This document shows positions 1 through 64,000 of a DNA stretch of 64,000 bases, piece after piece. The translations under genes and the position numbers were made by a program. Origin of the DNA: Bradyrhizobium sp. CCBAU 051011. GTDB taxonomy: Bacteria > Pseudomonadota > Alphaproteobacteria > Rhizobiales > Xanthobacteraceae. The stretch is taken from positions 6,428,501-6,492,500 of the forward strand of contig NZ_CP022222.1 in assembly GCF_009930815.1 (NCBI RefSeq), in the 5' to 3' direction. The stretch's first letter is position 1, and each line of letters starts with the position of its first letter. The notes beneath the pieces are model-generated. The model was given only the letters and a program-made list of their open reading frames with translations, was not told the origin of the DNA and made no database searches.

Positions 1-569
1 CCTTCGATCGCGCGCAGCGACTCGATGAAGCGGTCGATGAAACGGCTGCGCTTGGATTGCGCCACCAGATGCAGGATGACTTCGGTATCGGTGGTCGACT
101 GCATCATCGCGCCGCCCTTCACCAGCTCGCGGCGCAGCGTCAGGCCGTTGGTGAGGTTGCCGTTATGGCCGACCGCGAAACCGCCGGCATTGAGCTCGGC
201 AAACAGCGGCTGCACGTTGCGCAGGATAGTGGCGCCGGTGGTGGAGTAGCGGACATGGCCGACTGCCATGCTGCCGGGCAGGCGCTCGATCACCTCGCGG
301 CGGGAGAAGGTATCGCCGACGAGACCGAGCCGGCGTTCAGAATGGAAGCGGCTGCCGTCGAAAGAGACAATGCCGGCGGCTTCCTGGCCGCGATGCTGGA
401 GAGCGTGTAGTCCGAGCGCCGTGATGGCGGCGGCCTCGGGGTGGCCGAAAATGCCGAACACGCCGCATTCTTCGCGTAGCGTGTCGCCTTCGAGATCGTC
501 CTGCAACTCGATGCCGTGATTCAGGTCGAGTTGGCCGGCGGGATCGGAAGGGTTTTGCATCGCGTCCAT
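1..569 (-). CDS. purF: Amidophosphoribosyltransferase, N-terminal part (cut by window edge)
   Basis: PurF makes 5-phosphoribosylamine from PRPP and glutamine, the first committed step of purine synthesis, in the cytoplasm. The 189 visible residues cover the N-terminal glutamine amidohydrolase (Ntn) domain. CGVFGIFGH begins at Cys35, which should be the nucleophile exposed after removal of a short propeptide. Family motifs ALQHRGQEAAG, GHVRYSTTG and GHNGNLTN follow. The rest runs off the left edge. The start is either MDAM at 569 or MQNP at 560. It lies just downstream of cvpA on the same strand, an arrangement common in proteobacteria, so co-transcription is likely. Identity is secure from motifs. 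Confidence 0.96.
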   Translation of the reverse strand, partial: MDAMQNPSDPAGQLDLNHGIELQDDLEGDTLREECGVFGIFGHPEAAAITALGLHALQHRGQEAAGIVSFDGSRFHSERRLGLVGDTFSRREVIERLPGSMAVGHVRYSTTGATILRNVQPLFAELNAGGFAVGHNGNLTNGLTLRRELVKGGAMMQSTTDTEVILHLVAQSKRSRFIDRFIESLRAIE

Positions 570-591
570 CGCCTCTCTATCTTGGCCAGAA

Positions 592-1221
592 TTAGCGGCC
601 CGTGGATTTCTCGATCTGCTTTTTAAGGCTGTCACGGGCAGGTTTACTGTAGCCATCGCCGGACCCAGGGGCTGCCTGGTCGGCGTCAGTTTGGTCGTCT
701 TCCGGTTTATTCTTCTTGAATCGTTTTAAGATGGTGTTCTCGGGGTCATCCGGCAAGAGCGACATTAACCAATCCCCGGTTCCCTGCAGGACGACCCGGG
801 ATTTTGCACCGGTGATCCAGTCCGGCCGCTGCTTGTCCGGGACCAGCCAACTAAAGAACAGGAAAGCGACCACCACGATCAGGAGGCCGCGGCCGAGGCC
901 GAACAGGAATCCGAGCGTGCGATCCAGCGCGCCGATCCGGGAATCCAGGATCATGTCCGAGATTCGCACCGTGATGACGGAGACCACGATCAGGGTGCCG
1001 ATGAAGGTGCCGGCCACGACCACCACGGTCGCGATCGTATCGCTGCCGAAATAGGCCTTGGCGGACGGCATCAGCTTCGAGAAGGCATACAGTGTCACCA
1101 GCGCCGCCGCGCCCCAGGCCGCGATCGACAGGATTTCGCGCATGAAGCCGCGCACCATGGCGAGCAGGCCCGAAATCAGCATCACACCGAGCAGGACGAG
1201 ATCGAGTATCGTTACGGGCAT
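592..1221 (-). CDS. cvpA: CvpA family inner-membrane protein
   Basis: A 209-residue protein with about four hydrophobic segments in the first 125 residues, followed by a charged, Lys/Asp/Gln-rich cytoplasmic tail. MPVTILDLVLLGVMLISG at the N-terminus and the GFMREILSIAAWG segment are typical of CvpA/colicin V production proteins. These are needed for colicin V export in E. coli and linked elsewhere to envelope homeostasis; the molecular activity is not established. The stop is about 20 bases before the purF start, consistent with a cvpA-purF operon. Confidence 0.9.
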   Translation of the reverse strand: MPVTILDLVLLGVMLISGLLAMVRGFMREILSIAAWGAAALVTLYAFSKLMPSAKAYFGSDTIATVVVVAGTFIGTLIVVSVITVRISDMILDSRIGALDRTLGFLFGLGRGLLIVVVAFLFFSWLVPDKQRPDWITGAKSRVVLQGTGDWLMSLLPDDPENTILKRFKKNKPEDDQTDADQAAPGSGDGYSKPARDSLKKQIEKSTGR

Positions 1222-1388
1222 CGGCTGGTCAGGTCCGCTCGTCAGTTCTCAAAGCAGCGAATCGGCGGGTCAGGGCTCCCCCCAAGTGAGGGGCAGACGG
1301 CGCATCCCGCAAGGCCGGATATCGTGCCATCCCGGTCCGCCTTTCGCGCGCGTTGTATAGCGGCGAGGGCGGGGCGCGTCACGCCGCT

Positions 1389-2852
1389 TTAGCTGTTTTC
1401 ACGACGGAATCGCGACGGTGTGGCATTTTTCTCCGTCACACCCTCGCGATTGGTCTCCCTGTTGCCTCTTGGCGTTCCGCGTGCCGCGATTTCGGCAACC
1501 AGGCTGGTCAGTCCGCCGACGCTGTTCAGCGCCAGACCTCCATCGTTGCCGATCTCGCCACGGGCCGATTCGGGCAGAACGGCGCGTCCAAAGCCCAGTT
1601 TGGCGGCCTCTTTCAAGCGCGCCGAGGTCTGCGCCACCGGCCGGACCGCGCCGGAGAGCGAAATCTCGCCGAAATAGACCGCATCCGTTGGTAACGGCGC
1701 GTTTACCAACGACGAAACCAGGGCGGCTGCCGCCGCGAGGTCGGCCGCGGGCTCCTGGATTCGCAGGCCGCCCGCCACGTTCAGATAGACGTCGTAGCCG
1801 GACAATTTGACCCCGCAATGGGCCTCCAGCACCGCCAGCACCATCGACAGCCGGCTCGGATCCCAGCCCACCACGGCCCGCCGGGGGGTGCCCAGCGTGG
1901 TCGGCGCCACCAAGGCCTGTAATTCCACCAGAACGGGGCGGGTGCCTTCGATCCCGGCAAAGACAGCGGTGCCCGGGCTGCCAAGGTCCCGTTCAGAGAG
2001 GAACAATTCGGAAGGGTTGGAGACCTCGCGCAGGCCGAGGCCCGTCATCTCGAACACCCCGATCTCGTCGGTCGGCCCAAAACGATTCTTCATCGCGCGC
2101 AAAATGCGGAAATGCTGCGAGCCTTCGCCCTCGAACGACAGCACCGCGTCGACCATGTGCTCGACCACGCGGGGGCCTGCGATCTGGCCGTCCTTGGTGA
2201 CGTGTCCGACCAGGATGATCGCCGCACCGGATTTCTTGGCGAAACGAATAAGCGCCTGCGCCGAGGCGCGAACCTGCGTTACCGTCCCGGGCGCCGACTC
2301 CACCGTGTCGGTCCACATGGTCTGGATCGAATCGATCACGATCAGGCGCGGCACCGCGCCTTCCGACAGCGTCGAGACGATGTCCTCGACCGAGGTTTCT
2401 GCGGCGAGCTGCACCGGCGCATCCGCCAGCCCCAGCCGTTCGGCGCGCAGCCGCACCTGGGCCACCGCCTCTTCGCCCGAAATATAGACCGCGCGGTGGC
2501 CTGCGCGCGCCAACATGCTGGTGGCCTGCGTCAGCAGCGTCGACTTGCCGATGCCGGGGTCGCCGCCGACCAGCAGCACGGAGCCGCGGACAAAGCCGCC
2601 GCCGGTGACGCGGTCGAGCTCGGTCATGCCGGAGGACAGGCGCGGGGCGTCATTGCTCTTGCCGGTCAGCGATTCCAGCGCAAACGTCCGGCCCTTGCGC
2701 CGCGAGCGGACCGAGACCGGCATCGAGGTCGCGCCGGTCGTGTCCTCCTCGCTCAGCGTGTTCCACTCGCCGCAGGAGTCGCACTTGCCCTGCCAGCGAT
2801 TATAAGCAGCGCCGCAGTTCTGGCAGACGAAGGAGAGGGTGGATTTGGCCAT
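1389..2852 (-). CDS. radA: DNA repair protein RadA (Sms)
   Basis: RadA is a RecA-like, DnaB-type ATPase that drives branch migration during recombinational repair. From the chosen ATG the 487-residue protein has the N-terminal zinc finger (Cys10, Cys13, Cys24, Cys27), a Walker A motif GGDPGIGKST at about residues 96-105, the RadA-specific KNRFG motif in the core, and a C-terminal Lon-protease-like domain. The reading frame is open 15 codons further upstream, but MAKSTLSFVC is the family start. cvpA lies downstream on the same strand across about 170 bases with no gene. Confidence 0.96.
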   Translation of the reverse strand: MAKSTLSFVCQNCGAAYNRWQGKCDSCGEWNTLSEEDTTGATSMPVSVRSRRKGRTFALESLTGKSNDAPRLSSGMTELDRVTGGGFVRGSVLLVGGDPGIGKSTLLTQATSMLARAGHRAVYISGEEAVAQVRLRAERLGLADAPVQLAAETSVEDIVSTLSEGAVPRLIVIDSIQTMWTDTVESAPGTVTQVRASAQALIRFAKKSGAAIILVGHVTKDGQIAGPRVVEHMVDAVLSFEGEGSQHFRILRAMKNRFGPTDEIGVFEMTGLGLREVSNPSELFLSERDLGSPGTAVFAGIEGTRPVLVELQALVAPTTLGTPRRAVVGWDPSRLSMVLAVLEAHCGVKLSGYDVYLNVAGGLRIQEPAADLAAAAALVSSLVNAPLPTDAVYFGEISLSGAVRPVAQTSARLKEAAKLGFGRAVLPESARGEIGNDGGLALNSVGGLTSLVAEIAARGTPRGNRETNREGVTEKNATPSRFRRENS

Positions 2853-2954
2853 GATGGAGATAGCAGACTCGGTGGAACGGGCGGCACTACTTAGCACGGA
2901 AAGATGCCATGTGGCGCGATGAGTGCCGATGCATCCATCGCACGCGTCGGGGCA

Positions 2955-4349
2955 TCAGGAAGGGGTGCCCGCACAAGTCCATATGCCAACCGGTTGCTCA
3001 AGCCCACGAATGCTTTGCGCTGGCTGCTCGACGAGCAACGCGAAGTCGGCACTCGACTGGTTCGTTTCGGTACGGGCCTGCTGGACCAGCGCGTCGCTGA
3101 CCACGATGGCGCAGCCGAATTCGCGGGTCAGCGCCTCGAGCCGGCTCGCCGCATTCACGGTGGTGCCGATCACGGCGAATTCGAGCCGGTTGAGGCCGAT
3201 GTCGCCCAGCACGACTTGCCCGTAGTGCAATCCGACGCTGACCTGGATCGGTGGCTCGTTGCGATTCATCCGCTCTCCGTTCAACTCGGCAATCGAGGCG
3301 ATCATGCCCCTCGCGCAACGCAAGGCGTTCAGCGCGTCGGAATCGCCGGCGAACGGCGTGCCGAACGTGGCCATCAGGCCATCGCCGAGATACTTGTCGA
3401 GCGTTCCGCCGTGCTGGAACACTTCTCTTTCCATTCGCTCATGGAATTGTCGCAGCGTATTGATGACCTCGTTCGGGTCTCGTCCATCGGCGTAAGCGGT
3501 GAACCCCACGATATCTGCAAACAACACCGCAACGTCCTGGGTGCGAACCCGCGTGAGCGGCTCGTCATTGCCCGACAGTTCGTTGACGACGTTGGGCGAA
3601 AAATAGCGCGCCAGATTGGCGCGTTCGCGTTCGATCCCGGCGTGGCTGATCAGGAGCGCATTCGAGCGGCGCACCGCCAGCGCTAGGATCGCAGCCACGA
3701 TAATGAACACCGTTACTTGCTGGAAGCGGGCGCCGAAGCCGATCGACGAGGGATCGAGGATCTCGAACATGCGAATATCGGCGCCAATGGCTTCCTTGAC
3801 ACGCGCCGACAGCGCGGCATGGCTTTCCGGCTGCAGGTAGGCCCAGCCGACGGCAATGGCCCACAGGGCAGCGGTCCACCCGCCCATTGCGACGACTGTT
3901 CGCCACGAATAGGCGAGGGTGGCGGTGGCAAGGAAAATGAAGAAATAGATGAAGCTGTCGAACCGGAATTGCATCCCGACTGGCCAGTTAGCGTCGCTCC
4001 AGGGATTGGGTACGACGCTGAGGAAGGTCAGCAGCGCGAGATCGCAGATGATCAGGAAAACCTCGATCGGCGAACGCCCGACCTTGCCGACCTTGAGTTG
4101 GGCCCAGCCGATCAGGGCGAAGAATCCCAGCATCAGGACGTAGTAGATCACGTCCCAGTTCGGATTGATGATCGGCAGGGTAACGGCCGTGACCGCCAGC
4201 GCGACCCAGCGGGCCCGGACAGCGAGCAGCAGGCCCTCGCGCTTGCTGTCGATAAGGGCGGCTTCCGCGAATTTCAGGGTGTCTTGCCGGGCTTCGTTTC
4301 GTCCGGTTCGCTGGTCGCCCAGATAGGGGGCATCAGCAGTTTCCACCAT
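2955..4349 (-). CDS. Membrane-bound class III adenylate/guanylate cyclase
   Basis: About 464 residues from the ATG (MVETADAPYL); an alternative TTG start lies 14 codons upstream. About 45 cytoplasmic residues are followed by roughly six transmembrane helices (about 48-230), a linker with RYFSPNVVNEL, and a catalytic domain of about 190 residues. The metal-binding Asp279 (VLFADIVGFT) and Asp323 (KYLGDGLMATFG) are present, as is a Lys319 fitting adenine recognition. VIGTTVNAASRLE completes the active-site set. It should make cAMP from ATP; the signal sensed by the membrane part is unknown. It is a single gene, on the same strand as radA. Confidence 0.88.
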   Translation of the reverse strand: MVETADAPYLGDQRTGRNEARQDTLKFAEAALIDSKREGLLLAVRARWVALAVTAVTLPIINPNWDVIYYVLMLGFFALIGWAQLKVGKVGRSPIEVFLIICDLALLTFLSVVPNPWSDANWPVGMQFRFDSFIYFFIFLATATLAYSWRTVVAMGGWTAALWAIAVGWAYLQPESHAALSARVKEAIGADIRMFEILDPSSIGFGARFQQVTVFIIVAAILALAVRRSNALLISHAGIERERANLARYFSPNVVNELSGNDEPLTRVRTQDVAVLFADIVGFTAYADGRDPNEVINTLRQFHERMEREVFQHGGTLDKYLGDGLMATFGTPFAGDSDALNALRCARGMIASIAELNGERMNRNEPPIQVSVGLHYGQVVLGDIGLNRLEFAVIGTTVNAASRLEALTREFGCAIVVSDALVQQARTETNQSSADFALLVEQPAQSIRGLEQPVGIWTCAGTPS

Positions 4350-4557
4350 CAGGCTCAAGACGCACTCTCCCAGTCGAATCGAGCCGTGCAACTTGCACGA
4401 TCTCGTCGATCAGAGTGGCACGTCTGAGATGGCGCGGCCACCGATCCACGGCGTCATATCTGATAAACGTTGCAGTAGTCAGGCCGTCGAGCAAATTTGA
4501 ACATCAATTGCCCCGCGCGCCTCGATCCAGATCGGGGCCGATCCCGAACCCCAATGG

Positions 4558-4974
4558 CTACCGGTCCTTGGGAAGGTCGCTCTTGCGCTTGCAAAGCAAA
4601 TAAGGCTTGCCGTCGATTTTGAGCGTGTCCTTTGGACCGGGTGACAGCCTGATCGTCACTTTCCGCCCGTTCGCGCCCTTGTTGTAGTCGTCCCAGAATT
4701 CAAAGCAGGTTGTCGACAGCACCAGGCCGTTGCCGGCCGGCGTCTTGCGGTCGACCCGGCAATGATTTTCGTATTGATCGACGAGCGGCGCCGGCTTGCC
4801 CTTGATCACGTTCTCGAGGTCGATGAACGTCTTGCTGTCCGGCCCGTCCTTGTCGCGGCAATCCTTCCTGCTCGTTGCCCAGAGTCCATCAAACGTCGGC
4901 GCGGCGTGCGCCGACGTTTGCGCAGCGAGAGCGGCAACGACGCTCGCGAGCGTGATGAGAACGACATTCCGCAT
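4558..4974 (-). CDS. Small secreted protein of unknown function
   Basis: From ATG 4974 this gives 138 residues with a clear Sec signal peptide (MRNVVLITLASVVAALAAQTSAHA) and a mature part beginning APTFDGLWATSRKDCRDKDG. The mature part has four cysteines (CRDKD, HCRV, TTCFEF, LLCKRK), which could form two disulfides in the periplasm. Longer in-frame starts exist up to 5043, but they would put a charged stretch ahead of the signal peptide. I do not recognise a named family. It lies between an SPFH gene and a cyclase gene on the same strand. Confidence 0.7.
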   Translation of the reverse strand: MRNVVLITLASVVAALAAQTSAHAAPTFDGLWATSRKDCRDKDGPDSKTFIDLENVIKGKPAPLVDQYENHCRVDRKTPAGNGLVLSTTCFEFWDDYNKGANGRKVTIRLSPGPKDTLKIDGKPYLLCKRKSDLPKDR

Positions 4975-5052
4975 GATTGGTCTCGAATGTGGGGACGTCA
5001 TGTGGCGGCGTCCGAGATCATCCCGGCAGCCGCCACGCGACAAACTGCAGCT

Positions 5053-5928
5053 TTATTTCACCGACACGAACGGCACGGCCGAGCCCGGCACCATCGTGGT
5101 CGGCAGCACGCCGTTCCAGCGTTCGGCCTGCACGAGCGTCACGAGGTTGGGGTTGGTGCCGAGCGCCTTGGCGCGGGCCTCGATGGCGGCGGCTTCAGCT
5201 TCGCCGGTGATCCTGATATTGGTCGCCCGCGCCTCGCCGTTCAGCCGCAGCGCATCGGCGGCGGCCTGCGCCTCGGCGCGGACGGCGTTGGCCTTGGCGG
5301 TCGCCTGCGTCACGGTGATCTGCGCCTGCACCTTTTCGCGCTCGGCGTTCTGCTGCAGCTTCTGCACCTCGACCTCGGCCAGCATGCGCTGCTCGATCGA
5401 GTGCAGATAGTTTGCGCTGAATTCGATGTTTTCGAGCTGGACGCTCTCGATCGTAATCATGGAGTCGTCTTTCAGCGACGCCGTGATGGCGTCCTTGATC
5501 GCGGAATTGAGCGCGCCACGCTCCTGAATCGCCTTCACGGCGGTGTAGCGGCCGAACACGATCTTGACCTGCTGGTTCACGGCCGGGCTGACGACCTGTT
5601 TGACCGCGGTGTCGAGGCCGCTGAACTTGGCGTAGAGGTCGGCCACCTTGTCCGGCGAGGCGCGCAGGGTGACGCTGATCTTGAGATCGGCGGGCTGCTG
5701 GTCGTAGGAATATGAGTTCATCTTGTCCCAGGCATAGGTGAAGGTCTTGACGCTGACTTTCTCGACGCTGTCGATCAGCGGGACCTTGAAGCCCAGGCCC
5801 GGCTGCGCGGTGCCGATGACCGCGCCATAGCGCAGCTTCACGCCGCGCTCGGTCTGATCGACGGTGTACCAGCTTCCCGCGGCGATGATGGCAATGACGA
5901 CGATGGCGCCGATGATTCCCCTGGGCAT
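5053..5928 (-). CDS. Prohibitin/SPFH-domain membrane protein
   Basis: A 291-residue protein with one N-terminal membrane anchor (IIGAIVVIAIIAAGSWYTV), an SPFH domain (about residues 25-190) and a long Ala/Glu-rich coiled coil (about 190-265). The layout is that of prohibitin/HflC-like proteins that oligomerise in membranes and often modulate FtsH-type proteases. GGAGAG lies just upstream of the ATG. No hflK or nfeD partner is visible next to it, so the target is unknown. A 27-residue hydrophilic tail ends PFVSVK. Confidence 0.85.
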   Translation of the reverse strand: MPRGIIGAIVVIAIIAAGSWYTVDQTERGVKLRYGAVIGTAQPGLGFKVPLIDSVEKVSVKTFTYAWDKMNSYSYDQQPADLKISVTLRASPDKVADLYAKFSGLDTAVKQVVSPAVNQQVKIVFGRYTAVKAIQERGALNSAIKDAITASLKDDSMITIESVQLENIEFSANYLHSIEQRMLAEVEVQKLQQNAEREKVQAQITVTQATAKANAVRAEAQAAADALRLNGEARATNIRITGEAEAAAIEARAKALGTNPNLVTLVQAERWNGVLPTTMVPGSAVPFVSVK

Positions 5929-6061
5929 TTCGGTCTCTCCAGACGTGGGTGATGCGAATCCATGCCCGGCATTGATCTGTGGTCACTTGCCGAATGGATG
6001 TGACACGCGTCACTTGGTCGGCGGTTGCTGGCGAATGGTTCAGGCGGTCCGCGCCGAATCC

Positions 6062-6784
6062 TTACGCAAAAGCGGTCCACAGCAGGGTGAGACCGGCGGC
6101 CAGCATGATGCCATCCATCAATAGCCGAAAGACGTCGGGCTGAAGATGCAGCACGAAACGCTTGGCGACAAAGGCGCCGAACATAAGCGAGGAGCCGGCG
6201 ATCAGGCCTTTCAGCGCGATATCCGGCGTCAGCGCGCCGAAGCGTTCGAACGTGACCGACTTGCTCAAATAGAGTCCGAGCGAGCTGGCGGCTTCGGTGG
6301 CGAGGAAGGCGCCCTTGGTCAGCCCGTAAAACAGAAACAGCGGCACGCTGAGCGGGCCGGTCGATACCACGATGCCGGTGAGATAGCCGATGACCGCGCC
6401 ACCGATCGCAAGGTGCCAGAGCTGTGCCTTGAGCTGATGGCGGGCGAGCCAATGCCGCACCGGCACCATCGCGATGAGAAACAACCCGATCGTGATATCG
6501 ACGGCGTGCGAGGGCAGCACGAGCAACGTTCGCGCGCCAAGCGCGGCGGCGGGAATCCCCGTGGCCGAATAGGCAAGGCAGGCGCGCCAGTCGACCTCGC
6601 GCCACCAGGCGAGGATGCGCGAGAAGTTCGCCATCACGGCCGCCACCGCCATGATCGGCACCGCTTCCTTCGGCCCGTATTGATAGACCAATACCGGCAT
6701 CAGCATGATCGACGAGCCGGTGCCGACAATGCCGGAGATCGTGCCGGCGAGCAGGCCGACAATAAGGACAAAAAGGAAGCCCAA
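6062..6784 (-). CDS. TauE/SafE (DUF81) family permease
   Basis: 240 residues with about seven to eight hydrophobic helices and the family hallmark near the start, GLLAGTISGIVGTGSSIMLMPVL, with an equivalent second half. Members export sulfite or organosulfonates, or move other small anions. Nothing nearby (no sulfur genes) tells the substrate. It is a single gene, 130 bases upstream of the SPFH gene on the same strand. Confidence 0.85.
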   Translation of the reverse strand: MGFLFVLIVGLLAGTISGIVGTGSSIMLMPVLVYQYGPKEAVPIMAVAAVMANFSRILAWWREVDWRACLAYSATGIPAAALGARTLLVLPSHAVDITIGLFLIAMVPVRHWLARHQLKAQLWHLAIGGAVIGYLTGIVVSTGPLSVPLFLFYGLTKGAFLATEAASSLGLYLSKSVTFERFGALTPDIALKGLIAGSSLMFGAFVAKRFVLHLQPDVFRLLMDGIMLAAGLTLLWTAFA

Positions 6785-6877
6785 GGGTGCTGTCTTTCAC
6801 GTTTCTCTGATGCTGACACCATGGTGGCAGCAGGATCAGGTTACGACGTCCAGGCGCTACAGGGAAAGGAGCCGATC

Positions 6878-7238
6878 GTGCCAATCAAGGGAAGCTGCCA
6901 TTGCGGCCAGACGCAATTCGAGGTGAGCGAGCCGCCGGCGGAGATGACACGCTGTACCTGCTCGCTATGTTCCAAGCGCGGCGCGTTGTGGGCTTACTAC
7001 ACGCCGGCGCAATTCCGCCTGACTTCGCCGCCGGAAAATGTCGCGACCTATCTTTGGGGCAGCCGCACCGTCAAACATCATTTCTGCGCCAGTTGCGGCT
7101 GCGGCACCTATTCGGAATCGCCCGACTGGTCGAGCGGCAAGCCGGACTTCGACAATCCCAAGGTTGCCGTCGCTGTTCGACGATTTCGATCTCGACGCGG
7201 TGCCGGTGACGGTGATCGATGGCAAAAATCTCTGGTGA
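6878..7238 (+). pseudogene. GFA/CENP-V-type zinc protein, frameshifted near the 3' end
   Basis: A GTG at 6878 with a strong GGAAAGGAG upstream opens a protein starting VPIKGSCHCGQTQFEV. It carries the zinc-cysteine pattern of the GFA (glutathione-dependent formaldehyde-activating enzyme-like) fold: CHCG, CTCSLC and CASCGCG. After KPDFDNPKVAV (about 7171) the frame jumps. The family-like ending LFDDFDLDAVPVTVIDGKNLW and its TGA at 7236-7238 are in another frame, as if about 8 bases were lost. The unshifted frame runs on to 7300 with unrelated sequence and overlaps the 3' end of the convergent cyclase gene. Catalytic cysteines are intact, so a product with an altered tail is possible; a sequencing error is the alternative. 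Confidence 0.75.
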
Positions 7239-7259
7239 GACCGGCGTCGGCCGGTTGCG

Positions 7260-7997
7260 CTAGGCAGCGTACAACTCAACCGGTGCGTCGAACCCCTTGA
7301 GCTGGAATGCTTTCGAAGAGCTGCCTTTCAAATCCGGTTGGGCGCGGTCAAACACGGCTTTCGTCACCAGGATCTGGTCGGCTTCGGCCACCGACTGGGC
7401 CCGCGAGGCGGTGTTGACGACGGTGCCGATTGCCGTCAGGTCGCGATGCGAGCGACCGAACTCGCCGAAGCTGAGTTCGCCCGTATGGATGCCGATGCCA
7501 ATTCCGAGATCGCTGGAAGAGAGACCGTGCGCCTGGACAAGGCTCTCGCGCCGATCGCGCCAGTTGGCCTGGATATCGCGGGCGGCGAGCACGGCGTTTC
7601 TGGCGTGCTGCTCCCGCTTCAAGGGAAAATTGAAGACCGCCATCACGGCGTCGCCGATGGTCTTGTTAAGAAGTCCCTCGTGCTCCCAGATCGCGTTGGC
7701 GCATTCATCGTAGAACGCGTCGAGCAGTCCGGAAACCGCGTCCGGCGATTGCGACTGCGACAGGCTGGTGTAGCCGCGCAGATCGGCAAACATGATGGTG
7801 GCGTCGATAGTGATCTTGCGGGCCCGCATTACCTTCGTGAACATCAGCTCGCAGATCGTGCAGGTATTGGGATTCATCCGGCTTGGACGAATGCCGAACG
7901 CACGAAATGGCGCCGAGACCACGCCGCGAAGCGGCACCGGCACATGCATCTGCTCCCAGCATCCCTTGCAGATGAACGATTGTTGCAGCGCCGCCAT
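7260..7997 (-). CDS. Soluble class III cyclase with N-terminal CxxC pairs
   Basis: From ATG 7997 (MAALQQSF) there are 245 residues. The first 60 hold two CxxC pairs (Cys10/Cys13 and Cys46/Cys49), suggesting a zinc or redox site. They are followed by a cyclase catalytic domain with metal Asp72 (IMFADLRGYT) and Asp117 (NKTIGDAVMAVF) and the motif AIGTVVNTASRAQ. No transmembrane helix is seen. Predicted to make cAMP (or cGMP) in the cytoplasm, possibly gated by metal or redox state through the Cys pairs (inference). The open frame extends 29 codons upstream of this start but that part looks non-coding. Confidence 0.85.
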   Translation of the reverse strand: MAALQQSFICKGCWEQMHVPVPLRGVVSAPFRAFGIRPSRMNPNTCTICELMFTKVMRARKITIDATIMFADLRGYTSLSQSQSPDAVSGLLDAFYDECANAIWEHEGLLNKTIGDAVMAVFNFPLKREQHARNAVLAARDIQANWRDRRESLVQAHGLSSSDLGIGIGIHTGELSFGEFGRSHRDLTAIGTVVNTASRAQSVAEADQILVTKAVFDRAQPDLKGSSSKAFQLKGFDAPVELYAA

Positions 7998-8152
7998 TTT
8001 CAACCTCGATCCACGAGCGCGGCAGGGTATGGCGATCCTATAACCGGCGGTGGGTACGAGCAAGACAGTGTCGCCGCAGCGCACACCTGGCGGCTGGCGG
8101 CGAGAGGCAAAGCTGCTAGGATCGCGTCAAAACAGCAGAACGGAGGATCGCC

Positions 8153-8599
8153 ATGGACGCCGTGACGAAGGGCGCGCAGACCGCAGACACGCATTCCCAT
8201 CTGGTCCGTCCCGACAGCATGGAATGGCAGAAGACCCGTTTTCCCGGTTGCGAGGCCAAGACGCTGCTGTTCGATCGCAAGACCGGCCTGATGACCGCGC
8301 TGATGCGGTTCGCGCCGGGCGCCGTGTTGCCCGACCACGAACACGTCAACATCGAGCAGACCTACGTCCTCGAAGGCTCGCTCGTCGACAAGGAAGGTCC
8401 AGCGCAGGGCATCGAATGCAAGGCCGGCGAATTCATCTGGCGTGAGGAAGGCAGCCGACACGTTGCGTGGTGTCCACAGGGCGGGCTGATGCTCGCGATC
8501 TTCCAGGTGCCGAACAAGTTCTTCGAGGCCGATGGCCGCGTCATCGATGCTGCGGGCGAAGACTGGGACGCGGCGTGGGGGCACACACGAAAGGGCTGA
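8153..8599 (+). CDS. Cupin-domain protein, ChrR-like
   Basis: 148 residues with a single cupin barrel. Metal-ligand candidates are His and Glu in LPDHEHVNIEQTYVLEGSL and His in REEGSRHVAWCPQGG. This resembles the cupin half of ChrR-type anti-sigma factors, but no zinc-binding anti-sigma domain or sigma-factor gene is adjacent, so an enzyme or sensor role is open. GGAGG is 7 bases before the ATG. It is transcribed away from the cyclase gene. Confidence 0.8.
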   Translation: MDAVTKGAQTADTHSHLVRPDSMEWQKTRFPGCEAKTLLFDRKTGLMTALMRFAPGAVLPDHEHVNIEQTYVLEGSLVDKEGPAQGIECKAGEFIWREEGSRHVAWCPQGGLMLAIFQVPNKFFEADGRVIDAAGEDWDAAWGHTRKG

Positions 8600-8720
8600 C
8601 AGCCGCCGTCCTTCCCGTCAAGGCGACGTTTACCATGACGTCCCCCGCCCCCAGCTACCGGTTAAGTCTTGTTTAGGGGCGGCTCGATACCGTGCCGGAA
8701 TTGACGTGCCGGGGATATCG

Positions 8721-10985
8721 ATGTCGCTCTTCCATGCTTCGGGCCGGATATTGCCTGGCCGCGATCGGCAGGCGACAGACATCCGGCTGTTACCTCTGCT
8801 CTACGGGCTGACGCTGTTCGTCTCGGCGCTGCTTCTGTTCTCGATCCAGCCGATGTTTGCGAAGATGGTGCTGCCGAAACTTGGCGGCGCGCCGGCTGTG
8901 TGGTCGGTCGCGATGGTGTTCTTTCAAACGACCCTGCTGGCAGGTTATGCCTACGCTCATGTGCTGAACCGCCTGCTAGGGTCTCGCCGAGCTGCGATGC
9001 TCCATCTGGCACTGGTCGGACTCACGGCGATGGCGTTGCCGATTGCCGTCGCGCCGGGATGGTCTGCGCCGCCACCGGACGGGACGGCGCTTTGGCTGTT
9101 TGGACTGTTTGCGATCTCGATCGGCCTTCCATTCTTCACGCTGTCAGCCAGCGCGCCGCTGCTGCAAAGTTGGTTTGCCGCGAGTGGACACAGGCAGGCG
9201 GGCAATCCCTACGTGCTCTACGCCGCGTCCAATCTCGGTTCGTTTGCCGCTCTGTTCGCTTATCCCGTCGCCATCGAGCCGTTCCTGACGCTCAAGGCGC
9301 AAACCGCGGCCTGGTCGTTCGGATTTGCGCTGTTTGTCCTGCTTCTGGCCGTCACCAGCCTGTTCACCTCTGGCGCAGCACGGGTCGCCGTGCATGCCCC
9401 GCCGCCAGATGAGGTGCATGCGAATGCGATAGAACGAATGCGCTGGGTCGCGCTCGCAGCGGTGCCATCCGGCCTCGTTATCGCGGTCACAGCGCACCTG
9501 ACGACCGACATTGCTGCCGCGCCGTTCCTGTGGGTGGTTCCGCTGGCGATATATCTGCTCACCTTCGTCGCCGCGTTTCGCGAAAGGCCGTGGATCGCCC
9601 ATGCCAATGTGGTCCGATTTGTTCCTTTCGCCGTGGCGCCGCTCGCGGTGAGCCTGATCGGTGGCGAGAAGGTGTTCTGGGTGACGATGATCGCCCTCAA
9701 CCTCGTCGCGTTCGCGCTCCTGACGCTGATGTGTCATGGCGAACTCTATGGGCGCCGTCCAAGCGCGCAGCGGCTGACGGAGTTTTACCTTTGCACTTCG
9801 TTCGGCGGGGTGATTGGCGGAGCGTTTGCGGGCCTGCTGGCGCCGCAGATATTCAACGGCAATTACGAATATCCGATCCTCGTAGCGCTGGCGGTGCTGT
9901 GCATGCCAGGATTCTTCGCCGGCGGCATCCGCAAGGCAGCGACTGAACTTTGGCCGTGGCTTCTGCCTAGCGCGGTCCTGGCACTCATTTGGTATTTCAC
10001 TCGGCTGCCGTTATCTGCGACCCTGGAGCTGCCGTTTCAAGTGGTGCTCGTGCTGCTGGCGGCCGCGATGTTGTTTCTGCGGCAGCGGCTGATGTGCTTC
10101 TTCGCACTCGTGGTCCTAAGTTTTACCGTCACCGGCCTGTGGCGCCCCGGAATAGCGCCGATCGAAACGGCCCGTAGTTTCTTCGGCGTCCACAGGGTGG
10201 CCGAACTTTCCGAGGGCAGGGTTCGTATCCTCTATCACGGCACCACGATCCATGGCGCTCAGCGGCTGCGCAACGAGCACGGAACGCTGGTGGGTGGCTC
10301 GCCGAGGCCGCTGACCTACTACTACCCGGAAGGTCCGCTGGCCGAAGCGATCAATGCCGCCCGCGCCGCCCATGGTGCTCTCGGGCGTGTCGCCGTGGTC
10401 GGGCTCGGTACGGGATCGCTGGCCTGCCATCGCAAAGCCGGGGAGCACTGGACCTTTTTCGAGATCGATCCGGAAGTGATCCGCATCGCGCGGGATCCGC
10501 ATCTTTTTTCGTTCTTGTCGAGTTGCGCGGCCGATGCACCGGTCGTCGCCGGCGATGCGCGACTGACGCTGGAGGCCTCGCCCGGCCGTTATGACCTGAT
10601 CGTTCTGGATGCTTTTTCGTCCGATAGCATCCCGGCGCATCTGCTGACGCGCGAAGCGCTGGCGGGATATCTCGCGAAACTCTCGCCCCGCGGCGTGATC
10701 GTCGCGCATATTTCCAACCGCTACCTCGATCTCACCCCCGTGGTGGCCAACGTCGCCCGGTCCCAAGGGCTGGTCAGCTTCCTTCGTGAGGATGACAGTG
10801 CGGGCGATTTCATGACGACATTCGTGTCCAATGCCCGGGTCGTCGCAATGGCGCGCGCAGCCGGAGATATCGGAAGCGTCGCGGAAAAATGGACCGTGTT
10901 GCATCCGGATTCCAACAGCGCGTTGTGGACGGATGACTATTCCAACATTCTGGGCCTCATGCTGCGCCGGAAATTCGGCGGGTAG
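8721..10985 (+). CDS. Fused membrane transporter-like / spermidine-synthase-like protein
   Basis: From ATG 8721 (GGGG just upstream) the protein has 754 residues. About twelve hydrophobic helices fill residues 25-480. A soluble C-terminal domain with a Rossmann methyltransferase/aminopropyltransferase fold follows: VGLGTGSL at about residue 560, FFEIDPE, GDAR, and DLIVLDAFSSDSIP. This matches the widespread fused MFS/spermidine synthase architecture, whose substrate is not known. It may make or move a polyamine-like compound at the membrane. It stands alone between a cupin gene and convergent xthA. Confidence 0.85.
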   Translation: MSLFHASGRILPGRDRQATDIRLLPLLYGLTLFVSALLLFSIQPMFAKMVLPKLGGAPAVWSVAMVFFQTTLLAGYAYAHVLNRLLGSRRAAMLHLALVGLTAMALPIAVAPGWSAPPPDGTALWLFGLFAISIGLPFFTLSASAPLLQSWFAASGHRQAGNPYVLYAASNLGSFAALFAYPVAIEPFLTLKAQTAAWSFGFALFVLLLAVTSLFTSGAARVAVHAPPPDEVHANAIERMRWVALAAVPSGLVIAVTAHLTTDIAAAPFLWVVPLAIYLLTFVAAFRERPWIAHANVVRFVPFAVAPLAVSLIGGEKVFWVTMIALNLVAFALLTLMCHGELYGRRPSAQRLTEFYLCTSFGGVIGGAFAGLLAPQIFNGNYEYPILVALAVLCMPGFFAGGIRKAATELWPWLLPSAVLALIWYFTRLPLSATLELPFQVVLVLLAAAMLFLRQRLMCFFALVVLSFTVTGLWRPGIAPIETARSFFGVHRVAELSEGRVRILYHGTTIHGAQRLRNEHGTLVGGSPRPLTYYYPEGPLAEAINAARAAHGALGRVAVVGLGTGSLACHRKAGEHWTFFEIDPEVIRIARDPHLFSFLSSCAADAPVVAGDARLTLEASPGRYDLIVLDAFSSDSIPAHLLTREALAGYLAKLSPRGVIVAHISNRYLDLTPVVANVARSQGLVSFLREDDSAGDFMTTFVSNARVVAMARAAGDIGSVAEKWTVLHPDSNSALWTDDYSNILGLMLRRKFGG

Positions 10986-11000
10986 AGGCTGCGCGAGCAG

Positions 11001-11771
11001 CTACTTCAGCACGATCCACGCCGGCGCATGGTCGCTGGCGCCTGCCTCGCCGCGGATCTTGCGATCGACGCCGGCCTTGATCAGGCGCGGCGCAATGGCG
11101 GGGCTGAGCAGCAGGTGATCGAGCCGCAATCCGGCGTCGCGCGGCCAGCGGTTGCGCTTGTAATCCCAGAACGTGAACATCGGCTTTGACGGGTGCAGGG
11201 TCCGGATCGCGTCCGTCCAGCCCTGGTCTACCAGCGCCTTGAATGCTGCACGGCTCTTGGGCTGGATCAGGGCGTCCTTGTCCCAGGACTTGGTCGGATA
11301 GATATCGAGGCCAGTCGGCGCCACGTTGTAGTCGCCGGCCAGCACCACGGGGATATCCTGCTTGAGCAGTTTTGCGGCATGCGACCGCAGCCGTTTGAAC
11401 CAGTCGAGCTTGTAGTCGAATTTCGGCCCGGGCTGCGGATTGCCGTTCGGCAGATAGATGCTGGTGACGAGGATGCCGTTGACGGCGGCCTCGATGTAGC
11501 GCGCCTCGTCATCGTTGCGATCACCGGGCAGGGCGGTGCGGGTCAACACTGGTTCGGTCTTTCGCGCCAGAATGGCAACGCCGTTCCAGGTCCTCTGCCC
11601 ACGCCATATCGCGCCGTAGCCGGCCTTCTCGATAGCCATAATTGGGAACTCGGCGTCGGTCGATTTCAGTTCCTGCAGACAGACGACATCGGGCTTGGCT
11701 GCGCGCAGCCAGCGCAACAGGTTGGGCAAGCGGCGGTTGACATTATTAATGTTGAAGGTCGCGATCTTCAT
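11001..11771 (-). CDS. xthA: Exodeoxyribonuclease III / AP endonuclease
   Basis: A 256-residue Mg-dependent nuclease of the endonuclease/exonuclease/phosphatase superfamily, which cuts at abasic sites in base-excision repair and trims 3' ends. Active-site motifs are in order: MKIATFNINNVN, CLQELK (metal Glu), NGVAIL, YLPNGNP, GDYNVAP, RLDHLL and the catalytic SDHAP near the C-terminus. Length is normal for the family. Divergent from the small Cys-rich gene across 48 bases. Confidence 0.95.
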   Translation of the reverse strand: MKIATFNINNVNRRLPNLLRWLRAAKPDVVCLQELKSTDAEFPIMAIEKAGYGAIWRGQRTWNGVAILARKTEPVLTRTALPGDRNDDEARYIEAAVNGILVTSIYLPNGNPQPGPKFDYKLDWFKRLRSHAAKLLKQDIPVVLAGDYNVAPTGLDIYPTKSWDKDALIQPKSRAAFKALVDQGWTDAIRTLHPSKPMFTFWDYKRNRWPRDAGLRLDHLLLSPAIAPRLIKAGVDRKIRGEAGASDHAPAWIVLK

Positions 11772-11819
11772 GTAGAGCTAACCGGCATCACTATGCTTCG
11801 CCTGACACCTGGAGACTCC

Positions 11820-12041
11820 ATGTCGAAATTGCGCTTCGTCATTCCCGTGCTCGCCATCGGATGCTCCGGATCAGCGGTTGCTCAAACCACCGACCAGCGC
11901 GGCGCCTGCAAGGCGGACTATGACAAGTATTGCGCCGGTACGCTGCCCGGCGGTGGCCGTGTCGTTGCATGTCTAAACAAGCAGCAGCACCAACTCAGCG
12001 ATGCCTGCAGACAAGTGTTGGCTAGCCGGAAGAAACAGTAG
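11820..12041 (+). CDS. Small secreted cysteine-rich repeat protein
   Basis: 73 residues: a signal peptide (MSKLRFVIPVLAIGCSGSAVAQ) and one Cys-rich repeat with four cysteines in the pattern CKADYDKYC...VACLNK...DACRQVL, like the Golgi-apparatus-protein (PF00839-type) repeat found in short periplasmic proteins of rhizobia. GGAGA is 4 bases before the ATG; the frame is open slightly further upstream from an ATG without a binding site. Function unknown; disulfide-bonded and periplasmic is the likely state. Confidence 0.8.
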   Translation: MSKLRFVIPVLAIGCSGSAVAQTTDQRGACKADYDKYCAGTLPGGGRVVACLNKQQHQLSDACRQVLASRKKQ

Positions 12042-12081
12042 AACAGGGCAACACGCCGCGGAGCAACACAGAGAGCAACAA

Positions 12082-13317
12082 CTAAGTGGAAGCGGCAGCC
12101 GGCTCCGCCGGAGGCGGAGCAGGGACCTCTGCAGTGGCATTGCCGCCCTTGTAGATCCGCGCATAGCGCTTGCCGAGGCTGGTCATCACTTCGTAGCCGA
12201 TGGTGCCGAAGTGATGGGCGAGTTCGTCGACCGTAATGCCTTCGCCGATCAGCGTCACCATATGGCCGCGCCGCACCGCGTTCTTGTCGAGATCGGTGAT
12301 GTCGACCGCCGTCAGATCCATTGAAATCCGCCCCGCGATCGGGCAGCGCTTGCCGGCAACCACCACCTCGGCGCCGCGGGTACCGTCATTGGAGCTGGCC
12401 GCGCGGAAGTAACCGTCGGCATAGCCCGCGGCGACGATCGCTATTCGGGTCGGACGCCGCGCCGTCCAGGTGCCGCCATAGCCGACGGTATCGCCGCGCT
12501 CGACGTTGCGGATCTGCACGATGCGGGCCTTCAGTTCGACGACCGGCTGCATCGGGTTGTCGGCCTCGGGCGTCGGATTGATGCCATAGAGCGCGCAGCC
12601 CGGCCGCACCATGTCGAACTGGAACTGGGCGCCGAGGAAGATGCCGGACGAGTTCGCCAGCGACGCCGGAACGCCCGAGAACAGGCTGGCGATTTCGCGG
12701 AAGGCTGTGAGCTGCCTGGCATTGGCGGGATTGTTGAGCAGTTCCGCCGAGGCGAGATGGCTCATCACGAGCGTGATGCCGTGATCCCCGGCATTGATGC
12801 GCGGGATGATGCCCTGCGCCTCGGTCACAGTCAGACCGAGCCGGTTCATGCCGGTATCTATATGGATGGCGGCGCCGCCCGACCAGCCGGAGCGGCGGCA
12901 GAACACGTCCCATTCAGCGAGTTCGTTGAGGTCGCCGATTACCGGCTTGCAGTCGATCTTGGCATAGGCGTCGCCGGTGTTCTGGAAGAAGCCGCCGAGC
13001 ACGTAGAGCGCCGCTCCCGGCACCGCCGCACGGACCACGCGGGCCTCATCGAGCGTGGCGACGAAAAACGTCTTGCAGCCGGCGCCGGCAAGCGCACGCG
13101 CCACCTGTTCGGCGCCGCAGCCATAGCCGTCCGCCTTGACGACACCGGCGCATTCGGCCGGCACCGCCGTCTTCTCGAGCTTGCGCCAGTTGGCGACGAT
13201 GGCGTCGAGGTCGACCGTCAGCACGCCGGTTGCGGCGGCAAGCACGGCAGCCTGGTTCGCCTCGGGGGAGAGCAGGGTGCCCTGCGGAATGGATTTGGGA
13301 TCAGGAGCGACGTTCAT
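12082..13317 (-). CDS. alr: Alanine racemase
   Basis: PLP enzyme converting L- to D-alanine for peptidoglycan. The 411-residue protein has the PLP-binding Lys61 in GVVKADGYGCGAE and the second catalytic region around DTVGYGGTW. The TIM-barrel N-half and beta-domain C-half are both present. Its C-terminus ends with a Pro/Ala-rich tail of about 20 residues. It follows dnaB on the same strand after 44 bases. Confidence 0.95.
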   Translation of the reverse strand: MNVAPDPKSIPQGTLLSPEANQAAVLAAATGVLTVDLDAIVANWRKLEKTAVPAECAGVVKADGYGCGAEQVARALAGAGCKTFFVATLDEARVVRAAVPGAALYVLGGFFQNTGDAYAKIDCKPVIGDLNELAEWDVFCRRSGWSGGAAIHIDTGMNRLGLTVTEAQGIIPRINAGDHGITLVMSHLASAELLNNPANARQLTAFREIASLFSGVPASLANSSGIFLGAQFQFDMVRPGCALYGINPTPEADNPMQPVVELKARIVQIRNVERGDTVGYGGTWTARRPTRIAIVAAGYADGYFRAASSNDGTRGAEVVVAGKRCPIAGRISMDLTAVDITDLDKNAVRRGHMVTLIGEGITVDELAHHFGTIGYEVMTSLGKRYARIYKGGNATAEVPAPPPAEPAAAST

Positions 13318-13361
13318 GCCACGGTTTTACGCGGCGGAACGCGGCGGTTCAACTGCTGTGC

Positions 13362-14867
13362 TCAATGCTCATAGCTGCGGTCGGGCAGACTGCCGTCGTG
13401 CGCAAGGTCACTGAATCGCGTGAACTGGCCCTCGAACTGCAGATCCACGGTGCCGGTCGGGCCGTGGCGCTGCTTGGCGATGATAACTTCGGCCTTGCCG
13501 TGCACCAGCGACATGTCGAGCTGCCACTTCTCGTATTCGGGGGTACCGATGCGCGGCTCCTTGTTCTGGAGGTAATATTCCTCGCGGTACACAAAGATCA
13601 CGACATCGGCGTCCTGTTCGATCGAACCGGATTCACGCAGATCGGACAGTTGCGGGCGCTTGTCGTCACGGTTTTCGACCTGACGCGAGAGCTGCGACAG
13701 TGCGATGATGGGAACGTTGAGCTCCTTGGCGAGTGCCTTCAAACCGGTGGTGATTTCCGTCACTTCCTGCACGCGATTGTCCGAGCGCTTGCCCGATCCC
13801 TGCAGCAGCTGGATGTAGTCGATCACGATGAGGTCGAGCCCCTTCTGCCGCTTCAGCCGCCGCGCCCGTGCGGTAAGCGCAGAGATCGAAAGGCCGCCGG
13901 TTTCGTCGACATAGAGCGGCAGCGATTGTAATTCGATCGAGTAATCGCGGATCTTCTCGAAGTCGGCCTCGCTGATGCCGCCGCGGCGGATCATGCTGGA
14001 GGAAATGCTGGTCTGTTCGGCCAGGATACGTGTGGCCAGCTGCTCGCCCGACATTTCGCAGGAGAAGAAGCCGACGATGCCGCCATTGACGGTCTTCATC
14101 GTGCCATCGGCCTGAACTTCAGCGCGGTGCGCCTTGGCGATGTTGTAGGCGATGTTGGTGGCGAGCGACGTCTTGCCCATCCCGGGGCGGCCGGCGAGGA
14201 TGATCAAGTCGGACGCCTGCAGGCCGCCCATCTTGGTGTCGAGGTCGCGCAGGCCGGTGGCAACGCCCGACAGGCTCCCGTCGCGCTGGAAGGCCTTGGC
14301 CGCCATGTCGACGGCGGTGGTCAGCGCCTGCGAGAAGCGCTGGAAGCCGCCGTCATAACGGCCGGATTCGGCGAGTTCGTAGAGCTGGCGCTCGGCGTCC
14401 TCGATCTGCGCGCGCGGGGCAAAATCCACCGGCGCGTCGAAGGCGACATTGACCATGTCCTCGCCGATCCGGATCAGGTCGCGGCGCAGCGACATGTCGT
14501 AGACCGTGCGGCCGTAATCCTGCGCGTTGATAATCGTGGTGGCTTCCGCCGCCAGCCGCGCGAGGTATTGGCCAACCGTCATGCCGCCGATATCGGTGTC
14601 AGCCGGCAGGAAGGTTTTCAACGTCACGGGCGTCGCGACCTTGCCCATCCGGATCAGGCTGCTGGCGGTCTCGAAAATGGTCTGGTGGATCGGCTCGAAG
14701 AAGTGCTTCGGCTCCAGAAAGTCGGAAACCCGATAGAACGCGTCGTTGTTGACCAGGATAGCACCCAGCAGGCTCTGTTCCGCCTCGATATTGTGCGGCG
14801 CGCTCCGGAAGGCGGGAGTTCCCGCGTCGGGAGCAAGCTTGAGAACGTTCGAATCAGTCAGAGCCAT
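13362..14867 (-). CDS. dnaB: Replicative DNA helicase DnaB
   Basis: Hexameric 5'-3' helicase of the replisome. 501 residues: N-terminal DnaG-interaction domain (from PHNIEAEQSLLGAIL, about residues 25-130), linker, then a RecA-fold ATPase with Walker A AGRPGMGKTS (225-234), Walker B DLIVIDYIQLL, and the H4/arginine-finger region KELNVPIIALSQLSR. No intein or truncation is seen. Followed by alr; the upstream 307 bases hold no convincing gene and should carry the promoter. Confidence 0.97.
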   Translation of the reverse strand: MALTDSNVLKLAPDAGTPAFRSAPHNIEAEQSLLGAILVNNDAFYRVSDFLEPKHFFEPIHQTIFETASSLIRMGKVATPVTLKTFLPADTDIGGMTVGQYLARLAAEATTIINAQDYGRTVYDMSLRRDLIRIGEDMVNVAFDAPVDFAPRAQIEDAERQLYELAESGRYDGGFQRFSQALTTAVDMAAKAFQRDGSLSGVATGLRDLDTKMGGLQASDLIILAGRPGMGKTSLATNIAYNIAKAHRAEVQADGTMKTVNGGIVGFFSCEMSGEQLATRILAEQTSISSSMIRRGGISEADFEKIRDYSIELQSLPLYVDETGGLSISALTARARRLKRQKGLDLIVIDYIQLLQGSGKRSDNRVQEVTEITTGLKALAKELNVPIIALSQLSRQVENRDDKRPQLSDLRESGSIEQDADVVIFVYREEYYLQNKEPRIGTPEYEKWQLDMSLVHGKAEVIIAKQRHGPTGTVDLQFEGQFTRFSDLAHDGSLPDRSYEH

Positions 14868-15174
14868 GGCGTCAGGTTATGCAGTTGGTTTCCGGCGTTG
14901 CCAGCATTTCCGCAAGGGGGGCGGCGATAAAGCGCCTGTCCCGGGCAAAGCGGAAGCAAAAGCTCGCCGCTATGCACCGTTCTTCAAAAATGTGGATGAA
15001 TCCGACGCGTGGTCGGCGCGAAGCTTGACGGGGTTTCGGCCGAAATCGGGCGCTGCCGGAGCGGCTTCCACGAAAATGCCAGATAAAATCTTAGGAGAGC
15101 CTGAACCTTATCGTCACCCGGACAGACATATTCCGACGGGGGCGGCGTTTTCGAGCCGCGACCTTAAGCGTTGA
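14868..15174. other. Intergenic stretch upstream of dnaB
   Basis: About 300 bases between the dnaB start and a small membrane-peptide gene on the same strand. Open frames here have no start with a ribosome-binding site and no recognisable protein. It probably carries the dnaB promoter; I could not pick a convincing -35/-10 pair. Confidence 0.4.
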
Positions 15175-15291
15175 TCAAACCAGCATCAGGTAGAGGAACG
15201 CGAACAGGGCCGCGGCCACGCCGATTGCTATCAAGGCGTAGTCGATCCGGATGTCGGACTCGAACGGAGCTGGGTAGGTCTGCTGGCTCAT
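15175..15291 (-). CDS. 38-residue single-helix membrane protein (short ORF)
   Basis: A complete short frame encodes 38 residues: a hydrophilic N-terminus (MSQQTYPAPFESDIRIDY) followed by one strongly hydrophobic helix (ALIAIGVAAALFAFLYLMLV) ending in TGA. The polar head plus single helix is what real small membrane proteins look like and is unlikely by chance in this GC-rich DNA. The ribosome-binding site is weak. Function unknown; it could be a small subunit or regulator of a membrane complex. Its promoter region would be shared with the divergent short gene at 15443. Confidence 0.5.
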   Translation of the reverse strand: MSQQTYPAPFESDIRIDYALIAIGVAAALFAFLYLMLV

Positions 15292-15442
15292 GGCGCGAGA
15301 TGTACGACGGACCGCCAAGGGCCTCTGTGAAGTAGATCACATCGGATGTGATTTTCTTCGCGGCAGAATGGATTGGTTACGAAATCGGGAACGCGCTGGC
15401 GATTTTCGAGTTGCCAGTTGTAACGACCAAAGGGACAAGGCG

Positions 15443-15649
15443 ATGGGTCAGCAACTCCAGGGATGGCGATCGGCAAGCAGCCAGCGCTTGTGGCTGTCGA
15501 TGCTGATTGACGCAATGGAAGAGACTTCGCGCCCGGAACGGCGTGCCGAGCCCTGCGATGGTGAGTTGCTAGCCGCGCTGCGAGCCCAGCTCGCCCGTCC
15601 GGCCCTTCTTCGCACGCCCTACACTTCAGCTTACAGCCTGCGGAACTGA
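15443..15649 (+). CDS. Hypothetical 68-residue protein
   Basis: Starts MGQQLQGWRSASSQRLWLSM after an AGGGACAAGG that could serve as ribosome-binding site. The product is a mostly helical, charged 68-residue protein with no signal peptide or membrane segment. No family recognised. The frame is open further upstream, but the added part looks non-coding. It ends 21 bases before the end of the convergent CFA-synthase gene. Confidence 0.4.
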   Translation: MGQQLQGWRSASSQRLWLSMLIDAMEETSRPERRAEPCDGELLAALRAQLARPALLRTPYTSAYSLRN

Positions 15650-15670
15650 CCCGCTCCCACTTGCGGCGGC

Positions 15671-16921
15671 TTATTCGCCCGCCAGCCGCAGCCGCGGTTT
15701 CTTTCCGAGTTCCATGCGCCGCAGCCTCGCTTCTTCCCGGGTAATGTAGCCGCGCGTCATCGGCACGATCCCTTGGCGCTTGGTGAGCTGGATCTGGAAA
15801 TTCATCAGGTTCTGCTTCCGGAACGACATCTCGGACGCCGCCAGATAAAATTCCCACATGCGGGCAAACCGCTCGTCGTAAAGGCGTACCGCCTCATCAC
15901 GCCGCGCCATGAAGCGGTCGCGCCACGCCTTGAGCGTTTCGGCGTAGTGAAGCCGCAGGATTTCGATGTCGCAGACCAGAAGGCCCGCCTTCTCGATCGC
16001 AGGGATGACTTCGGAAAGGGCCGGGATATAGCCGCCGGGGAAGATGTATTTCGTAATCCACGGGCTCGACACATCGGGCCCCGTCGAGCGGCCGATCGAA
16101 TGCAGCACCATGACGCCGTCGTCGCTGAGAAGTTCGGCGCAGCGCCGGAAAAAGGTTTCATAGAAATCGATGCCGACATGCTCGAACATGCCGACCGATA
16201 CGATCCGGTCAAACGGGCCGGCAATGTCGCGATAGTCGCTCAGCACGAATCTGGCCGACCCCGACAGGCCGTTCTCAGCGGCGCGGGCATTTGACGCCTG
16301 CAATTGCTCCGAAGACAGCGTGATGCCGGTAACATCGGCTCTGGCCATTTCGGCGAGATAGAGGCCGAGGCCACCCCAGCCCGAGCCAATGTCGAGCACG
16401 CGATTGCCGCGTCCGATCAGGAGCTTGGCGGCGAGGTGACGCTTCTTGGCGAGTTGGGCATCGTCGAGCGTGGTATCCGGCGTTTCGAAATAGGCGCAAC
16501 TGTATTGTCTGTCGGCGTCGAGGAAGAGCGAATAGAGCCGCCCGTCGAGATCGTAGTGATGGGCGACGTTGTTTTTCGCCCGGCCGCGCCAATTGAATTG
16601 TCTGATGTGCCTGCCGAAATAACGCAGCCACCACTGCAGCTTGGCCCAGCGCGGCAGCATTTCGGGCTGGCCGAGCAGGATCTCCAGCGCGTCCGCGATC
16701 GAGCCGTTCTCGACCACGAACGTGCCGTCCATATAGGCTTCGCCCAGCGCCAGCTCGGGATTGAGAAGAATCCGCAGTTGCGTGCGTTCGTTCAGGAATC
16801 TCGCCGATACTGCGTGGCCGGTTCCATCCCCGCAGGTAAATCTGGCCCCACTCGCGGACGTGAAGGTCATCGTGCCGCGGCGAATGAATTGACTGAGGAA
16901 ATAACGCAACAACCGATCCAT
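15671..16921 (-). CDS. cfa: Cyclopropane-fatty-acyl-phospholipid synthase family methyltransferase
   Basis: 416 residues. The first 110 form the lipid-binding N-terminal domain. They are followed by the SAM-binding fold with VLDIGSGWGGLGLYLAE, then VGMFEHVG and the C-terminal region containing the conserved FPGGYIP. CAYFETPDTTLDDAQLAK is the typical pre-SAM motif (YSCAYF). It should transfer a methylene from SAM to unsaturated acyl chains of membrane phospholipids. It stands alone, with about 260 bases upstream free of genes. Confidence 0.9.
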   Translation of the reverse strand: MDRLLRYFLSQFIRRGTMTFTSASGARFTCGDGTGHAVSARFLNERTQLRILLNPELALGEAYMDGTFVVENGSIADALEILLGQPEMLPRWAKLQWWLRYFGRHIRQFNWRGRAKNNVAHHYDLDGRLYSLFLDADRQYSCAYFETPDTTLDDAQLAKKRHLAAKLLIGRGNRVLDIGSGWGGLGLYLAEMARADVTGITLSSEQLQASNARAAENGLSGSARFVLSDYRDIAGPFDRIVSVGMFEHVGIDFYETFFRRCAELLSDDGVMVLHSIGRSTGPDVSSPWITKYIFPGGYIPALSEVIPAIEKAGLLVCDIEILRLHYAETLKAWRDRFMARRDEAVRLYDERFARMWEFYLAASEMSFRKQNLMNFQIQLTKRQGIVPMTRGYITREEARLRRMELGKKPRLRLAGE

Positions 16922-17180
16922 CGAAGCACCAATGGAGCCAGCGATTCGTTACATCGACACACCCAGGAAAAGTTGGTTCCAGAATGGCTCCATATTATCA
17001 TAAGTACGATGGTGCCGCGGCGCTAGTGTGTTGGAGTCAAAGCCCTTATTCCCGAAAGCCACAATCACGCAGATGCGCAATAAGCGCGCTTCCATTCGCG
17101 TCATAATCGTCTAAAAGGTGACCCCGCCGCCGGCACGTTGAGGACGCGTGCAGGCGATTCTACCTCTGGAGAAGCAGGGA

Positions 17181-18221
17181 ATGTTGAGCCGAGCGCTCAG
17201 TTCAGCGACGGTGATGCTCCTGATCGGCTGCTTCATGGCAGGCGTGGCGCGGGCGCAAAATCTCGACGCCGGCAAGAGCCCCTCCCAAATCTTCTCGAGC
17301 ACCTGCAATGCCTGCCACAAGAGCCCGCGTGGCCTGTTGAAGAACGTGTCGACGTCGTCGTTGCCGGGCTTTCTGCGCCAGCATTACACGACCGGTACTG
17401 ACATGGCCTCGGTGCTGTCCTCCTACCTGATATCCAACGGCGCTGCCGACCCCCGGTACCAGAGCAAGGATCAGGCGAAGAAGGACGCCAGGCAGAAGGA
17501 TGCCAAGCAGGACGGCAGGACGGATCAGCCCGACCGATTCAGCTTCGGCCGCCGGCAGCCGCCGGCCCAGGAGGCCCGGCCGGACGCCGCCGGAACCTCG
17601 CCGCAAGGCGAGGGCACGCGTCCCGGCCGCGACGCGAAGCGGGCCGCACGGCCACAAACACCGCCCGAGGCGGCCAAGCCTGCAGATGGCGAGGCCCCGG
17701 TCCGGGCGGCGACCGACAGCAAATCGGGCGGCAGGCAGAAGCAGGGCCGGCGCGGCAGGCCTCCGGTTGAGGAGCCGCCGAAAACCGAGCAGCCGGTCCA
17801 GGGCGAAGCCTCAAAGGAGGATGCGTCCAGGGATGCCGCCAAGGATGCCGCCAAGGCCGAAACCGACGCGACCGATCCCGGCAAGACTGACGCGATCAAG
17901 AGCGAAGGCGACAAACCGGCCAGCGAGGCGGCGAAGTCCGTAGGCGAGCCGGAAAGACCGGCACGTGAGAGCCAATCCGAGACGGCCAAGGTCGATGCTC
18001 CCAAGGAGAGCGTCGGCAGCGAGCCGAATCCGCTGCGGTCCGATCCGGTGCCTCCGATCACACCTGCGCCGCCAGCATCGGCAGCCACCGCGCCCGATCC
18101 GGCCGCGAGTTCCCCCGAGGCCACGCCAGTGCCCGCGGCCCCTCCGCCGGCGACCGCTACGGCCCCTGCCGCACCGCCGGTCGCGCCCGCCGGCCCGCCC
18201 ATGCCGCCTATCTCACGATAA
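17181..18221 (+). CDS. Secreted heme-c-motif protein with long Ala/Pro/Lys-rich tail
   Basis: From ATG 17181 there are 346 residues: a signal peptide (to about residue 26, ...VARAQ), a compact region with one c-type heme motif CNACH (Cys42, Cys45, His46), and possibly Met75 (TGTDMAS) as the other ligand. From about residue 90 to the end the sequence is low complexity, rich in Lys/Asp/Gln first and then Pro/Ala. The heme part is short (about 60 residues) for a cytochrome c. An 11-codon longer GTG start exists at 17148. The tail could reach through the periplasm or bind peptidoglycan (inference). Function unknown. Confidence 0.7.
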   Translation: MLSRALSSATVMLLIGCFMAGVARAQNLDAGKSPSQIFSSTCNACHKSPRGLLKNVSTSSLPGFLRQHYTTGTDMASVLSSYLISNGAADPRYQSKDQAKKDARQKDAKQDGRTDQPDRFSFGRRQPPAQEARPDAAGTSPQGEGTRPGRDAKRAARPQTPPEAAKPADGEAPVRAATDSKSGGRQKQGRRGRPPVEEPPKTEQPVQGEASKEDASRDAAKDAAKAETDATDPGKTDAIKSEGDKPASEAAKSVGEPERPARESQSETAKVDAPKESVGSEPNPLRSDPVPPITPAPPASAATAPDPAASSPEATPVPAAPPPATATAPAAPPVAPAGPPMPPISR

Positions 18222-18265
18222 AAATTCCAGATGCCGAATGCCGGTCGGCCACGCCGCTTGACCAT

Positions 18266-18286
18266 CTCTAGAGCGTTACTCTAGAG
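18266..18286. promoter_or_regulatory. Paired palindromes CTCTAGAG, probable TetR operator
   Basis: The 8-base palindrome CTCTAGAG occurs twice, separated by CGTTA, so the whole is also an inverted repeat with a 13-base period. It lies about 35 bases before the start of the TetR-family gene, where a self-regulating repressor would bind. Operator function is inferred from position and symmetry. Confidence 0.6.
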
Positions 18287-18319
18287 TGTCGATCTAGTCG
18301 AGATCGAAGGCGACGGCGA

Positions 18320-18925
18320 ATGAGCACGGCACGCGAGGATCTGCTGGAAGCGGGATTGGCGGTGTTCGACCGCGACGGTTTCGAGGGCGCCACCGTGGCT
18401 GCCATCAGAACCCGCGCCCGGGCGTCCAACGGCAGCTTTTTCCACTTCTTCGGCTCGAAGAAGGAACTGGCCGGCACGCTCTTTCTGGAAATTCTCGCCC
18501 GCTACCATGCAGCCGTCATTGCCGCAGTCGATGAGCGCCGCGGCGCGCGGGAAGGCGTGGCGCGCCTGATCCGCGCCCATCTCGAATGGGTCGTCAGCTC
18601 CAGGCGCGAGGCGCGCTATCTGTTCGAGATTTCCCGCAGCGAGTGGACCGAGGAGATCCGCGGCGCGCAGCGCGCACAGAATTCGCGTCTGGTGGAAGCC
18701 GTCGAGCGATGGCGCGCACCGCTGGTCGAGCGCGGCGAATTGTTGCCGATGACGTCGTCGGTGTTCTTTAGCCAGATCATCGGACCGGCGCAGATCTTTT
18801 GTCGCGCATGGCTGTCGGGCCGCGACCGCACCGATCCAAGAGAGCAGGCCGAAATGCTGATCGCCTGCGCCATCCGCGCGGTGGTCGCGGCTGATGCGAT
18901 CCAACAACCGGGAGAAGCCAGATGA
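18320..18925 (+). CDS. TetR/AcrR-family transcriptional regulator
   Basis: 201 residues. The N-terminal helix-turn-helix covers about residues 5-50 (LLEAGLAVFDRDGFEGATV...FFHFFGSKKEL); the C-terminal ligand-binding domain is all-helical. Its stop overlaps the start of the PaaI-type thioesterase gene (ATGA), so the two form an operon. It probably represses itself and the thioesterase through the CTCTAGAG pair upstream, with an acyl-CoA or related ligand as inducer (inference). Confidence 0.88.
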   Translation: MSTAREDLLEAGLAVFDRDGFEGATVAAIRTRARASNGSFFHFFGSKKELAGTLFLEILARYHAAVIAAVDERRGAREGVARLIRAHLEWVVSSRREARYLFEISRSEWTEEIRGAQRAQNSRLVEAVERWRAPLVERGELLPMTSSVFFSQIIGPAQIFCRAWLSGRDRTDPREQAEMLIACAIRAVVAADAIQQPGEAR

Positions 18926-19410
18926 ATGCGAACAACGATCCCGACTTCGCCCCGATCGCAACCCGGATCCGTGACAATGTCGGCCGCCAGGGATTCATGA
19001 ATCATATAGGGGCCGAACTGTCCGAACTGACCCGCGGCACGTGTACGCTTGAGGTCGACCGTCGGCCGGAGTTGCTGCAGCAGAACGGCCTGTTCCACGG
19101 CGGCGTCACCGCCTTTCTCGTCGACAACGCCACCACGATTGCTGCTGCGGCATCGCGCGGCCAATCGGCGCTGACGGCCGAATACAAGCTGAACCTGCTG
19201 TCGCCGGCGACAGGCGAGCGCCTGATCTGCCGCGCGCGCGTGATCAAGCCCGGACGTCAGGTTGCCGTGGTTGCGGCCGACGTGTTTTGCGTAACCGATG
19301 GCATCGAGAAGCACACCGCGACCGCGCTCGCCTCGATCGCGATGCTGGACGAGAAGGCGGCTGCCGGAATTCCAAGCCCGGCCCGAGGGCCGGGCTTGAT
19401 GTCGTCTTGA
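18922..19410 (+). CDS. PaaI-family hotdog thioesterase
   Basis: 162 residues with the hotdog-fold core: QNGLFHGGVTAFLVDNATTIAA carries the HGG motif and catalytic Asp region of PaaI-type acyl-CoA thioesterases. The protein should hydrolyse acyl- or aryl-CoA esters in the cytoplasm. The last dozen codons (SPARGPGLMSS) are part of a strong GC hairpin that probably ends transcription. Four-base overlap with the TetR gene. Confidence 0.88.
   Translation: MNANNDPDFAPIATRIRDNVGRQGFMNHIGAELSELTRGTCTLEVDRRPELLQQNGLFHGGVTAFLVDNATTIAAAASRGQSALTAEYKLNLLSPATGERLICRARVIKPGRQVAVVAADVFCVTDGIEKHTATALASIAMLDEKAAAGIPSPARGPGLMSS
19374..19397. terminator. GC-rich hairpin between convergent genes
   Basis: Arms AAGCCCGGCCC and GGGCCGGGCTT are perfectly complementary with a tiny loop. 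The hairpin overlaps the end of the thioesterase gene and lies 34 bases past the end of convergent rplI. There is no clear T run, so it may act as a bidirectional, imperfect terminator. Confidence 0.5.
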
Positions 19411-19430
19411 AGCGCCAGAGCGACAGAGGC

Positions 19431-20024
19431 TTACTTCTCGGTCGCGGCTGGGGCGACCTCGTCGTGCTGGGCTTCCGGATCGAAGAACTCGCCCGCGGCG
19501 GCGAGCGCCTCGGCGGCGGCGTCCTGATCTTCTTGACGGGTCGAAATGTCCTCGCCGCGGTTGATGCGCTCGGCTTCGTCGGCGCTGCGCGCCACGGTGA
19601 CGCTCACGCTGACTTCGACTTCCGGATGCACGGCGATGGCGATCTCGTGCTTGCCGATGGTCTTGATCGGGGCGTCCAGCAGAACCTGGCTGCGGCTGAT
19701 GGTGACGCCGTCGGCCTCGAACGAAGCGATGATATCGCGCACGCTCACCGAGCCGAACAGCTGGCCGGTCTCAGAGGCCTGACGCAGCACGACCACGTTG
19801 CGGCCGTCGATCTTCTCCGCGACCTTGGTGGCTTCGCCCTTGGCCTTGAGGTTGTTGGCCTCGAGCTCGGCCTTCATGCCGTCGAACTTGGCGCGGTTGT
19901 CGGCGGTGGCGCGCAATGCCTTGCCGCGCTTGAGCAGAAAGTTGCGGGCGTAGCCGTCGCGTACTTTGACGACTTCGCCCATCTGACCGAGCTTGGTGAC
20001 ACGTTCCAGCAAGATGACTTCCAT
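19431..20024 (-). CDS. rplI: 50S ribosomal protein L9
   Basis: 197 residues, starting [21 protein letters not shown] with the N-terminal 23S-rRNA-binding motif [15 protein letters not shown] long helix and C-terminal domain follow, then an acidic Ala/Glu-rich extension of about 45 residues seen in many alphaproteobacteria. AAAGGAG lies 7 bases before the ATG. Last gene of rpsF-rpsR-DUF2232-rplI. Confidence 0.96.
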
Positions 20025-20072
20025 TTTCGTTCTCCTTTGATGTTCGTATTCGATTAGGTGGATGTTGCAGTT

Positions 20073-21095
20073 TCAGGATGCGGGCAGCGGTGGCGGCTTG
20101 CCGCGCAGATAGCGTTGGCGAAGTCCGAAGACGGCGTCGGCAAGCCCGAGCGCGATCATTGCGAGAACGGGCCAGCCGAACACGATAACGATCGCGTAGG
20201 CGCAGCAGAGCCAGAAGCCGCGACTTTTGAGCGCCAGCGTCAGCGTGTGCAGCACGGCAAAGCCGGTGAGGCCATAGGCCATCATCAGCGCGGTGGTCGC
20301 GATCTGCGCGAACATCGCGGCGAGCCCGCCGATAAAACAAAAAGCCAGCGCGACCGATAGCGCCACCAGCGTCATCGGCGGCAATTCCGCGCTCCTCAGG
20401 TCAGGCCACGGCCGCTGCAGCCGGCCCGAGGTCGCGGTGACCTTTCCGGCAAGCCAGAGATTGAGCGTCAGCGTCATCGTGGCGACGACCGTTGCGGCGG
20501 CGGGAGCGATGATGGCGAGAGCGGTTACCCAGCGCTCGATATCTGCCGATGGCGTAGTTCCTCGCGGCGTCAGAATTCGCATGAGACCCCGGCGCAGCAC
20601 GCCGTTGATGGCCTCGGCGTCGCCACCAAGCGTCAGCATGGCCGCGATCGTGGTCAGCGCGGCAAAGCCGGCGATCCAGAGCAGGATACGGCCGACCGGA
20701 TACCATTCGAGCTGAACCGCAGCAGGTGCCGAACCGTCTTCAGCGGCGGCGGCAGGCAGCGGCCGTCCCAGCAGGGCAAGATGGCCGAGCCACCAGGCCG
20801 GCACGGCCACGGTAATCGCAAAGGCGATGCAATAGGCCAGGCCAAAAATCGCACCGAGGCCTGCGGCCGCGGCGATGCCGCCGATCGTCGCCGCTAGCGG
20901 ACCCCATCCGAGCGCCACCACCATCAGCGGCAGCGGCGCCAGATAGAACAGCAGCAATGAGATCAGCGCGCCCGAGATGATCGAGGCGAACATCAGCGCC
21001 GACGCGCAGCCGGCGGCAAGACCAATGAGGACAATCGCGATCATCAGCTGTCCCGCTCCTTTCGAGCGGTTAGAGGTCTTCTCGACCCCAACCAT
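20073..21095 (-). CDS. DUF2232-type multi-pass membrane protein
   Basis: 340 residues with about eight hydrophobic helices. In related rhizobia a DUF2232 membrane protein sits between rpsR and rplI, as here. The function is unknown; the layout resembles substrate-binding components of ECF-type transporters (inference from helix pattern). The start may instead be ATG 21044 ([13 protein letters not shown]), which has AAAGGAG upstream; the longer start adds 17 polar residues. Confidence 0.8.
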
Positions 21096-21167
21096 CGGCG
21101 ACCGGACGACCCCGGAAGCCTTATGAATGAATACGACCGGCGGCGCGGACGCCGCCGGTCGAAGATA

Positions 21168-21407
21168 TTAGCGAATGACGTAGGGCAAGAGGCCGAGGAA
21201 ACGCGAGCGCTTGATGGCGCGCGCGAGTTCGCGCTGCTTCTTGGCAGAGACGGCGGTGATGCGGCTCGGCACGATCTTGCCGCGCTCGGAGACGTAACGC
21301 ATCAACAGCTTGGAATCCTTGTAGTCGATCTTCGGCGCATTCGGACCCGTGAACGGGCAGGTCTTGCGGCGACGGAAAAACGGACGGCGTGCACCAGCTT
21401 CAGCCAT
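21168..21407 (-). CDS. rpsR: 30S ribosomal protein S18
   Basis: 79 residues with the S18 signature: [31 protein letters not shown] and [23 protein letters not shown]. Binds S6 and 16S rRNA in the platform of the small subunit. Starts 5 bases after the rpsF stop. Confidence 0.98.
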
Positions 21408-21412
21408 GATTC

Positions 21413-21886
21413 TTACTCCTCTTCCGTCGCTTCAACGGCTTCTTCGCGCGGACGGCGCGGGCCACGGTCGCCACGGAAGCCGCCGCCTTCACGATCGCCA
21501 CGGAAGCCACCTTCGCGGTCGCCGCGGAAGCCGCCGCCACGATCGTCGCGCTCGCGGTCACGATCGGCCTTGCGCATCATCGCCGAGGGACCTTCCTCGT
21601 GCTCTTCGACGCGGACGGTGAGGTAGCGGATGACGTCTTCGGAGATTCGCTCCTGGCGCTCGATCTCGGTGACCGCAGCAGAGGGCGCATCGATGTTCAT
21701 CAGCACGAAGTGTGCCTTGCGGTTCTTGTTCATGCGGTAGGTGAGGGAACGCACGCCCCAGTTCTCGGTCTTGGTGACCTTGCCGCCGAGCCCTTCGACG
21801 ATGCCCGTCATCTGGGTGGTCAGCTCTTCGACCTGCTGGGTGCTCGCATCCTGACGCGCGAGAAAAACATGCTCATAAAGAGGCAT
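21413..21886 (-). CDS. rpsF: 30S ribosomal protein S6 with repeat-bearing C-terminal extension
   Basis: 157 residues. The first about 95 are a normal S6 ([15 protein letters not shown], then [20 protein letters not shown]). The last 60 are disordered, with three copies of [12 protein letters not shown] repeats and an acidic end [11 protein letters not shown]6 pairs with S18 in the 30S platform; E. coli S6 also has a variable tail that is glutamylated. First gene of the ribosomal operon. Confidence 0.97.
21461..21538 (-). repeat. In-gene tandem repeat coding FRGDREGG
   Basis: Three imperfect copies of a 24- to 27-base unit in the 3' part of rpsF encode [17 protein letters not shown] and FRGDRG. 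Slippage here would lengthen or shorten the S6 tail without a frameshift. Confidence 0.7.
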
Positions 21887-22073
21887 GGGTGTCCTTTCCT
21901 GGTGTTGGCGCGGTTCCCGGCGGCAAGCCCTTCGAGACCTTCGGAAAGGACTCGATATTGCTCAGAAGGCGGAAGCACGGGACGACGGGCCGACTGGCCC
22001 TGCCACATCAATCCGAACGATGAATTGCTGAGACCGTCCGTTCAGCTCCCGGCCGGGATCCACGGATGCGCGG

Positions 22074-22101
22074 GTTATAAGGATTTTGCGCGGACTGGCA
22101 A
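22074..22101 (-). promoter_or_regulatory. Sigma-70-type promoter of the rpsF operon
   Basis: On the minus strand TTGCCA (22096-22101) is 16 bases from TATAAC (22074-22079), a good match to the housekeeping consensus, about 190 bases upstream of rpsF. Inferred from sequence only. Confidence 0.55.
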
Positions 22102-22129
22102 GGCTTCGCGTGCTTCGAAAAAGCCGATC

Positions 22130-22158
22130 TTGACATATTTGTTTGTATATCATACAAA
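22130..22158 (+). promoter_or_regulatory. Promoter with overlapping palindromic operator for the TetR-desaturase operon
   Basis: A perfect TTGACA (22130-22135) is followed after 17 bases by TACAAA (22153-22158). The inverted repeat TTGTAT-ATC-ATACAA (22143-22157) covers the spacer and -10, so a bound dimer would block RNA polymerase. The TetR gene starts at 22177 with GGAGG in front. Self-repression is inferred. Confidence 0.65.
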
Positions 22159-22176
22159 TAAGGGATCGGAGGTAAA

Positions 22177-22887
22177 ATGGCTCCCAAGTCCGTTCAAACA
22201 ACTCCGGAAATGCCGGCCGACGATCCCAGGCACGCGGCCCGCGCAACCAGGACCGCCGGGCGCCAGATGCGCTCACGCCTGCTCGATGGCGCCAGCCGCC
22301 TGTTCAAGGAGCGGGGCCTTGCCGGCACCTCGATCTCCGACATTGCGGCGGCCGCAGACGCGTTTCCGAGCCAGATCACCTATTATTTCCGCACCAAGGA
22401 GGCGCTGTTCGTCGAGGCCGCTTGCCGCGAGATGCTCTATCTGGCGCGCGCGACCGAGCAGGCGGCACTCCAGGCCCACACGCCGCGGCAATACACCCTC
22501 GCACTGGCGGAGACGGTGACGGCGACAGATTCAGTGGCCTTCTTCGCCGAAGCCCTGACGCTCACCAGACGCCGCCAGGATCTCGCGCCGCTGGTTGAGC
22601 GCACGATCGAGCGCCTGCACAGCGAAGGCGCGCGCGCCTATGCGAGCCAGGTCGAGCGCCACGGCTGGCGCTCGCTCCGCGCGCCCGAGGAAAGCTCGCG
22701 GCGATTCTGGGCGGTCGCGATCGGCGTCATGGTCGAAGGTAATGCGATGGGGCGATCGGCCGAGGATTTGTGCGGCGAAATGCTGCGCGTACTCGGCGAG
22801 CAGGCCACGCCGCCGCCGGGGGCCGACAGCGCCAGGCTGCGTTTGGTTGACGACCATGACAAACCCGACGGGGAGGGATCATCATGA
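22177..22887 (+). CDS. TetR/AcrR-family regulator
   Basis: 236 residues. After a polar N-terminus of about 30 residues comes the DNA-binding domain (RSRLLDGASRLFKERGLAGTSISDIAAAA...YYFRTKEALFVEA), then a helical ligand-binding half. It overlaps the desaturase gene by four bases (ATGA). With a palindrome over its own promoter it probably represses both genes and responds to a lipid or membrane-related signal (inference). Confidence 0.88.
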   Translation: MAPKSVQTTPEMPADDPRHAARATRTAGRQMRSRLLDGASRLFKERGLAGTSISDIAAAADAFPSQITYYFRTKEALFVEAACREMLYLARATEQAALQAHTPRQYTLALAETVTATDSVAFFAEALTLTRRRQDLAPLVERTIERLHSEGARAYASQVERHGWRSLRAPEESSRRFWAVAIGVMVEGNAMGRSAEDLCGEMLRVLGEQATPPPGADSARLRLVDDHDKPDGEGSS

Positions 22888-23912
22888 CCGCACTCCGCAT
22901 GCGTGCTCGCGATTTTCTGAGCGAGGATCAATTGATCGCCGTCCGCGAGCGCGTGACGTGGAAAGGCATCGCCCTGATCGCCCATGCCTGGGCGCTGATA
23001 TTGGGCTCGATCGCGCTGGTCGCGTGGTGGCCCAACCCGCTGACCTTTCTGCTGGCGGTCGGCATCATCGGATCGCGCCAGCTCGGGCTCGCGATCCTGA
23101 TGCATGACGGCGCGCATGGATGCCTGTCGGCGGACGAGAAGGTCAATCTGACGCTCAGCCAATGGTTCTGCGCTTACCCGGTCTTTGCCGAGACCCGAGC
23201 CTATCGCCGCTATCACCTGCAGCATCATGCGCGCACGCAGCAGGAAGACGATCCGGATCTGATCTTGTCGGCGCCGTTTCCAATCACGTCGATGAGCTAT
23301 CGGCGCAAGTTCTTCCGCGATATCACCGGACAGACCGGCTATCAGCAGCGCAAGGCGCAGTTCTTGAATGCGCTAGGGCCGAAGGAATGGCCGCTGTCGC
23401 AACGCGCGGCGCATTTCTGGGAAAAGCTTGGCCCGCAATGTGCGGTCAATGCCGTGATGTTTGCAGGCCTTGCCGCCGCCGGCGTGTGGTGGGCCTATCC
23501 GCTGTTGTGGCTATTGCCGCTGCTCACGTGGCAGATGGTGATCACGCGCATCCGCAACATTGCCGAGCATGCGGTCGTTCCCGACTCGAGCGATCCCTTA
23601 CGCAATACCCGCACCACGCACGCCAATTTCCTCGAACGGCTGTTCATCGCGCCTTATTATGTGAACTATCACCTCGAGCACCATTTGCTGTTCTACGTGC
23701 CCTGTTACAACCTGCCGCGTGTCCACCGCATCCTGTCTGAAAGCCGCTACGCGGATCGGATGGAAGTGCAGCCGGGTTACGCTGCCGTGCTGCGGCTCGC
23801 GACCGCCAAACCCAACCACGAGGACCGTCCCGGCAAACTGGCAAGCATCGCGCGCCGGGCGCGGGCCGGGGCGGCGGAGGTTGGTGGCGACCAGGCCACA
23901 GGCGGGTTCTAG
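22884..23912 (+). CDS. Membrane fatty acid desaturase-family protein
   Basis: 342 residues with three histidine boxes of the di-iron membrane desaturase/hydroxylase family: HDGAH (74-78), HLQHH (111-115) and HLEHH (263-267), plus a His in RNIAEH. Several membrane helices separate them. It should introduce a double bond or hydroxyl into acyl chains or a related lipid; the substrate cannot be told from sequence. Second gene of an operon led by its probable repressor. Confidence 0.88.
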   Translation: MTALRMRARDFLSEDQLIAVRERVTWKGIALIAHAWALILGSIALVAWWPNPLTFLLAVGIIGSRQLGLAILMHDGAHGCLSADEKVNLTLSQWFCAYPVFAETRAYRRYHLQHHARTQQEDDPDLILSAPFPITSMSYRRKFFRDITGQTGYQQRKAQFLNALGPKEWPLSQRAAHFWEKLGPQCAVNAVMFAGLAAAGVWWAYPLLWLLPLLTWQMVITRIRNIAEHAVVPDSSDPLRNTRTTHANFLERLFIAPYYVNYHLEHHLLFYVPCYNLPRVHRILSESRYADRMEVQPGYAAVLRLATAKPNHEDRPGKLASIARRARAGAAEVGGDQATGGF

Positions 23913-23976
23913 ACAACACCTTGCGTACCCATAGGTGATGGCCTTGAGTGCCATCGGTCGTGGAGGACCTGCGCCA

Positions 23977-24603
23977 ATGATCGATCTGACCACCTTGGTT
24001 GCCTATGCGGCGGTTGTGCTCGGCTTTGTTTTCATTCCGGGCCCTGCCACGCTCCTCACAGTCGCACGGGCAACGAGTTCGGGCACAAGGGCGGGAATCG
24101 CTACCGGCTTCGGGATCGCGGCCGGCGACATGATTCATACTTTCACGGCGATTGTCGGTATCTCGGCGATCATTGCCACTTCGGCGGTGCTGTTCAGCAT
24201 CATCAAATATATTGGCGCCGCATATCTCGTTTACCTCGGCATTCGGGCAATTCTTGAGAGGGCGCCGGCAAATCCGACAGCAGGCACGCTGCCAATTTCG
24301 GCCGGCAAGGCGTTCAGGCAGGCTATCTTGGCCGAGGTGCTGAACCCAAAAACCGCGCTTTTCTTCCTTGCGTTTCTCCCCCAGTTCGTGGTGCCTGAAA
24401 ACGGATCGGTTGCGCTTCAACTGACGATCCTGGGGATCCTTTTTGTCCTGTTGGGGCTGGTCAGCACAGTGGTCTTTGCGGTGTGTGCGGGACGGCTAGG
24501 CAACTTTCTCCGTCGAAACCCCACCGTGCTGAAATGGCAGGGCAAGGTCGTTGGCGGCATCTATTGCGCGTTGGGCGCCCGGTTGGCGCTGCAGGAACGC
24601 TAA
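23977..24603 (+). CDS. LysE/RhtB-family exporter
   Basis: 208 residues from ATG 23977 (GGAGG 10 bases upstream), a normal length for RhtB-type amino-acid exporters. Six hydrophobic helices and the family motif VLGFVFIPGPATLLTVARA near the start, then LNPKTALFFLAFLPQFV. Likely exports an amino acid or derivative. A GTG 14 codons upstream gives a longer but less likely start. Confidence 0.85.
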   Translation: MIDLTTLVAYAAVVLGFVFIPGPATLLTVARATSSGTRAGIATGFGIAAGDMIHTFTAIVGISAIIATSAVLFSIIKYIGAAYLVYLGIRAILERAPANPTAGTLPISAGKAFRQAILAEVLNPKTALFFLAFLPQFVVPENGSVALQLTILGILFVLLGLVSTVVFAVCAGRLGNFLRRNPTVLKWQGKVVGGIYCALGARLALQER

Positions 24604-24712
24604 GCCTGCCGCCCCAATTCCGGCCTTCCAGATAATGCGTCATTCCGCAGCGCGGCTTGACATCCCGGCCTCGGTCAGTGTCTTACGGCCCCATTCTAAC
24701 GAGGGAGCGCCG

Positions 24713-25666
24713 ATGACGGCTGCATTTACGTTTCCGGGCCAGGGTTCCCAGGCGGTCGGTATGGGTAAGGCCTTGGCGGAGGCCTTTCCGGCCGCGCGGG
24801 CAGTGTTCGACGAGGTTGATTCGGCGCTCGGTGAGAAGCTGACGGCGATCATCTGGGATGGCCCCGCGGAGACCCTCCAGCTCACCGAAAATGCCCAGCC
24901 AGCGCTGATGGCGGTATCGATCGCCACGCTGCGGGTGTTGGAGACCGAGGCGGGCTTTTCCGTCGGGCGGGATGCGGCCTTCGTAGCCGGCCATTCGCTC
25001 GGCGAATATTCCGCACTGGCCGCGGCCGGCAGCCTCAGCGTCAGCGACACCGCGCGCCTGCTGCGCACCCGTGGTCTTGCGATGCAAAAGGCGGTGCCGG
25101 TCGGCGTCGGCGCGATGGCAGCACTGCTCGGGCTCGACTATGAGGCCGCGATGGCCGTCGCCAGCGAAGCCGCGCAAGGGCAGGTCTGCCAGGCGGCCAA
25201 CGACAATGGCGGTGGGCAGGTGGTGGTGTCCGGCGACAAGGCGGCCGTCGATCGTGCCGTAGAAATCGCCAAAACCAAGGGCGCCAAGCGCGCGATGTTG
25301 CTCCCGGTATCGGCGCCTTTCCATTGCAAGTTGATGCAACCCGCCGCCGACGCGATGGCGCAAGCGCTGGTCGGTGTAACGATCAAGGCGCCGGCCTCGC
25401 CGCTGGTGTCGAACGTGCTGGCTTCGCCGATCACCGACCCCGACGAAATTCGCCGCCGCCTGATCGAGCAGGTCACCGGCACCGTTCGCTGGCGCGAGTC
25501 GGTCGCCTACATGGCAGCGCACGGCGTCACGCGATTCTTCGAAATCGGCGCCGGCAAGGTGCTGAGCGGACTGGTGAAGCGTATCGCCGACGGCGCCGTC
25601 GGCGTGTCGGTCGGGGGACCCAATGACATTGCCGCCGCCAAGGATGCATTGGCGGCTTCGGCCTAA
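24713..25666 (+). CDS. fabD: Malonyl-CoA:ACP transacylase
   Basis: Loads malonyl groups onto acyl carrier protein for type II fatty acid synthesis. 317 residues from ATG 24713 with AFTFPGQGSQAVGMG at the start and nucleophile Ser95 in AGHSLGEYSA. His in LPVSAPFHCKLM completes the Ser-His pair. First gene of fabD-fabG-acpP-fabF; 21 bases separate it from fabG. Confidence 0.97.
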   Translation: MTAAFTFPGQGSQAVGMGKALAEAFPAARAVFDEVDSALGEKLTAIIWDGPAETLQLTENAQPALMAVSIATLRVLETEAGFSVGRDAAFVAGHSLGEYSALAAAGSLSVSDTARLLRTRGLAMQKAVPVGVGAMAALLGLDYEAAMAVASEAAQGQVCQAANDNGGGQVVVSGDKAAVDRAVEIAKTKGAKRAMLLPVSAPFHCKLMQPAADAMAQALVGVTIKAPASPLVSNVLASPITDPDEIRRRLIEQVTGTVRWRESVAYMAAHGVTRFFEIGAGKVLSGLVKRIADGAVGVSVGGPNDIAAAKDALAASA

Positions 25667-25687
25667 AGCTCCCGGAAGGAGAGATTG

Positions 25688-26425
25688 ATGTTCGATTTGA
25701 CAGGCAGGACAGCGCTGGTGACCGGCGCGACCGGCGGCATTGGCGGGGCGATTGCGCAAGCATTGCACGGGCAGGGTGCGACGGTGGCAATTTCCGGCAC
25801 GCGCCGCGACGTGCTGGAGTCGTTTGCCGGCAAGCTTGGCGATCGCGTCCACGTGCTGCCCTGCAATCTCTCCGACAGCGCGCAAGTCGAGGGACTGGTG
25901 CCGGCGGCGGAAGCCGCGATGGGGCAGGTCGATATTCTGATCGCCAATGCCGGCATCACGCGCGACAATCTTTTTGTGCAGTTGCGTGACGAGGATTGGG
26001 ATGATGTCATCCAGGTCAATCTGACTGCGACTTTCCGTCTCGCCCGCGCCGCAACCAAGCTGATGATGCGCAAGCGCTTCGGCCGGATTATTGCGATCAC
26101 CTCGATCGTCGGCGTGACCGGCAATCCCGGCCAGGCCAACTACACCGCGTCGAAGGCGGGAATCATCGGCCTGATCAAGACGCTGGGCGCGGAATACGCC
26201 AAGCGTAACGTAACCGCCAATTGCATCGCGCCGGGCTTCATCAAGACGCCGATGACGGATGCGCTCAACGACAAGCAGCGCGAGACCATCCTGGCAAAGG
26301 TTCCTGCAGCGCGGCTGGGGACGCCCGAGGACATCGCCGCGGCGGCCGTCTATCTCGCCTCGAACGAGGCGGCTTACGTCACCGGCCAGACGATTCACGT
26401 CAACGGCGGAATGGCCATGATTTGA
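25688..26425 (+). CDS. fabG: 3-oxoacyl-ACP reductase
   Basis: NADPH-dependent short-chain dehydrogenase that reduces 3-oxoacyl-ACP. 245 residues: cofactor-binding TGATGGIGGAIA near the N-terminus, NAG motif (IANAGITRD), and the Ser-Tyr-Lys triad in ITSIVG...QANYTASKAG. GGAAGGAG precedes the ATG. A hairpin with a T run follows the stop, suggesting acpP has its own promoter as well. Confidence 0.96.
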   Translation: MFDLTGRTALVTGATGGIGGAIAQALHGQGATVAISGTRRDVLESFAGKLGDRVHVLPCNLSDSAQVEGLVPAAEAAMGQVDILIANAGITRDNLFVQLRDEDWDDVIQVNLTATFRLARAATKLMMRKRFGRIIAITSIVGVTGNPGQANYTASKAGIIGLIKTLGAEYAKRNVTANCIAPGFIKTPMTDALNDKQRETILAKVPAARLGTPEDIAAAAVYLASNEAAYVTGQTIHVNGGMAMI

Positions 26426-26436
26426 GCGAGTTATTG

Positions 26437-26471
26437 CCCCGATCAATGCGGCCAAAGGCCGTTTTCCGGGG
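26437..26471 (+). terminator. Hairpin downstream of fabG
   Basis: Inner stem CGGCC-AAA-GGCCG followed by TTTT, nested in an outer stem CCCCG/CGGGG. It sits 12 bases past the fabG stop and could end or attenuate transcription before acpP. The rest of the gap to acpP (to 26728) holds no gene; the acpP promoter should lie there. Confidence 0.5.
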
Positions 26472-26728
26472 TGGGTGAGGCTTGTAGTCAAGGCTTGGGA
26501 AGTATGGTAACCGAACCCCCGACGGATGGGCAAACAAGGCCATTGCAGGATTTTGAAACCCTGTATATTGGCGTGGCGACGCCTGCCGTTCGCCGGGGCT
26601 TTGTCGGCTACCACCGTGCCGAATCAAGACTATGCGCGATAGCGAAGGAAGTTTAACGACCACGATAGCTCGTAGCGTCTCTGTAGCGTCTTGGGGTCGG
26701 GTCCAATGGAACAAGCACGAGGTTGAAG

Positions 26729-26968
26729 ATGAGTGAGATTGGCGAGCGGGTTAAGAAGATTGTGGTCGAACACCTCGGTGTTGAACCCGATAAGGTTGTC
26801 GACAACGCAAGTTTCATCGATGACCTCGGCGCCGACAGTCTCGACACCGTCGAGCTTGTGATGGCATTTGAAGAAGAGTTCGGTTGCGAGATTCCCGACG
26901 ACGCCGCCGAGACGATTTTGACCGTTGGCGACGCGACGAAGTTTCTTGAGAAGAACGCGAAAAGCTGA
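26729..26968 (+). CDS. acpP: Acyl carrier protein
   Basis: 79 residues, acidic, helical. Ser37 in [12 protein letters not shown] is the site for the 4'-phosphopantetheine arm that carries growing acyl chains. Full normal length. GAGG precedes the ATG; an in-frame TTG lies two codons upstream. Between fabG and fabF, as usual. Confidence 0.98.
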
Positions 26969-27065
26969 CGTCCCGGGCGGGTAGAGACAGAGCCGGACGG
27001 GCCGTTGTCGAACGGTCCCCCGGTTTCTTGTTTTGGGCCGCCGGTTTCGGCCTGGAGTTTCTGAC

Positions 27066-28331
27066 ATGAGACGTGTTGTCGTCACGGGGCTGGGCATGGT
27101 TACGCCGCTCGGCTGCGGCGTTGACACAACGTGGACGCGCATCCTCAACGGCCAGAGCGGCGCCAAGAAGATCGACACTTTCGAGGTCGCCGATCTCGCC
27201 AGCCAGATCGCTTGCGTGATTCCGCGCGGCGACGGCTCGGACGGCACGTACAATCCCGACCAGTGGATGGAGCCGAAGGAACAGCGCAAGGTCGATGACT
27301 TCATCGTCTTTGCTATGGCCGCGGCGCGCCAGGCACTCGACGACGCCAACTGGCATCCTTCGACCGAAGAAGACAAATGCGCGACCGGTACCCTGATCGG
27401 CTCCGGGATCGGCGGCCTGTCCGGCATTGCCGAAACGTCGCTGCTTTTGAAGGAGCGCGGGCCGCGCAGGGTATCGCCTTTCTTCATTCCGGGACGATTG
27501 ATCAATCTCGCTTCCGGCTATGTCTCGATCGAGCACGGCCTCAAGGGCCCCAACCATTCTGTCGTGACCGCCTGTTCGACCGGCGCGCATGCGATCGGCG
27601 ACGGTGCCCGCCTCATTGCGCTCGGCGACGCCGACGTCATGGTGGCGGGCGGAACGGAATCGCCGATCTGCCGGCTGGCAATGGCAGGCTTTTGCGCCGC
27701 CCGCGCGCTCTCGACCGGTTACAACGATGCGCCGCAAAAGGCATCGCGTCCCTACGACAAGGATCGCGACGGGTTCGTGATGGGCGAGGGCGCGGGCGTC
27801 GTCGTGCTCGAGGAATACGAGCACGCGAAAAAGCGCGGTGCGCGAATCTATTGCGAAGTGGTGGGCTACGGCCTGTCGGGCGACGCCTATCACATCACCT
27901 CGCCGTCGCCGGATGGCGATGGCGGCTTCCGCAGCATGAGCGCGGCGATCAAGCGCGCCGGAATCGCGGTATCCGATATCGACTACATCAACGCCCACGG
28001 CACTTCGACGCAAATCGGCGACGAGATCGAGCTCGGCGCCGTTGAGCGGTTGCTTGGCAACGCCGCCTCGAAGGTGTCGATGTCGTCGACGAAATCGTCG
28101 ACCGGGCACCTGCTCGGTGCTGCCGGCGCGATCGAGGCCATTTTCAGTATTCTTGCGATTCGCGATAACATCGCTCCGCCCACTATCAATTTGGAAAATC
28201 CGTCGGTGGAAACGGCGATCGATCTAGTGCCGCAGACGGCGCGCAAGCGCGAGATCAACGTCGCGCTGTCGAATTCCTTCGGTTTCGGTGGCACCAACGC
28301 CTCCGTGATCGTTCGGCGTGTGGCTGACTAA
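27066..28331 (+). CDS. fabF: 3-oxoacyl-ACP synthase II
   Basis: Condensing enzyme that elongates acyl-ACP with malonyl-ACP. 421 residues from ATG 27066: MRRVVVTGLGMVTPLG, active Cys170 in VVTACSTGAHAIG, and the two catalytic histidines in INAHGTSTQIGD and STGHLLGAAGA. The NSFGFGGTNAS end motif is present. The gap to acpP is 97 bases. Confidence 0.97.
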   Translation: MRRVVVTGLGMVTPLGCGVDTTWTRILNGQSGAKKIDTFEVADLASQIACVIPRGDGSDGTYNPDQWMEPKEQRKVDDFIVFAMAAARQALDDANWHPSTEEDKCATGTLIGSGIGGLSGIAETSLLLKERGPRRVSPFFIPGRLINLASGYVSIEHGLKGPNHSVVTACSTGAHAIGDGARLIALGDADVMVAGGTESPICRLAMAGFCAARALSTGYNDAPQKASRPYDKDRDGFVMGEGAGVVVLEEYEHAKKRGARIYCEVVGYGLSGDAYHITSPSPDGDGGFRSMSAAIKRAGIAVSDIDYINAHGTSTQIGDEIELGAVERLLGNAASKVSMSSTKSSTGHLLGAAGAIEAIFSILAIRDNIAPPTINLENPSVETAIDLVPQTARKREINVALSNSFGFGGTNASVIVRRVAD

Positions 28332-28458
28332 CAAGTGTTTCGAACTACTCCACCGTTTTGCCGTATTCGGCGATGACTTCTACACGTGGGCGTATGCTAT
28401 CGGCTGGGCAGGGGGATTGCCGGGCTGCGATTGAACCGGCAGGATTCAGGTTGCATCG

Positions 28459-29751
28459 ATGAGTGAGAGGCCGCCCATTTCGCCACGAAGTCCGCGCGCT
28501 GCGCTGGAGCCGGAGCGGGTGCCGCCACCGCCGAAGCGGTCGGAGCGCGCCCGCAATCCATTCGTGGTGGTCGGCAATGCCATCATCACCATCCTGATCA
28601 TTCTCATGATCGGGGCGGGGACAGTCTATTATTACGGCAGGCAGATCCTGGAGACGCCGGGCCCGCTCAAGGAAGACAAGATCGTCAACATTCCCGCGCG
28701 GGCCGGCAAGCGCGACATCGCCGATGTGCTGCTGCGCGAAGGGGTGATCAACGTCAATCCCTGGGCATTCATCGGCGGTGTGTTTGCGCTGAAGGCGAGC
28801 TCCGACCTCAAGCCCGGCGAGTATTCCTTCCAGAAGAATGCCAGCCTGCGCGATGTCATCGCCACCATCGTCGAGGGCAAGGTGGTGCAGCACGCCGTCA
28901 CCATTCCCGAAGGCCTGACCTCCGAACAGATCGTGACGCGCCTGCTCGACAACGACATCTTCGCCGGCTCGGTGCGGGAAATCCCGCGGGAAGGTACGTT
29001 GCTGCCCGAGACCTACAAATTCCCGCGCGGGACCACGCGCGAGCAGGTGATCCAGCGCATGCAGCAGACCCAGAAGCGGGTGCTTGCGGAAATCTGGGAG
29101 CGCCGCAATCCGGATGTTCTGGTCAGGTCGCCGGAGCAGCTGATCACGCTGGCCTCGATCATTGAGAAGGAAACCGGCCGGGCCGACGAGCGCAGCCGCG
29201 TAGCGGCGGTATTCACCAATCGCCTGCGACAGAGGATCAAGCTGCAGTCGGATCCGACCATCATCTACGGCCTGGTTGGCGGCAAGGGAACGCTGGGCCG
29301 GCCGATCAAGCGCAGCGAGATTACGCAGCCGTCGCCCTACAACACCTACGTCATCGAAGGCCTGCCGCCGGGACCGATCGCCAATCCGGGCCGCGCGTCG
29401 CTTGAAGCCGCCGCCAACCCGGCGCGCACGCGCGACCTGTTCTTCGTGGCGGATGGAACGGGCGGGCACGCCTTCACCGAAACCTACGACGCGCACCAGA
29501 AAAACGTCGCCAAGCTCCGGGCGATGGAAAAGCAGATCCAGAACGACACCGTCGAACCAACAGAGGATGCGCCGCCGCCGACGGCGGCCGGCGGCGCGCC
29601 GGCCGACACTAATCCGACGGCGACGACGCGGCCGGGAGGGCAGAAAAAGCCGCCGCGTCCGGCAACACCCCCGGCGCCTGCGGCGGCACCGGCACCGGGC
29701 CGCCAGGGCGCCGCGCAGTCGACCACGACGCCGCCGGTGGTTCAGCGCTAA
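28459..29751 (+). CDS. mltG: Endolytic murein transglycosylase MltG (YceG)
   Basis: Inner-membrane lytic transglycosylase that cuts nascent glycan strands and so sets their length. 430 residues: Pro-rich cytoplasmic head, one membrane helix (about 35-57), LysM-like part, then the YceG domain with catalytic Glu in ITLASIIEKETG and LQSDPTIIYG. The final 60 residues are a Pro/Ala-rich tail. It lies downstream of the fab cluster, as in many proteobacteria. Confidence 0.93.
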   Translation: MSERPPISPRSPRAALEPERVPPPPKRSERARNPFVVVGNAIITILIILMIGAGTVYYYGRQILETPGPLKEDKIVNIPARAGKRDIADVLLREGVINVNPWAFIGGVFALKASSDLKPGEYSFQKNASLRDVIATIVEGKVVQHAVTIPEGLTSEQIVTRLLDNDIFAGSVREIPREGTLLPETYKFPRGTTREQVIQRMQQTQKRVLAEIWERRNPDVLVRSPEQLITLASIIEKETGRADERSRVAAVFTNRLRQRIKLQSDPTIIYGLVGGKGTLGRPIKRSEITQPSPYNTYVIEGLPPGPIANPGRASLEAAANPARTRDLFFVADGTGGHAFTETYDAHQKNVAKLRAMEKQIQNDTVEPTEDAPPPTAAGGAPADTNPTATTRPGGQKKPPRPATPPAPAAAPAPGRQGAAQSTTTPPVVQR

Positions 29752-29767
29752 GGCCGGGGTTGTGCAG

Positions 29768-29791
29768 GTGTTCCGGCGACCGTCGGAACAC
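29768..29791. other. Small hairpin between mltG and yicC
   Basis: Arms GTGTTCCG and CGGAACAC with an 8-base loop, 17 bases after the mltG stop. No T run follows. It could be a weak terminator, an RNA-stability element or a protein site; undecided. Confidence 0.35.
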
Positions 29792-29868
29792 AATTCCACT
29801 TTGGCGGAAATCGGCTTAAGGTCGCGCCGTCCCTATCGAGTCTCGAAATCCCAGGAAAGTGTTACGCG

Positions 29869-30756
29869 ATGGCGCTATCGAGCATGACCGGTTTTGCCCG
29901 GAGCCACGGCGCCAGCGGTCCCTATACGTTCGAATGGGAATTGAAGTCGGTCAACGCCAAGGGCTTTGACCTGCGGTTGCGCCTGCCGCCCGGCTGGGAT
30001 GAACTGGAAGCGTTGGCCAAGAAGCGCGCCGGCGAGGTGCTGTCGCGGGGCACGGTCTATGCCAATCTCAACGTCAAGCGCGCCAACGCGGTCTCGACCG
30101 TGCGCATCAATGAAGACGTGCTCGCTTCCGTCGTGAAGGTCGCGGGCGAACTCGCCGCCCGGATCGATGCGGTGGCGCCCAGCATCGACGGGCTGCTCGG
30201 CATCAAGGGCGTCATCGAGGTCGTCGAGCCCGAAAGCGACGAGGCGGAAGACAAGGCGGCAAGGGACGCGGCGGCCGCCGCCTTCGAGCAGGCGCTCGGC
30301 AACCTCGTCGAAATGCGCCGCCGCGAAGGTGCGACGCTTGGGCAAATCCTCAATCAGCGCATGGATGAAATCGAGAGGCTGGCGAAGAAAGCCGAGGCCG
30401 CGCCCGGTCGCAAGCCGGAGGCGATCAGGGCGCGCCTTGCCGAGCAGGTGGCGGCGCTATTGGAAACTTCCGAACGCTTCGACGCTGACAGGCTCAGTCA
30501 GGAAGCGATCCTGATCGCGACCAAGGCCGACATCCGCGAGGAGCTCGACCGCATCGCCTCGCATGTCGCGCAGGCCCGCGAGATGATCGGCAAGGGCGGA
30601 CCGATCGGGCGGCGGCTCGACTTCCTCGCCCAGGAATTCAACCGCGAGGTCAACACCTGCTGCTCCAAGTCGAACGATCTGGAATTGACCCAGACCGGGC
30701 TCGAGATGAAGAACGTGGTCGAGCAATTCCGCGAGCAGGTCCAGAATCTGGAGTGA
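29869..30756 (+). CDS. yicC: YicC-family endoribonuclease
   Basis: 295 residues with the typical ends: MALSSMTGFARS at the start and NREVNTCCSKSNDLELTQTGLEMKN close to the C-terminus, which holds the conserved acidic/Ser/Asn cluster. YicC proteins are Mn-dependent RNases linked to small-RNA decay. Three bases separate it from gmk, so the two are co-transcribed. Confidence 0.92.
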   Translation: MALSSMTGFARSHGASGPYTFEWELKSVNAKGFDLRLRLPPGWDELEALAKKRAGEVLSRGTVYANLNVKRANAVSTVRINEDVLASVVKVAGELAARIDAVAPSIDGLLGIKGVIEVVEPESDEAEDKAARDAAAAAFEQALGNLVEMRRREGATLGQILNQRMDEIERLAKKAEAAPGRKPEAIRARLAEQVAALLETSERFDADRLSQEAILIATKADIREELDRIASHVAQAREMIGKGGPIGRRLDFLAQEFNREVNTCCSKSNDLELTQTGLEMKNVVEQFREQVQNLE

Positions 30757-30759
30757 CGG

Positions 30760-31413
30760 ATGGTGGCTTCTGGTTTCGACGGGGTTGAGCGGCGCGGGCT
30801 GATGTTCGTGCTGTCGTCGCCGTCCGGCGCGGGCAAGACGACGCTGTCGCGTATGCTGCTTGAGCGCGAGCCGGGGCTGAAGATGTCAGTTTCAGCGACG
30901 ACGCGCCCGATGCGACCGGGCGAGGTCGAGGGACGCGACTATTTCTTTGTCGACAAGCCAGAATTCGAGAAGATGGTGGAGCAGGGCGAACTGCTCGAAT
31001 GGGCGACCGTATTCGACAATCTATACGGTACGCCGCGTGCGCCGGTCGAAGCGGCATTGTCGGCGGGCCAGGACGTCTTGTTCGACATCGACTGGCAAGG
31101 TACCCAACAGCTACATCAGAAGGCGAGCGTGGATGTCGTCCGCGTTTTCATTCTGCCGCCGTCCGCCGCCGATCTCGAGAAACGGCTGCACACGCGGGCG
31201 CAGGATTCGGACGAGGTCATTCGCGGGCGCATGAGCCGCGCCACCCACGAACTCAGCCATTGGGCGGAATACGACTATATCGTCGTCAACCAGAACGTCG
31301 ATGAAGCCTTTGCCGAGGTGCAGTCGATCCTCAAGGCAGAGCGGCTCAAGCGTGAGCGCCGCACGGGTCTCACCGAGTTCGTTCGCAAGCTGCAGCGGCA
31401 GCTGGAAAAATAG
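30760..31413 (+). CDS. gmk: Guanylate kinase
   Basis: Phosphorylates GMP to GDP with ATP. 217 residues: P-loop SPSGAGKTTLS (about 20-30), GMP-binding SATTRPMRPGEVEGRDYFF, and the lid region with RMSRATHELSHWAEYDYIVVN. Normal length. Start ATG follows the yicC stop directly. Confidence 0.96.
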   Translation: MVASGFDGVERRGLMFVLSSPSGAGKTTLSRMLLEREPGLKMSVSATTRPMRPGEVEGRDYFFVDKPEFEKMVEQGELLEWATVFDNLYGTPRAPVEAALSAGQDVLFDIDWQGTQQLHQKASVDVVRVFILPPSAADLEKRLHTRAQDSDEVIRGRMSRATHELSHWAEYDYIVVNQNVDEAFAEVQSILKAERLKRERRTGLTEFVRKLQRQLEK

Positions 31414-31431
31414 CCGACGCTTTCGTTTCGG

Positions 31432-32559
31432 TCAGGTCTGCGCGCTGCGGGCGAGGCGGGCCAGCATTTCCGTCACCTGCTGTTCGCGCTCCCGATCCTG
31501 CGGCACGCGCGCCCGCTCCTGAGGTACGCGCACTCGCTCTCGCTCTTGGGGTACGCGCGCGCGCTCTTGGGGTACTCGCACGCGCTCCTGCGGCATGCGG
31601 GCGCGCTCCTGCGGCACACGCGGCCGCTCCTTGGGCACGCGGGTTTGCTGCACGGTCTCGGTGCGGCGCAGCCGGGCATCCTCGCCATGGAACATCGGCT
31701 GGGGCGAGGGCTGGGGCGCGCGCCGGGTGCGAGCGGAATCCCACATCTTGCCCCGCTTCTTGCGCATGGCGCGGCGGGCCCGCATGCGGCCGATCCTCAC
31801 CATTGCACTGACCGTGATGCCGGCCAGCGCGAGCGCGGCGGCCACGACGAGAAACAGCATCTGCAGCGACGCGGTCGGCTTTGCCGGCACCGCCACCGGT
31901 TCTGCCGGGGCGGGCGTAATCTGATCCACTGCGGGCTGCTGCACTTCCGCAGCCGGCGGCGGCTGGTTTGCGGGCGTCGCGGCGGCGGCGACCTGGATAG
32001 CGGCCGGCGTGGTCGAAACGCTCGCGGCGGTCGGAGCATCGTTCCAGCGCATCGACCACAGCGGCGCCGGGGCCAGCACGTTCGGCATGGTTGCGCGCGG
32101 GCTGTTCTGAGCTAGCACCGTGCCGGTCGTTTGCGGCTCGGCTTTGGCGGGCTCGGTGCGGGGCGGCTGGGACACCCATTCGGCGCGCGCGTCGGAGATC
32201 GATTTGCGTGGGGCTGGCTGTGGCTGCGGCGCTTCTGCTGCGGCCGAAGACGGCGCAGGCGCCGAGGCAGGCGGTGCGGCGCGCGCGAACTTGTCGTCGG
32301 CCTTGTCGTTCTCCTCGCGCAGATACCAGCACTGTCGTTTGGTCGTGCGATCGATGCGATAGTACCAGTGGCTGCCCGCAGGCGTCGCGCCCTTCGGCGC
32401 GGACAGGCAACTGTCCGCGGCCGCCTGGGCCACTTGCACGCCGGCTTCCGCCGCTGGCTCCGCCGCTTGGGCCCGGAGATCCGTCACAGTGGCCAGATTG
32501 GTTGCTGCCACAATGCCAGCAACGAACGCCGGGACGAATTTCACGGAACGGTACGACAT
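31432..32559 (-). CDS. Exported single-pass membrane protein with VPQER repeat tail
   Basis: 375 residues from ATG 32559: a signal peptide or anchor (about 1-30), a periplasmic part with two cysteines in a conserved-looking segment (DSCLSAPKGATPAGSHWYYR...QCWYLREE), a long Ala/Pro-rich linker, one membrane helix (TASLQMLFLVVAAALALAG), a basic stretch (RARRAMRKKRGK), and a cytoplasmic tail with seven or eight copies of a VPQERAR heptad. If the first segment is cleaved, the repeat tail is cytoplasmic. Function unknown. Same strand as the two paralogous secreted proteins and the caspase-like gene. Confidence 0.65.
   Translation of the reverse strand: MSYRSVKFVPAFVAGIVAATNLATVTDLRAQAAEPAAEAGVQVAQAAADSCLSAPKGATPAGSHWYYRIDRTTKRQCWYLREENDKADDKFARAAPPASAPAPSSAAAEAPQPQPAPRKSISDARAEWVSQPPRTEPAKAEPQTTGTVLAQNSPRATMPNVLAPAPLWSMRWNDAPTAASVSTTPAAIQVAAAATPANQPPPAAEVQQPAVDQITPAPAEPVAVPAKPTASLQMLFLVVAAALALAGITVSAMVRIGRMRARRAMRKKRGKMWDSARTRRAPQPSPQPMFHGEDARLRRTETVQQTRVPKERPRVPQERARMPQERVRVPQERARVPQERERVRVPQERARVPQDREREQQVTEMLARLARSAQT
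31492..31641 (-). repeat. Tandem 21-base repeat coding VPQERAR
   Basis: About seven imperfect copies of a 21-base unit encode R-V-P-[KQ]-E-R-[APVE] repeats; one copy carries an extra two-codon insertion (ERVR). Good candidate for length variation between strains. Confidence 0.75.
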
Positions 32560-32675
32560 CGATAACCCCGGCAACGCTACGCAACGCGACGCTTGATGCG
32601 CCCAATCTGGTCAGAGACTTGGGTCGCAATGAGCCGCAATTTCGGAGCGGTTGGGGTTTAATTGGGGCTTGCGCG

Positions 32676-32693
32676 CTGCCTCATATGAGGCAG
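32676..32693. promoter_or_regulatory. Perfect 18-base palindrome
   Basis: CTGCCTCATATGAGGCAG is its own reverse complement over all 18 bases. It lies 117 bases upstream of the VPQER-protein gene and 36 bases beyond the end of the secreted paralog gene on the same strand. Either an operator for the former or, less likely, a terminator stem for the latter (there is no loop or T run). Confidence 0.5.
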
Positions 32694-32728
32694 GCTAAGG
32701 CCATGAAAGATCTGTGGAAAACTGGCTT

Positions 32729-33247
32729 CTATTGTTTAGAAGCAGTCCAACGTCCGGAACATCCGTCCGATCGCACGAACGAGCCGGAGCCGCTGCGGCC
32801 CGAGAAACGCCCGGTACTGGTCCAGCTCAAGCCCTGGACGGATCCGCCGCTCCGCGTCGCGCCATTGGCGCTGACCGATCCGGAGCTCAATTCGCCGGAA
32901 ATTCTGCCCCCGGAGATGACGAATCGCTCGGTGGCGCTGCCGCAGGGCGTGCCCACGGCAACGGAAACCCATGAGCCGTCGAAATTGCCGCCGCCACCGC
33001 CGCTGCCTTCACCGCCGCTTCGGCGCGACGCCCGTCGAGGCTCGTCGGATTCGGGCTTTGCACGGCGCACCGGTTTTGAGGGTTCGACCGTGCGCGGCGC
33101 CTCGCGCGAACCGGACAGCGATTTTTCGTCGTTGCCGATGCTGCCGCCGGCGCTGCCGGATTGCGCGAGCGCGGCGCTGTTGATCGCAACCAAAATTGCG
33201 AGTGGGAGGAGGCCAATTCGAAGCGAAGGTTGAGCCGAGTATTTCAT
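32729..33247 (-). CDS. Secreted FDGSW...CSGRW-type protein, copy A
   Basis: 172 residues from ATG 33247: signal peptide (to ...NSAALAQ), a Ser/Gly/Arg-rich linker (SGSAGGSIGNDEKSLSGSRE and a stretch with RRAKP, EPRRAS), then a compact domain of about 90 residues beginning FDGSW and ending DGCSGRWTASK, with two Cys (TPCGS and DGCSG). Similar domains occur in many periplasmic rhizobial proteins; I know no assigned function. It is a tandem paralog of the next gene upstream. Confidence 0.7.
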   Translation of the reverse strand: MKYSAQPSLRIGLLPLAILVAINSAALAQSGSAGGSIGNDEKSLSGSREAPRTVEPSKPVRRAKPESDEPRRASRRSGGEGSGGGGGNFDGSWVSVAVGTPCGSATERFVISGGRISGELSSGSVSANGATRSGGSVQGLSWTSTGRFSGRSGSGSFVRSDGCSGRWTASKQ

Positions 33248-33290
33248 AATGAAATGTTCCACAATTCCCCGGCTGTGATGGACAGCCGCG

Positions 33291-33800
33291 CTATTGCTTG
33301 GATGCTGTCCATCGGCCGCTGCATCCATCGGATTGCCGGAAAGTCCCGGAGCCGCTGCGGCCGGAAAGTCGGCCGACGCTGGTGGCGGTGACGCCGCTGG
33401 AATTGTTGATCGCGCTGACTGCGCCGTTCGGGCTGACCCGTCCGCTCACACCCTGCCCAATGATTCTGCCGCTGCTCACCACGACAGCGTTGCGGCTGCT
33501 GCCAGAGCACGTGGTGCCCACACTGTTGACGACCCACGCGCCGTCGAAACTGCCAACACCTCCACCGCTGCCCTGCGAAGCGCGGCGCGGCTCGTCCACC
33601 TCGGGCTTGCTGCGCCGTGCGGGCTTTTCCGATTCAGTTGCGCGGGGCGGCTCGCGCGAGCCGGACAGCGATTTTTCGTCATTGCCGATGCTGCCCCCGG
33701 CGCTGCCGGATTGCGCCTGCGCAAGGCCGGAGCCGAACGCGAGCGTGATCGACAATGCGAGGAGAACGGTCCAGATCGAATGGCGGGCGGCATCTTGCAT
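33291..33800 (-). CDS. Secreted FDGAW...CSGRW-type protein, copy B
   Basis: 169 residues from ATG 33800: signal peptide ending ...GLAQAQ, the same linker as copy A (SGSAGGSIGNDEKSLSGSRE) with RRSKP and EPRRAS, then a domain FDGAW...GCSGRWTASKQ. The linker and the last 20 residues are nearly identical to copy A while the domain core has diverged, so this is an old duplication or one partly homogenised. 43 bases separate the two genes. Function unknown. Confidence 0.7.
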   Translation of the reverse strand: MQDAARHSIWTVLLALSITLAFGSGLAQAQSGSAGGSIGNDEKSLSGSREPPRATESEKPARRSKPEVDEPRRASQGSGGGVGSFDGAWVVNSVGTTCSGSSRNAVVVSSGRIIGQGVSGRVSPNGAVSAINNSSGVTATSVGRLSGRSGSGTFRQSDGCSGRWTASKQ

Positions 33801-33834
33801 GAACAGGTGCTTCCAAATCTCTTGAACAAAAATT

Positions 33835-35184
33835 CTAGGGGCCCGATCCATCCGCACAGACCGCGCCAATAATACGGCAAGATTTGCCAGCCTTGCCGCA
33901 CTCGTCAAGCGCAGCGTCCCTGGCGCGCTGAACGGTGTCGCGCTGAACCAGCGACCAGGATTTTCCCGAAATCGCGAACGCGCCGCACCGCGCGCCGTAA
34001 AAACTCAGCTCGACCGGACATTTGCTGGTGCCGCAATTCTTCAGCGCATCATCGATCGCCGCCCGCCGCGACGAATGATTCCACGACATGCCCCATTTGT
34101 CGCTGTCGGGGCCGAACACGATCGAGCCCCACGGCTTCAGGTCTTCCATCTTGCGCAGCCGCGTCAGCACGCCTTCGGTGGCGTCGCCGGTCGGCGTCAT
34201 CTTCACCTTCTCCTGAAACTTGGAGATCGCGGCGCGCATGCCGTTCTTGCTATCGAGCGGCTCCGGATCGTAATTGAGCTCGAACAGGCGATCGCTCAAT
34301 TCGCGCAGCAGGATGGGATCCTTGATCGGCGTGCGGTCGGGATCAGGGCGCAGCGTCGAGGTCAGCGGTTGAGGCGGTGGCGCGACGGCGACCTGCTGGG
34401 CTGATGGAGCAGGCGGCACGAAATAGAAATTGCCGTCGATCGGCGAGGACGACACCCAGGGCTGCTGCGATCCGCCGGTCTGGCGTTTTACGGCAAGGCC
34501 GACCTGGTTGAAGGTCTGGAAGATATCGAGCCCGGCCTGCTTGATCGTCGTGGCAAGCGCCCTGGTGTAGGGACTGTGGCCGTCGGTGCCATCGAGCGCG
34601 ACATTGCCGGGCTGCGTCGCATAGGAGATCAGCGTGCCCTCCGGCGCGCGCATTTGCGCCAGACCGCCGTCGGAGGCGCGCAAGCCGCGCGCGCCGAACG
34701 GGTTGTTCCGGCAGGCATCGAGGATCACCATGTTGAGCCGCGTGCCCGAGCCCTGCATCTGGCGCAGCACGAGATTGACGTCCACCATCTGGAAATCGAC
34801 ATCGGCCTCGCGTGTCGGATTGGCGCCGACCGGCACCAGATAATTCGAGCCGGACACCTGCACGCCGTGGCCGGCATAATAGAACAGCGCAACATCGGCG
34901 CCCTGGACCTGGCGGCCGAAATTCTGCACGGCGATATCCATCGCCGGCTTGTCCAGATCGAGCTGGGCACGGCCGCCGATCAGCGTGAAGCCGAGCGAGG
35001 CCAACGTCTCCGCCATCAGCGCCGCATCGTGGCGCGGGTTATCGAGCCGGGTCACGTTGTGATAGGCGGAATTGCCGATGACGAGCGCAACGCGCTTTTC
35101 GGCGGCGGCAGGCGTAACGAACAGCAGGGCGACCAAAACCGCCAGCGCCGAATTCCTCCAGCTACAAGCAAAAGCCCCGTACAT
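33835..35184 (-). CDS. Exported caspase-like (peptidase C14) protease with DUF4189-like C-terminus
   Basis: 449 residues from ATG 35184. A signal peptide (to about Ala28) is followed by a caspase p20 domain (KRVALVIGNSAY...) with catalytic His106 in YYAGHGVQ and Cys158 in LDACRNNPF. Then comes a p10-like part, a helical segment resembling a peptidoglycan-binding domain (LLRELSDRLFELNY...), and a Cys-containing C-terminal domain like DUF4189 (WGSIVFGPDSDKWG...CGAFAISG). Bacterial orthocaspases of this type cut after Arg or Lys. The open frame continues 93 codons upstream but that part is a repeat element. It sits just upstream of secreted copies A and B. Confidence 0.85.
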   Translation of the reverse strand: MYGAFACSWRNSALAVLVALLFVTPAAAEKRVALVIGNSAYHNVTRLDNPRHDAALMAETLASLGFTLIGGRAQLDLDKPAMDIAVQNFGRQVQGADVALFYYAGHGVQVSGSNYLVPVGANPTREADVDFQMVDVNLVLRQMQGSGTRLNMVILDACRNNPFGARGLRASDGGLAQMRAPEGTLISYATQPGNVALDGTDGHSPYTRALATTIKQAGLDIFQTFNQVGLAVKRQTGGSQQPWVSSSPIDGNFYFVPPAPSAQQVAVAPPPQPLTSTLRPDPDRTPIKDPILLRELSDRLFELNYDPEPLDSKNGMRAAISKFQEKVKMTPTGDATEGVLTRLRKMEDLKPWGSIVFGPDSDKWGMSWNHSSRRAAIDDALKNCGTSKCPVELSFYGARCGAFAISGKSWSLVQRDTVQRARDAALDECGKAGKSCRIIGAVCADGSGP

Positions 35185-35410
35185 CTCTAATAAAACCTCA
35201 TAAAGAAACGCCTGCAGGTTATCAGCCCGCGCGCGCTGCGAAAAGCGGTGCGGCGCTGCAAACAGGATGCTCGAAAGGGGTATGCCGGTGCTCCGCTGCG
35301 CGCGCAGTTGTTTTCGATGAATGCGGCTGGCGGCCGGATACGACATCGCGATCTCGCGGCGCGTCGCGCCCGAAGTGATGCACCGACGATACCCTCGAAA
35401 AACAGAGGGT

Positions 35411-35505
35411 GCAGGGAAAGCCGGGTGCCCATGACACCCGCAGTCGTGCGCACAACAATGCACACGGCAGACCGCAGGTGCGCCGGAACACCCGGCTTTC
35501 CCTGC
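35411..35505. repeat. Intergenic palindromic repeat with perfect 17-base arms
   Basis: GCAGGGAAAGCCGGGTG (35411-35427) and its exact complement CACCCGGCTTTCCCTGC (35489-35505) enclose 61 bases. Its translated form (GHPAFPAPS) is one I remember as a frequent false ORF in Bradyrhizobium genomes, so this is probably a dispersed intergenic element; the memory is not checked here. Confidence 0.65.
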
Positions 35506-36057
35506 GCAGTGGTTTTAACGCTTATGCCGCGTTCTCCCCGGAGCCGAATTCCTCTGGCCTCCGTCGCCGACGGATTGACGATTGATCGAAAGCCCGGTCG
35601 GGCCCGACAATCTCCATCGGCTTGACACCAGCAACGGGTGCCAGGACCGCGCGGTTTTGCCGTCCACGGCTTCCCCGGACAAAGCGCTTCGACCGGCCCG
35701 TATGCTGCCGGAAGAAGTTTTGCCCGAAGCGTTTAAGCGCCGGTCGTCTGCGCGTCCGTGTCCGCTCACGGAAAGTCCAGCCTGCGAACCCATCGCGCGC
35801 CCGAACGCTGCCGCGTCCACCGCAACCCGTCCCAACGTTCGTGACGCTGGCCAACGCCCCTCTGTCTCAAGGACGGGATAGCGGGAGTTGTAGGTTTGAT
35901 TTGGGTGCCGCGTTAAGCGAAAAATTTTGGGGGGGGGGGGGGAATATGTTTCTTGCCAGCAGGGGCAAATCAGTGATTGGGGGCGGGGGGGAAGTTGCGC
36001 GGGGAGCGACTATTGTATGCACTCAATTGAGACGTACGGCTTCATCAGGTTTCACCG
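35506..36057. other. Gene-free stretch with a 14-base G run
   Basis: Between the caspase-like gene and the RelA/SpoT-like remnant there is about 1 kb without a credible gene. Translations are Arg-rich noise. It contains an uninterrupted run of 14 G (35929-35942) and a second G-rich tract around 35979-35990. The 35520-35880 part looks like degraded intergenic repeat. Confidence 0.5.
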
Positions 36058-36110
36058 GCAAGTTAAGTGCAGTCCAGCACTGTCACCGTAATTTCACTGT
36101 CACCGCAATC
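36058..36110. repeat. Dispersed repeat fragment (CACTGTCACCGTAATT type)
   Basis: Contains CAAGTTAAGTGCA followed by CACTGTCACCGTAATTT and directly again CACTGTCACCGCAAT. Related pieces occur at 37506-37529, 39531-39595 and 40727-40776 in this window. It lies just upstream of the broken RelA/SpoT-type gene. Confidence 0.65.
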
Positions 36111-36212
36111 AGAGCGTCCCTAGCCCGCCGGTGCTACCGTGGGTGGCGCGGTCGATTCGTTATGGCCGTCTGTTGCATTGTGCGCCGATCATTGGGATCG
36201 GTGCTATGACCT

Positions 36213-37364
36213 TTGTGGCTTCCGGAAATGGAATGGGCTGTTCCAAAGCACGCCAAGAAGCGCGTTAACTGGGCTGGGAAAATGCTCCTTGCCGAGGTGC
36301 CGCCCTTTGATTGGTCTGCGGCAGAACGGGGCGAAGAATATACCGGCAATGACGCACATCACGCGTGGGCGCAGGACTATTTTGAAGCGCTGGACATAAT
36401 TAACAACTGGCGCTCATCGCATAACTTTCCGCTCAACACCTTTCATATCGGCCTCAAGCGCCGAGCAAAGATTATTGATCCCAAAGCGATCACCGCACAG
36501 AGGATTAAGCGTCTAGCCTCGATCGAAGCCAAGCTTCGTCGCTTCCCGACCATGACACTCTCTCAGATGCAGGATATTGGAGGTTGTCGCGCTATCGTTG
36601 CAACGGCGCAGGGCGTTGCAAAATTATGCGAGAGCTACGCTGAGAGCGACCTGAAACATATCCTGCATGAGACTGACAACTACATCGACACGCCAAAGGA
36701 TTCCGGGTACCGCGGCGTGCACCTTATTTATCGATATCATTCCGACAGAAGGCAGGACTATAACTCGCTGAAAATCGAGATGCAGCTGCGGTCGCAGTTG
36801 CAACACGCGTGGGCGACGGCTGTCGAGACCGTCGGCGCATTTGTTCGTCAAGCTTTGAAGTCAAGTGTTGGTGAGCAAGAGTGACTTAGATTCTTTGCCC
36901 TGATGGGAGCGGCGTTAGCGTTCCGAGAAAACACTGCGCCGGTCCCAGGCACTCCAAGCGCGTACTCAGAGCTTGTCAAAGAAATCCGCGAGCATGCGAA
37001 ATCGTTGGAAGTAGCAAGCAGGCTACAGGCCTTCGGCGCGGCGCTTCAGTATTATGAATCGAAACAATCTAAGAATACCCACTACTACCTAGTCGAGGTA
37101 AACCACGCTCAAAGAACCCTAAGCGTGACCGGCTTTAAACAGAGCGAATCGGAAAAGGCGACCGCAAAGTATTTGGAAGTCGAGAAAAAGATAAAAGATA
37201 CCAGTCCAAATTCTGACGCCGTGTTGGTGTCCGTGGATTCGATGAATTCTCTTCGTCAGGCTTACCCGAACTACTTCTTAGACACGGGCGTGTTTGTAAA
37301 CGCTCTGCGTGCGATTTTGGCACCTCCGAGGGTTATCGGTAAAGGTCGTATCCGACAGACATAG
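36213..37364 (+). pseudogene. RelA/SpoT-domain protein split by an in-frame TGA
   Basis: One reading frame from about 36213 (TTG) or 36228 (ATG) to 37364 is interrupted only by TGA at 36882-36884. The first part has the alarmone synthetase core: KRRAKIIDPKAITAQRIKRL, DIGGCRAIV, SGYRGVHLIYRY and IEMQLRSQLQHAWA. After the stop the same frame continues LRFFALMGAALAFRE and a further 150 residues. A TGG-to-TGA change (Trp to stop) in GEQE-W-LRFF is the simplest cause. Full length would be about 380 residues. It would make or degrade (p)ppGpp-like nucleotides. Its lower GC and repeat-rich surroundings suggest it was acquired. The N-terminal fragment keeps the catalytic part. Confidence 0.8.
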
Positions 37365-37389
37365 AGCAAGCATTGCCCGGATGATCGAA

Positions 37390-37457
37390 GCGATATCCGG
37401 GGCCCTCACGTCCAGCGGTCCCGCATATCGCATGCGCTCATGCGGGCTACTTGCTGC
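37390..37457. repeat. Dispersed repeat R1, copy 1
   Basis: About 68 bases starting GCGATATCCGG and containing CTCACGTCCAGC, GCATATCGC and GCGCTCATGCGG. Copy 2 is at 40109-40174 in the same orientation with about 85 percent identity by eye. The two copies flank the esterase region. Confidence 0.75.
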
Positions 37458-37505
37458 AAATGGGATACAGATGCTCTGCGCACCGGAAATCATTCCGGAG
37501 TTGCA

Positions 37506-37529
37506 GTTCAGCACCGTCACCGTAATTTC
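37506..37529. repeat. Dispersed repeat fragment (CACCGTCACCGTAATT type)
   Basis: Short piece GTTCAGCACCGTCACCGTAA of the same family as 36058-36110 and 39531-39595. It abuts the 3' end of the esterase gene at 37531. Confidence 0.5.
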
Positions 37530-37530
37530 C

Positions 37531-39285
37531 TCAGGGTATGCTCTCCGGCCGCACGTACCAGTCGTTGGAGGTCGCTTTCCTGTGCAGCGGGAAGGGATTG
37601 AACTGGTTGGCGAGAAAGATCTCGGAAAATCCCTGATCGCACGAACCAAAGCCAACACTCGCGCACGGCGCGGAGTAGACCCGTAACCTGCCGGCACCCA
37701 TGTGGGCCTGCCAATTGGCGGTGACGGCTTGCAAATTGCTCACGGTCACGTCGGGGCCCGAGCTGACGGGGCTCGTTGCGCCGGCGCGATCCGCCGCCTG
37801 GGCTCGGGTCGCGTAGGTTCCTCCAGGCAACCCGCATTCCTGGTATTTGAACTTGTCCTGGCTCACGCCTGCGGGTTTTCGTGGCCGGGTCCCCAGCTCT
37901 ACGCCGACACTGGCGAGCTGTCCCTCGGGATCGGACGCGGAGCCCGCCACCGTGATACAGTCGCCGCTGACCGAGGCGCTGCTGATCGTGACGCTGGGTG
38001 GGGCATTCGGCGGCGGCGATCCAAGCGTGATCGGATTGCCTGCTATGTTCGTGCTGGCGCCGTCGTTGTCTTTCGCGGTCGCGACCGGCACGTAGATGGC
38101 GTCCATATGCAGATTATCGAACGTCACGGCCCAATCGCTGGTCCCCGAAGCGGTTTTCGCTGGTTGAGGAAAGCGGCCATCGAGCCGCACCGTCACGCTC
38201 GCAACCGAGCCCGCGGAGGCGGACGCCGTCCCGTTCACGCTGATCGAATTTCCGGTGGCCTGAGCCGCGCTGATTGAGATCGACGGGGGTGGGGCTTCGC
38301 GGAACGGATGCGCCTTAAAGAAAGCCCATTGCAACTCGGTGGCGCTCGGCCCGGTCGGATCGGCGAATTGTCCACTGTTGTCGCCGACCCAATAGTGAGT
38401 ACCGGTGCCGATGAAATCGCCACGCTTGCCTTCGTAAAAGACGGTCTCGACCACGGAGCGCTGCGGGCTGCCATACCTCGTCTGGGTGCAGGGCACGCCT
38501 TCAGCCGTACAATCCAGTGTCGCAGTTGGTGAGGGGCTAAGTCCGTAACGGCGGATCCAGGCATCCCGTATGTTTTCGGATGCCAATTTATTCACCACGC
38601 AATCGTTGCGCGAATGAATGGCCATGATCGGAACGGGACGCTGCTCCTCGGGTTGCTGCTGCTCCGCTTTCATCGCGGCCACATTGGCGGAGACCGGCTT
38701 GAAACTCCCCGGATTGACGCAGACGAAACCTACTGCGGAGGAGGTCTCCGCGTAGGGCAGGCCCTCGACAGAGCCGGCCGCGGCAAAATAGTCGCTGTGA
38801 GCGACGGCGAGCGCCACCGACATTCCGGCGCCGGAGGACAGGCCGGTCACATAGCGCCGGTTGGGATCGATCTTCAACTCGGCCTCGATCTCGCGTGCGA
38901 TCTGGTGCAGGTCCTCGACCTCACCTGCGCCCTTGTGAATGTGCTGGTCGAGAAAGAAGCCCCAGCAATTCGTCTCCCGCATGCCGTCATAGGAGGTGAT
39001 GAAGGGGTAAACCGCGATGAAGTTATCGCGCTCCGCCAGATCCTTGAAGCGCGTCTCGTTGATCATGTTGGTCTCGGTCTGGCGGCAGCCGTGCAAGATC
39101 ATCACAAGCGGCACCGCATCCTGTCCTGTGTAGGTAGACGGCACGAAGACCTGATAGTGGCGATCGCGCGAACCTGCGTAGGATTTTGCCGTGAACACCT
39201 TCTGCCGCAACTCGCCGGCAGAAGCAGCTCCGCTGACCAGCCAGCAAAGAACGAGCGTCAACAATCGCCACAGGATGGGAAACAT
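37531..39285 (-). CDS. Secreted PHB-depolymerase/LpqC-type esterase with Ig-like C-terminal region
   Basis: 584 residues: signal peptide (to about Ala23), then an alpha/beta hydrolase domain (about 30-330) with oxyanion motif HGC (65-67), nucleophile Ser150 in TGLSSGAG, and a His in GTHYWVGD. This is the pattern of the PHB depolymerase/poly(hydroxyalkanoate)-esterase family. Residues 335-500 look like two Ig/fibronectin-type repeats (PPPSISISAA..., PPSVTISSASVSGD...), typical of substrate-binding modules. It may hydrolyse polyesters or acetyl-xylan-type esters outside the cell. It lies between repeat copies. Confidence 0.8.
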   Translation of the reverse strand: MFPILWRLLTLVLCWLVSGAASAGELRQKVFTAKSYAGSRDRHYQVFVPSTYTGQDAVPLVMILHGCRQTETNMINETRFKDLAERDNFIAVYPFITSYDGMRETNCWGFFLDQHIHKGAGEVEDLHQIAREIEAELKIDPNRRYVTGLSSGAGMSVALAVAHSDYFAAAGSVEGLPYAETSSAVGFVCVNPGSFKPVSANVAAMKAEQQQPEEQRPVPIMAIHSRNDCVVNKLASENIRDAWIRRYGLSPSPTATLDCTAEGVPCTQTRYGSPQRSVVETVFYEGKRGDFIGTGTHYWVGDNSGQFADPTGPSATELQWAFFKAHPFREAPPPSISISAAQATGNSISVNGTASASAGSVASVTVRLDGRFPQPAKTASGTSDWAVTFDNLHMDAIYVPVATAKDNDGASTNIAGNPITLGSPPPNAPPSVTISSASVSGDCITVAGSASDPEGQLASVGVELGTRPRKPAGVSQDKFKYQECGLPGGTYATRAQAADRAGATSPVSSGPDVTVSNLQAVTANWQAHMGAGRLRVYSAPCASVGFGSCDQGFSEIFLANQFNPFPLHRKATSNDWYVRPESIP

Positions 39286-39878
39286 CGGACCCTCCGATCT
39301 TCAACGACACCGGTCATGCGACGCCGACTTTTCACATCCGATCAAAGTTTCGGCGTCACCAGATCGATAAGCCGTTGGCAGCGACAACAGTCGCATTGCG
39401 GCGATGGCGGTCGTGTGATCTAAAACACAGGTCCAAAGCATCTTTTCTTTGCGAAGAGACGGTGGAACAAAGGCAAGCTGAGAGGCGACGGAAAACTCCG
39501 CGGCCGGCGGACAGCGATGCTGCGGCAAGGATTACGGTGACAGTGCGCTTAATCCGCCGCCCGCGAAGCGCAATTGAGTGCACTGTCACCTTAATCCCAG
39601 TCTCGCAATTTGGGATCGGTTCGTTGCCGTGCCCCGGAGCGTATGAAGTAGTTGCGAAGTTGTCGTTGGCAGCTTCTTCGCTGGTCTGGTTTTGGGACGC
39701 GCTCGCAAGCGGCTTTGAGTCAAGGAACTCGAAAGTCGAGTAGGAGACCACCTGCTTTTCCTGCTGATCTCGCGGCAGCCGGCACGGATTCACTAGATAG
39801 AAACCATAGAAAATTATCTGGAAACTTTAGCGAAACAACTCGGCCGCCTGAGCGTCGGTTTGCCGGAGGGCAATCGTC
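39286..39878. other. Intergenic stretch holding a palindromic repeat
   Basis: About 590 bases between the esterase start and a 57-residue ORF. Open frames run through it on both strands, but they pass across the repeat at 39531-39595 and lack ribosome-binding sites. No gene called. Confidence 0.4.
39531..39595. repeat. REP-like imperfect palindrome
   Basis: ATTACGGTGACAGTGCGCTT (from 39531) and GAGTGCACTGTCACCTTAAT (to 39595) are inverted copies, matching at about 20 of 23 positions over the full arms, around a 19-base GC-rich spacer. It is the most complete copy of the GTGACAGTGCACT family in this window. Confidence 0.7.
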
Positions 39879-40052
39879 ATGACAGAGCGCCAGTTCAGAG
39901 AGCTAGAAACTGATATCGCGCGCTATCGGCTGCTGGAACGGGAGGTCACCGATCCACTTGCCGCGTGCCTGATACACGTCATCATCCAGGAACTTGAAGC
40001 TGACCTTCAGAAGGATCGCGAGCCCGGTCAGCGACGTTGCCGGGACGGCTAG
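39879..40052 (+). CDS. Hypothetical 57-residue protein
   Basis: MTERQFRELETDIARYRLLE opens a 57-residue charged, all-helical protein that ends with RCRDG. GGAGGG precedes the ATG by 9 bases. Short coiled proteins with a REVTDPLA-like segment are common in Bradyrhizobium, so this is likely real. Function unknown. Repeat copy 2 begins 57 bases after its stop. Confidence 0.6.
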   Translation: MTERQFRELETDIARYRLLEREVTDPLAACLIHVIIQELEADLQKDREPGQRRCRDG

Positions 40053-40108
40053 CAAGCGCGACCGGCTAAAGCAATGGGTCGTGCGAATGCGTGCCCGAGC
40101 CAGGCTCC

Positions 40109-40174
40109 GCGATATCCGGGCCTCACGTCCAGCAGGCCCGCATATCGCGTGCGCTCATGCGGTGTACTTGCTGC
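40109..40174. repeat. Dispersed repeat R1, copy 2
   Basis: GCGATATCCGGGCCTCACGT, then CAGCAGGCCCGCATATCGCG and GCGCTCATGCGG. Same orientation as copy 1 at 37390-37457. It lies 13 bases before the end of the convergent PRC-barrel gene. Confidence 0.75.
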
Positions 40175-40187
40175 CTGGCGTTATAGA

Positions 40188-40565
40188 CTATAGACCACCT
40201 CGTCCTTCCCAGTACGTAGGCGTGCCGTAGTACTGGTGAGTGCGTGTTTCCCAGTCTCGATCCTGCCAGGAGTCATCACTGAACTCAGGCGCATCCCTCA
40301 GTTGTTGCTCGGTGATATCAGTTCGAAAACCAAGGAGCGATCTGTCATACTTCAGAGCGGCCCACGGGATGGGATAATGGCTATGGCCCAACCCAACAAA
40401 TCCGCCAAAGCTCATGACGGCGTAGGCTACGCGACCTGACATCTTGTCGATGATGAGGTGATCGATCTCACCGATATTCTTTCCATCTGCTCCATAAACC
40501 TCGGTTCCATGAATGTCTTCGCTTGAGATGCACTGATGATCTGGATGGGCTGTTGCGCGGGCCAT
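40188..40565 (-). CDS. PRC-barrel domain protein
   Basis: 125 residues from ATG 40565 (AGGGAG 8 bases upstream). One PRC-barrel domain: DIHGTEVYGADGKNIGEIDHLIIDKMSGRVAYAVMSFGGFVGLGH with the typical second half YPIPWAALKYD. PRC barrels occur in RimM and photosynthetic reaction-centre H subunits and in many stand-alone stress proteins of rhizobia. Role here unknown. A start 6 codons earlier is possible. Confidence 0.82.
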   Translation of the reverse strand: MARATAHPDHQCISSEDIHGTEVYGADGKNIGEIDHLIIDKMSGRVAYAVMSFGGFVGLGHSHYPIPWAALKYDRSLLGFRTDITEQQLRDAPEFSDDSWQDRDWETRTHQYYGTPTYWEGRGGL

Positions 40566-40726
40566 GGCTTCGGCTCCCTTCATAAGTGGGTTTTGTCGCC
40601 TTAACTCGGCCGCGACGGGGTCGTTCCTCGCGGCGAGAACATTTCACGGCGCGGCCAATAGTTCTTGTTGCGACGCAGGGAATTGCGATGAAAGCGCACT
40701 CAGCAGACGCTTAGGCTTCCCGGTGT

Positions 40727-40776
40727 CAAGTTAAGTACACTGCAGCCGCAATTCGCGAGTGCTGTCGCTGTACTTC
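40727..40776. repeat. Degenerate dispersed repeat fragment
   Basis: CAAGTTAAGTACACTGCAGC followed by GAGTGCTGTCGCTGTACTT. It shares CAAGTTAAGT with the copy at 36059 and the general layout with 39531-39595, but it is more diverged. Confidence 0.4.
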
Positions 40777-40795
40777 CGGCATTACGCTCCGGATG

Positions 40796-41335
40796 TTAAT
40801 CTGCCACTCCGGCCGCAAATGCCGTGAACAATGCCTTTCCCTGCGGCCAATCCCCAAGGTCGCTGGCCTCGTTGATGTGCCCAAGCGCTCCCACTTCGAC
40901 AATGCCGCTGCCCCATTGGTTCGCTCTCTCGCGGGCATAGTCGACCGTGCCATATGGATCGTACGCGCTCGCGACGATGAGCGAGGGGAAGCGGAATTTG
41001 CTCGATGGCGGATTGGCGAAACTGGCGGCCTCGATGGGGAAGGCCTGCGCTTGCGGATCAGGGACGGCAGCGAGGAATGCGCCCGAGACCTGCGCGGTGG
41101 ACGCCTGCTGCCAGTGGGCAAGCAGAAGACAGGCAAGGCTGTGAGCGACAAGGATCGGCGGTCGTGACGCTGCGGCGACAGCGCGATCCAGCGCTTCGAT
41201 CCAGTTCTTGAGGTCGGGCCGGTCCCAGTCGGCGGGCTGGAGGCGGCGGCAGCGCGGGTTGATGTTTTCCCATCGGGTTTGCCAGTGCTTCTCACCAGAT
41301 CCGCCAATTCCCGGCAGGATAATGATGTCGGTCAT
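40796..41335 (-). CDS. RBBP9/YdeN-type alpha/beta hydrolase
   Basis: 179 residues from ATG 41335: LPGIGGSGEKHWQTRWE at the start, nucleophile Ser in LVAHSLACLLLAHW, an Asp-containing AYDPYG and a catalytic-type His in GALGHINEASDLGDWP. Small serine hydrolases of this group have been described from bacteria to mammals, with unclear substrates. It is divergent from the Lrp-type regulator across about 105 bases, so the regulator may control it. Confidence 0.85.
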   Translation of the reverse strand: MTDIIILPGIGGSGEKHWQTRWENINPRCRRLQPADWDRPDLKNWIEALDRAVAAASRPPILVAHSLACLLLAHWQQASTAQVSGAFLAAVPDPQAQAFPIEAASFANPPSSKFRFPSLIVASAYDPYGTVDYARERANQWGSGIVEVGALGHINEASDLGDWPQGKALFTAFAAGVAD

Positions 41336-41440
41336 GTCAGCTCCGTTGTTGCAACGGGGCAGAATTGACGGCTTCCGCTCCGGGCTGGAATGGGCAATCA
41401 TCGGAAAAGACGTCTTCTTGCCGATGGATTCAAGGTCTTC

Positions 41441-41911
41441 ATGTCTTTTCGAGAAAGTTCTGTCCCCGCGCTGGACCCGACCGATGTTGCGATTATCGAA
41501 GCGATGCAGGAGGATGGGCGCATCGCGATTTCAGAGCTTGGCCGCAGAATAGGGCTCTCACAGCCCGCGACCTCGGAGCGGGTCAAGCGGCTGGAGGAGC
41601 GCGGAATCATCACCGGCTATACCGCCAAGATCAATCCGGCCGCGCTCGGCTTGCGGATGATGGCCGTCATCCGCCTGCGCACGACCCACGAGCATATCCA
41701 GTCCTGCCTCAAGCAGTTTTCCAAGATGCCTCAAATCATGGAGGTGCTGCGGCTGACCGGCGAGGATTGTTTCATTCTCAAGGTGTTCGTGCCCTCGCCG
41801 CAGGAACTTGAGACGATCGTGGATACGGTCGCCCGGCACGGTGCGGTCACGACGTCGCTGGTTTTACGAAGCGAGCCGCCAAAGCCGATCGGTCGCGCGC
41901 TGATCCGGTGA
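41441..41911 (+). CDS. Lrp/AsnC-family regulator
   Basis: 156 residues from ATG 41441: N-terminal winged helix (LDPTDVAIIEAMQEDGRIAISELGRRIGLSQPATSERVKRLEE, about 10-55) and a C-terminal RAM/ligand-binding domain. Usually responds to an amino acid as dimer or octamer. Candidate targets are the divergent hydrolase and nearby genes. A longer start at 41390 would overlap the divergent promoter region. Confidence 0.9.
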   Translation: MSFRESSVPALDPTDVAIIEAMQEDGRIAISELGRRIGLSQPATSERVKRLEERGIITGYTAKINPAALGLRMMAVIRLRTTHEHIQSCLKQFSKMPQIMEVLRLTGEDCFILKVFVPSPQELETIVDTVARHGAVTTSLVLRSEPPKPIGRALIR

Positions 41912-42036
41912 GGGGAGGCGTCTGCGCTCGATACATGACGGGCGTGTGTCGCGGCAGATTGAAATGCAGGGCTGGAGCAAATCGACGGGGTTGCCTATCT
42001 TGGCGGGAAGTGGAGTGGAACCGAAAGGGACTCGCG

Positions 42037-42522
42037 ATGGCCAAGAACACAGCAAAGAACACGATTTGTCTCTGGTACGACAAGGACGCCGAGGCTGCGG
42101 CCCGCTTCTACGCCGAGACCTTTCCTGACAGCGCGGTGCACGCCGTCCACCGCGCGCCCAGCGACTATCCATCCGGCAAGGCGGGGGATGTGCTGACGGT
42201 CGATTTCACGGTGGCCGGCGTCCCTTGCCTCGGCCTCAATGGCGGGCCTGCGTTCAAGCATAACGAAGCCTTCTCGTTTCAGATCGCCACCGACGATCAG
42301 GAAGAGACCGACCGCTACTGGAACGCCATCGTCGGCAATGGCGGGCAGGAAAGCGCGTGCGGCTGGTGCAAGGACAGATGGGGCATCTCCTGGCAAATCA
42401 CGCCGCGTGTGTTGACCGAGGCGCTGGCGGTTGGCGGCGCCGAAGCCAAGCGCGCGTTCGATGCGATGATGGAGATGAAAAAGATCGACGTCGCCGCGAT
42501 CGAGGCAGCGCGGCGCGGCTGA
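42037..42522 (+). CDS. VOC-superfamily PhnB-like protein
   Basis: 161 residues from ATG 42037: glyoxalase/bleomycin-resistance fold of the PhnB/3-demethylubiquinone-methyltransferase-like group. Motifs ICLWYDKDAEAAARFYAETF, FTVAGVPCLGLNGGP and GWCKDRWGISWQI. Metal- or substrate-binding function unknown. It lies 125 bases after the Lrp-type gene on the same strand. Confidence 0.85.
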   Translation: MAKNTAKNTICLWYDKDAEAAARFYAETFPDSAVHAVHRAPSDYPSGKAGDVLTVDFTVAGVPCLGLNGGPAFKHNEAFSFQIATDDQEETDRYWNAIVGNGGQESACGWCKDRWGISWQITPRVLTEALAVGGAEAKRAFDAMMEMKKIDVAAIEAARRG

Positions 42523-42564
42523 CGCTGCGGTTGCGGGCGGGGTTACGGCGGCAGGTGCGCTCCA

Positions 42565-43149
42565 TCAAAACGTTGCGAGCAACGGCAGCCAGATCAGGCC
42601 CGCAATCGCGACCAGCGCGAATGCACCAAGCCGGTTGACGAGATCAGGATGCGTCAGGCGGTTGACGCCGCGTCCCAGCATGGCGCCGAAGACGAGCCAC
42701 GCAGCGCCGGCGGTGACGATCTGCAGCGATATCACGGTTAACCACGGCAACAATTCAAGCGGCGCAAGCTGAAGCGGCAACAGCAGGAAGGCGAAGACGA
42801 TTGCCTTGGGATTCAGCAGCGTGGTTAGCAGGACGTGGCTGAACGTTACTGCGGGGCCATCGCCGAACTGGCGCGAGCGGTGGCGCCAGAGCGTGACGGC
42901 GAGGCAGAGAATGTAGATCGTGACGATGGCGCGCAGGATGACCGCAACAATCGGGACGTCGAGCATCACGGGGCCGAGAACCAGCCGCAGCAATGCGATC
43001 GCCATGAGGTAGCCGCAGAGCTCGGCCGCCAGCAAATGCAGCGATCGGGAGATGCCGACGCCTGCGCCTGATGTGGCGAGCAAAGTGTTGGTCGGCCCGG
43101 GTACCGCCAGCAGGGAATAGGATGTCACGAGGAAGGTGAGGAAGGTCAT
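42565..43149 (-). CDS. LysE-family transporter
   Basis: 194 residues, six hydrophobic segments; the start TFLVTSYSLLAVPGPTNTLLATSGAG is the LysE/RhtB signature with PGPTN, and LLNPKAIVFAFLLLP is the second family motif. Somewhat shorter than typical (about 205). Probably exports an amino acid or similar compound; substrate unknown. Convergent with the PhnB-like gene. Confidence 0.85.
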   Translation of the reverse strand: MTFLTFLVTSYSLLAVPGPTNTLLATSGAGVGISRSLHLLAAELCGYLMAIALLRLVLGPVMLDVPIVAVILRAIVTIYILCLAVTLWRHRSRQFGDGPAVTFSHVLLTTLLNPKAIVFAFLLLPLQLAPLELLPWLTVISLQIVTAGAAWLVFGAMLGRGVNRLTHPDLVNRLGAFALVAIAGLIWLPLLATF

Positions 43150-43247
43150 GCAGCCATCTAACCGAGCTTGGGCTGCAAGATATTGATTTGCATCATGGGA
43201 GAGCGACGCGTTCGTCGTAACCCGTCATCCCTGCGCAACGGCTTCGC

Positions 43248-43441
43248 CCGTCATGCCCGGCCTTGTGCCCGCCTTCGCTAAAGCTTCGGCGGACTGGCAC
43301 CTGAGCCCGGCGAAGCCTTGGCGTAGCCGGCTGCCGGGCATCCACGTCTTTGCTTCAATATAGCGAGAAAGACGTAGATGGCCGGGCATAGGCGAGCGGA
43401 AGCGACGCCGTCCTTCGGACGGCTATGCCCGGCCATGACGG
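43248..43441. repeat. Intergenic mosaic repeat with inverted arms
   Basis: Outer pieces CCGTCATGCCCGGCC (43248) and GCCCGGCCATGACGG (ends 43441) flank an inner inverted pair: GCCGGGCATCCACGTCTTT (about 43333-43351) versus AAAGACGTAGATGGCCGG (43368-43385). Copies of this type (atgcccgg...catccacgtctt) are in my memory very frequent between genes in Bradyrhizobium. It fills the gap between the LysE and alcohol dehydrogenase genes. Confidence 0.75.
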
Positions 43442-43473
43442 AAAAAGCTCACTCGATAGCCGCGCGTGCCGCT

Positions 43474-44532
43474 TCAGTTCTTCAGCACGATCCGCCCGAC
43501 CACTTTCCCGGCGCGCAGTTCGTCGATCCATTTCTGGACGTCGGCCATCGGCTCTTCCTTCATCGGCGTCGGCTTGATCTTGCCGGCGCGGGCGAGCGCC
43601 ATCAGTTCCTTGCCTTCGGCCAGCGTGCCGACCATGAAGCCTTCGATGGTCATGCGCTTGTAGACCCATTGCACCATCGGCAGGCTGAAACTGCCGCCCA
43701 TCAGGCCGGAGACCACGACCTTGCCGCCGCGCGCGACCGTCGCAACCGCGAACGCCATCGATTTCTCGTTGCCGGCGAAATCGATGACGCCGTCAAAACC
43801 GCCTTCGGTCTCCTTGAGGATGCGCCTGACGACTTCCGGCTCGGCCGGATCGTAGGCGACCGCCGCGCCGTTCTGGAGCGCGGTCTCGCGTGCGGCGGGG
43901 GAGAGATCGGCGACGGTGATGTTCTGCTTGAACATCGCTTGCGCAAACGAAAGCCCCATCATGCCGACGCCGCCGAGACCGATCAGCAGCAGATTGCGCT
44001 GGCGCGGACGGTCGACCAGCCGCTTCAGCGCGCCATAGGCGGTCACCCCCGAGCACATCAGCGTCGCCGCCTGGTTGACCGGCAGCGGATCGTAGTCGAG
44101 CAGGTACTTGGCGTCGGGCACCAGCACGTGGGTGGCAAAACCGCCGTCGATGGAGACGCCGAGGAAGCGCTGCTTGACGCAGAGGTTTTCATCGCCAGCG
44201 GCGCAGTCGCGGCACTGGCCGCAGCCGATCCAGGGGAATACCGCCTGCTTCTTGCCGATCAGCTCCTTAGGCGCTTCGGGACCGACTTCATCGACGACGC
44301 CGGCGATCTCGTGGCCGAGCGTGAACGGCAGCGTCATGCCGCGCGTGGTGTCGAGCCGTTTGCCGCCGCCGAGATCGGCATAGCCGTCCTGGATGTGCAG
44401 ATCGGAATGGCAGAGCCCGCAGCGCTCGATGCGGACGAGGACTTCTCGGCCTTGCGGCTTCGGCGTGTCGATGATGGTCTCGCACAACGGCGCATCGAAC
44501 TTGACGAGGGATTGACGGACCATTCGCGCCAT
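43474..44532 (-). CDS. Zinc-dependent alcohol dehydrogenase (MDR family)
   Basis: 352 residues from ATG 44532, preceded by AAGGAG at 8 bases. Catalytic zinc ligands in RCGLCHSDLH and LGHEIAG; structural-zinc cysteines in GCGQCRDCAAGDENLC; NAD-binding GLGGVGMMG. It should oxidise alcohols or reduce aldehydes with NAD(P). It is on the same strand as ksgA, 23 bases downstream of it, but appears to be a separate function. Confidence 0.92.
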   Translation of the reverse strand: MARMVRQSLVKFDAPLCETIIDTPKPQGREVLVRIERCGLCHSDLHIQDGYADLGGGKRLDTTRGMTLPFTLGHEIAGVVDEVGPEAPKELIGKKQAVFPWIGCGQCRDCAAGDENLCVKQRFLGVSIDGGFATHVLVPDAKYLLDYDPLPVNQAATLMCSGVTAYGALKRLVDRPRQRNLLLIGLGGVGMMGLSFAQAMFKQNITVADLSPAARETALQNGAAVAYDPAEPEVVRRILKETEGGFDGVIDFAGNEKSMAFAVATVARGGKVVVSGLMGGSFSLPMVQWVYKRMTIEGFMVGTLAEGKELMALARAGKIKPTPMKEEPMADVQKWIDELRAGKVVGRIVLKN

Positions 44533-44555
44533 GGCGTTCACTCCTTAGACGACAT

Positions 44556-45410
44556 TTATTTTGTGTTTCGTATATCGGCCAATTCGCGGGCCATGGCAAC
44601 AAAGCCGGAAATCGGAATGGTTTCGGCGCGCCGTGTCGGGTCGATCTGTGCGGCGGCAGCTAGCCTGGCCGGATCGACCGACAGCGATTTGAGGCTCTGG
44701 CGCAGCATTTTGCGGCGCTGGCCGAAGGCCGCGGCCGCCACCTGTTCGAGCGCGCGGCGGTCGCAGGGCTCAGGTGCCGTGCGCGGCAGCAGGCGCACCA
44801 CCGAGGAGGTGACTTTCGGCTGCGGCACGAACGCGGCCGGCGAAATATCGAACAGAATCTTGGTCTCGCTGCGCCAGTTGGCGAGCACCGCGAGCCTGCC
44901 ATAGGCCTCGTCGTTCTCTCTGGCGACGATGCGCTCGGCGACCTCGCGCTGAAACATCAGGACCATCATGTCGTACCAGGGCGGCCATGGCTCGATGGAG
45001 AGCCAATCCACCAGCAGCGCGGTCGCGATGTTATAGGGCAGATTGGCGACGATCTTGGCGCGCTCGCTACCGAGCATCGAGCGAGGATCGAAGGCTTGCG
45101 CGTCGGCATGCACGATTTCGAGCCTACCGGGATAGCGCTTGGCGATATAATCCAATGGCGCCAGCGCGCGCTCGTCGCGCTCGACCGCGATGACGCGTTT
45201 GGCGCCGAGCGCCAATAGCGCACGCGTCAGGCCGCCGGGGCCGGGGCCGACCTCGATGATGGTTGCGCCTTCGAGCGGACCTGCGGCGCGCGCGATCCGC
45301 GCGGTGAGGTTGAGGTCGAGCAGAAAGTTCTGGCCGAGCGATTTGCGGGCCGACAGGGAATGTTCGCGGATGACTTCGCGCAGCGGCGGCAGATCGTCGA
45401 TCGCGCTCAT
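44556..45410 (-). CDS. ksgA: 16S rRNA dimethyladenosine transferase
   Basis: 284 residues. KsgA (RsmA) dimethylates two adjacent adenines near the 3' end of 16S rRNA late in 30S assembly. Motifs: [13 protein letters not shown]-binding [24 protein letters not shown], catalytic NLPYN, and FQREVAERI. Start codon overlaps the pdxA stop (ATGA). Also known as rsmA. Confidence 0.96.
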
Positions 45411-46411
45411 TTAGGCTTGGTCGCCGCCATGCGCGCGGCGAGCCGCAACGCCGCGGCGAGACTGGACGGATTGGCCTTGCCGGTTCCGGCAATGTCGAAG
45501 GCGGTGCCGTGATCCGGCGACGTGCGAATGAACGGCAATCCCAGCGTGACGTTGACGGCGTCCTCGAACGCAATGGTCTTGATCGGGATCAGCGCCTGGT
45601 CGTGATACATGCAGATGGCGCAGTCGTAGCTCTTGCGCGCCGCGGCGTGGAACATGGTGTCCGCGGGCAGGGGGCCGCGGGCGTCGATGCCTTCCTGGCG
45701 CAGCGCCTCGACGGCAGGGGCGACGATGTCGATGTCCTCGCGGCCGAGCGAGCCGTCTTCGCCGGCGTGCGGGTTGAGGCCTGATAGCGCAAGGCGCGGA
45801 CTAGCGAGGCCGAAATGGGCTTTCAGATCCGCAACCGCAATCCGGGCGGTCGCCACGATCAGGTCGGTCGAAAGCTGGGCCAGCGCCTCGCGCAGCGACA
45901 GATGGATGGTGACGGGAACGACGGCGAGCGCCGGCGACCACAGCATCATCACCGGCTGCGGCAGCTTCCCGCCATCGGCGGCCAGTTCGGCGAGAAACTC
46001 GGTGTGGCCGGGGTGGCGGAAGCCGGCGCGGTACAGCACGCTCTTGGCGATCGGGTTGGTGACGACGGCGCCGGCGCGGCCTTGCCTGACATGGTCGACC
46101 GCCTGGCGGATGGAGGCGAGCGCCGCGTTTGCGCTGGTGTCGTCGGGCTGTCCGGGCTGCGCGGTTGCGACTTCGCCGGTCGCGACCACGGGGAGGGCTT
46201 TCGCAAACGCCGCGCTCGCTTCCTCGGGGCAGGCATCTGCGAGTTCGACCGGCAATCCCAGGATCTTCGCACGCTCCGCGAAGAAGGCGCGGTCGCCGAG
46301 CAGGTAGAACGGCGGCAGGTCCAGCTCGCCGCGCCGCCGCCACGCTTCAAGGGCGATGTCGGGGCCGATGCCCGCGGGCTCGCCGGATGTCAGCGCGAGA
46401 GGCTTTGCCAT
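45407..46411 (-). CDS. pdxA: 4-hydroxythreonine-4-phosphate dehydrogenase
   Basis: 334 residues; makes 3-amino-2-oxopropyl phosphate in the DXP-dependent vitamin B6 route. [18 protein letters not shown] near the start, [21 protein letters not shown] and [11 protein letters not shown] are PdxA signatures; divalent-metal histidines are in these motifs. Three bases follow the surA-like gene and four bases overlap ksgA. Confidence 0.95.
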
Positions 46412-46414
46412 GCA

Positions 46415-47362
46415 TCAACGACATTCGATCATTGCGGCCTTGCGGAGATCGTTCAGATACGATTTCGACTTCGCCTCGTATTTCTGGGTGTACATCTTTT
46501 CCCGGATCTCCCGCTTCTTCGGCGTATCGATCTTGGTCGGCTTCCGTTCGCACAGCGCCACCATTTCCACGCCCTGCTTGGTGATTTCAGGCGGGGTCAG
46601 GCGGCCGACCGGCGTCTTGTCCAGGAGCTCGCGCAGCGGGCCCGGAATATCGGCCGAGGTCTTGGTGACGATGTCGCGGATCGCGGCGTTCTGCATCGAC
46701 TTGAAGTAGGAGTTGGCCTGTTCGCAGGACTGCACACGCTCGCGCAGGGATTCCGCCTCCTTGCGCCGCTGATCGATCGCGCCTTGCGCCGAGCCGCGCG
46801 GCACGATCAGCACGATCGGCTGCAGCCTGTATTCGAACGCGTCCACCTGGGTCGACTCGCCGCTTTGCTGGGCGGCGGCGTCCACGTCCTTTTCGCCGAC
46901 CTGCAGGCTCTCCTTGTAGCGGCCGCGCACCAGGCTGCCCCAGACCATCTCGGCCTTGAGGCGGGCCTTCATCGTTTCCGCCCGGACACCCTGGCTCTCC
47001 AGCGATTTGGTCAACTGCTCCGGCGTAATCCGCATCCGCTGGCTCATTCCGGCATAGGCCTGATCGAGGTCGCTGCCGGTGGGATCGACGCCGTATCGCT
47101 TGGCTTCCTTGATCTTCACCTTGTCGCTGATCAGCTCGTCGATCACTTCCTGCCGCGGCATCTGCTTGCGCGTAGTCAGGAAGTTGAGCTTGGTGCGCTG
47201 CTCGATATCGAGGCTGGTGATGGGTTCGCCGTTGACCATGCAGGCCACCGTCTGCGCCTGCAGTGGCGAGACGCCGCCGGCCAGCACGGCGAGCGCGATG
47301 GCACAGCCGGCGGTCAGGGACCGAAGCCGGCGATGGAAAAGCGTCATGGTCGTCATGATCAT
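46415..47362 (-). CDS. surA: SurA-like periplasmic chaperone / peptidyl-prolyl isomerase
   Basis: From ATG 47362 there are 315 residues (two further ATGs at 47356 and 47347 are equally possible). Signal peptide ...GGVSPLQAQ, then the SurA N-terminal domain (VACMVNGEPITSLDIEQRTKL, VIDELISDKVKIKEAKRYG). A single shortened C-terminal part follows instead of two obvious parvulin domains, so isomerase activity is uncertain. It should escort outer-membrane proteins such as LptD, encoded next to it. Confidence 0.85.
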   Translation of the reverse strand: MIMTTMTLFHRRLRSLTAGCAIALAVLAGGVSPLQAQTVACMVNGEPITSLDIEQRTKLNFLTTRKQMPRQEVIDELISDKVKIKEAKRYGVDPTGSDLDQAYAGMSQRMRITPEQLTKSLESQGVRAETMKARLKAEMVWGSLVRGRYKESLQVGEKDVDAAAQQSGESTQVDAFEYRLQPIVLIVPRGSAQGAIDQRRKEAESLRERVQSCEQANSYFKSMQNAAIRDIVTKTSADIPGPLRELLDKTPVGRLTPPEITKQGVEMVALCERKPTKIDTPKKREIREKMYTQKYEAKSKSYLNDLRKAAMIECR

Positions 47363-47427
47363 GTCAGCCGTATCAACCAATCGTACCGCGTTGCGCGGCG
47401 TACTGTCCGGCAAGGTCGCGCCTCACG

Positions 47428-49923
47428 CTACTGGATGCCGCTGCTGCCGGACGTCGTGGACGAATTCGCAATGGTCCGCAGGCCGATCTGCAGCATGAAA
47501 GCGTGATTGAGCACCGGCGGCGTCGTCCCGGCCTGGTAGGTATAGGACGTGACGTAGTTCGCGGCCAGCACGAAGCAATCGTCCACATAACCGGCGCCGA
47601 TGATGTACTGGTTCAGCTTGTTGGCTTCAAGATCCCAGCGCGCGCCGCCTGATACTACCCAGTTCGACGCCAGCTTGATCGATGCGGTGCCGAGCAGGCC
47701 TTCGCGCCGGGTCAGATAGCCGAGCTCCGGCTGGGCGGCATAGTTGCCGTACAGCATGCTGACCGACCAGCGGTCGAACGAAGCGCGTCCTTCGGCTTCG
47801 AAGCGATTGACGTTCCAGGTCGCTTCATCCATGCGCGAGCGCACGCTGAATGTGTAGGTCCGGTTCGGCGAATAATTGACGCGGGCGACGTAGTCGGACC
47901 GGGTGTTCTGCAGGCCGGATTCGAGACCGGTGTTAGTCGCATCCCGCACCGCATACGAATTCAGGCCGAACAACTGGTAGGATTGTCCGAACAGCACATT
48001 GACGCTGCCGCCGCGATCGAATTGCGTGGTCGACTGAACGCCGACATTGGCGCGGCCGCCGCCTTCGACGCGGTCGTAGCCGGAGAACTTGTCGACTGCG
48101 AACAGGTTGGAAGCGTCGAACACCATGCTCTGCGCGTCTTCGTTCGGGAGCCGGCCGGCGAAGGTCTCGTTCGGACGAGCGATGACCTGCGCGATCGGCT
48201 CGATCGTGGTCGTGCCCCACGGCTGAACGTTGATGAAGGGGTAGCGATATTCGAGGCCGACCGCCGGCATCAGGCGGACCGCCTCGGTGTCGCCGACCGG
48301 AAGGAAGTTCGAAACGCCGGGCTGGTTCGAGATCGAGGCGCTGATGGCGTCGGCGCGCATGATCGCAAACGGCGTCCAGATCTGGCCGATGGGATCGGTG
48401 TACGAGCGCCGCCACTGCGCCTGAGCCGTCAGCCGCGTATAGGTGCCGGGCATACCTCGCAGCAGGCACTGCGAGGGGGTCCGGGCCAGCGGATCGGCCG
48501 ATGCGTTCAGGCACAGGCCACCGGTGTTCGCCAACGTCGTGATCGGGTCGAAGGCCGCGGTCGTGCGCGACAGGCTGGTGAAATTCGTCAGGTAGCTGAC
48601 CTCACCGCCGAGGATCGGGTGGTTGATGACGTTGTTGTAGTCGATCACCGGATGGATCACCGGGACCTTGTCCTGGTTGCCGGAGAAGGAGAGGTAATAG
48701 ATCGTGCGCGCGTCGAAGAAGCTGCGGTTGCCGACGCCGGTCAGATAGAGCTGCGAGATGGCTTCTGTCGGCAGGCTGAGGAACGAGCCCAGCGGATCCT
48801 TGTATTGGGCCAGCCGGTAGTCCGAGAAGAAGTAGTAGTCCGACAGCAGAACGCCGTCCCAGCCCCAGACCCATTTGTCGTTCAGCGCGAACTGGCCCTT
48901 GGTGTCGATGCCGCCGCGGAACTCGCGGTCGCCCGGCTGCCCGGCAAACGCGCCGGGGTCGAGTTGGTTAATGCCATAGCCGCGGATCTGGTACGAGCCG
49001 TTGATCAGCCGCTGGCGGAATTCGCCTTGGAACAGCACGCCCTGACGCGTGGTGAAGCGCGGGTTGAAGGTCGCGTCATAGTCCGGCGCGATCGCCCAGT
49101 AGAACGGGGTCTCGACAGCGTAGCCATAGGTCGAGTTGGTGCTGAAGATGGGCATCAGGAAGCCGGTCTTGCGCTTCACCGTCGGGTCGGGCGTCGAGAA
49201 ATACGGCAGATACGCCATCGGCACGCCGAAGAACTCGAGCTGCGCGTTTTCGAAGTACAGCATCTTGTCGGTCTGGTCGTGGATGATGCGCGCACCCTTG
49301 ACCTGCCACAGCGGAGGCTTCTTCGGATTGTCCTTGCACGGCGCGCAGGCGGTATAGACGCCGTTTTCGAACACGGTGTAATTGCCGGCGGAGCGGTCGG
49401 CGCGCGTCGCCGCCATGCGCGTGTCATCAGGCGTATCGACGCGCAGCGAATCGACGAAACCGTCACGGTAGTCGTCGCTCAGATCCATGATGTTGGCGTA
49501 GGTGACTTTGCCTTCCGCATCCGTCAGGCGGATGTTGCCTTCCGCATGCAGACGCTTGGTCTTCTGGTCGTAGATGACCTTGTCGGCCTCCACGCTGGTG
49601 CCGTTGTAGAACATCTGCACGTTGCCGACCGCCGACACGCGCTGATTGTTGTAGTCGTAATCCACCTCGACCGCTTGCACGAGCATCCGGCCGTCATTGT
49701 TGGCCGGCCGCGGCGGCGGCTTGGGCGGGCGCGGATTGTAGGTGAAGCTTTGCGCTGAAGCCGGCACCGTCAGGGCAAGCTCAAGCGAGCCCGCAAACGC
49801 CAATCCGGCGAGCAGGGCAATCATAGGTACGCCAACGGCGGCCAAGCGGGCTCGATGGCAGCGCACGGTTGTGCGCCGCCTGAACGCAGGCGACCTCAAC
49901 TGGCGGGCGGCGACAACGGCCAC
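47428..49923 (-). CDS. lptD: LPS-assembly protein LptD
   Basis: Outer-membrane beta-barrel that inserts LPS at the cell surface. From GTG 49923 (831 residues; GAGGA upstream and one base overlapping the lptG stop) the protein has an N-terminal signal region, an OstA-type N-domain (QAVEVDYDYNNQRVSAVGNV...LHAEGNIRLTD), and a long barrel domain with repeated beta motifs. A later ATG at 49824 (MIALLAGLAFAGS) would give a cleaner signal peptide and is a real alternative. Second-to-last of the lptF-lptG-lptD-surA run. Confidence 0.93.
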   Translation of the reverse strand: MAVVAARQLRSPAFRRRTTVRCHRARLAAVGVPMIALLAGLAFAGSLELALTVPASAQSFTYNPRPPKPPPRPANNDGRMLVQAVEVDYDYNNQRVSAVGNVQMFYNGTSVEADKVIYDQKTKRLHAEGNIRLTDAEGKVTYANIMDLSDDYRDGFVDSLRVDTPDDTRMAATRADRSAGNYTVFENGVYTACAPCKDNPKKPPLWQVKGARIIHDQTDKMLYFENAQLEFFGVPMAYLPYFSTPDPTVKRKTGFLMPIFSTNSTYGYAVETPFYWAIAPDYDATFNPRFTTRQGVLFQGEFRQRLINGSYQIRGYGINQLDPGAFAGQPGDREFRGGIDTKGQFALNDKWVWGWDGVLLSDYYFFSDYRLAQYKDPLGSFLSLPTEAISQLYLTGVGNRSFFDARTIYYLSFSGNQDKVPVIHPVIDYNNVINHPILGGEVSYLTNFTSLSRTTAAFDPITTLANTGGLCLNASADPLARTPSQCLLRGMPGTYTRLTAQAQWRRSYTDPIGQIWTPFAIMRADAISASISNQPGVSNFLPVGDTEAVRLMPAVGLEYRYPFINVQPWGTTTIEPIAQVIARPNETFAGRLPNEDAQSMVFDASNLFAVDKFSGYDRVEGGGRANVGVQSTTQFDRGGSVNVLFGQSYQLFGLNSYAVRDATNTGLESGLQNTRSDYVARVNYSPNRTYTFSVRSRMDEATWNVNRFEAEGRASFDRWSVSMLYGNYAAQPELGYLTRREGLLGTASIKLASNWVVSGGARWDLEANKLNQYIIGAGYVDDCFVLAANYVTSYTYQAGTTPPVLNHAFMLQIGLRTIANSSTTSGSSGIQ

Positions 49924-51020
49924 TACCCGTCCTCCTGGTACAGCAAAGCTAAGAAGCCGGTGAGGCCGCCCACACAGACGGGCAACCACGCCGCAGCGAT
50001 GGGATGCATCAACTCAGCCTTGCTCAAATCCTCAGTAACTTTCGATAGAACGTAGAGCAGAAAGCCTGCGCCCACGCCACTCAAAACCATCTTCTGCACG
50101 CCGCCCATCCGGAAGAAGCGAAGACTGACGGAAGCCGCCAACATCACCATTGCAGCCAGCAAAAACGGCTGTGCGATGAGCTTATGGTACTGCAGACGGT
50201 AGCCTGCGGTCGCGAAGCCCGAGCTTTCGGACGAGCGGATATAGCCGGGCAGTTGCCAAAAAGACACGGTTTCGGGGGTGGAGAAACTGTTGCGGACCTG
50301 GGCCGGGGTTAGCGTGGTCGTGAGGTAAAAGCTGTCCTGATCAACCGGAGGTTTATCAAGGGAGTACCTGCGTACCGATTTGAAGGCCCAGCGGCCTTCC
50401 TCGAGGGCGGCTTCGCGCGCTTCGATTCGCTCCTTGAACTGGAGGTCGGTATCGAATCGGAACACGGTCAGTCCGGTCAGCCGGACACCCTGCTGCTCGC
50501 TGCGGGCCGCGTTGATGATCGACTGGCCATCGCTGTTGATCTGGTTCAGCCAGAAGCCGGATGCATCCTGGATGCCGCCACCGGGCGCCGAGCCGAACAG
50601 CTCGGCCTCCATCCGCTTGGACAATTCGCGCAGGTTCGCCGACATCGGGTTGTAGGCGACGGTTGCGAGGGTGCCGAGGATGATCGAGCTTGCCAGCGCG
50701 GGCGAGATGAATTGCCAGGCGGACACGCCGGCCGCGCGGGCGACCACAAGCTCGAGCCGCCGCGACAGCGCCAGATAGCAGGTCATGGCGCCGATCAGGA
50801 CGCAGAACGGCATCAGCTTTTCGAGCAGTTGCGGCACGCGGTACAACGACGTCTGCGCCACCGTGATCGCGGATGCCGACGCCAGCCCGGAGGTCTTGCG
50901 GACCATCTCGATGTAGTCGACCAGCACCAGCAGTACGAAAATGCTCGCAAACACGCCCACCGCCGAGACCAGGAAGCGGCCGGCAAAATATCGCCCGAGC
51001 GTGTTGGTCATCATGCTCAT
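49923..51020 (-). CDS. lptG: LPS export permease LptG
   Basis: 365 residues from ATG 51020, which overlaps the lptF stop (ATGA). Two sets of membrane helices (N-terminal about 15-130, C-terminal about 270-360) flank a periplasmic beta-jellyroll. MTNTLGRYFAGRFLVSAVGVFASIFVLLVLVDYIE is the typical first helix. With LptF and the LptB ATPase it pulls LPS from the inner membrane. Confidence 0.93.
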   Translation of the reverse strand: MSMMTNTLGRYFAGRFLVSAVGVFASIFVLLVLVDYIEMVRKTSGLASASAITVAQTSLYRVPQLLEKLMPFCVLIGAMTCYLALSRRLELVVARAAGVSAWQFISPALASSIILGTLATVAYNPMSANLRELSKRMEAELFGSAPGGGIQDASGFWLNQINSDGQSIINAARSEQQGVRLTGLTVFRFDTDLQFKERIEAREAALEEGRWAFKSVRRYSLDKPPVDQDSFYLTTTLTPAQVRNSFSTPETVSFWQLPGYIRSSESSGFATAGYRLQYHKLIAQPFLLAAMVMLAASVSLRFFRMGGVQKMVLSGVGAGFLLYVLSKVTEDLSKAELMHPIAAAWLPVCVGGLTGFLALLYQEDG

Positions 51021-52186
51021 GCGGTGGCCGGCCGTCCGAAGAGCCGCGCGAGGCGTGCGTTCGACCTGTTGATGGCCTCCATCAGCGCAGCCGGCGGCTC
51101 CACCACGACGCCGCCGACGATCATCCACAGCCCGATGGCGATGGCGGCGAACAGCATCGAATACTGGACGAGCGCCATGACCGGCGTCTTCACCGCCATG
51201 ACCGAGCAGGCAAATCCCGCCATGCGCAGGCCGAACACCGCCAGGATGGATCCGCCGATCGAAAAATTGCGGCTCTGCCGCGTCGTGCGTGGCGTGCCGA
51301 GGAAGGCAAAGGTCAGGACGGCGAATGCGAAGGGATAGACCGGGGCCAGTATGCGGTCATGCAACTCGGCGCGAAACTGCCCGGACAGTTGCTTGAATAC
51401 CGGATCGTCCTCCGAGGGCGAGATCAGTTCCCAGAGATAGCGTTCGCGAATTCCGAATGTGATGTCGCGGCCCCGATTGGAGAATTTCGACATGTCGAAG
51501 GCGTAGCGGCCGAATGCCACCAGCGCCGGATCGCGCTTTCCCGCCTCGAAACGTTCGAGGTTGCCGTCCTCCAGCACCAGATAGGAGCCGCTCTCGTTCT
51601 TCAGCACCGTGCCGTGGTCGGCGATGATGGTGATGCGCTCCTTGGGATCGCGGCGGTCATCGACGAAGATGCCGGCGAGCACGCCGCCCGGCTGCCGCTC
51701 CCGGATGCGAATCGTCAGGTTCGGATCGAGCTGGGCGAAACGTCCGGGCTGCAGGATGTTGGTCAGCACGTCGGCGGTGATTTCGGCGTCCCATTGCTTG
51801 ATCCGGCGCATGCCGTCGGGGGCGAGATAGGAGCCGATGAAGGCAACGATCAGGGCCACCACGCAGGTGGCGTAGAAAAACGGCCGGAACAGCCGGAATG
51901 GCGAGAAGCCGGCGGCGTTCATCACGATGATTTCGGAATCGGTGGCGAGCTTGTTCAGCGTGTGCGAGATCGCGATCATCAGCGCGATCGGCGCGATGAT
52001 CAAAACCAGCGCCGGGATCACGAGGCCGGTGATGCCGAGGAAGGTGATGATGGTCTGGCCCTGGCTCGTCATCAGGTCGATGCCGCGCAACGCCTGCGTA
52101 ATCCAGATCACGCCGGTGAGGCTGACCAGGACCAGCGCAAACGACGCGAGCGTCGTGCGGAAAATGTACCTGTCGATCGACCCCAT
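51017..52186 (-). CDS. lptF: LPS export permease LptF
   Basis: 389 residues: MGSIDRYIFRTTLASFALVLVSLTGVIWITQALR, helix bundle, periplasmic jellyroll (about 120-260) and C-terminal helices (about 270-360). Partner of LptG in the LptB2FG transporter; lptB and lptC are not in the window. First gene of the minus-strand run that ends with ksgA. Confidence 0.93.
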   Translation of the reverse strand: MGSIDRYIFRTTLASFALVLVSLTGVIWITQALRGIDLMTSQGQTIITFLGITGLVIPALVLIIAPIALMIAISHTLNKLATDSEIIVMNAAGFSPFRLFRPFFYATCVVALIVAFIGSYLAPDGMRRIKQWDAEITADVLTNILQPGRFAQLDPNLTIRIRERQPGGVLAGIFVDDRRDPKERITIIADHGTVLKNESGSYLVLEDGNLERFEAGKRDPALVAFGRYAFDMSKFSNRGRDITFGIRERYLWELISPSEDDPVFKQLSGQFRAELHDRILAPVYPFAFAVLTFAFLGTPRTTRQSRNFSIGGSILAVFGLRMAGFACSVMAVKTPVMALVQYSMLFAAIAIGLWMIVGGVVVEPPAALMEAINRSNARLARLFGRPATA

Positions 52187-52532
52187 CGTTACCGCACGAT
52201 CCCACCTTGTGCGCCCAGAGGGCAGCTTCCGACCAATCCCTTTTCAGGGTTCCCCTTTGGTCGGGCCACCTTTCGTCAGCCGTCTACACTCTCACTACCA
52301 TCCCTTTGATCCGTCAACAAAATGGCCGGGCCGTGGCACCCCCTCGGTATGGTTAATAAATACCATCATGTGGCGTTCCGGTCACGGCAGTGCTTGGCAG
52401 CGCGGCGGCTGACAGGCCATAGTGCCGAAAACATCAGGTCCGGAGCGATTTGGACCGTTACTGAGAGACAATTCCATAAATCCGGGCCGATTCCGGACCC
52501 GCAAGACAGCCCTGAATTCTGGAGGATTACCT
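52187..52532. other. Divergent intergenic region between lptF and pepA
   Basis: About 345 bases with no gene. It should hold both promoters. An AT-rich symmetric element GGTATGGTTAATAAATACC with ATGGT/ACCAT arms (52346-52366) stands out in the GC-rich sequence; it includes ATGGTTAA, the complement of a CtrA-type half site TTAACCAT. Function unproven. Confidence 0.45.
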
Positions 52533-54035
52533 ATGTCCGACGCCGTCAAGGTCGGCTTTGTCGCCTTTTCCACAGCCCCCCGCGGCGTTCTCGTGGTGTT
52601 TTGCGACGACGCATTGAAGTTCGGCGAGGCGACGCGGAAGGCGCTGGGGAAGGCATCCGATACGGTCAAACGGGCGGCGGCGGCCAACCAGTTCAAGGGC
52701 AAGAGCGGCTCGACGCTCGATATCCCGGCGCCGGAGGGAATCAAGGCGGAGCGCCTGATCGTCGTCGGCGTCGGCAAGGCGGCCGATATCAAGGAGAAGG
52801 ATTTTCTCAAATTCGGCGGGGTGACGGCGGGCAAGCTCAATGCCGCCAGCGAAGCGGTCACCGTGATTGCCGAACTCCCTGAGGGGGCGATGCAGGCCGA
52901 TTCTGCCGCCGCGATCGCATCGGGCCTCCGGCTGCGCGCGTATAAGTTCGACCGCTACAAGACCAAGAAGAAGGACGGCGAGAACGGAGAGATTCGCGCC
53001 GACGTTTCGATTGCGGTCGAGGATGTCGCCGCCGCGCGCAAGGCGCTTGCGCCCGCGTCCCATGTCGTGGACGGCGTGATCATCGCCCGCGAACTCGTCA
53101 ACGAGCCGCCGAACGTGTTGTACCCGGTGGAATTCGCGCGCCGTGCGAGCCAGCTCAAGAAACTCGGCGTCGATGTTGAGGTGCTCGACGTCAAGGAGAT
53201 GAAGAAGCTCGGCATGGGCGCCTTGCTCGGCGTCGCGCAGGGCTCGACCCAGCCCGGCCGCACCGTGATCATGCGCTGGAACGGCGGCAAGAAGGGCGAT
53301 CAGCCGGTCGCTTTCGTCGGCAAGGGCGTATGTTTCGATACCGGCGGCATTTCCATCAAGGGCGCCGCCAGCATGGAGGACATGAAGGGCGACATGGGCG
53401 GGGCGGCCTGCGTGGTCGGGCTGATGCATGCGCTGGCCGCGCGCAAGGCGAAGGTCAACGCGGTCGGCGCAATCGGCCTGGTCGAGAACATGCCCGACGG
53501 CAACGCGCAGCGCCCCGGCGATATCGTCACCTCGATGTCGGGGCAGACCATCGAGATCATTAACACCGACGCCGAAGGCCGGCTCGTGCTGGCCGACGTG
53601 CTCTGGTACGTGGCGAAGAAGTTCAAGCCCAAATTCATGGTCGATCTGGCAACGCTCACCGGCGCGATCATGGTCGCGCTCGGAACCGAATACGCCGGCA
53701 TGTTTTCCAACAACGACGAACTGGCTGACAGGCTCAGCAAGATCGGAACCGAAACCGGCGAACGCGTCTGGCGCATGCCGCTCGGCCCCGAATACGACAA
53801 GCAGATCGATTCGCAGTTTGCCGACATGAAGAACACCGGCGGCCGCCACGGCGGTTCGATCACCGCCGCACAATTCCTGCAGCGGTTCGTCGACAACACG
53901 CCGTGGGCGCATCTCGACGTCGCGGGAACCGCGATGGGCGCGCCGAAAACCGATATCAACCACAGTTGGGGATCCGGCTATGGCGTTCGCCTGTTGGATC
54001 GGCTGGTAGCGGAATATTACGAAGCCACGAAGTAA
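52533..54035 (+). CDS. pepA: Leucyl aminopeptidase
   Basis: 500 residues from ATG 52533 with GGAGG in front. M17-family two-metal aminopeptidase, with [14 protein letters not shown] carrying metal and catalytic Lys, [10 protein letters not shown], and the family signature NTDAEGRL. N-terminal macro-like domain about 1-170. Cleaves N-terminal residues from peptides in the cytoplasm. It is 15 bases upstream of holC, as is common in proteobacteria. Confidence 0.96.
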
Positions 54036-54050
54036 TCCGGTCGCAGCCGC

Positions 54051-54503
54051 ATGACGGAAGTCCTGTTCTATCATTTGCAGGGCATGTCGCTCGAAAGCGT
54101 ATTGCCGCCGCTGTTGGAGAAATCGCTCGAGCGCGGCTGGCGCGTGGTCGTGCAATCGACTTCGCCCGAACGCACCGAGGCGCTCGACGCGCACTTATGG
54201 ACCTACAGCGACGATTCGTTCCTGCCGCACGCGACATGGCGTGCGGGCGATGCGCAGGACCAGCCGATCATCCTCTCGATTGAGGACGGCAATCCGAACC
54301 AGGCCAATGTCAGGTTCCTGATCGACAACGCGGCGCTGCCGGCCGATTGCGACAGCTACGAACGGGTGGTGCTGGTGTTCAACGGCGACGATGCCGACGC
54401 GCTGACCGCAGCGCGCGGTGCCTGGGCCGATTGCAAGGCGAGGGGTTTCGAGGTGACGTATTGGCAGGCCGATGAGCGGGGCCGCTGGCAGCGGCGGCAA
54501 TAG
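54051..54503 (+). CDS. holC: DNA polymerase III chi subunit
   Basis: 150 residues with the chi fold: MTEVLFYHLQGMSLESVLPPLLEKSLERGWRVVVQ, LDAHLWTYSDDSFLPHA and the C-terminal YWQADERGRWQRR. Links the clamp loader to single-strand-binding protein. Same strand as pepA with a 15-base gap. Confidence 0.95.
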   Translation: MTEVLFYHLQGMSLESVLPPLLEKSLERGWRVVVQSTSPERTEALDAHLWTYSDDSFLPHATWRAGDAQDQPIILSIEDGNPNQANVRFLIDNAALPADCDSYERVVLVFNGDDADALTAARGAWADCKARGFEVTYWQADERGRWQRRQ

Positions 54504-54627
54504 CGAATCCATAGGAATTAATGATAATCTGCGGTTTCTGCGCCGGACCTTGCGGGCAGCCATGGTCGTGCCGCAAAGTGATGGTCCGACAAGCCGTTAC
54601 AGTTGAAAGCGGGAGCGTGGGTTTAGC

Positions 54628-55155
54628 GTGCGACGCGGAACGATCGATCGAAAACCACTGCTGACGTTGTTGCTGCTCGGGCCTGCGCTGGCGGGTTGCT
54701 CGGGTGGAGCAGATCTTCTCTCGAAGGATGCGGACTGGTTTTCGCGCTCCGGACGCGTGTTCATTCGCAACGTGTCGATCGAGACGCCGCCGCTCACCCC
54801 GACCAAGCAAGTCGGGCCGGATGAACTTGTCGCGGCCGATGGCGGCTGTCCCGGCATGGCAGCGCCGGGCACCGATGCCGCCGCGTTGGCCGCCGGCAGT
54901 CCGCCGCCCTCGACGACGGGATCGGTTGCGCTCGGTCATACCGAATGCGACGTCGTGCGTGGCATCGGCGCGCCCGACAATGTCAGCCTTTCCAACAATC
55001 CGCGCGGGGATCGTGTCGCGGTCGTCACCTATTCGCGCGGTCAGCGGGCCGGCCTCTACACCTTCACCGCGGGACGCCTGACGTCGATCGAGCGTGCACC
55101 GGAAGCGGCGGCGCCGGCAAAGGGCGCCAAGCCGAAGAAGAAGCCGGCGGCGTAG
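54628..55155 (+). CDS. Small lipoprotein of unknown function
   Basis: 175 residues from GTG 54628 (GGGAG upstream). Lipobox LLGPALAGC with lipid-attached Cys24 after a short hydrophobic signal. The mature protein has an ordered region (GHTECDVVRGIGAPDNVSLSNN, then VAVVTYSRGQRAGLYTFTAGRLTSIE) that resembles the fold of small SmpA/BamE-type lipoproteins, and a Lys/Ala-rich tail. It is 124 bases after holC. Function unknown. Confidence 0.7.
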   Translation: MRRGTIDRKPLLTLLLLGPALAGCSGGADLLSKDADWFSRSGRVFIRNVSIETPPLTPTKQVGPDELVAADGGCPGMAAPGTDAAALAAGSPPPSTTGSVALGHTECDVVRGIGAPDNVSLSNNPRGDRVAVVTYSRGQRAGLYTFTAGRLTSIERAPEAAAPAKGAKPKKKPAA

Positions 55156-55175
55156 CTCGCCGGCATCGACTGATT

Positions 55176-57038
55176 TCAACCCGCCGCTTCGTCGAATTCC
55201 GAACTGGCTTCCAGCCAAGCTTCCTCGGCGCGCCGCAGCGCGCTTTCGGCGCCGGCGCGGGCCTTGCTTAGTTGTGCGGCCTGCTTGGGATCGCGCGTAA
55301 AGATATCCGGCAAGGCGAGGGCAGTGTCGATCTTGGCGATGATGCCGTTGATGCGCTCGATTTCGGCCTCGGCTTCGGCGATCCGCTGCTTCACCGGCGT
55401 TCGTCTCTCGCTTCTGGCGCGCTCGGACTTTGCGGTCTCTTTGGATCGCTCGCGCGAACCGTTGCGCGTATCGCCGATCGACAACACCAGTCGCCGGTAA
55501 TCGTCGAGGTCACCGTCGTAACTCGTCACGGTCTGATTGGCGACGACCCACAATTGGTCGGCGCAGGCTTCGATCAGATAGCGGTCGTGCGAGACCATGA
55601 TGACGGCGCCGGGAAAGTCGTTGATCGCCTCGGCGAGCGCCGCGCGGCTGTCGATGTCGAGATGGTTGGTCGGCTCGTCGAGGATGATCATGTTCGGGGC
55701 GAAGAAGGTGGCGAGCCCGAGCAACAGCCGCGCCTTCTCGCCGCCCGAAAGACTCTTGACCAGCGTGTCACCGGCCTTGCCGGAAAACCCGATCGCGCCG
55801 GTGCGGCCGCGCACCTTGGTTTCGGGCGCGTCCGCCATCAGCCTGCGGACGTGATCGTAGGGCGATGCATCGAGGTTGAGTTCGTCGACCTGATGCTGCG
55901 CGAAATAGCCGACCGAGAGTTTTTCCGCGCGCGTGACCCGGCCGGAAAAAGGCTGCAGCTTGCCCGCCAGCAGCTTGACCAGCGTCGATTTGCCGTTGCC
56001 GTTGGAGCCGAGCAGGGCGATGCGGTCGTCGGTATCGACGCGCAGCGTCACGCGATGGAGCACCGGCTTTTCCGGATCGTAGCCGACCGAGACGTCATCG
56101 ACGGCGATGATCGGCGGCGACAGCATTTTCTCTGGCGTCGGGAACGTGATTTCGCGCACGTCCTGGGTCACCAGCGCCGTGACCGGCTTCATCCGTTCCA
56201 GCATTTTCACGCGGGATTGTGCCTGGCGCGCCTTGGAAGCCTTCGCCTTGAAGCGGTCGACGAAGGCCTGTAGCCGCTTGCGCTCGTCGGCCTGGCGCTT
56301 GGCATGCTTGGCGTCCAGCATTTCGCGCATGGCGCGCTGTTCCTCGAACGAGGAATAGGTTCCCTTGTAGAGCGTCAGCTTGCCGCGATCGAGGTGGAGG
56401 ATCTGGTCGACCGAGGTATCGAGCAGGTCGCGGTCATGACTGATGACGATGACGGTGCGTGGATAGTTCGCCAGATGGTCTTCCAGCCACAGCGTGCCTT
56501 CGAGATCGAGATAGTTGGTCGGCTCGTCCAGCAGCAACAGATCGGGCGCGGAAAACAGCGTCGCCGCCAGCGCCACCCGCATGCGCCAGCCGCCGGAGAA
56601 ATCCGAACACGGCCGCGTCTGGTCCGCAGCGGAAAATCCGAGGCCGCTCAGGATCGCCGCGGCGCGCGCCGGCGCCGAGTGCGCGTCGATGTCCACAAGG
56701 CGGGTCTGGATTTCAGCGATCCGGTGTGGATCGGTGGCGGTTTCCGCTTCGTGGAGCAGCGCGTCGCGCTCCAGGTCCGCCTTCAGCACGACATTGATGA
56801 GGCTCTCCGGTCCATCAGGCGCTTCCTGCGCCAGGCTGCCAATGCGCCACCGCGGCGGTAGGGTAATGCTACCGGACTCGGTTGGGAGGTCGCCGCGAAT
56901 CGCATGAAACAGCGTCGATTTGCCGACGCCGTTGCGGCCGACGAAGCCGACGCGCGCGCCGGGCACGATCTGCACCGTGCTATCGTCGATCAGGAGCCGC
57001 CCGGCAATCCGGACCGAAATATCCGTGATGGAAAGCAT
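55176..57038 (-). CDS. ABC-F family ATPase (YheS type)
   Basis: 620 residues with two ABC domains and no membrane part. Walker A GRNGVGKST and GSNGNGKST; signatures FSGGWRMRV and LSGGEKARL; Walker B LLLLDEPTNYLDLEG and MIILDEPTNHLDID. A basic linker between domains (KRQADERKRLQAFVDRFKAKASKARQAQ) and a C-terminal coiled coil match ABC-F translation factors that act in the ribosomal E site. Convergent with the lipoprotein gene. Confidence 0.93.
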   Translation of the reverse strand: MLSITDISVRIAGRLLIDDSTVQIVPGARVGFVGRNGVGKSTLFHAIRGDLPTESGSITLPPRWRIGSLAQEAPDGPESLINVVLKADLERDALLHEAETATDPHRIAEIQTRLVDIDAHSAPARAAAILSGLGFSAADQTRPCSDFSGGWRMRVALAATLFSAPDLLLLDEPTNYLDLEGTLWLEDHLANYPRTVIVISHDRDLLDTSVDQILHLDRGKLTLYKGTYSSFEEQRAMREMLDAKHAKRQADERKRLQAFVDRFKAKASKARQAQSRVKMLERMKPVTALVTQDVREITFPTPEKMLSPPIIAVDDVSVGYDPEKPVLHRVTLRVDTDDRIALLGSNGNGKSTLVKLLAGKLQPFSGRVTRAEKLSVGYFAQHQVDELNLDASPYDHVRRLMADAPETKVRGRTGAIGFSGKAGDTLVKSLSGGEKARLLLGLATFFAPNMIILDEPTNHLDIDSRAALAEAINDFPGAVIMVSHDRYLIEACADQLWVVANQTVTSYDGDLDDYRRLVLSIGDTRNGSRERSKETAKSERARSERRTPVKQRIAEAEAEIERINGIIAKIDTALALPDIFTRDPKQAAQLSKARAGAESALRRAEEAWLEASSEFDEAAG

Positions 57039-57108
57039 GCGGCCTTGTCACCGGAGCGGCCGCTAAACGCAACTCCTTTATCGGTAAAATTCGGCTGTGC
57101 AGCGGCCC

Positions 57109-57282
57109 TCAATGCAACTCGTTGTCGCGGCGGCTCAGCTCGTCGACGAGCTCCCGCAGACGCGGTGGCAGTTCGGTTTCGGTACGCATGCTTTGCTGCA
57201 ACCGTTCACCAATGGCGTCGCAGATCGACACGCAGGTTTTGTGATCGATCAATTCGGAATCGTTATTGATTCGTACATTCAT
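57109..57282 (-). CDS. Conserved-looking 57-residue hypothetical protein
   Basis: MNVRINNDSELIDHKTCVSI opens a 57-residue, mainly helical protein ending with LRELVDELSRRDNELH. AGAGG precedes the ATG. No signal peptide. Short proteins of this kind next to ABC-F genes are known in Bradyrhizobium only from memory. Function unknown. Confidence 0.5.
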   Translation of the reverse strand: MNVRINNDSELIDHKTCVSICDAIGERLQQSMRTETELPPRLRELVDELSRRDNELH

Positions 57283-57433
57283 GGGCGGCCTCTGCCGAGT
57301 TCCACCTCGCAGTGCTCGCAAGGCTTGAGTTATATTTGATGGATCAAGTCACAACGGCGAAATTGGTTTCCCGTGCAGATCCCCATGCGTTCGCGTGAAA
57401 GTAGTCGAATCACCGAAGGGCTGTTGGTTCCGC

Positions 57434-57464
57434 ATAAAAAAGCCCCGGCGCGGCGGCCGGGGCT
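57434..57464 (-). terminator. Rho-independent terminator of the His-rich gene
   Basis: AGCCCCGG and CCGGGGCT form a stem with an 8-base GC loop. On the minus strand the stem is followed by TTTTTT, the classic layout. It lies 25 bases past the stop of the gene at 57489-57743. Confidence 0.8.
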
Positions 57465-57488
57465 CAGTCAGGGGGAGCTCAAATCAGG

Positions 57489-57743
57489 TCAGTAGCAGCG
57501 GTTCACCAGCCGCCAGCGCGGGCCCCAGGGGGTCGGAACCAGACGCCGCACGTAACAGCCGCCATAGCCGCCGGCGTAATAGGCCGGGCCGCCGATGAAG
57601 ACGCGGGGGCCACCCCAACCGTGATGATGATGATGATGCCAGCCGCCATGGTGCCAGCCGCCGGCCGATGCCGCTGTCGGCGCCAGCGCGGCTGCACCCA
57701 GCGACGCCGCGGCCGCTGCAACGAGCAAGAGTTTGCGTAACAT
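57489..57743 (-). CDS. Small secreted His/Gly-rich protein
   Basis: 84 residues: signal peptide (MLRKLLLVAAAAASLGAAALAPTAASA), then a His/Gly/Trp-rich stretch (GGWHHGGWHHHHHHGWGG) and a Tyr/Arg/Trp-rich end with Cys in GGCYV and NRCY. Nine or so histidines suggest metal binding (inference). It has its own terminator and probably its own promoter. Common small secreted protein in rhizobia; no known function. Confidence 0.75.
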   Translation of the reverse strand: MLRKLLLVAAAAASLGAAALAPTAASAGGWHHGGWHHHHHHGWGGPRVFIGGPAYYAGGYGGCYVRRLVPTPWGPRWRLVNRCY

Positions 57744-58064
57744 GATCGTCTCCTCAAAGTTTCGGCGCCAGTTGGCACCATCAGTGAGATCGGGTCCCGC
57801 GACGCCCGGGGCCGGCGGATGCGCGTGCCCTGCGTTCGATCGTCGGTAAGTCTATGGCCGCGAAGCTGAATGAAGGTGCCACAACCGTTTCAGACAGGGT
57901 TCACCTCCATGAAATTGCAGCAATCTTTGCCCCACGGGGCGAAGTGCCGCACAAAAAGGCGCCCAAAAGGGGTGGCAGGCGCGTCACCGGTCGCTTGCCG
58001 TCGTGAGGTGGCGCCGATATAAGCCCCGCAACCCACTTATCAGCGTTTTGTAAGGACGTAAGCA
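57744..58064. other. Intergenic region upstream of ndk
   Basis: About 320 bases between the divergent His-rich gene and ndk. No gene seen. The right end carries the ndk promoter; the left end should carry that of the His-rich gene. Confidence 0.4.
57995..58023 (+). promoter_or_regulatory. Sigma-70-type promoter of ndk
   Basis: TTGCCG (57995-58000), a 17-base spacer and TATAAG (58018-58023). A start near 58030 would give a leader of about 35 bases with AAGGA before the ATG. Inferred from sequence. Confidence 0.5.
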
Positions 58065-58487
58065 ATGGCGATTGAACGCACTTTCTCGATCATCAAACCG
58101 GACGCGACCGCGCGCAATCTGACCGGCGCGGTCAACGCGCTGATCGAGAAGGCTGGCCTGCGGATCGTCGCCCAGAAGCGCATTCGCATGACCCGCGACC
58201 AGGCGGAAACCTTCTATGCCGTCCACAAGGCGCGTCCGTTCTTCGGCGAACTGGTCGACTTCATGACCTCGGGGCCGGTCGTGGTGCAGGTGCTGGAAGG
58301 CGAGGGCGCCATCGCCAAATACCGCGACGTGATGGGAGCCACCGATCCGTCGAAGGCGGCGGACGGCACGATCCGCAAGGTCCATGCGAAATCGATCGGC
58401 GAGAACTCGGTGCATGGTTCGGACGCGCCGGAGACCGCCGCGATCGAAATCGCGCAGTTCTTTTCCGGCAACGAAATCGTCGGCTGA
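58065..58487 (+). CDS. ndk: Nucleoside diphosphate kinase
   Basis: 140 residues: [19 protein letters not shown] at the start, phospho-histidine His117 in [11 protein letters not shown]. Balances nucleoside di- and triphosphates. Full-length; starts from its own predicted promoter. Confidence 0.97.
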
Positions 58488-58551
58488 TTTTATCGAAACG
58501 GCGGCCGCAATAGCCGCGAGCAACGGCTGAAGAGGCCGAGGGGGGAACGCT

Positions 58552-59391
58552 GTGAACTGGCTGTGGCAAATCTTCGATCCTGCGACGATCTCGGCATTCT
58601 TCACCCAGTTCAATGCCGAGATGCAGACGCCGGCCTTCTGGGTCGCGCTCGGCAAGATCATGTGGATCAACATCCTGCTGTCGGGTGACAACGCGCTTGT
58701 CATCGCGATGGCGTGCCGCAGCCTGCCGCCACGCCAGAAGTTCTGGGGCATGATCCTCGGCGCCGGCGTCGCCGTTCTCTTGCGCATCATCTTCACCGGC
58801 ATCGTCGTCACCTTGATGGGGCTGCCGTTCCTCAAGCTGGTCGGCGGTCTGGCGCTGCTCTTCATCGCAGCGAAGCTGCTGGTGCCTGAACACGAGGGCG
58901 AGGGCGATGTCGACGCGGCGGCGCATCTATGGGCGGCCGTGCAGATCGTGGCGATTGCCGACATCGTCATGAGCCTCGACAACGTCATCGCGGTCGCCGC
59001 CGCCGCCAATGGCAGCATTCCGCTGCTGGTCATCGGGCTTGCGATCAGCGTTCCCTTGATCGTCGCAGGCGCAGCGTTGATCATGGCGCTGCTCTCGCGT
59101 CTGCCCGCTTTGGTATGGGCCGGCGCCGCCTTGCTTGGCTGGATCGCGGGCGAGGTGATGGCGACCGACCCTGTCATCCAGCCGTCGATGCACGCGTTCT
59201 TCAACGGCCCGGTCGGTGTCGGACTCGATGGCGTGCTCAAATCGATCGGCATCGGGCCGCAGTTCACCAATGGCGGACACGGCGGCGAGATCGTGCTCGG
59301 GCTCGTCGGCATCGCCGTCGTGCTGGTCGTGGGATCGATCTGGCGCAAGCGCAAGCTCGAGGGTGCGGCCGAGCATTCTGCTGCGGCATAA
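58552..59391 (+). CDS. TerC-family membrane protein
   Basis: 279 residues from GTG 58552. About seven helices with two acidic signature motifs, LSGDNALVIAMA and MSLDNVIAVAAA, the hallmark of TerC/Alx/YkoY proteins that are proposed to move Mn or other metal ions across the inner membrane. A long loop (about 100-120, acidic) lies between the two halves. It is 64 bases after ndk, possibly in the same transcript. Confidence 0.9.
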   Translation: MNWLWQIFDPATISAFFTQFNAEMQTPAFWVALGKIMWINILLSGDNALVIAMACRSLPPRQKFWGMILGAGVAVLLRIIFTGIVVTLMGLPFLKLVGGLALLFIAAKLLVPEHEGEGDVDAAAHLWAAVQIVAIADIVMSLDNVIAVAAAANGSIPLLVIGLAISVPLIVAGAALIMALLSRLPALVWAGAALLGWIAGEVMATDPVIQPSMHAFFNGPVGVGLDGVLKSIGIGPQFTNGGHGGEIVLGLVGIAVVLVVGSIWRKRKLEGAAEHSAAA

Positions 59392-59464
59392 CGCAACCGC
59401 TTCGATTGCAGATAGCGGCGCGGCAGGAGCCCGCGCTCGCGGCGCCCGAAGCGACAGCTCAGCT

Positions 59465-59494
59465 AAAAAAGGTCCCAGCGTTGCCGCTGGGGCC
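59465..59494. terminator. Hairpin terminator between TerC and PEP-CTERM genes
   Basis: GGTCCCAGCG-TTGC-CGCTGGGGCC (one G-T pair) with an A run on its left. On the minus strand the stem is followed by TTTTTT, so it should end the PEP-CTERM gene transcript; it may also help terminate the TerC transcript. Confidence 0.75.
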
Positions 59495-59525
59495 TCTTCT
59501 ATGGGTTTCTCAGTGAGATTTAGAT

Positions 59526-60848
59526 TTAGGCAGTCGCAAGCGCGGCTGCCCGGTTGCGGCGGCGATAGGCCAGGAAGCCGATCCCGGCAAAGCCCAGGAT
59601 CATCATGGCCCAGGTGGAGGGCTCGGGAACGGCAGTAATTGCCGTCATCGTGCCTGTGAAAAGACCGTCGCCGGTGAAGGTCACCTTGGTCACAAACGCC
59701 GTCGAGTTGTTGGGATCGAGTCCCAGGCTTTCGTCGATACCCAGGACTTTGAACTTGCTGACGCCGCCCGGGCCGAAATCGTACAGCGTGTTTGCCAGAA
59801 GATCGGCTGCGTGGACGTAGGTGCTCCCGTTCCAGATGTAGAGGCCGTAGGGGTGCCCCAGGCCCAATTCCGGTAATATCACGCTCGCGAAATTCGGACC
59901 GGTCGCGCCGACCGAAAAGATGTAACCCAGCGCGGCGGCCGGATCCAAATTGTAGGACTGGCCGTGAGTGACGTCGATATGGAAGCTGTAGACCGTCTCA
60001 CCCACAGCATTCAAAGACGAGACCGGCACGTAAACCGGACCATTGAACTGTGAAATCGCGGTAGGATGAAAATCGAAGAAGCTGTGCGAGCTGGCGCCGG
60101 TGGTCGCGTTGCTTTGGATCCGGTAGTCGTCCCGGATCACGATGCCATAATGACCGTTAGCCGAGAGGTTGGCCGCCGCCGGAATGGTGTAGCTGGTCTG
60201 GCTCGACGGCAGGTCCGCCCTCCAGATCGTCTGCTTGTTGTTGTTGAGATCGACAATGAAGATTCTGGTCGCCTGATTGTAGCCGCTCGGCGGGGTGAAG
60301 GCCGGCGCGTTCCAGGTAATCGTCGGAGTCGTTGTCGCATTCGAGGCGCCGCTGATCGCAATTCCCGTGATGAAGGGAGGCGCTCCGATGTTGGGATTGA
60401 TGGCGGCTGTATTAACGACGAGCGGCGAGTTGCTGTAGTTCGGGTTGGTGACGGTGAGCTGCCACGATCCGAGAAGGTTCGGATTATAGGCAATCCTTCG
60501 GTCAAAAAGATTGGGGTCGGGGATCGAATTGCCAGCGGGGACATTAAACGTGACGCCGTTCTGCGTTGCAGTGACGGTGGTGCTGGCCAGGAAGGCTGCA
60601 TCTGCATTCGATCCCTGCGGATGAAACCGTCCGCCGAACTCCAAGAATTTGGATGCAACGGGCTGTCCGAATGCCACGTTCGAGGAATTGTATCCGATGA
60701 AGTTGAAGGTGCCGGGGAAACCGGTCACCCCGGTGTTCTGTACGATGACGTCTGCTCGGGCGGCAGCCGGAGCGGCGATCGCAACGGCCACTGCAAGGAT
60801 CTTCGGATTGTGGAATAGCTTCCCAAGCGGTGATTTAAATAGCCGCAT
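59526..60848 (-). CDS. PEP-CTERM-anchored secreted protein
   Basis: 440 residues from ATG 60848 (GGGG just upstream; another ATG lies 4 codons earlier). Signal peptide (...[10 protein letters not shown]), a large beta-rich, Asn/Thr/Ser-rich body without recognised domains, and a C-terminal sorting signal: [14 protein letters not shown], hydrophobic helix, then RRRNR. This is the PEP-CTERM tag read by exosortases, which attach proteins to the surface together with exopolysaccharide in other bacteria. No exosortase gene is in the window. Function of the body unknown. Confidence 0.85.
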
Positions 60849-61134
60849 AACATCCCCCATGATATAAATTTTATTAAAACTTAATCAGGCTAACACGCGC
60901 ATTTAGAATTTGCCAAGCCGCATTTTAATGCTCGATGGTCGTGCGGTACGTTGTCACCGGCATAAGCATTCACGTAGCGATGACAACTTTTGGTAGCGGC
61001 CTCTGGCGCGCCTCCTTGTAGGCGCCGGTCAGGCGGCTTTACTCGGCGGGGCGCTTCAACCAGCGACGGGACGCCCAGTGCACTGACGCGGCTAGCGATT
61101 GCCTTTGCCGCCGCCCGGCTCCATACAGTTTCAC

Positions 61135-63483
61135 ATGACCGAACCGTTATTGGGGCGCAGCATCGACCGCCTTGAAGACGCGCGCTTCGTGCAGGGGCGC
61201 GGGCGCTATGTCGCCGATCTCGCGGCGCCAAATGCACTTCATGGCGTCGTCGTTCGCTCGCCGCACGCCCATGCCCGCATCGCCGCGATCGGCGCCGAGG
61301 CGGCGCGGAAGATGCCGGACGTTGCCGCCGTGCTGACGGGGGCCGAACTGGCCGCCGACAAGATCGGCCCAATGCCGTGCGCGGTGACGGCCATCCCGAT
61401 GACGACGCCGCTGTTGGTGCCGCCCTATCACGCGCTCGCGCAGGGCGTCGTTCGCTACGTCGGCGAGCCGGTTGCGTTCGTGGTCGCGGCAAGCGCGGAA
61501 GCCGCGCGCGATGCCGCCGAGGCCGTGGTCGTCGATTATGAGCCGCTGCCGCCGGTCGTCGCGATCGCAGATGCCATCTCGCCGGACGCGCCGTCGATCT
61601 GGCCGGAGGCAAGCGGCAATTTCGCGTTCCAGTTCAACCGTGGCGAGATCGGCCCGGTGCAAACGGCGCTCCGCGACGCCGCCCACGTCGTCGAATGCGA
61701 ACTGATCAACAACCGCGTCGTCGCTGCGCCGATGGAGACACGCGGCGCGATCGGGGAATTCGACGCCGCGAGCGGCCGGCTGCATCTGACCGCCTCGGCC
61801 GCCGGCGCACATGCGATCCGCGACCTGCTTGCCCACGGTGTCTTTCGCATCGATAGAGAAAAGCTTCGCGTCAGCATTCCCGACGTCGGCGGCGGCTTCG
61901 GCATGAAGAACGTGCTCTATCCGGAATGGGTGCTGGTGCTGTGGGCGGCGCGTCGCCTCGGCCGTCCCGTCAGGTGGATCGGCGACCGCAGCGAGGATTT
62001 CACCGGCTCTGCACATGGCCGCGACAGCCTGATCCGCGTTCGCCTTGGGCTTGATCGCGACGGCCGCTTGCTGGCACTCGAGACAAAAGTGTTCGCCAAT
62101 CTCGGCGCCTATGTCTCCACGGTTGCGCCGGCCGTGCCGACCATGGCGATGGCAAGCGCGATGGGCGGAGTCTACGACATTCCGCTGATCGCATTCGAGA
62201 CCAGGGGCGTGTTCACCAACACGACGCCGGTCGACGCCTATCGCGGCGCCGGCAAGCCGGAGGCGAACTATCTGATCGAGCGCTGCATCGACATCGCAGC
62301 TCACCAGCTCGGGATGGATGCGCTGAAGCTGCGGCGCAAGAACATCATGCGGCGTTTTCCTTACGCGAGCGCGATGGGACTTAACGTCGAGCAGGGCAGC
62401 TTTGCCCACGCGATCGATCACGCGGCCACGGCTGCGGAGGGCTTCAAGGCGCGCGCGAGAAGTTCGCGCAAGCAGGGGCGGCTGCGCGGTCTTGGGCTTG
62501 CCTGCTTTCTTGAAACGGCGCGCGGCCAGCCCAATGAAGTGGCGAAGGTAGGTTTTGGCGAGGACGGGCTGATCGACCTGAAAGTTGGCACGCATTCGAG
62601 CGGCCAGGGGCACGAGACCACTTACGCCCAGATCGCGGCCGATGCGCTCGGCCTGCCGCTGGATCGCTTCCGGTTTCGCCAGGGCGATACCAACGATCTC
62701 GATTCCGGTGGCGGCCATGGCGGGGCGCGCTCGATGCACCAGGGCGGCACGGCGCTGTTGATGGCGGCGGAAGGGTTGATCGACAATGCGCGGCGCCTTG
62801 CCGCCCGCCTGCTGCAGGCCGGCGTGGATGCGATTCAATACCAGGCAGGAATGTTGCGCGTGGCCGCGACGGGGCAGGAGATCAGCCTTGACGAGGTGGC
62901 GCGCGCCTCCTTTCAGTCGGCCGGCGACGACGTTGCGCCCGGCCTGGCGCACAAGGCGACGCATCTATGCGACCGCTACACCTTTCCCAACGGCTGCCAT
63001 GTCGCCGAAGTCGAGATCGATCCGGCGACCGGCGAGGTCAGGCTCGATCGTTATGTCATCTTTGATGATTACGGTCGCCTGCTCGATCCGCGCCAGACGC
63101 TGGGACAGGTCCATGGCGGCGTCGTACAGGGCATCGGCCAGGCCTTGTTTGAGCAGGCGCTGTTCGATGCCGAGACGGGGCAGATCCTATCGGGCTCGCT
63201 GATGGATTATGCGCTGCCGCGCGCCGGCGATCTCCCCGCGTTCGAGGGCGATCTCACGCCTGATTTTCCGAGCCGCGCCAACCGCCTCGGGGTCAAGGGA
63301 AGCGGTCAGGCCGGCGCTATCGCAGCACCCGCGACCATCATGAACGCCGTGATGAACGCACTGGCGCCGCTCGGCGTGCAGCATCTCGACATGCCGGCCA
63401 CGCCCTCCCGCATCTGGCACGCGATCCAGACGGCGGCGCGCTCACCGAAAGCCAGAGTGGATGCGGCCGCGTCGGCGGACTGA
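61135..63483 (+). CDS. Molybdopterin-binding subunit, xanthine dehydrogenase/aldehyde oxidase family
   Basis: 782 residues from ATG 61135: N-terminal domain (GRSIDRLEDARFVQGRGRYV) and the two-part Moco domain with GGGFGMKN (about residue 252), AYRGAGKPEANYLIER and GQGHETTYAQ. It should bind molybdopterin-cytosine dinucleotide and oxidise a CH-type substrate. The usual GxGE active-site motif is replaced by KGSGQAG with Gln725. The small FeS and medium FAD subunits normally encoded next to it are missing on both sides, so this is an orphan subunit. The region 60849-61134 upstream holds no gene. Confidence 0.9.
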   Translation: MTEPLLGRSIDRLEDARFVQGRGRYVADLAAPNALHGVVVRSPHAHARIAAIGAEAARKMPDVAAVLTGAELAADKIGPMPCAVTAIPMTTPLLVPPYHALAQGVVRYVGEPVAFVVAASAEAARDAAEAVVVDYEPLPPVVAIADAISPDAPSIWPEASGNFAFQFNRGEIGPVQTALRDAAHVVECELINNRVVAAPMETRGAIGEFDAASGRLHLTASAAGAHAIRDLLAHGVFRIDREKLRVSIPDVGGGFGMKNVLYPEWVLVLWAARRLGRPVRWIGDRSEDFTGSAHGRDSLIRVRLGLDRDGRLLALETKVFANLGAYVSTVAPAVPTMAMASAMGGVYDIPLIAFETRGVFTNTTPVDAYRGAGKPEANYLIERCIDIAAHQLGMDALKLRRKNIMRRFPYASAMGLNVEQGSFAHAIDHAATAAEGFKARARSSRKQGRLRGLGLACFLETARGQPNEVAKVGFGEDGLIDLKVGTHSSGQGHETTYAQIAADALGLPLDRFRFRQGDTNDLDSGGGHGGARSMHQGGTALLMAAEGLIDNARRLAARLLQAGVDAIQYQAGMLRVAATGQEISLDEVARASFQSAGDDVAPGLAHKATHLCDRYTFPNGCHVAEVEIDPATGEVRLDRYVIFDDYGRLLDPRQTLGQVHGGVVQGIGQALFEQALFDAETGQILSGSLMDYALPRAGDLPAFEGDLTPDFPSRANRLGVKGSGQAGAIAAPATIMNAVMNALAPLGVQHLDMPATPSRIWHAIQTAARSPKARVDAAASAD

Positions 63484-63512
63484 CGTGATGTCCGCCGAGC
63501 TCTTGCGGACAG

Positions 63513-64000
63513 TTAGACCCGCTCGATCGCAGCAGGCATCCTGGCGACCGACATCAGCGACCGCGCCACCTGATTGAGAAGCTGGTCGGCGTTTTCTTCT
63601 TCCGCCAGCGATTTCGACAGCAAGGCGACGATGGCGCTGTGGCGTAATTGCTGGGCCAGATTCTTCGCCGTCGTATATCCCGACATCTCGTAATGCTCGA
63701 CGCGTTGCGCGGCGCCGATCAATGCGAGATCGGCGGCGGCATCTTCCTTCTCTTCGCCTTCGGCCATGATCTCCCGGCCTTCCTCGACCAAACCCATCAT
63801 GCCCTTGCAGGGCTTGGCGCGGGCGGTCTTGCCGAGCAGCTCGAAGCACTCGTTGATGCGCTCGATCTGATTTTCCGTCTCGACCAGATGCTGCTCGAAC
63901 AGTTCGCGCAGTTGATCGAACCGTGCCGCCTCTGCCATCTTGGGCAATGCCTTGGTGAGCTGTTTTTCCGCATGCAGGATGTCGCGCAATTCGTCGATGA
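63513..64000 (-). CDS. Ferritin-like YciE/DUF892 protein (cut by window edge)
   Basis: At least 162 residues visible; the N-terminus runs off the right edge. The frame is open to the last base, with IDELRDILHAEKQL, the typical region about 8-10 residues after the family start. Four-helix-bundle metal motifs include HAEKQL, FEQHLVETENQIERI, and HYEMSGY...EEENADQLL. Stress-induced, probably di-iron or di-manganese binding. The stop is 29 bases from the end of the convergent molybdo-enzyme gene. Confidence 0.88.
   Translation of the reverse strand, partial: IDELRDILHAEKQLTKALPKMAEAARFDQLRELFEQHLVETENQIERINECFELLGKTARAKPCKGMMGLVEEGREIMAEGEEKEDAAADLALIGAAQRVEHYEMSGYTTAKNLAQQLRHSAIVALLSKSLAEEENADQLLNQVARSLMSVARMPAAIERV

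Follow-up and report, generated by a model that had tools for sequence, protein, structure and literature searches.

The exported caspase and its neighbours

Four genes lie side by side on the minus strand of the window, by which we mean the whole 64,000-nucleotide stretch of Bradyrhizobium sp. CCBAU 051011 DNA that was analysed; they encode an exported caspase-like protein, the paralogues A and B, and a membrane protein with VPQER repeats (Table 1). The open reading frames have the coordinates listed in the initial annotation, and N-terminal export signals are visible by inspection of the sequence in all four products, as proposed there. The spacing of 34–43 bases noted for the first three genes is also confirmed, with gaps of 34 bases between the caspase and A and 43 bases between A and B, while 169 bases separate B from the VPQER gene. 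The main feature of the locus, absent from that annotation, is a tag at the start of mature A and B.

Table 1. Positions of the genes, domains and residues described in the text, numbered within the window
Feature	Position	Strand	Description
Exported caspase-like protein	33835..35184	-	449 aa; signal sequence, C14, PG_binding-like region, DUF4189
C14 catalytic domain, residues 30-254	34423..35097	-	in caspase-like protein
His106	34867-34869	-	C14 domain of caspase
Cys158	34711-34713	-	C14 domain of caspase
PD module, residues 284-449 of caspase	33838..34335	-	PG_binding_1-like (sub-threshold here) and DUF4189
Paralogue A	33291..33800	-	signal sequence, tag, basic linker, 8-stranded barrel
Tag of A, residues 30-49, QSGSAGGSIGNDEKSLSGSR, Lys43	33654..33713	-	sequence comparison
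Paralogue B	32729..33247	-	same architecture as A
Tag of B, residues 29-48	33104..33163	-	sequence comparison
VPQER-repeat membrane protein	31432..32559	-	neighbour, judged outside the system

The caspase matches PF00656 at 3e-41 (142.1 bits, cut-off 21.4) and DUF4189 (PF13827) at 4.3e-22 (79 bits, cut-off 25). PG_binding_1 (PF01471) scores 18.3 bits in the window protein, below the cut-off of 23 bits, which is exceeded by relatives in the genomes G020 (36.2 bits), G658 (32.6 bits) and G546 (33.4 bits). The catalytic dyad, previously described as intact, is indeed so: neither His106 nor Cys158 varies in an alignment whose 39 rows comprise orthologues and seven paralogues of the window genome, and from which three dyad-less paralogues (L098–L100) were left out. 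In total, the window genome contains 15 C14 matches. Additionally, Asp53 and Asp156 align with Asp365 and Asp462 of MALT1, which we take, in numbering and role, to be acidic S1 residues; the third MALT1 residue lies outside the alignment. The EACC1-associated caspase model (NF047832) gives 64.1 bits, below its 140-bit cut-off, and the PADLOC anti-phage defence caspase model PDLC02987 matches at 1.1e-9 over positions 5–130 of 453 only. A, B and the VPQER protein have no PADLOC match.

Similar to orthocaspases (PF00656), the window caspase has a C14 domain with a His-Cys dyad, and its fold is closest to MALT1; unlike them, it has a dedicated PG_binding/DUF4189 C-terminus, hereafter PD, and tagged secreted neighbours. 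Export signals and PG-binding domains are noted for some prokaryotic caspase homologues in the available text of PMC3501461. The DUF4189/Rv1813c family has a solved fold and is described in the accessible part of PMC10269737 as exported and disulfide-containing; Rv1813c is a stand-alone secreted protein there, whereas here DUF4189 forms the C-terminus of a caspase. The literature searched yielded neither a function for exported caspases like this one nor a description of one with such a C-terminus and such neighbours; searches by tag strings returned no papers, and none links caspase, tag and PD.

The VPQER repeats are arranged in tandem, mostly at 21-nt spacing. By inspection, this protein has a signal sequence, only one hydrophobic segment and a tail that is basic, which suggests that the repeats should be cytoplasmic. 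It had been described together with the other three genes; however, it occurs in 8/8 genomes searched, including 6/6 same-genus genomes without the caspase-A/B pair, and we judge it to be a bystander rather than a component.

A tag on A, B and other secreted proteins

A and B are 62% identical. Their mature N-terminus reads QSGSxGGSIGNDEKSLSGSR, and the general form of the tag is QSGSxGGSIGNxxKSLSG. Across 58 tagged A/B rows, the mean majority fraction is 0.93 in the tag, 0.66 in the linker and 0.70 in the barrel. The tag is disordered in the structure model of A, and the linkers, with low pLDDT, are probably disordered as well. They are basic in all A/B proteins, with at least six and on average 8.8 Lys plus Arg residues each, and an RR pair occurs in 53/58. 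The Arg-rich motifs reported for both paralogues, SREAPR, RRAKP and EPRRAS, are present in B, while A has SREPPR, RRSKP and EPRRAS instead.

The barrel of A resembles ligand-binding barrels, but other folds also match. De novo designed barrels score as high against it as NHBA, TbpB, HphA/hemophilin, QHNDH and Cap15, which are 8-stranded barrels like A. As no sequence relation to these was seen either, the fold match does not indicate a function.

The tag extends beyond the A/B type. In genome G020, a C14-PG_binding-DUF4189 caspase is followed by four secreted proteins in tandem (locus L109), all of which start with AQAGSxGG(S/T)IGKQxKSxSG and then diverge. When these four and a fifth protein from G020 were used as queries, 571 proteins were found at E<=0.01 among 7997 scored candidates; in the best 120 of the 571, the strict tag pattern is present in 109 and the tag profile reaches at least 10 bits in all 120. 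Of 202 assembled proteins, 198 are tagged, and the other four are deliberately included tag-less outgroups. By BLAST at E<1e-4, 197 C-terminal parts of at least 50 residues fall into four groups (65, 64, 38 and 27) and three singletons. As judged from these comparisons, the tag heads secreted proteins with at least four unrelated C-terminal domains.

The Lys of the tag is present in 195/195 tags fitting the scoring pattern and, by eye, in three non-fitting ones, although this invariance is partly built in because the tags were collected by similarity. In contrast, Arg directly follows the tag in 54/58 A/B proteins but in only 7/137 other tagged proteins, and the Arg of SLSGSR was rejected as a universal cleavage site. 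Given also the lower conservation of the linker, the key place that the initial annotation assigned to the Arg-rich linker is not supported, although the consistently basic A/B linkers speak in its favour.

Tag, caspase and PD across genomes

The neighbourhood of the caspase is conserved, as the initial annotation's proposal requires. An A/B-type gene adjoins it in 78/80 orthologous loci, these being the best 80 of 175 confirmed stretches, with caspase identities of 67–95%. In the two misses, L034 and L072, the contig ends at most 20 bases from the caspase. Among the loci, L043 has a masked run within the A/B-type gene, the A/B-type copy of L092 departs from the family near its end, and in three Rhodopseudomonas loci (L076, L077 and L089) the partner lies on the opposite strand and the gmk cluster was not matched in the locus DNA examined. 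A stop-to-stop reading frame in L086 had hinted at a fusion of the caspase with A, which was rejected, as two genes in different frames are present. Likewise rejected as a partner was an FDGxW-only protein near a second caspase of the window genome (L095), which is more than 2 kb off, has genes in between and carries no tag.

In a 198-genome sample of the family, full-length caspase and full-length A/B each occur in 22 genomes, and these are the same genomes. Among 391 family genomes, several of them MAGs, the tag profile gave 124 hits in 75 genomes at E<=1e-3. Caspase matches reaching the end of PD were found in 70 genomes (69 at E<=3.5e-201 and G658 at 4.6e-138), leaving out matches that end by model position 303, which are catalytic-domain-only paralogues. 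Tag and full-length caspase thus occur together in 70 genomes, the caspase alone in none and the tag alone in five. Tags lie within 3 kb of the caspase in 69/70 caspase genomes; in the exception, G530, two tags are at the start of a different contig. By tag, 93/124 are within 3 kb of a full-length caspase and 31 are elsewhere, ten of the latter in G546. The 93 comprise 91 downstream and 2 upstream of the caspase, and 85 on the same strand and 8 on the opposite one, seven of the 8 in genus g28. In a 297-genome sample of the order, the tag was found at E<=1e-3 in only 6 genomes, all of them in this family.

The caspase-A/B neighbourhood is therefore far beyond chance, although the Fisher value for co-occurrence of tag and caspase (5e-72) is inflated by relatedness among the genomes. 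Because of this kinship, independent support comes from the distinct settings: the gmk site, the Rhodopseudomonas site, G020, G658, L092 and G546. The pairing is also kept elsewhere on the chromosome and when one partner is turned round. Synteny of core genes was rejected as the whole explanation, since the pair is also found inverted and away from the gmk cluster. Co-transcription, which had been made a requirement, does not apply generally, as the partner is on the opposite strand in 7/7 genus-g28 genomes having the pair.

The tag genomes lacking a full-length caspase are G649, G660, G668, G580 and G546. In G649, the A/B frame has no visible signal sequence, and its start is overlapped by the remnant of a caspase. 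In G660 and G668, the A/B-type frame departs from the family before its end, at the same site by the gmk cluster and at a different site, respectively. From their sequences, the A/B-type genes thus look broken in these three same-genus genomes without the caspase-PD protein. In G580, an 84% complete MAG, the tagged protein looks intact, and PD was not matched at E<=1e-8.

G546, a 91% complete MAG, has no C14-PD protein at E<=1e-8 and encodes ten dispersed tagged proteins of several types. Its PD (E 1.5e-82) instead forms the C-terminal end of a protein that also contains repeats, a hydrophobic segment and a domain of the Ser/Thr kinase type. The kinase-type domain matches Pkinase at 3.6e-25 over profile positions 64–198 of 263 only, and the last 180 bases of the contig contain a stop and no kinase N-lobe; because of this, the sequence of the protein may be incomplete or wrongly assembled where the contig ends. 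In G658, the caspase clusters with L096, L101 and L102 (100/99), and its catalytic domain is 66% identical to L096, one of the paralogues in the window genome. The PD of this caspase most resembles that of G020 (63%), followed by G546 (57%). Two tagged genes lie just upstream of this PD-caspase, one on each strand. Collectively, these alignments place PD on at least two caspase subfamilies and one kinase-like protein, the latter fusion being seen in one genome and with an incomplete kinase domain. In the plasmid collection, neither A nor the G546 PD module had a match at E<=1e-3.

In a 310-genome sample, strong PD matches (E<=1.1e-76) occur in 39 genomes, 38 on caspases and one on the kinase-like protein, and tags are found in 39/39 of these genomes. 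G042 matches DUF4189 alone, and weakly (1.1e-13), and does not belong to the tag genomes. That tags accompany PD on differing catalytic domains is the chief reason to regard PD, rather than the protease domain, as the probable partner of the tag. A comparable ectodomain is YARHG, an extracellular domain common to Ser/Thr kinases and a secreted Bradyrhizobium caspase (PMC3355149). Like PD, it is one domain on kinases and a caspase; however, it is absent from the window caspase among Pfam matches at E<=1, and the available text of PMC3355149 mentions no tagged partners.

Docking and the alternatives

We propose, with a probability of about 0.42, that the tag lets secreted binding domains, which can replace one another, dock onto PD, an ectodomain that in most cases is coupled to a protease. 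After export, A and B would each display a flexible tag at the N-terminus, followed by a linker that is basic and disordered and by a small beta-barrel of a binding type, and the tag would dock on the C-terminal PD module of the periplasmic caspase. The exchangeable barrel or other domains may then be sensing or targeting subunits of a single PD-bearing effector, which would be a protease here and in nearly all relatives and, in one lineage, a membrane protein resembling a kinase. By binding ligands, the tagged domains would control or direct this effector. We infer physical docking, ligand binding, signalling and the targets of the caspase; observed are a conserved tag with several unrelated attached domains, its strong linkage in the genomes to proteins bearing PD, the occurrence of PD with catalytic domains of different kinds and an intact dyad. 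Docking or ligand presentation fits all cases, among them G546, which keeps PD and tags without a PD protease. A further and more tentative extension is a modular periplasmic receptor, in which a constant docking tag would plug many secreted domains into one DUF4189-type ectodomain, with proteolysis by at least two caspase subfamilies or, in one lineage, kinase-type signalling as output.

Alternatively, A and B might be substrates: the caspase would read the tag and cut after its conserved Lys (residue 43 of A), so that the N-terminus is trimmed and the linker-barrel part freed or activated. The constancy of that Lys in the scored tags, qualified as above, and the alignment of Asp53 and Asp156 with the MALT1 residues are consistent with such cleavage, which is compatible with docking if PD is the reader of the tag. 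Moreover, non-metazoan C14 proteases favour Arg or Lys at P1, according to the available text of PMC5756287. A precedent is the orthocaspase MaOC1, which the accessible part of PMC7935541 describes as encoded beside a toxin-antitoxin pair and as cutting the product of a neighbouring gene. It resembles the window caspase as a bacterial caspase homologue with adjoining partner genes, though here any cleavage of the partners would be putative, and the partners differ, those in the window being exported and sharing a tag. However, if tags mark substrates, they should occur only with a protease that shares their compartment, and G546 therefore weighs against this model: its tags are retained with PD on something other than a protease, and exported proteins would be out of reach for a kinase domain in the cytoplasm. 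The constancy of the tag on both sides of the Lys also seems greater than a cleavage site would need. Overall, we regard cleavage at the tag as a plausible and serious alternative, though less probable than docking.

It is improbable that A and B are inhibitors or chaperones whose tag fills the active-site cleft like a substrate and silences the protease. Protease-inhibitor gene pairs exist, and neighbouring beta proteins that are small, secreted and extended at the N-terminus would suit that role; however, one tag is common to several different domains, and G546 has its ten tagged proteins where no C14-PD protein was found. The earlier proposal that the caspase cuts the linker arginines of A and B and frees the barrels is favoured by the basic, probably disordered linkers and by the cleavage after Arg or Lys by C14 relatives (PMC5756287, available text). 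It conflicts with the scarcity of Arg after the tag in other tagged proteins and with a linker less conserved than the tag, and a substrate role leaves the kinase-like case in G546 unexplained; we think it scarcely probable. Equally doubtful is that tag and PD belong to one pathway and are inherited together but never touch, the tag serving another step such as envelope sorting or attachment, for while the 31 tags elsewhere and the tagged G580 without a PD match fit it, tags accompany strong PD in every genome across catalytic domains and loci, and caspase loss accompanies broken A/B genes in three genomes.

C14, DUF4189, PG_binding and small barrels were already known, and what would be new is the tag-PD system as a whole. 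The tag provides a sequence handle on the partners of an exported bacterial caspase, and the question of these partners is directly testable because the pieces needed are small and expressible: the 18–20 residue peptide, the PD module (about 166 residues) and a C158A caspase. If docking is true, one ectodomain would be coupled to differing catalytic outputs with exchangeable secreted subunits; if the modular receptor reading is also true, an adaptor-plus-effector logic would operate in the bacterial envelope.

C14 homologs in the window genome and G658

The His-Cys dyad is lost in three C14 paralogs of the window genome (L098, L099, and L100), in which the two dyad positions are occupied by Tyr/Ala, Phe/Ser, and Tyr/Ser, respectively. 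Judging from their sequences, these proteins resemble pseudo-orthocaspases. Additionally, the C14 gene at L106 of the same genome (C1:7481437 region) appears to be split into two overlapping frames.

Caspases are greatly expanded in the related genome G658, with 31 caspase-profile matches at E ≤ 1e-8 in this single 6.3 Mb genome. The C-terminal part of its L195 protein, which carries the conserved N-terminal tag of mature A and B, shows weak SUEL-lectin similarity (E = 0.07, below the cut-off).

Interrupted frame near the caspase gene

The RelA_SpoT-domain frame of the window is broken by an in-frame TGA at 36882–36884 (+ strand), beyond which it is open again from 36903 to 37364.

Coordinates of the features
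Feature	Location	Strand	Remark
Tagged protein	L195, 5524–6093	-	genome G658
RelA_SpoT-domain reading frame	window, 36213–37364	+	domain match 8.1e-15
14-G run	window, 35929–35942		between caspase and RelA_SpoT-like frame

Further A/B-type and barrel proteins

In a sample of 198 family genomes, the A/B profile was matched in 98 (E ≤ 1e-6), and most matches comprise the barrel part alone; secreted FDGxW-type barrel proteins lacking the tag are numerous across the family (e.g., L095, L107, and L116). Tagged A/B copies also occur with no caspase nearby at L108, L199, and L202; the copy in L199 looks broken. The flanks of these loci are common to all three genomes, making this a second conserved site for tagged A/B copies.
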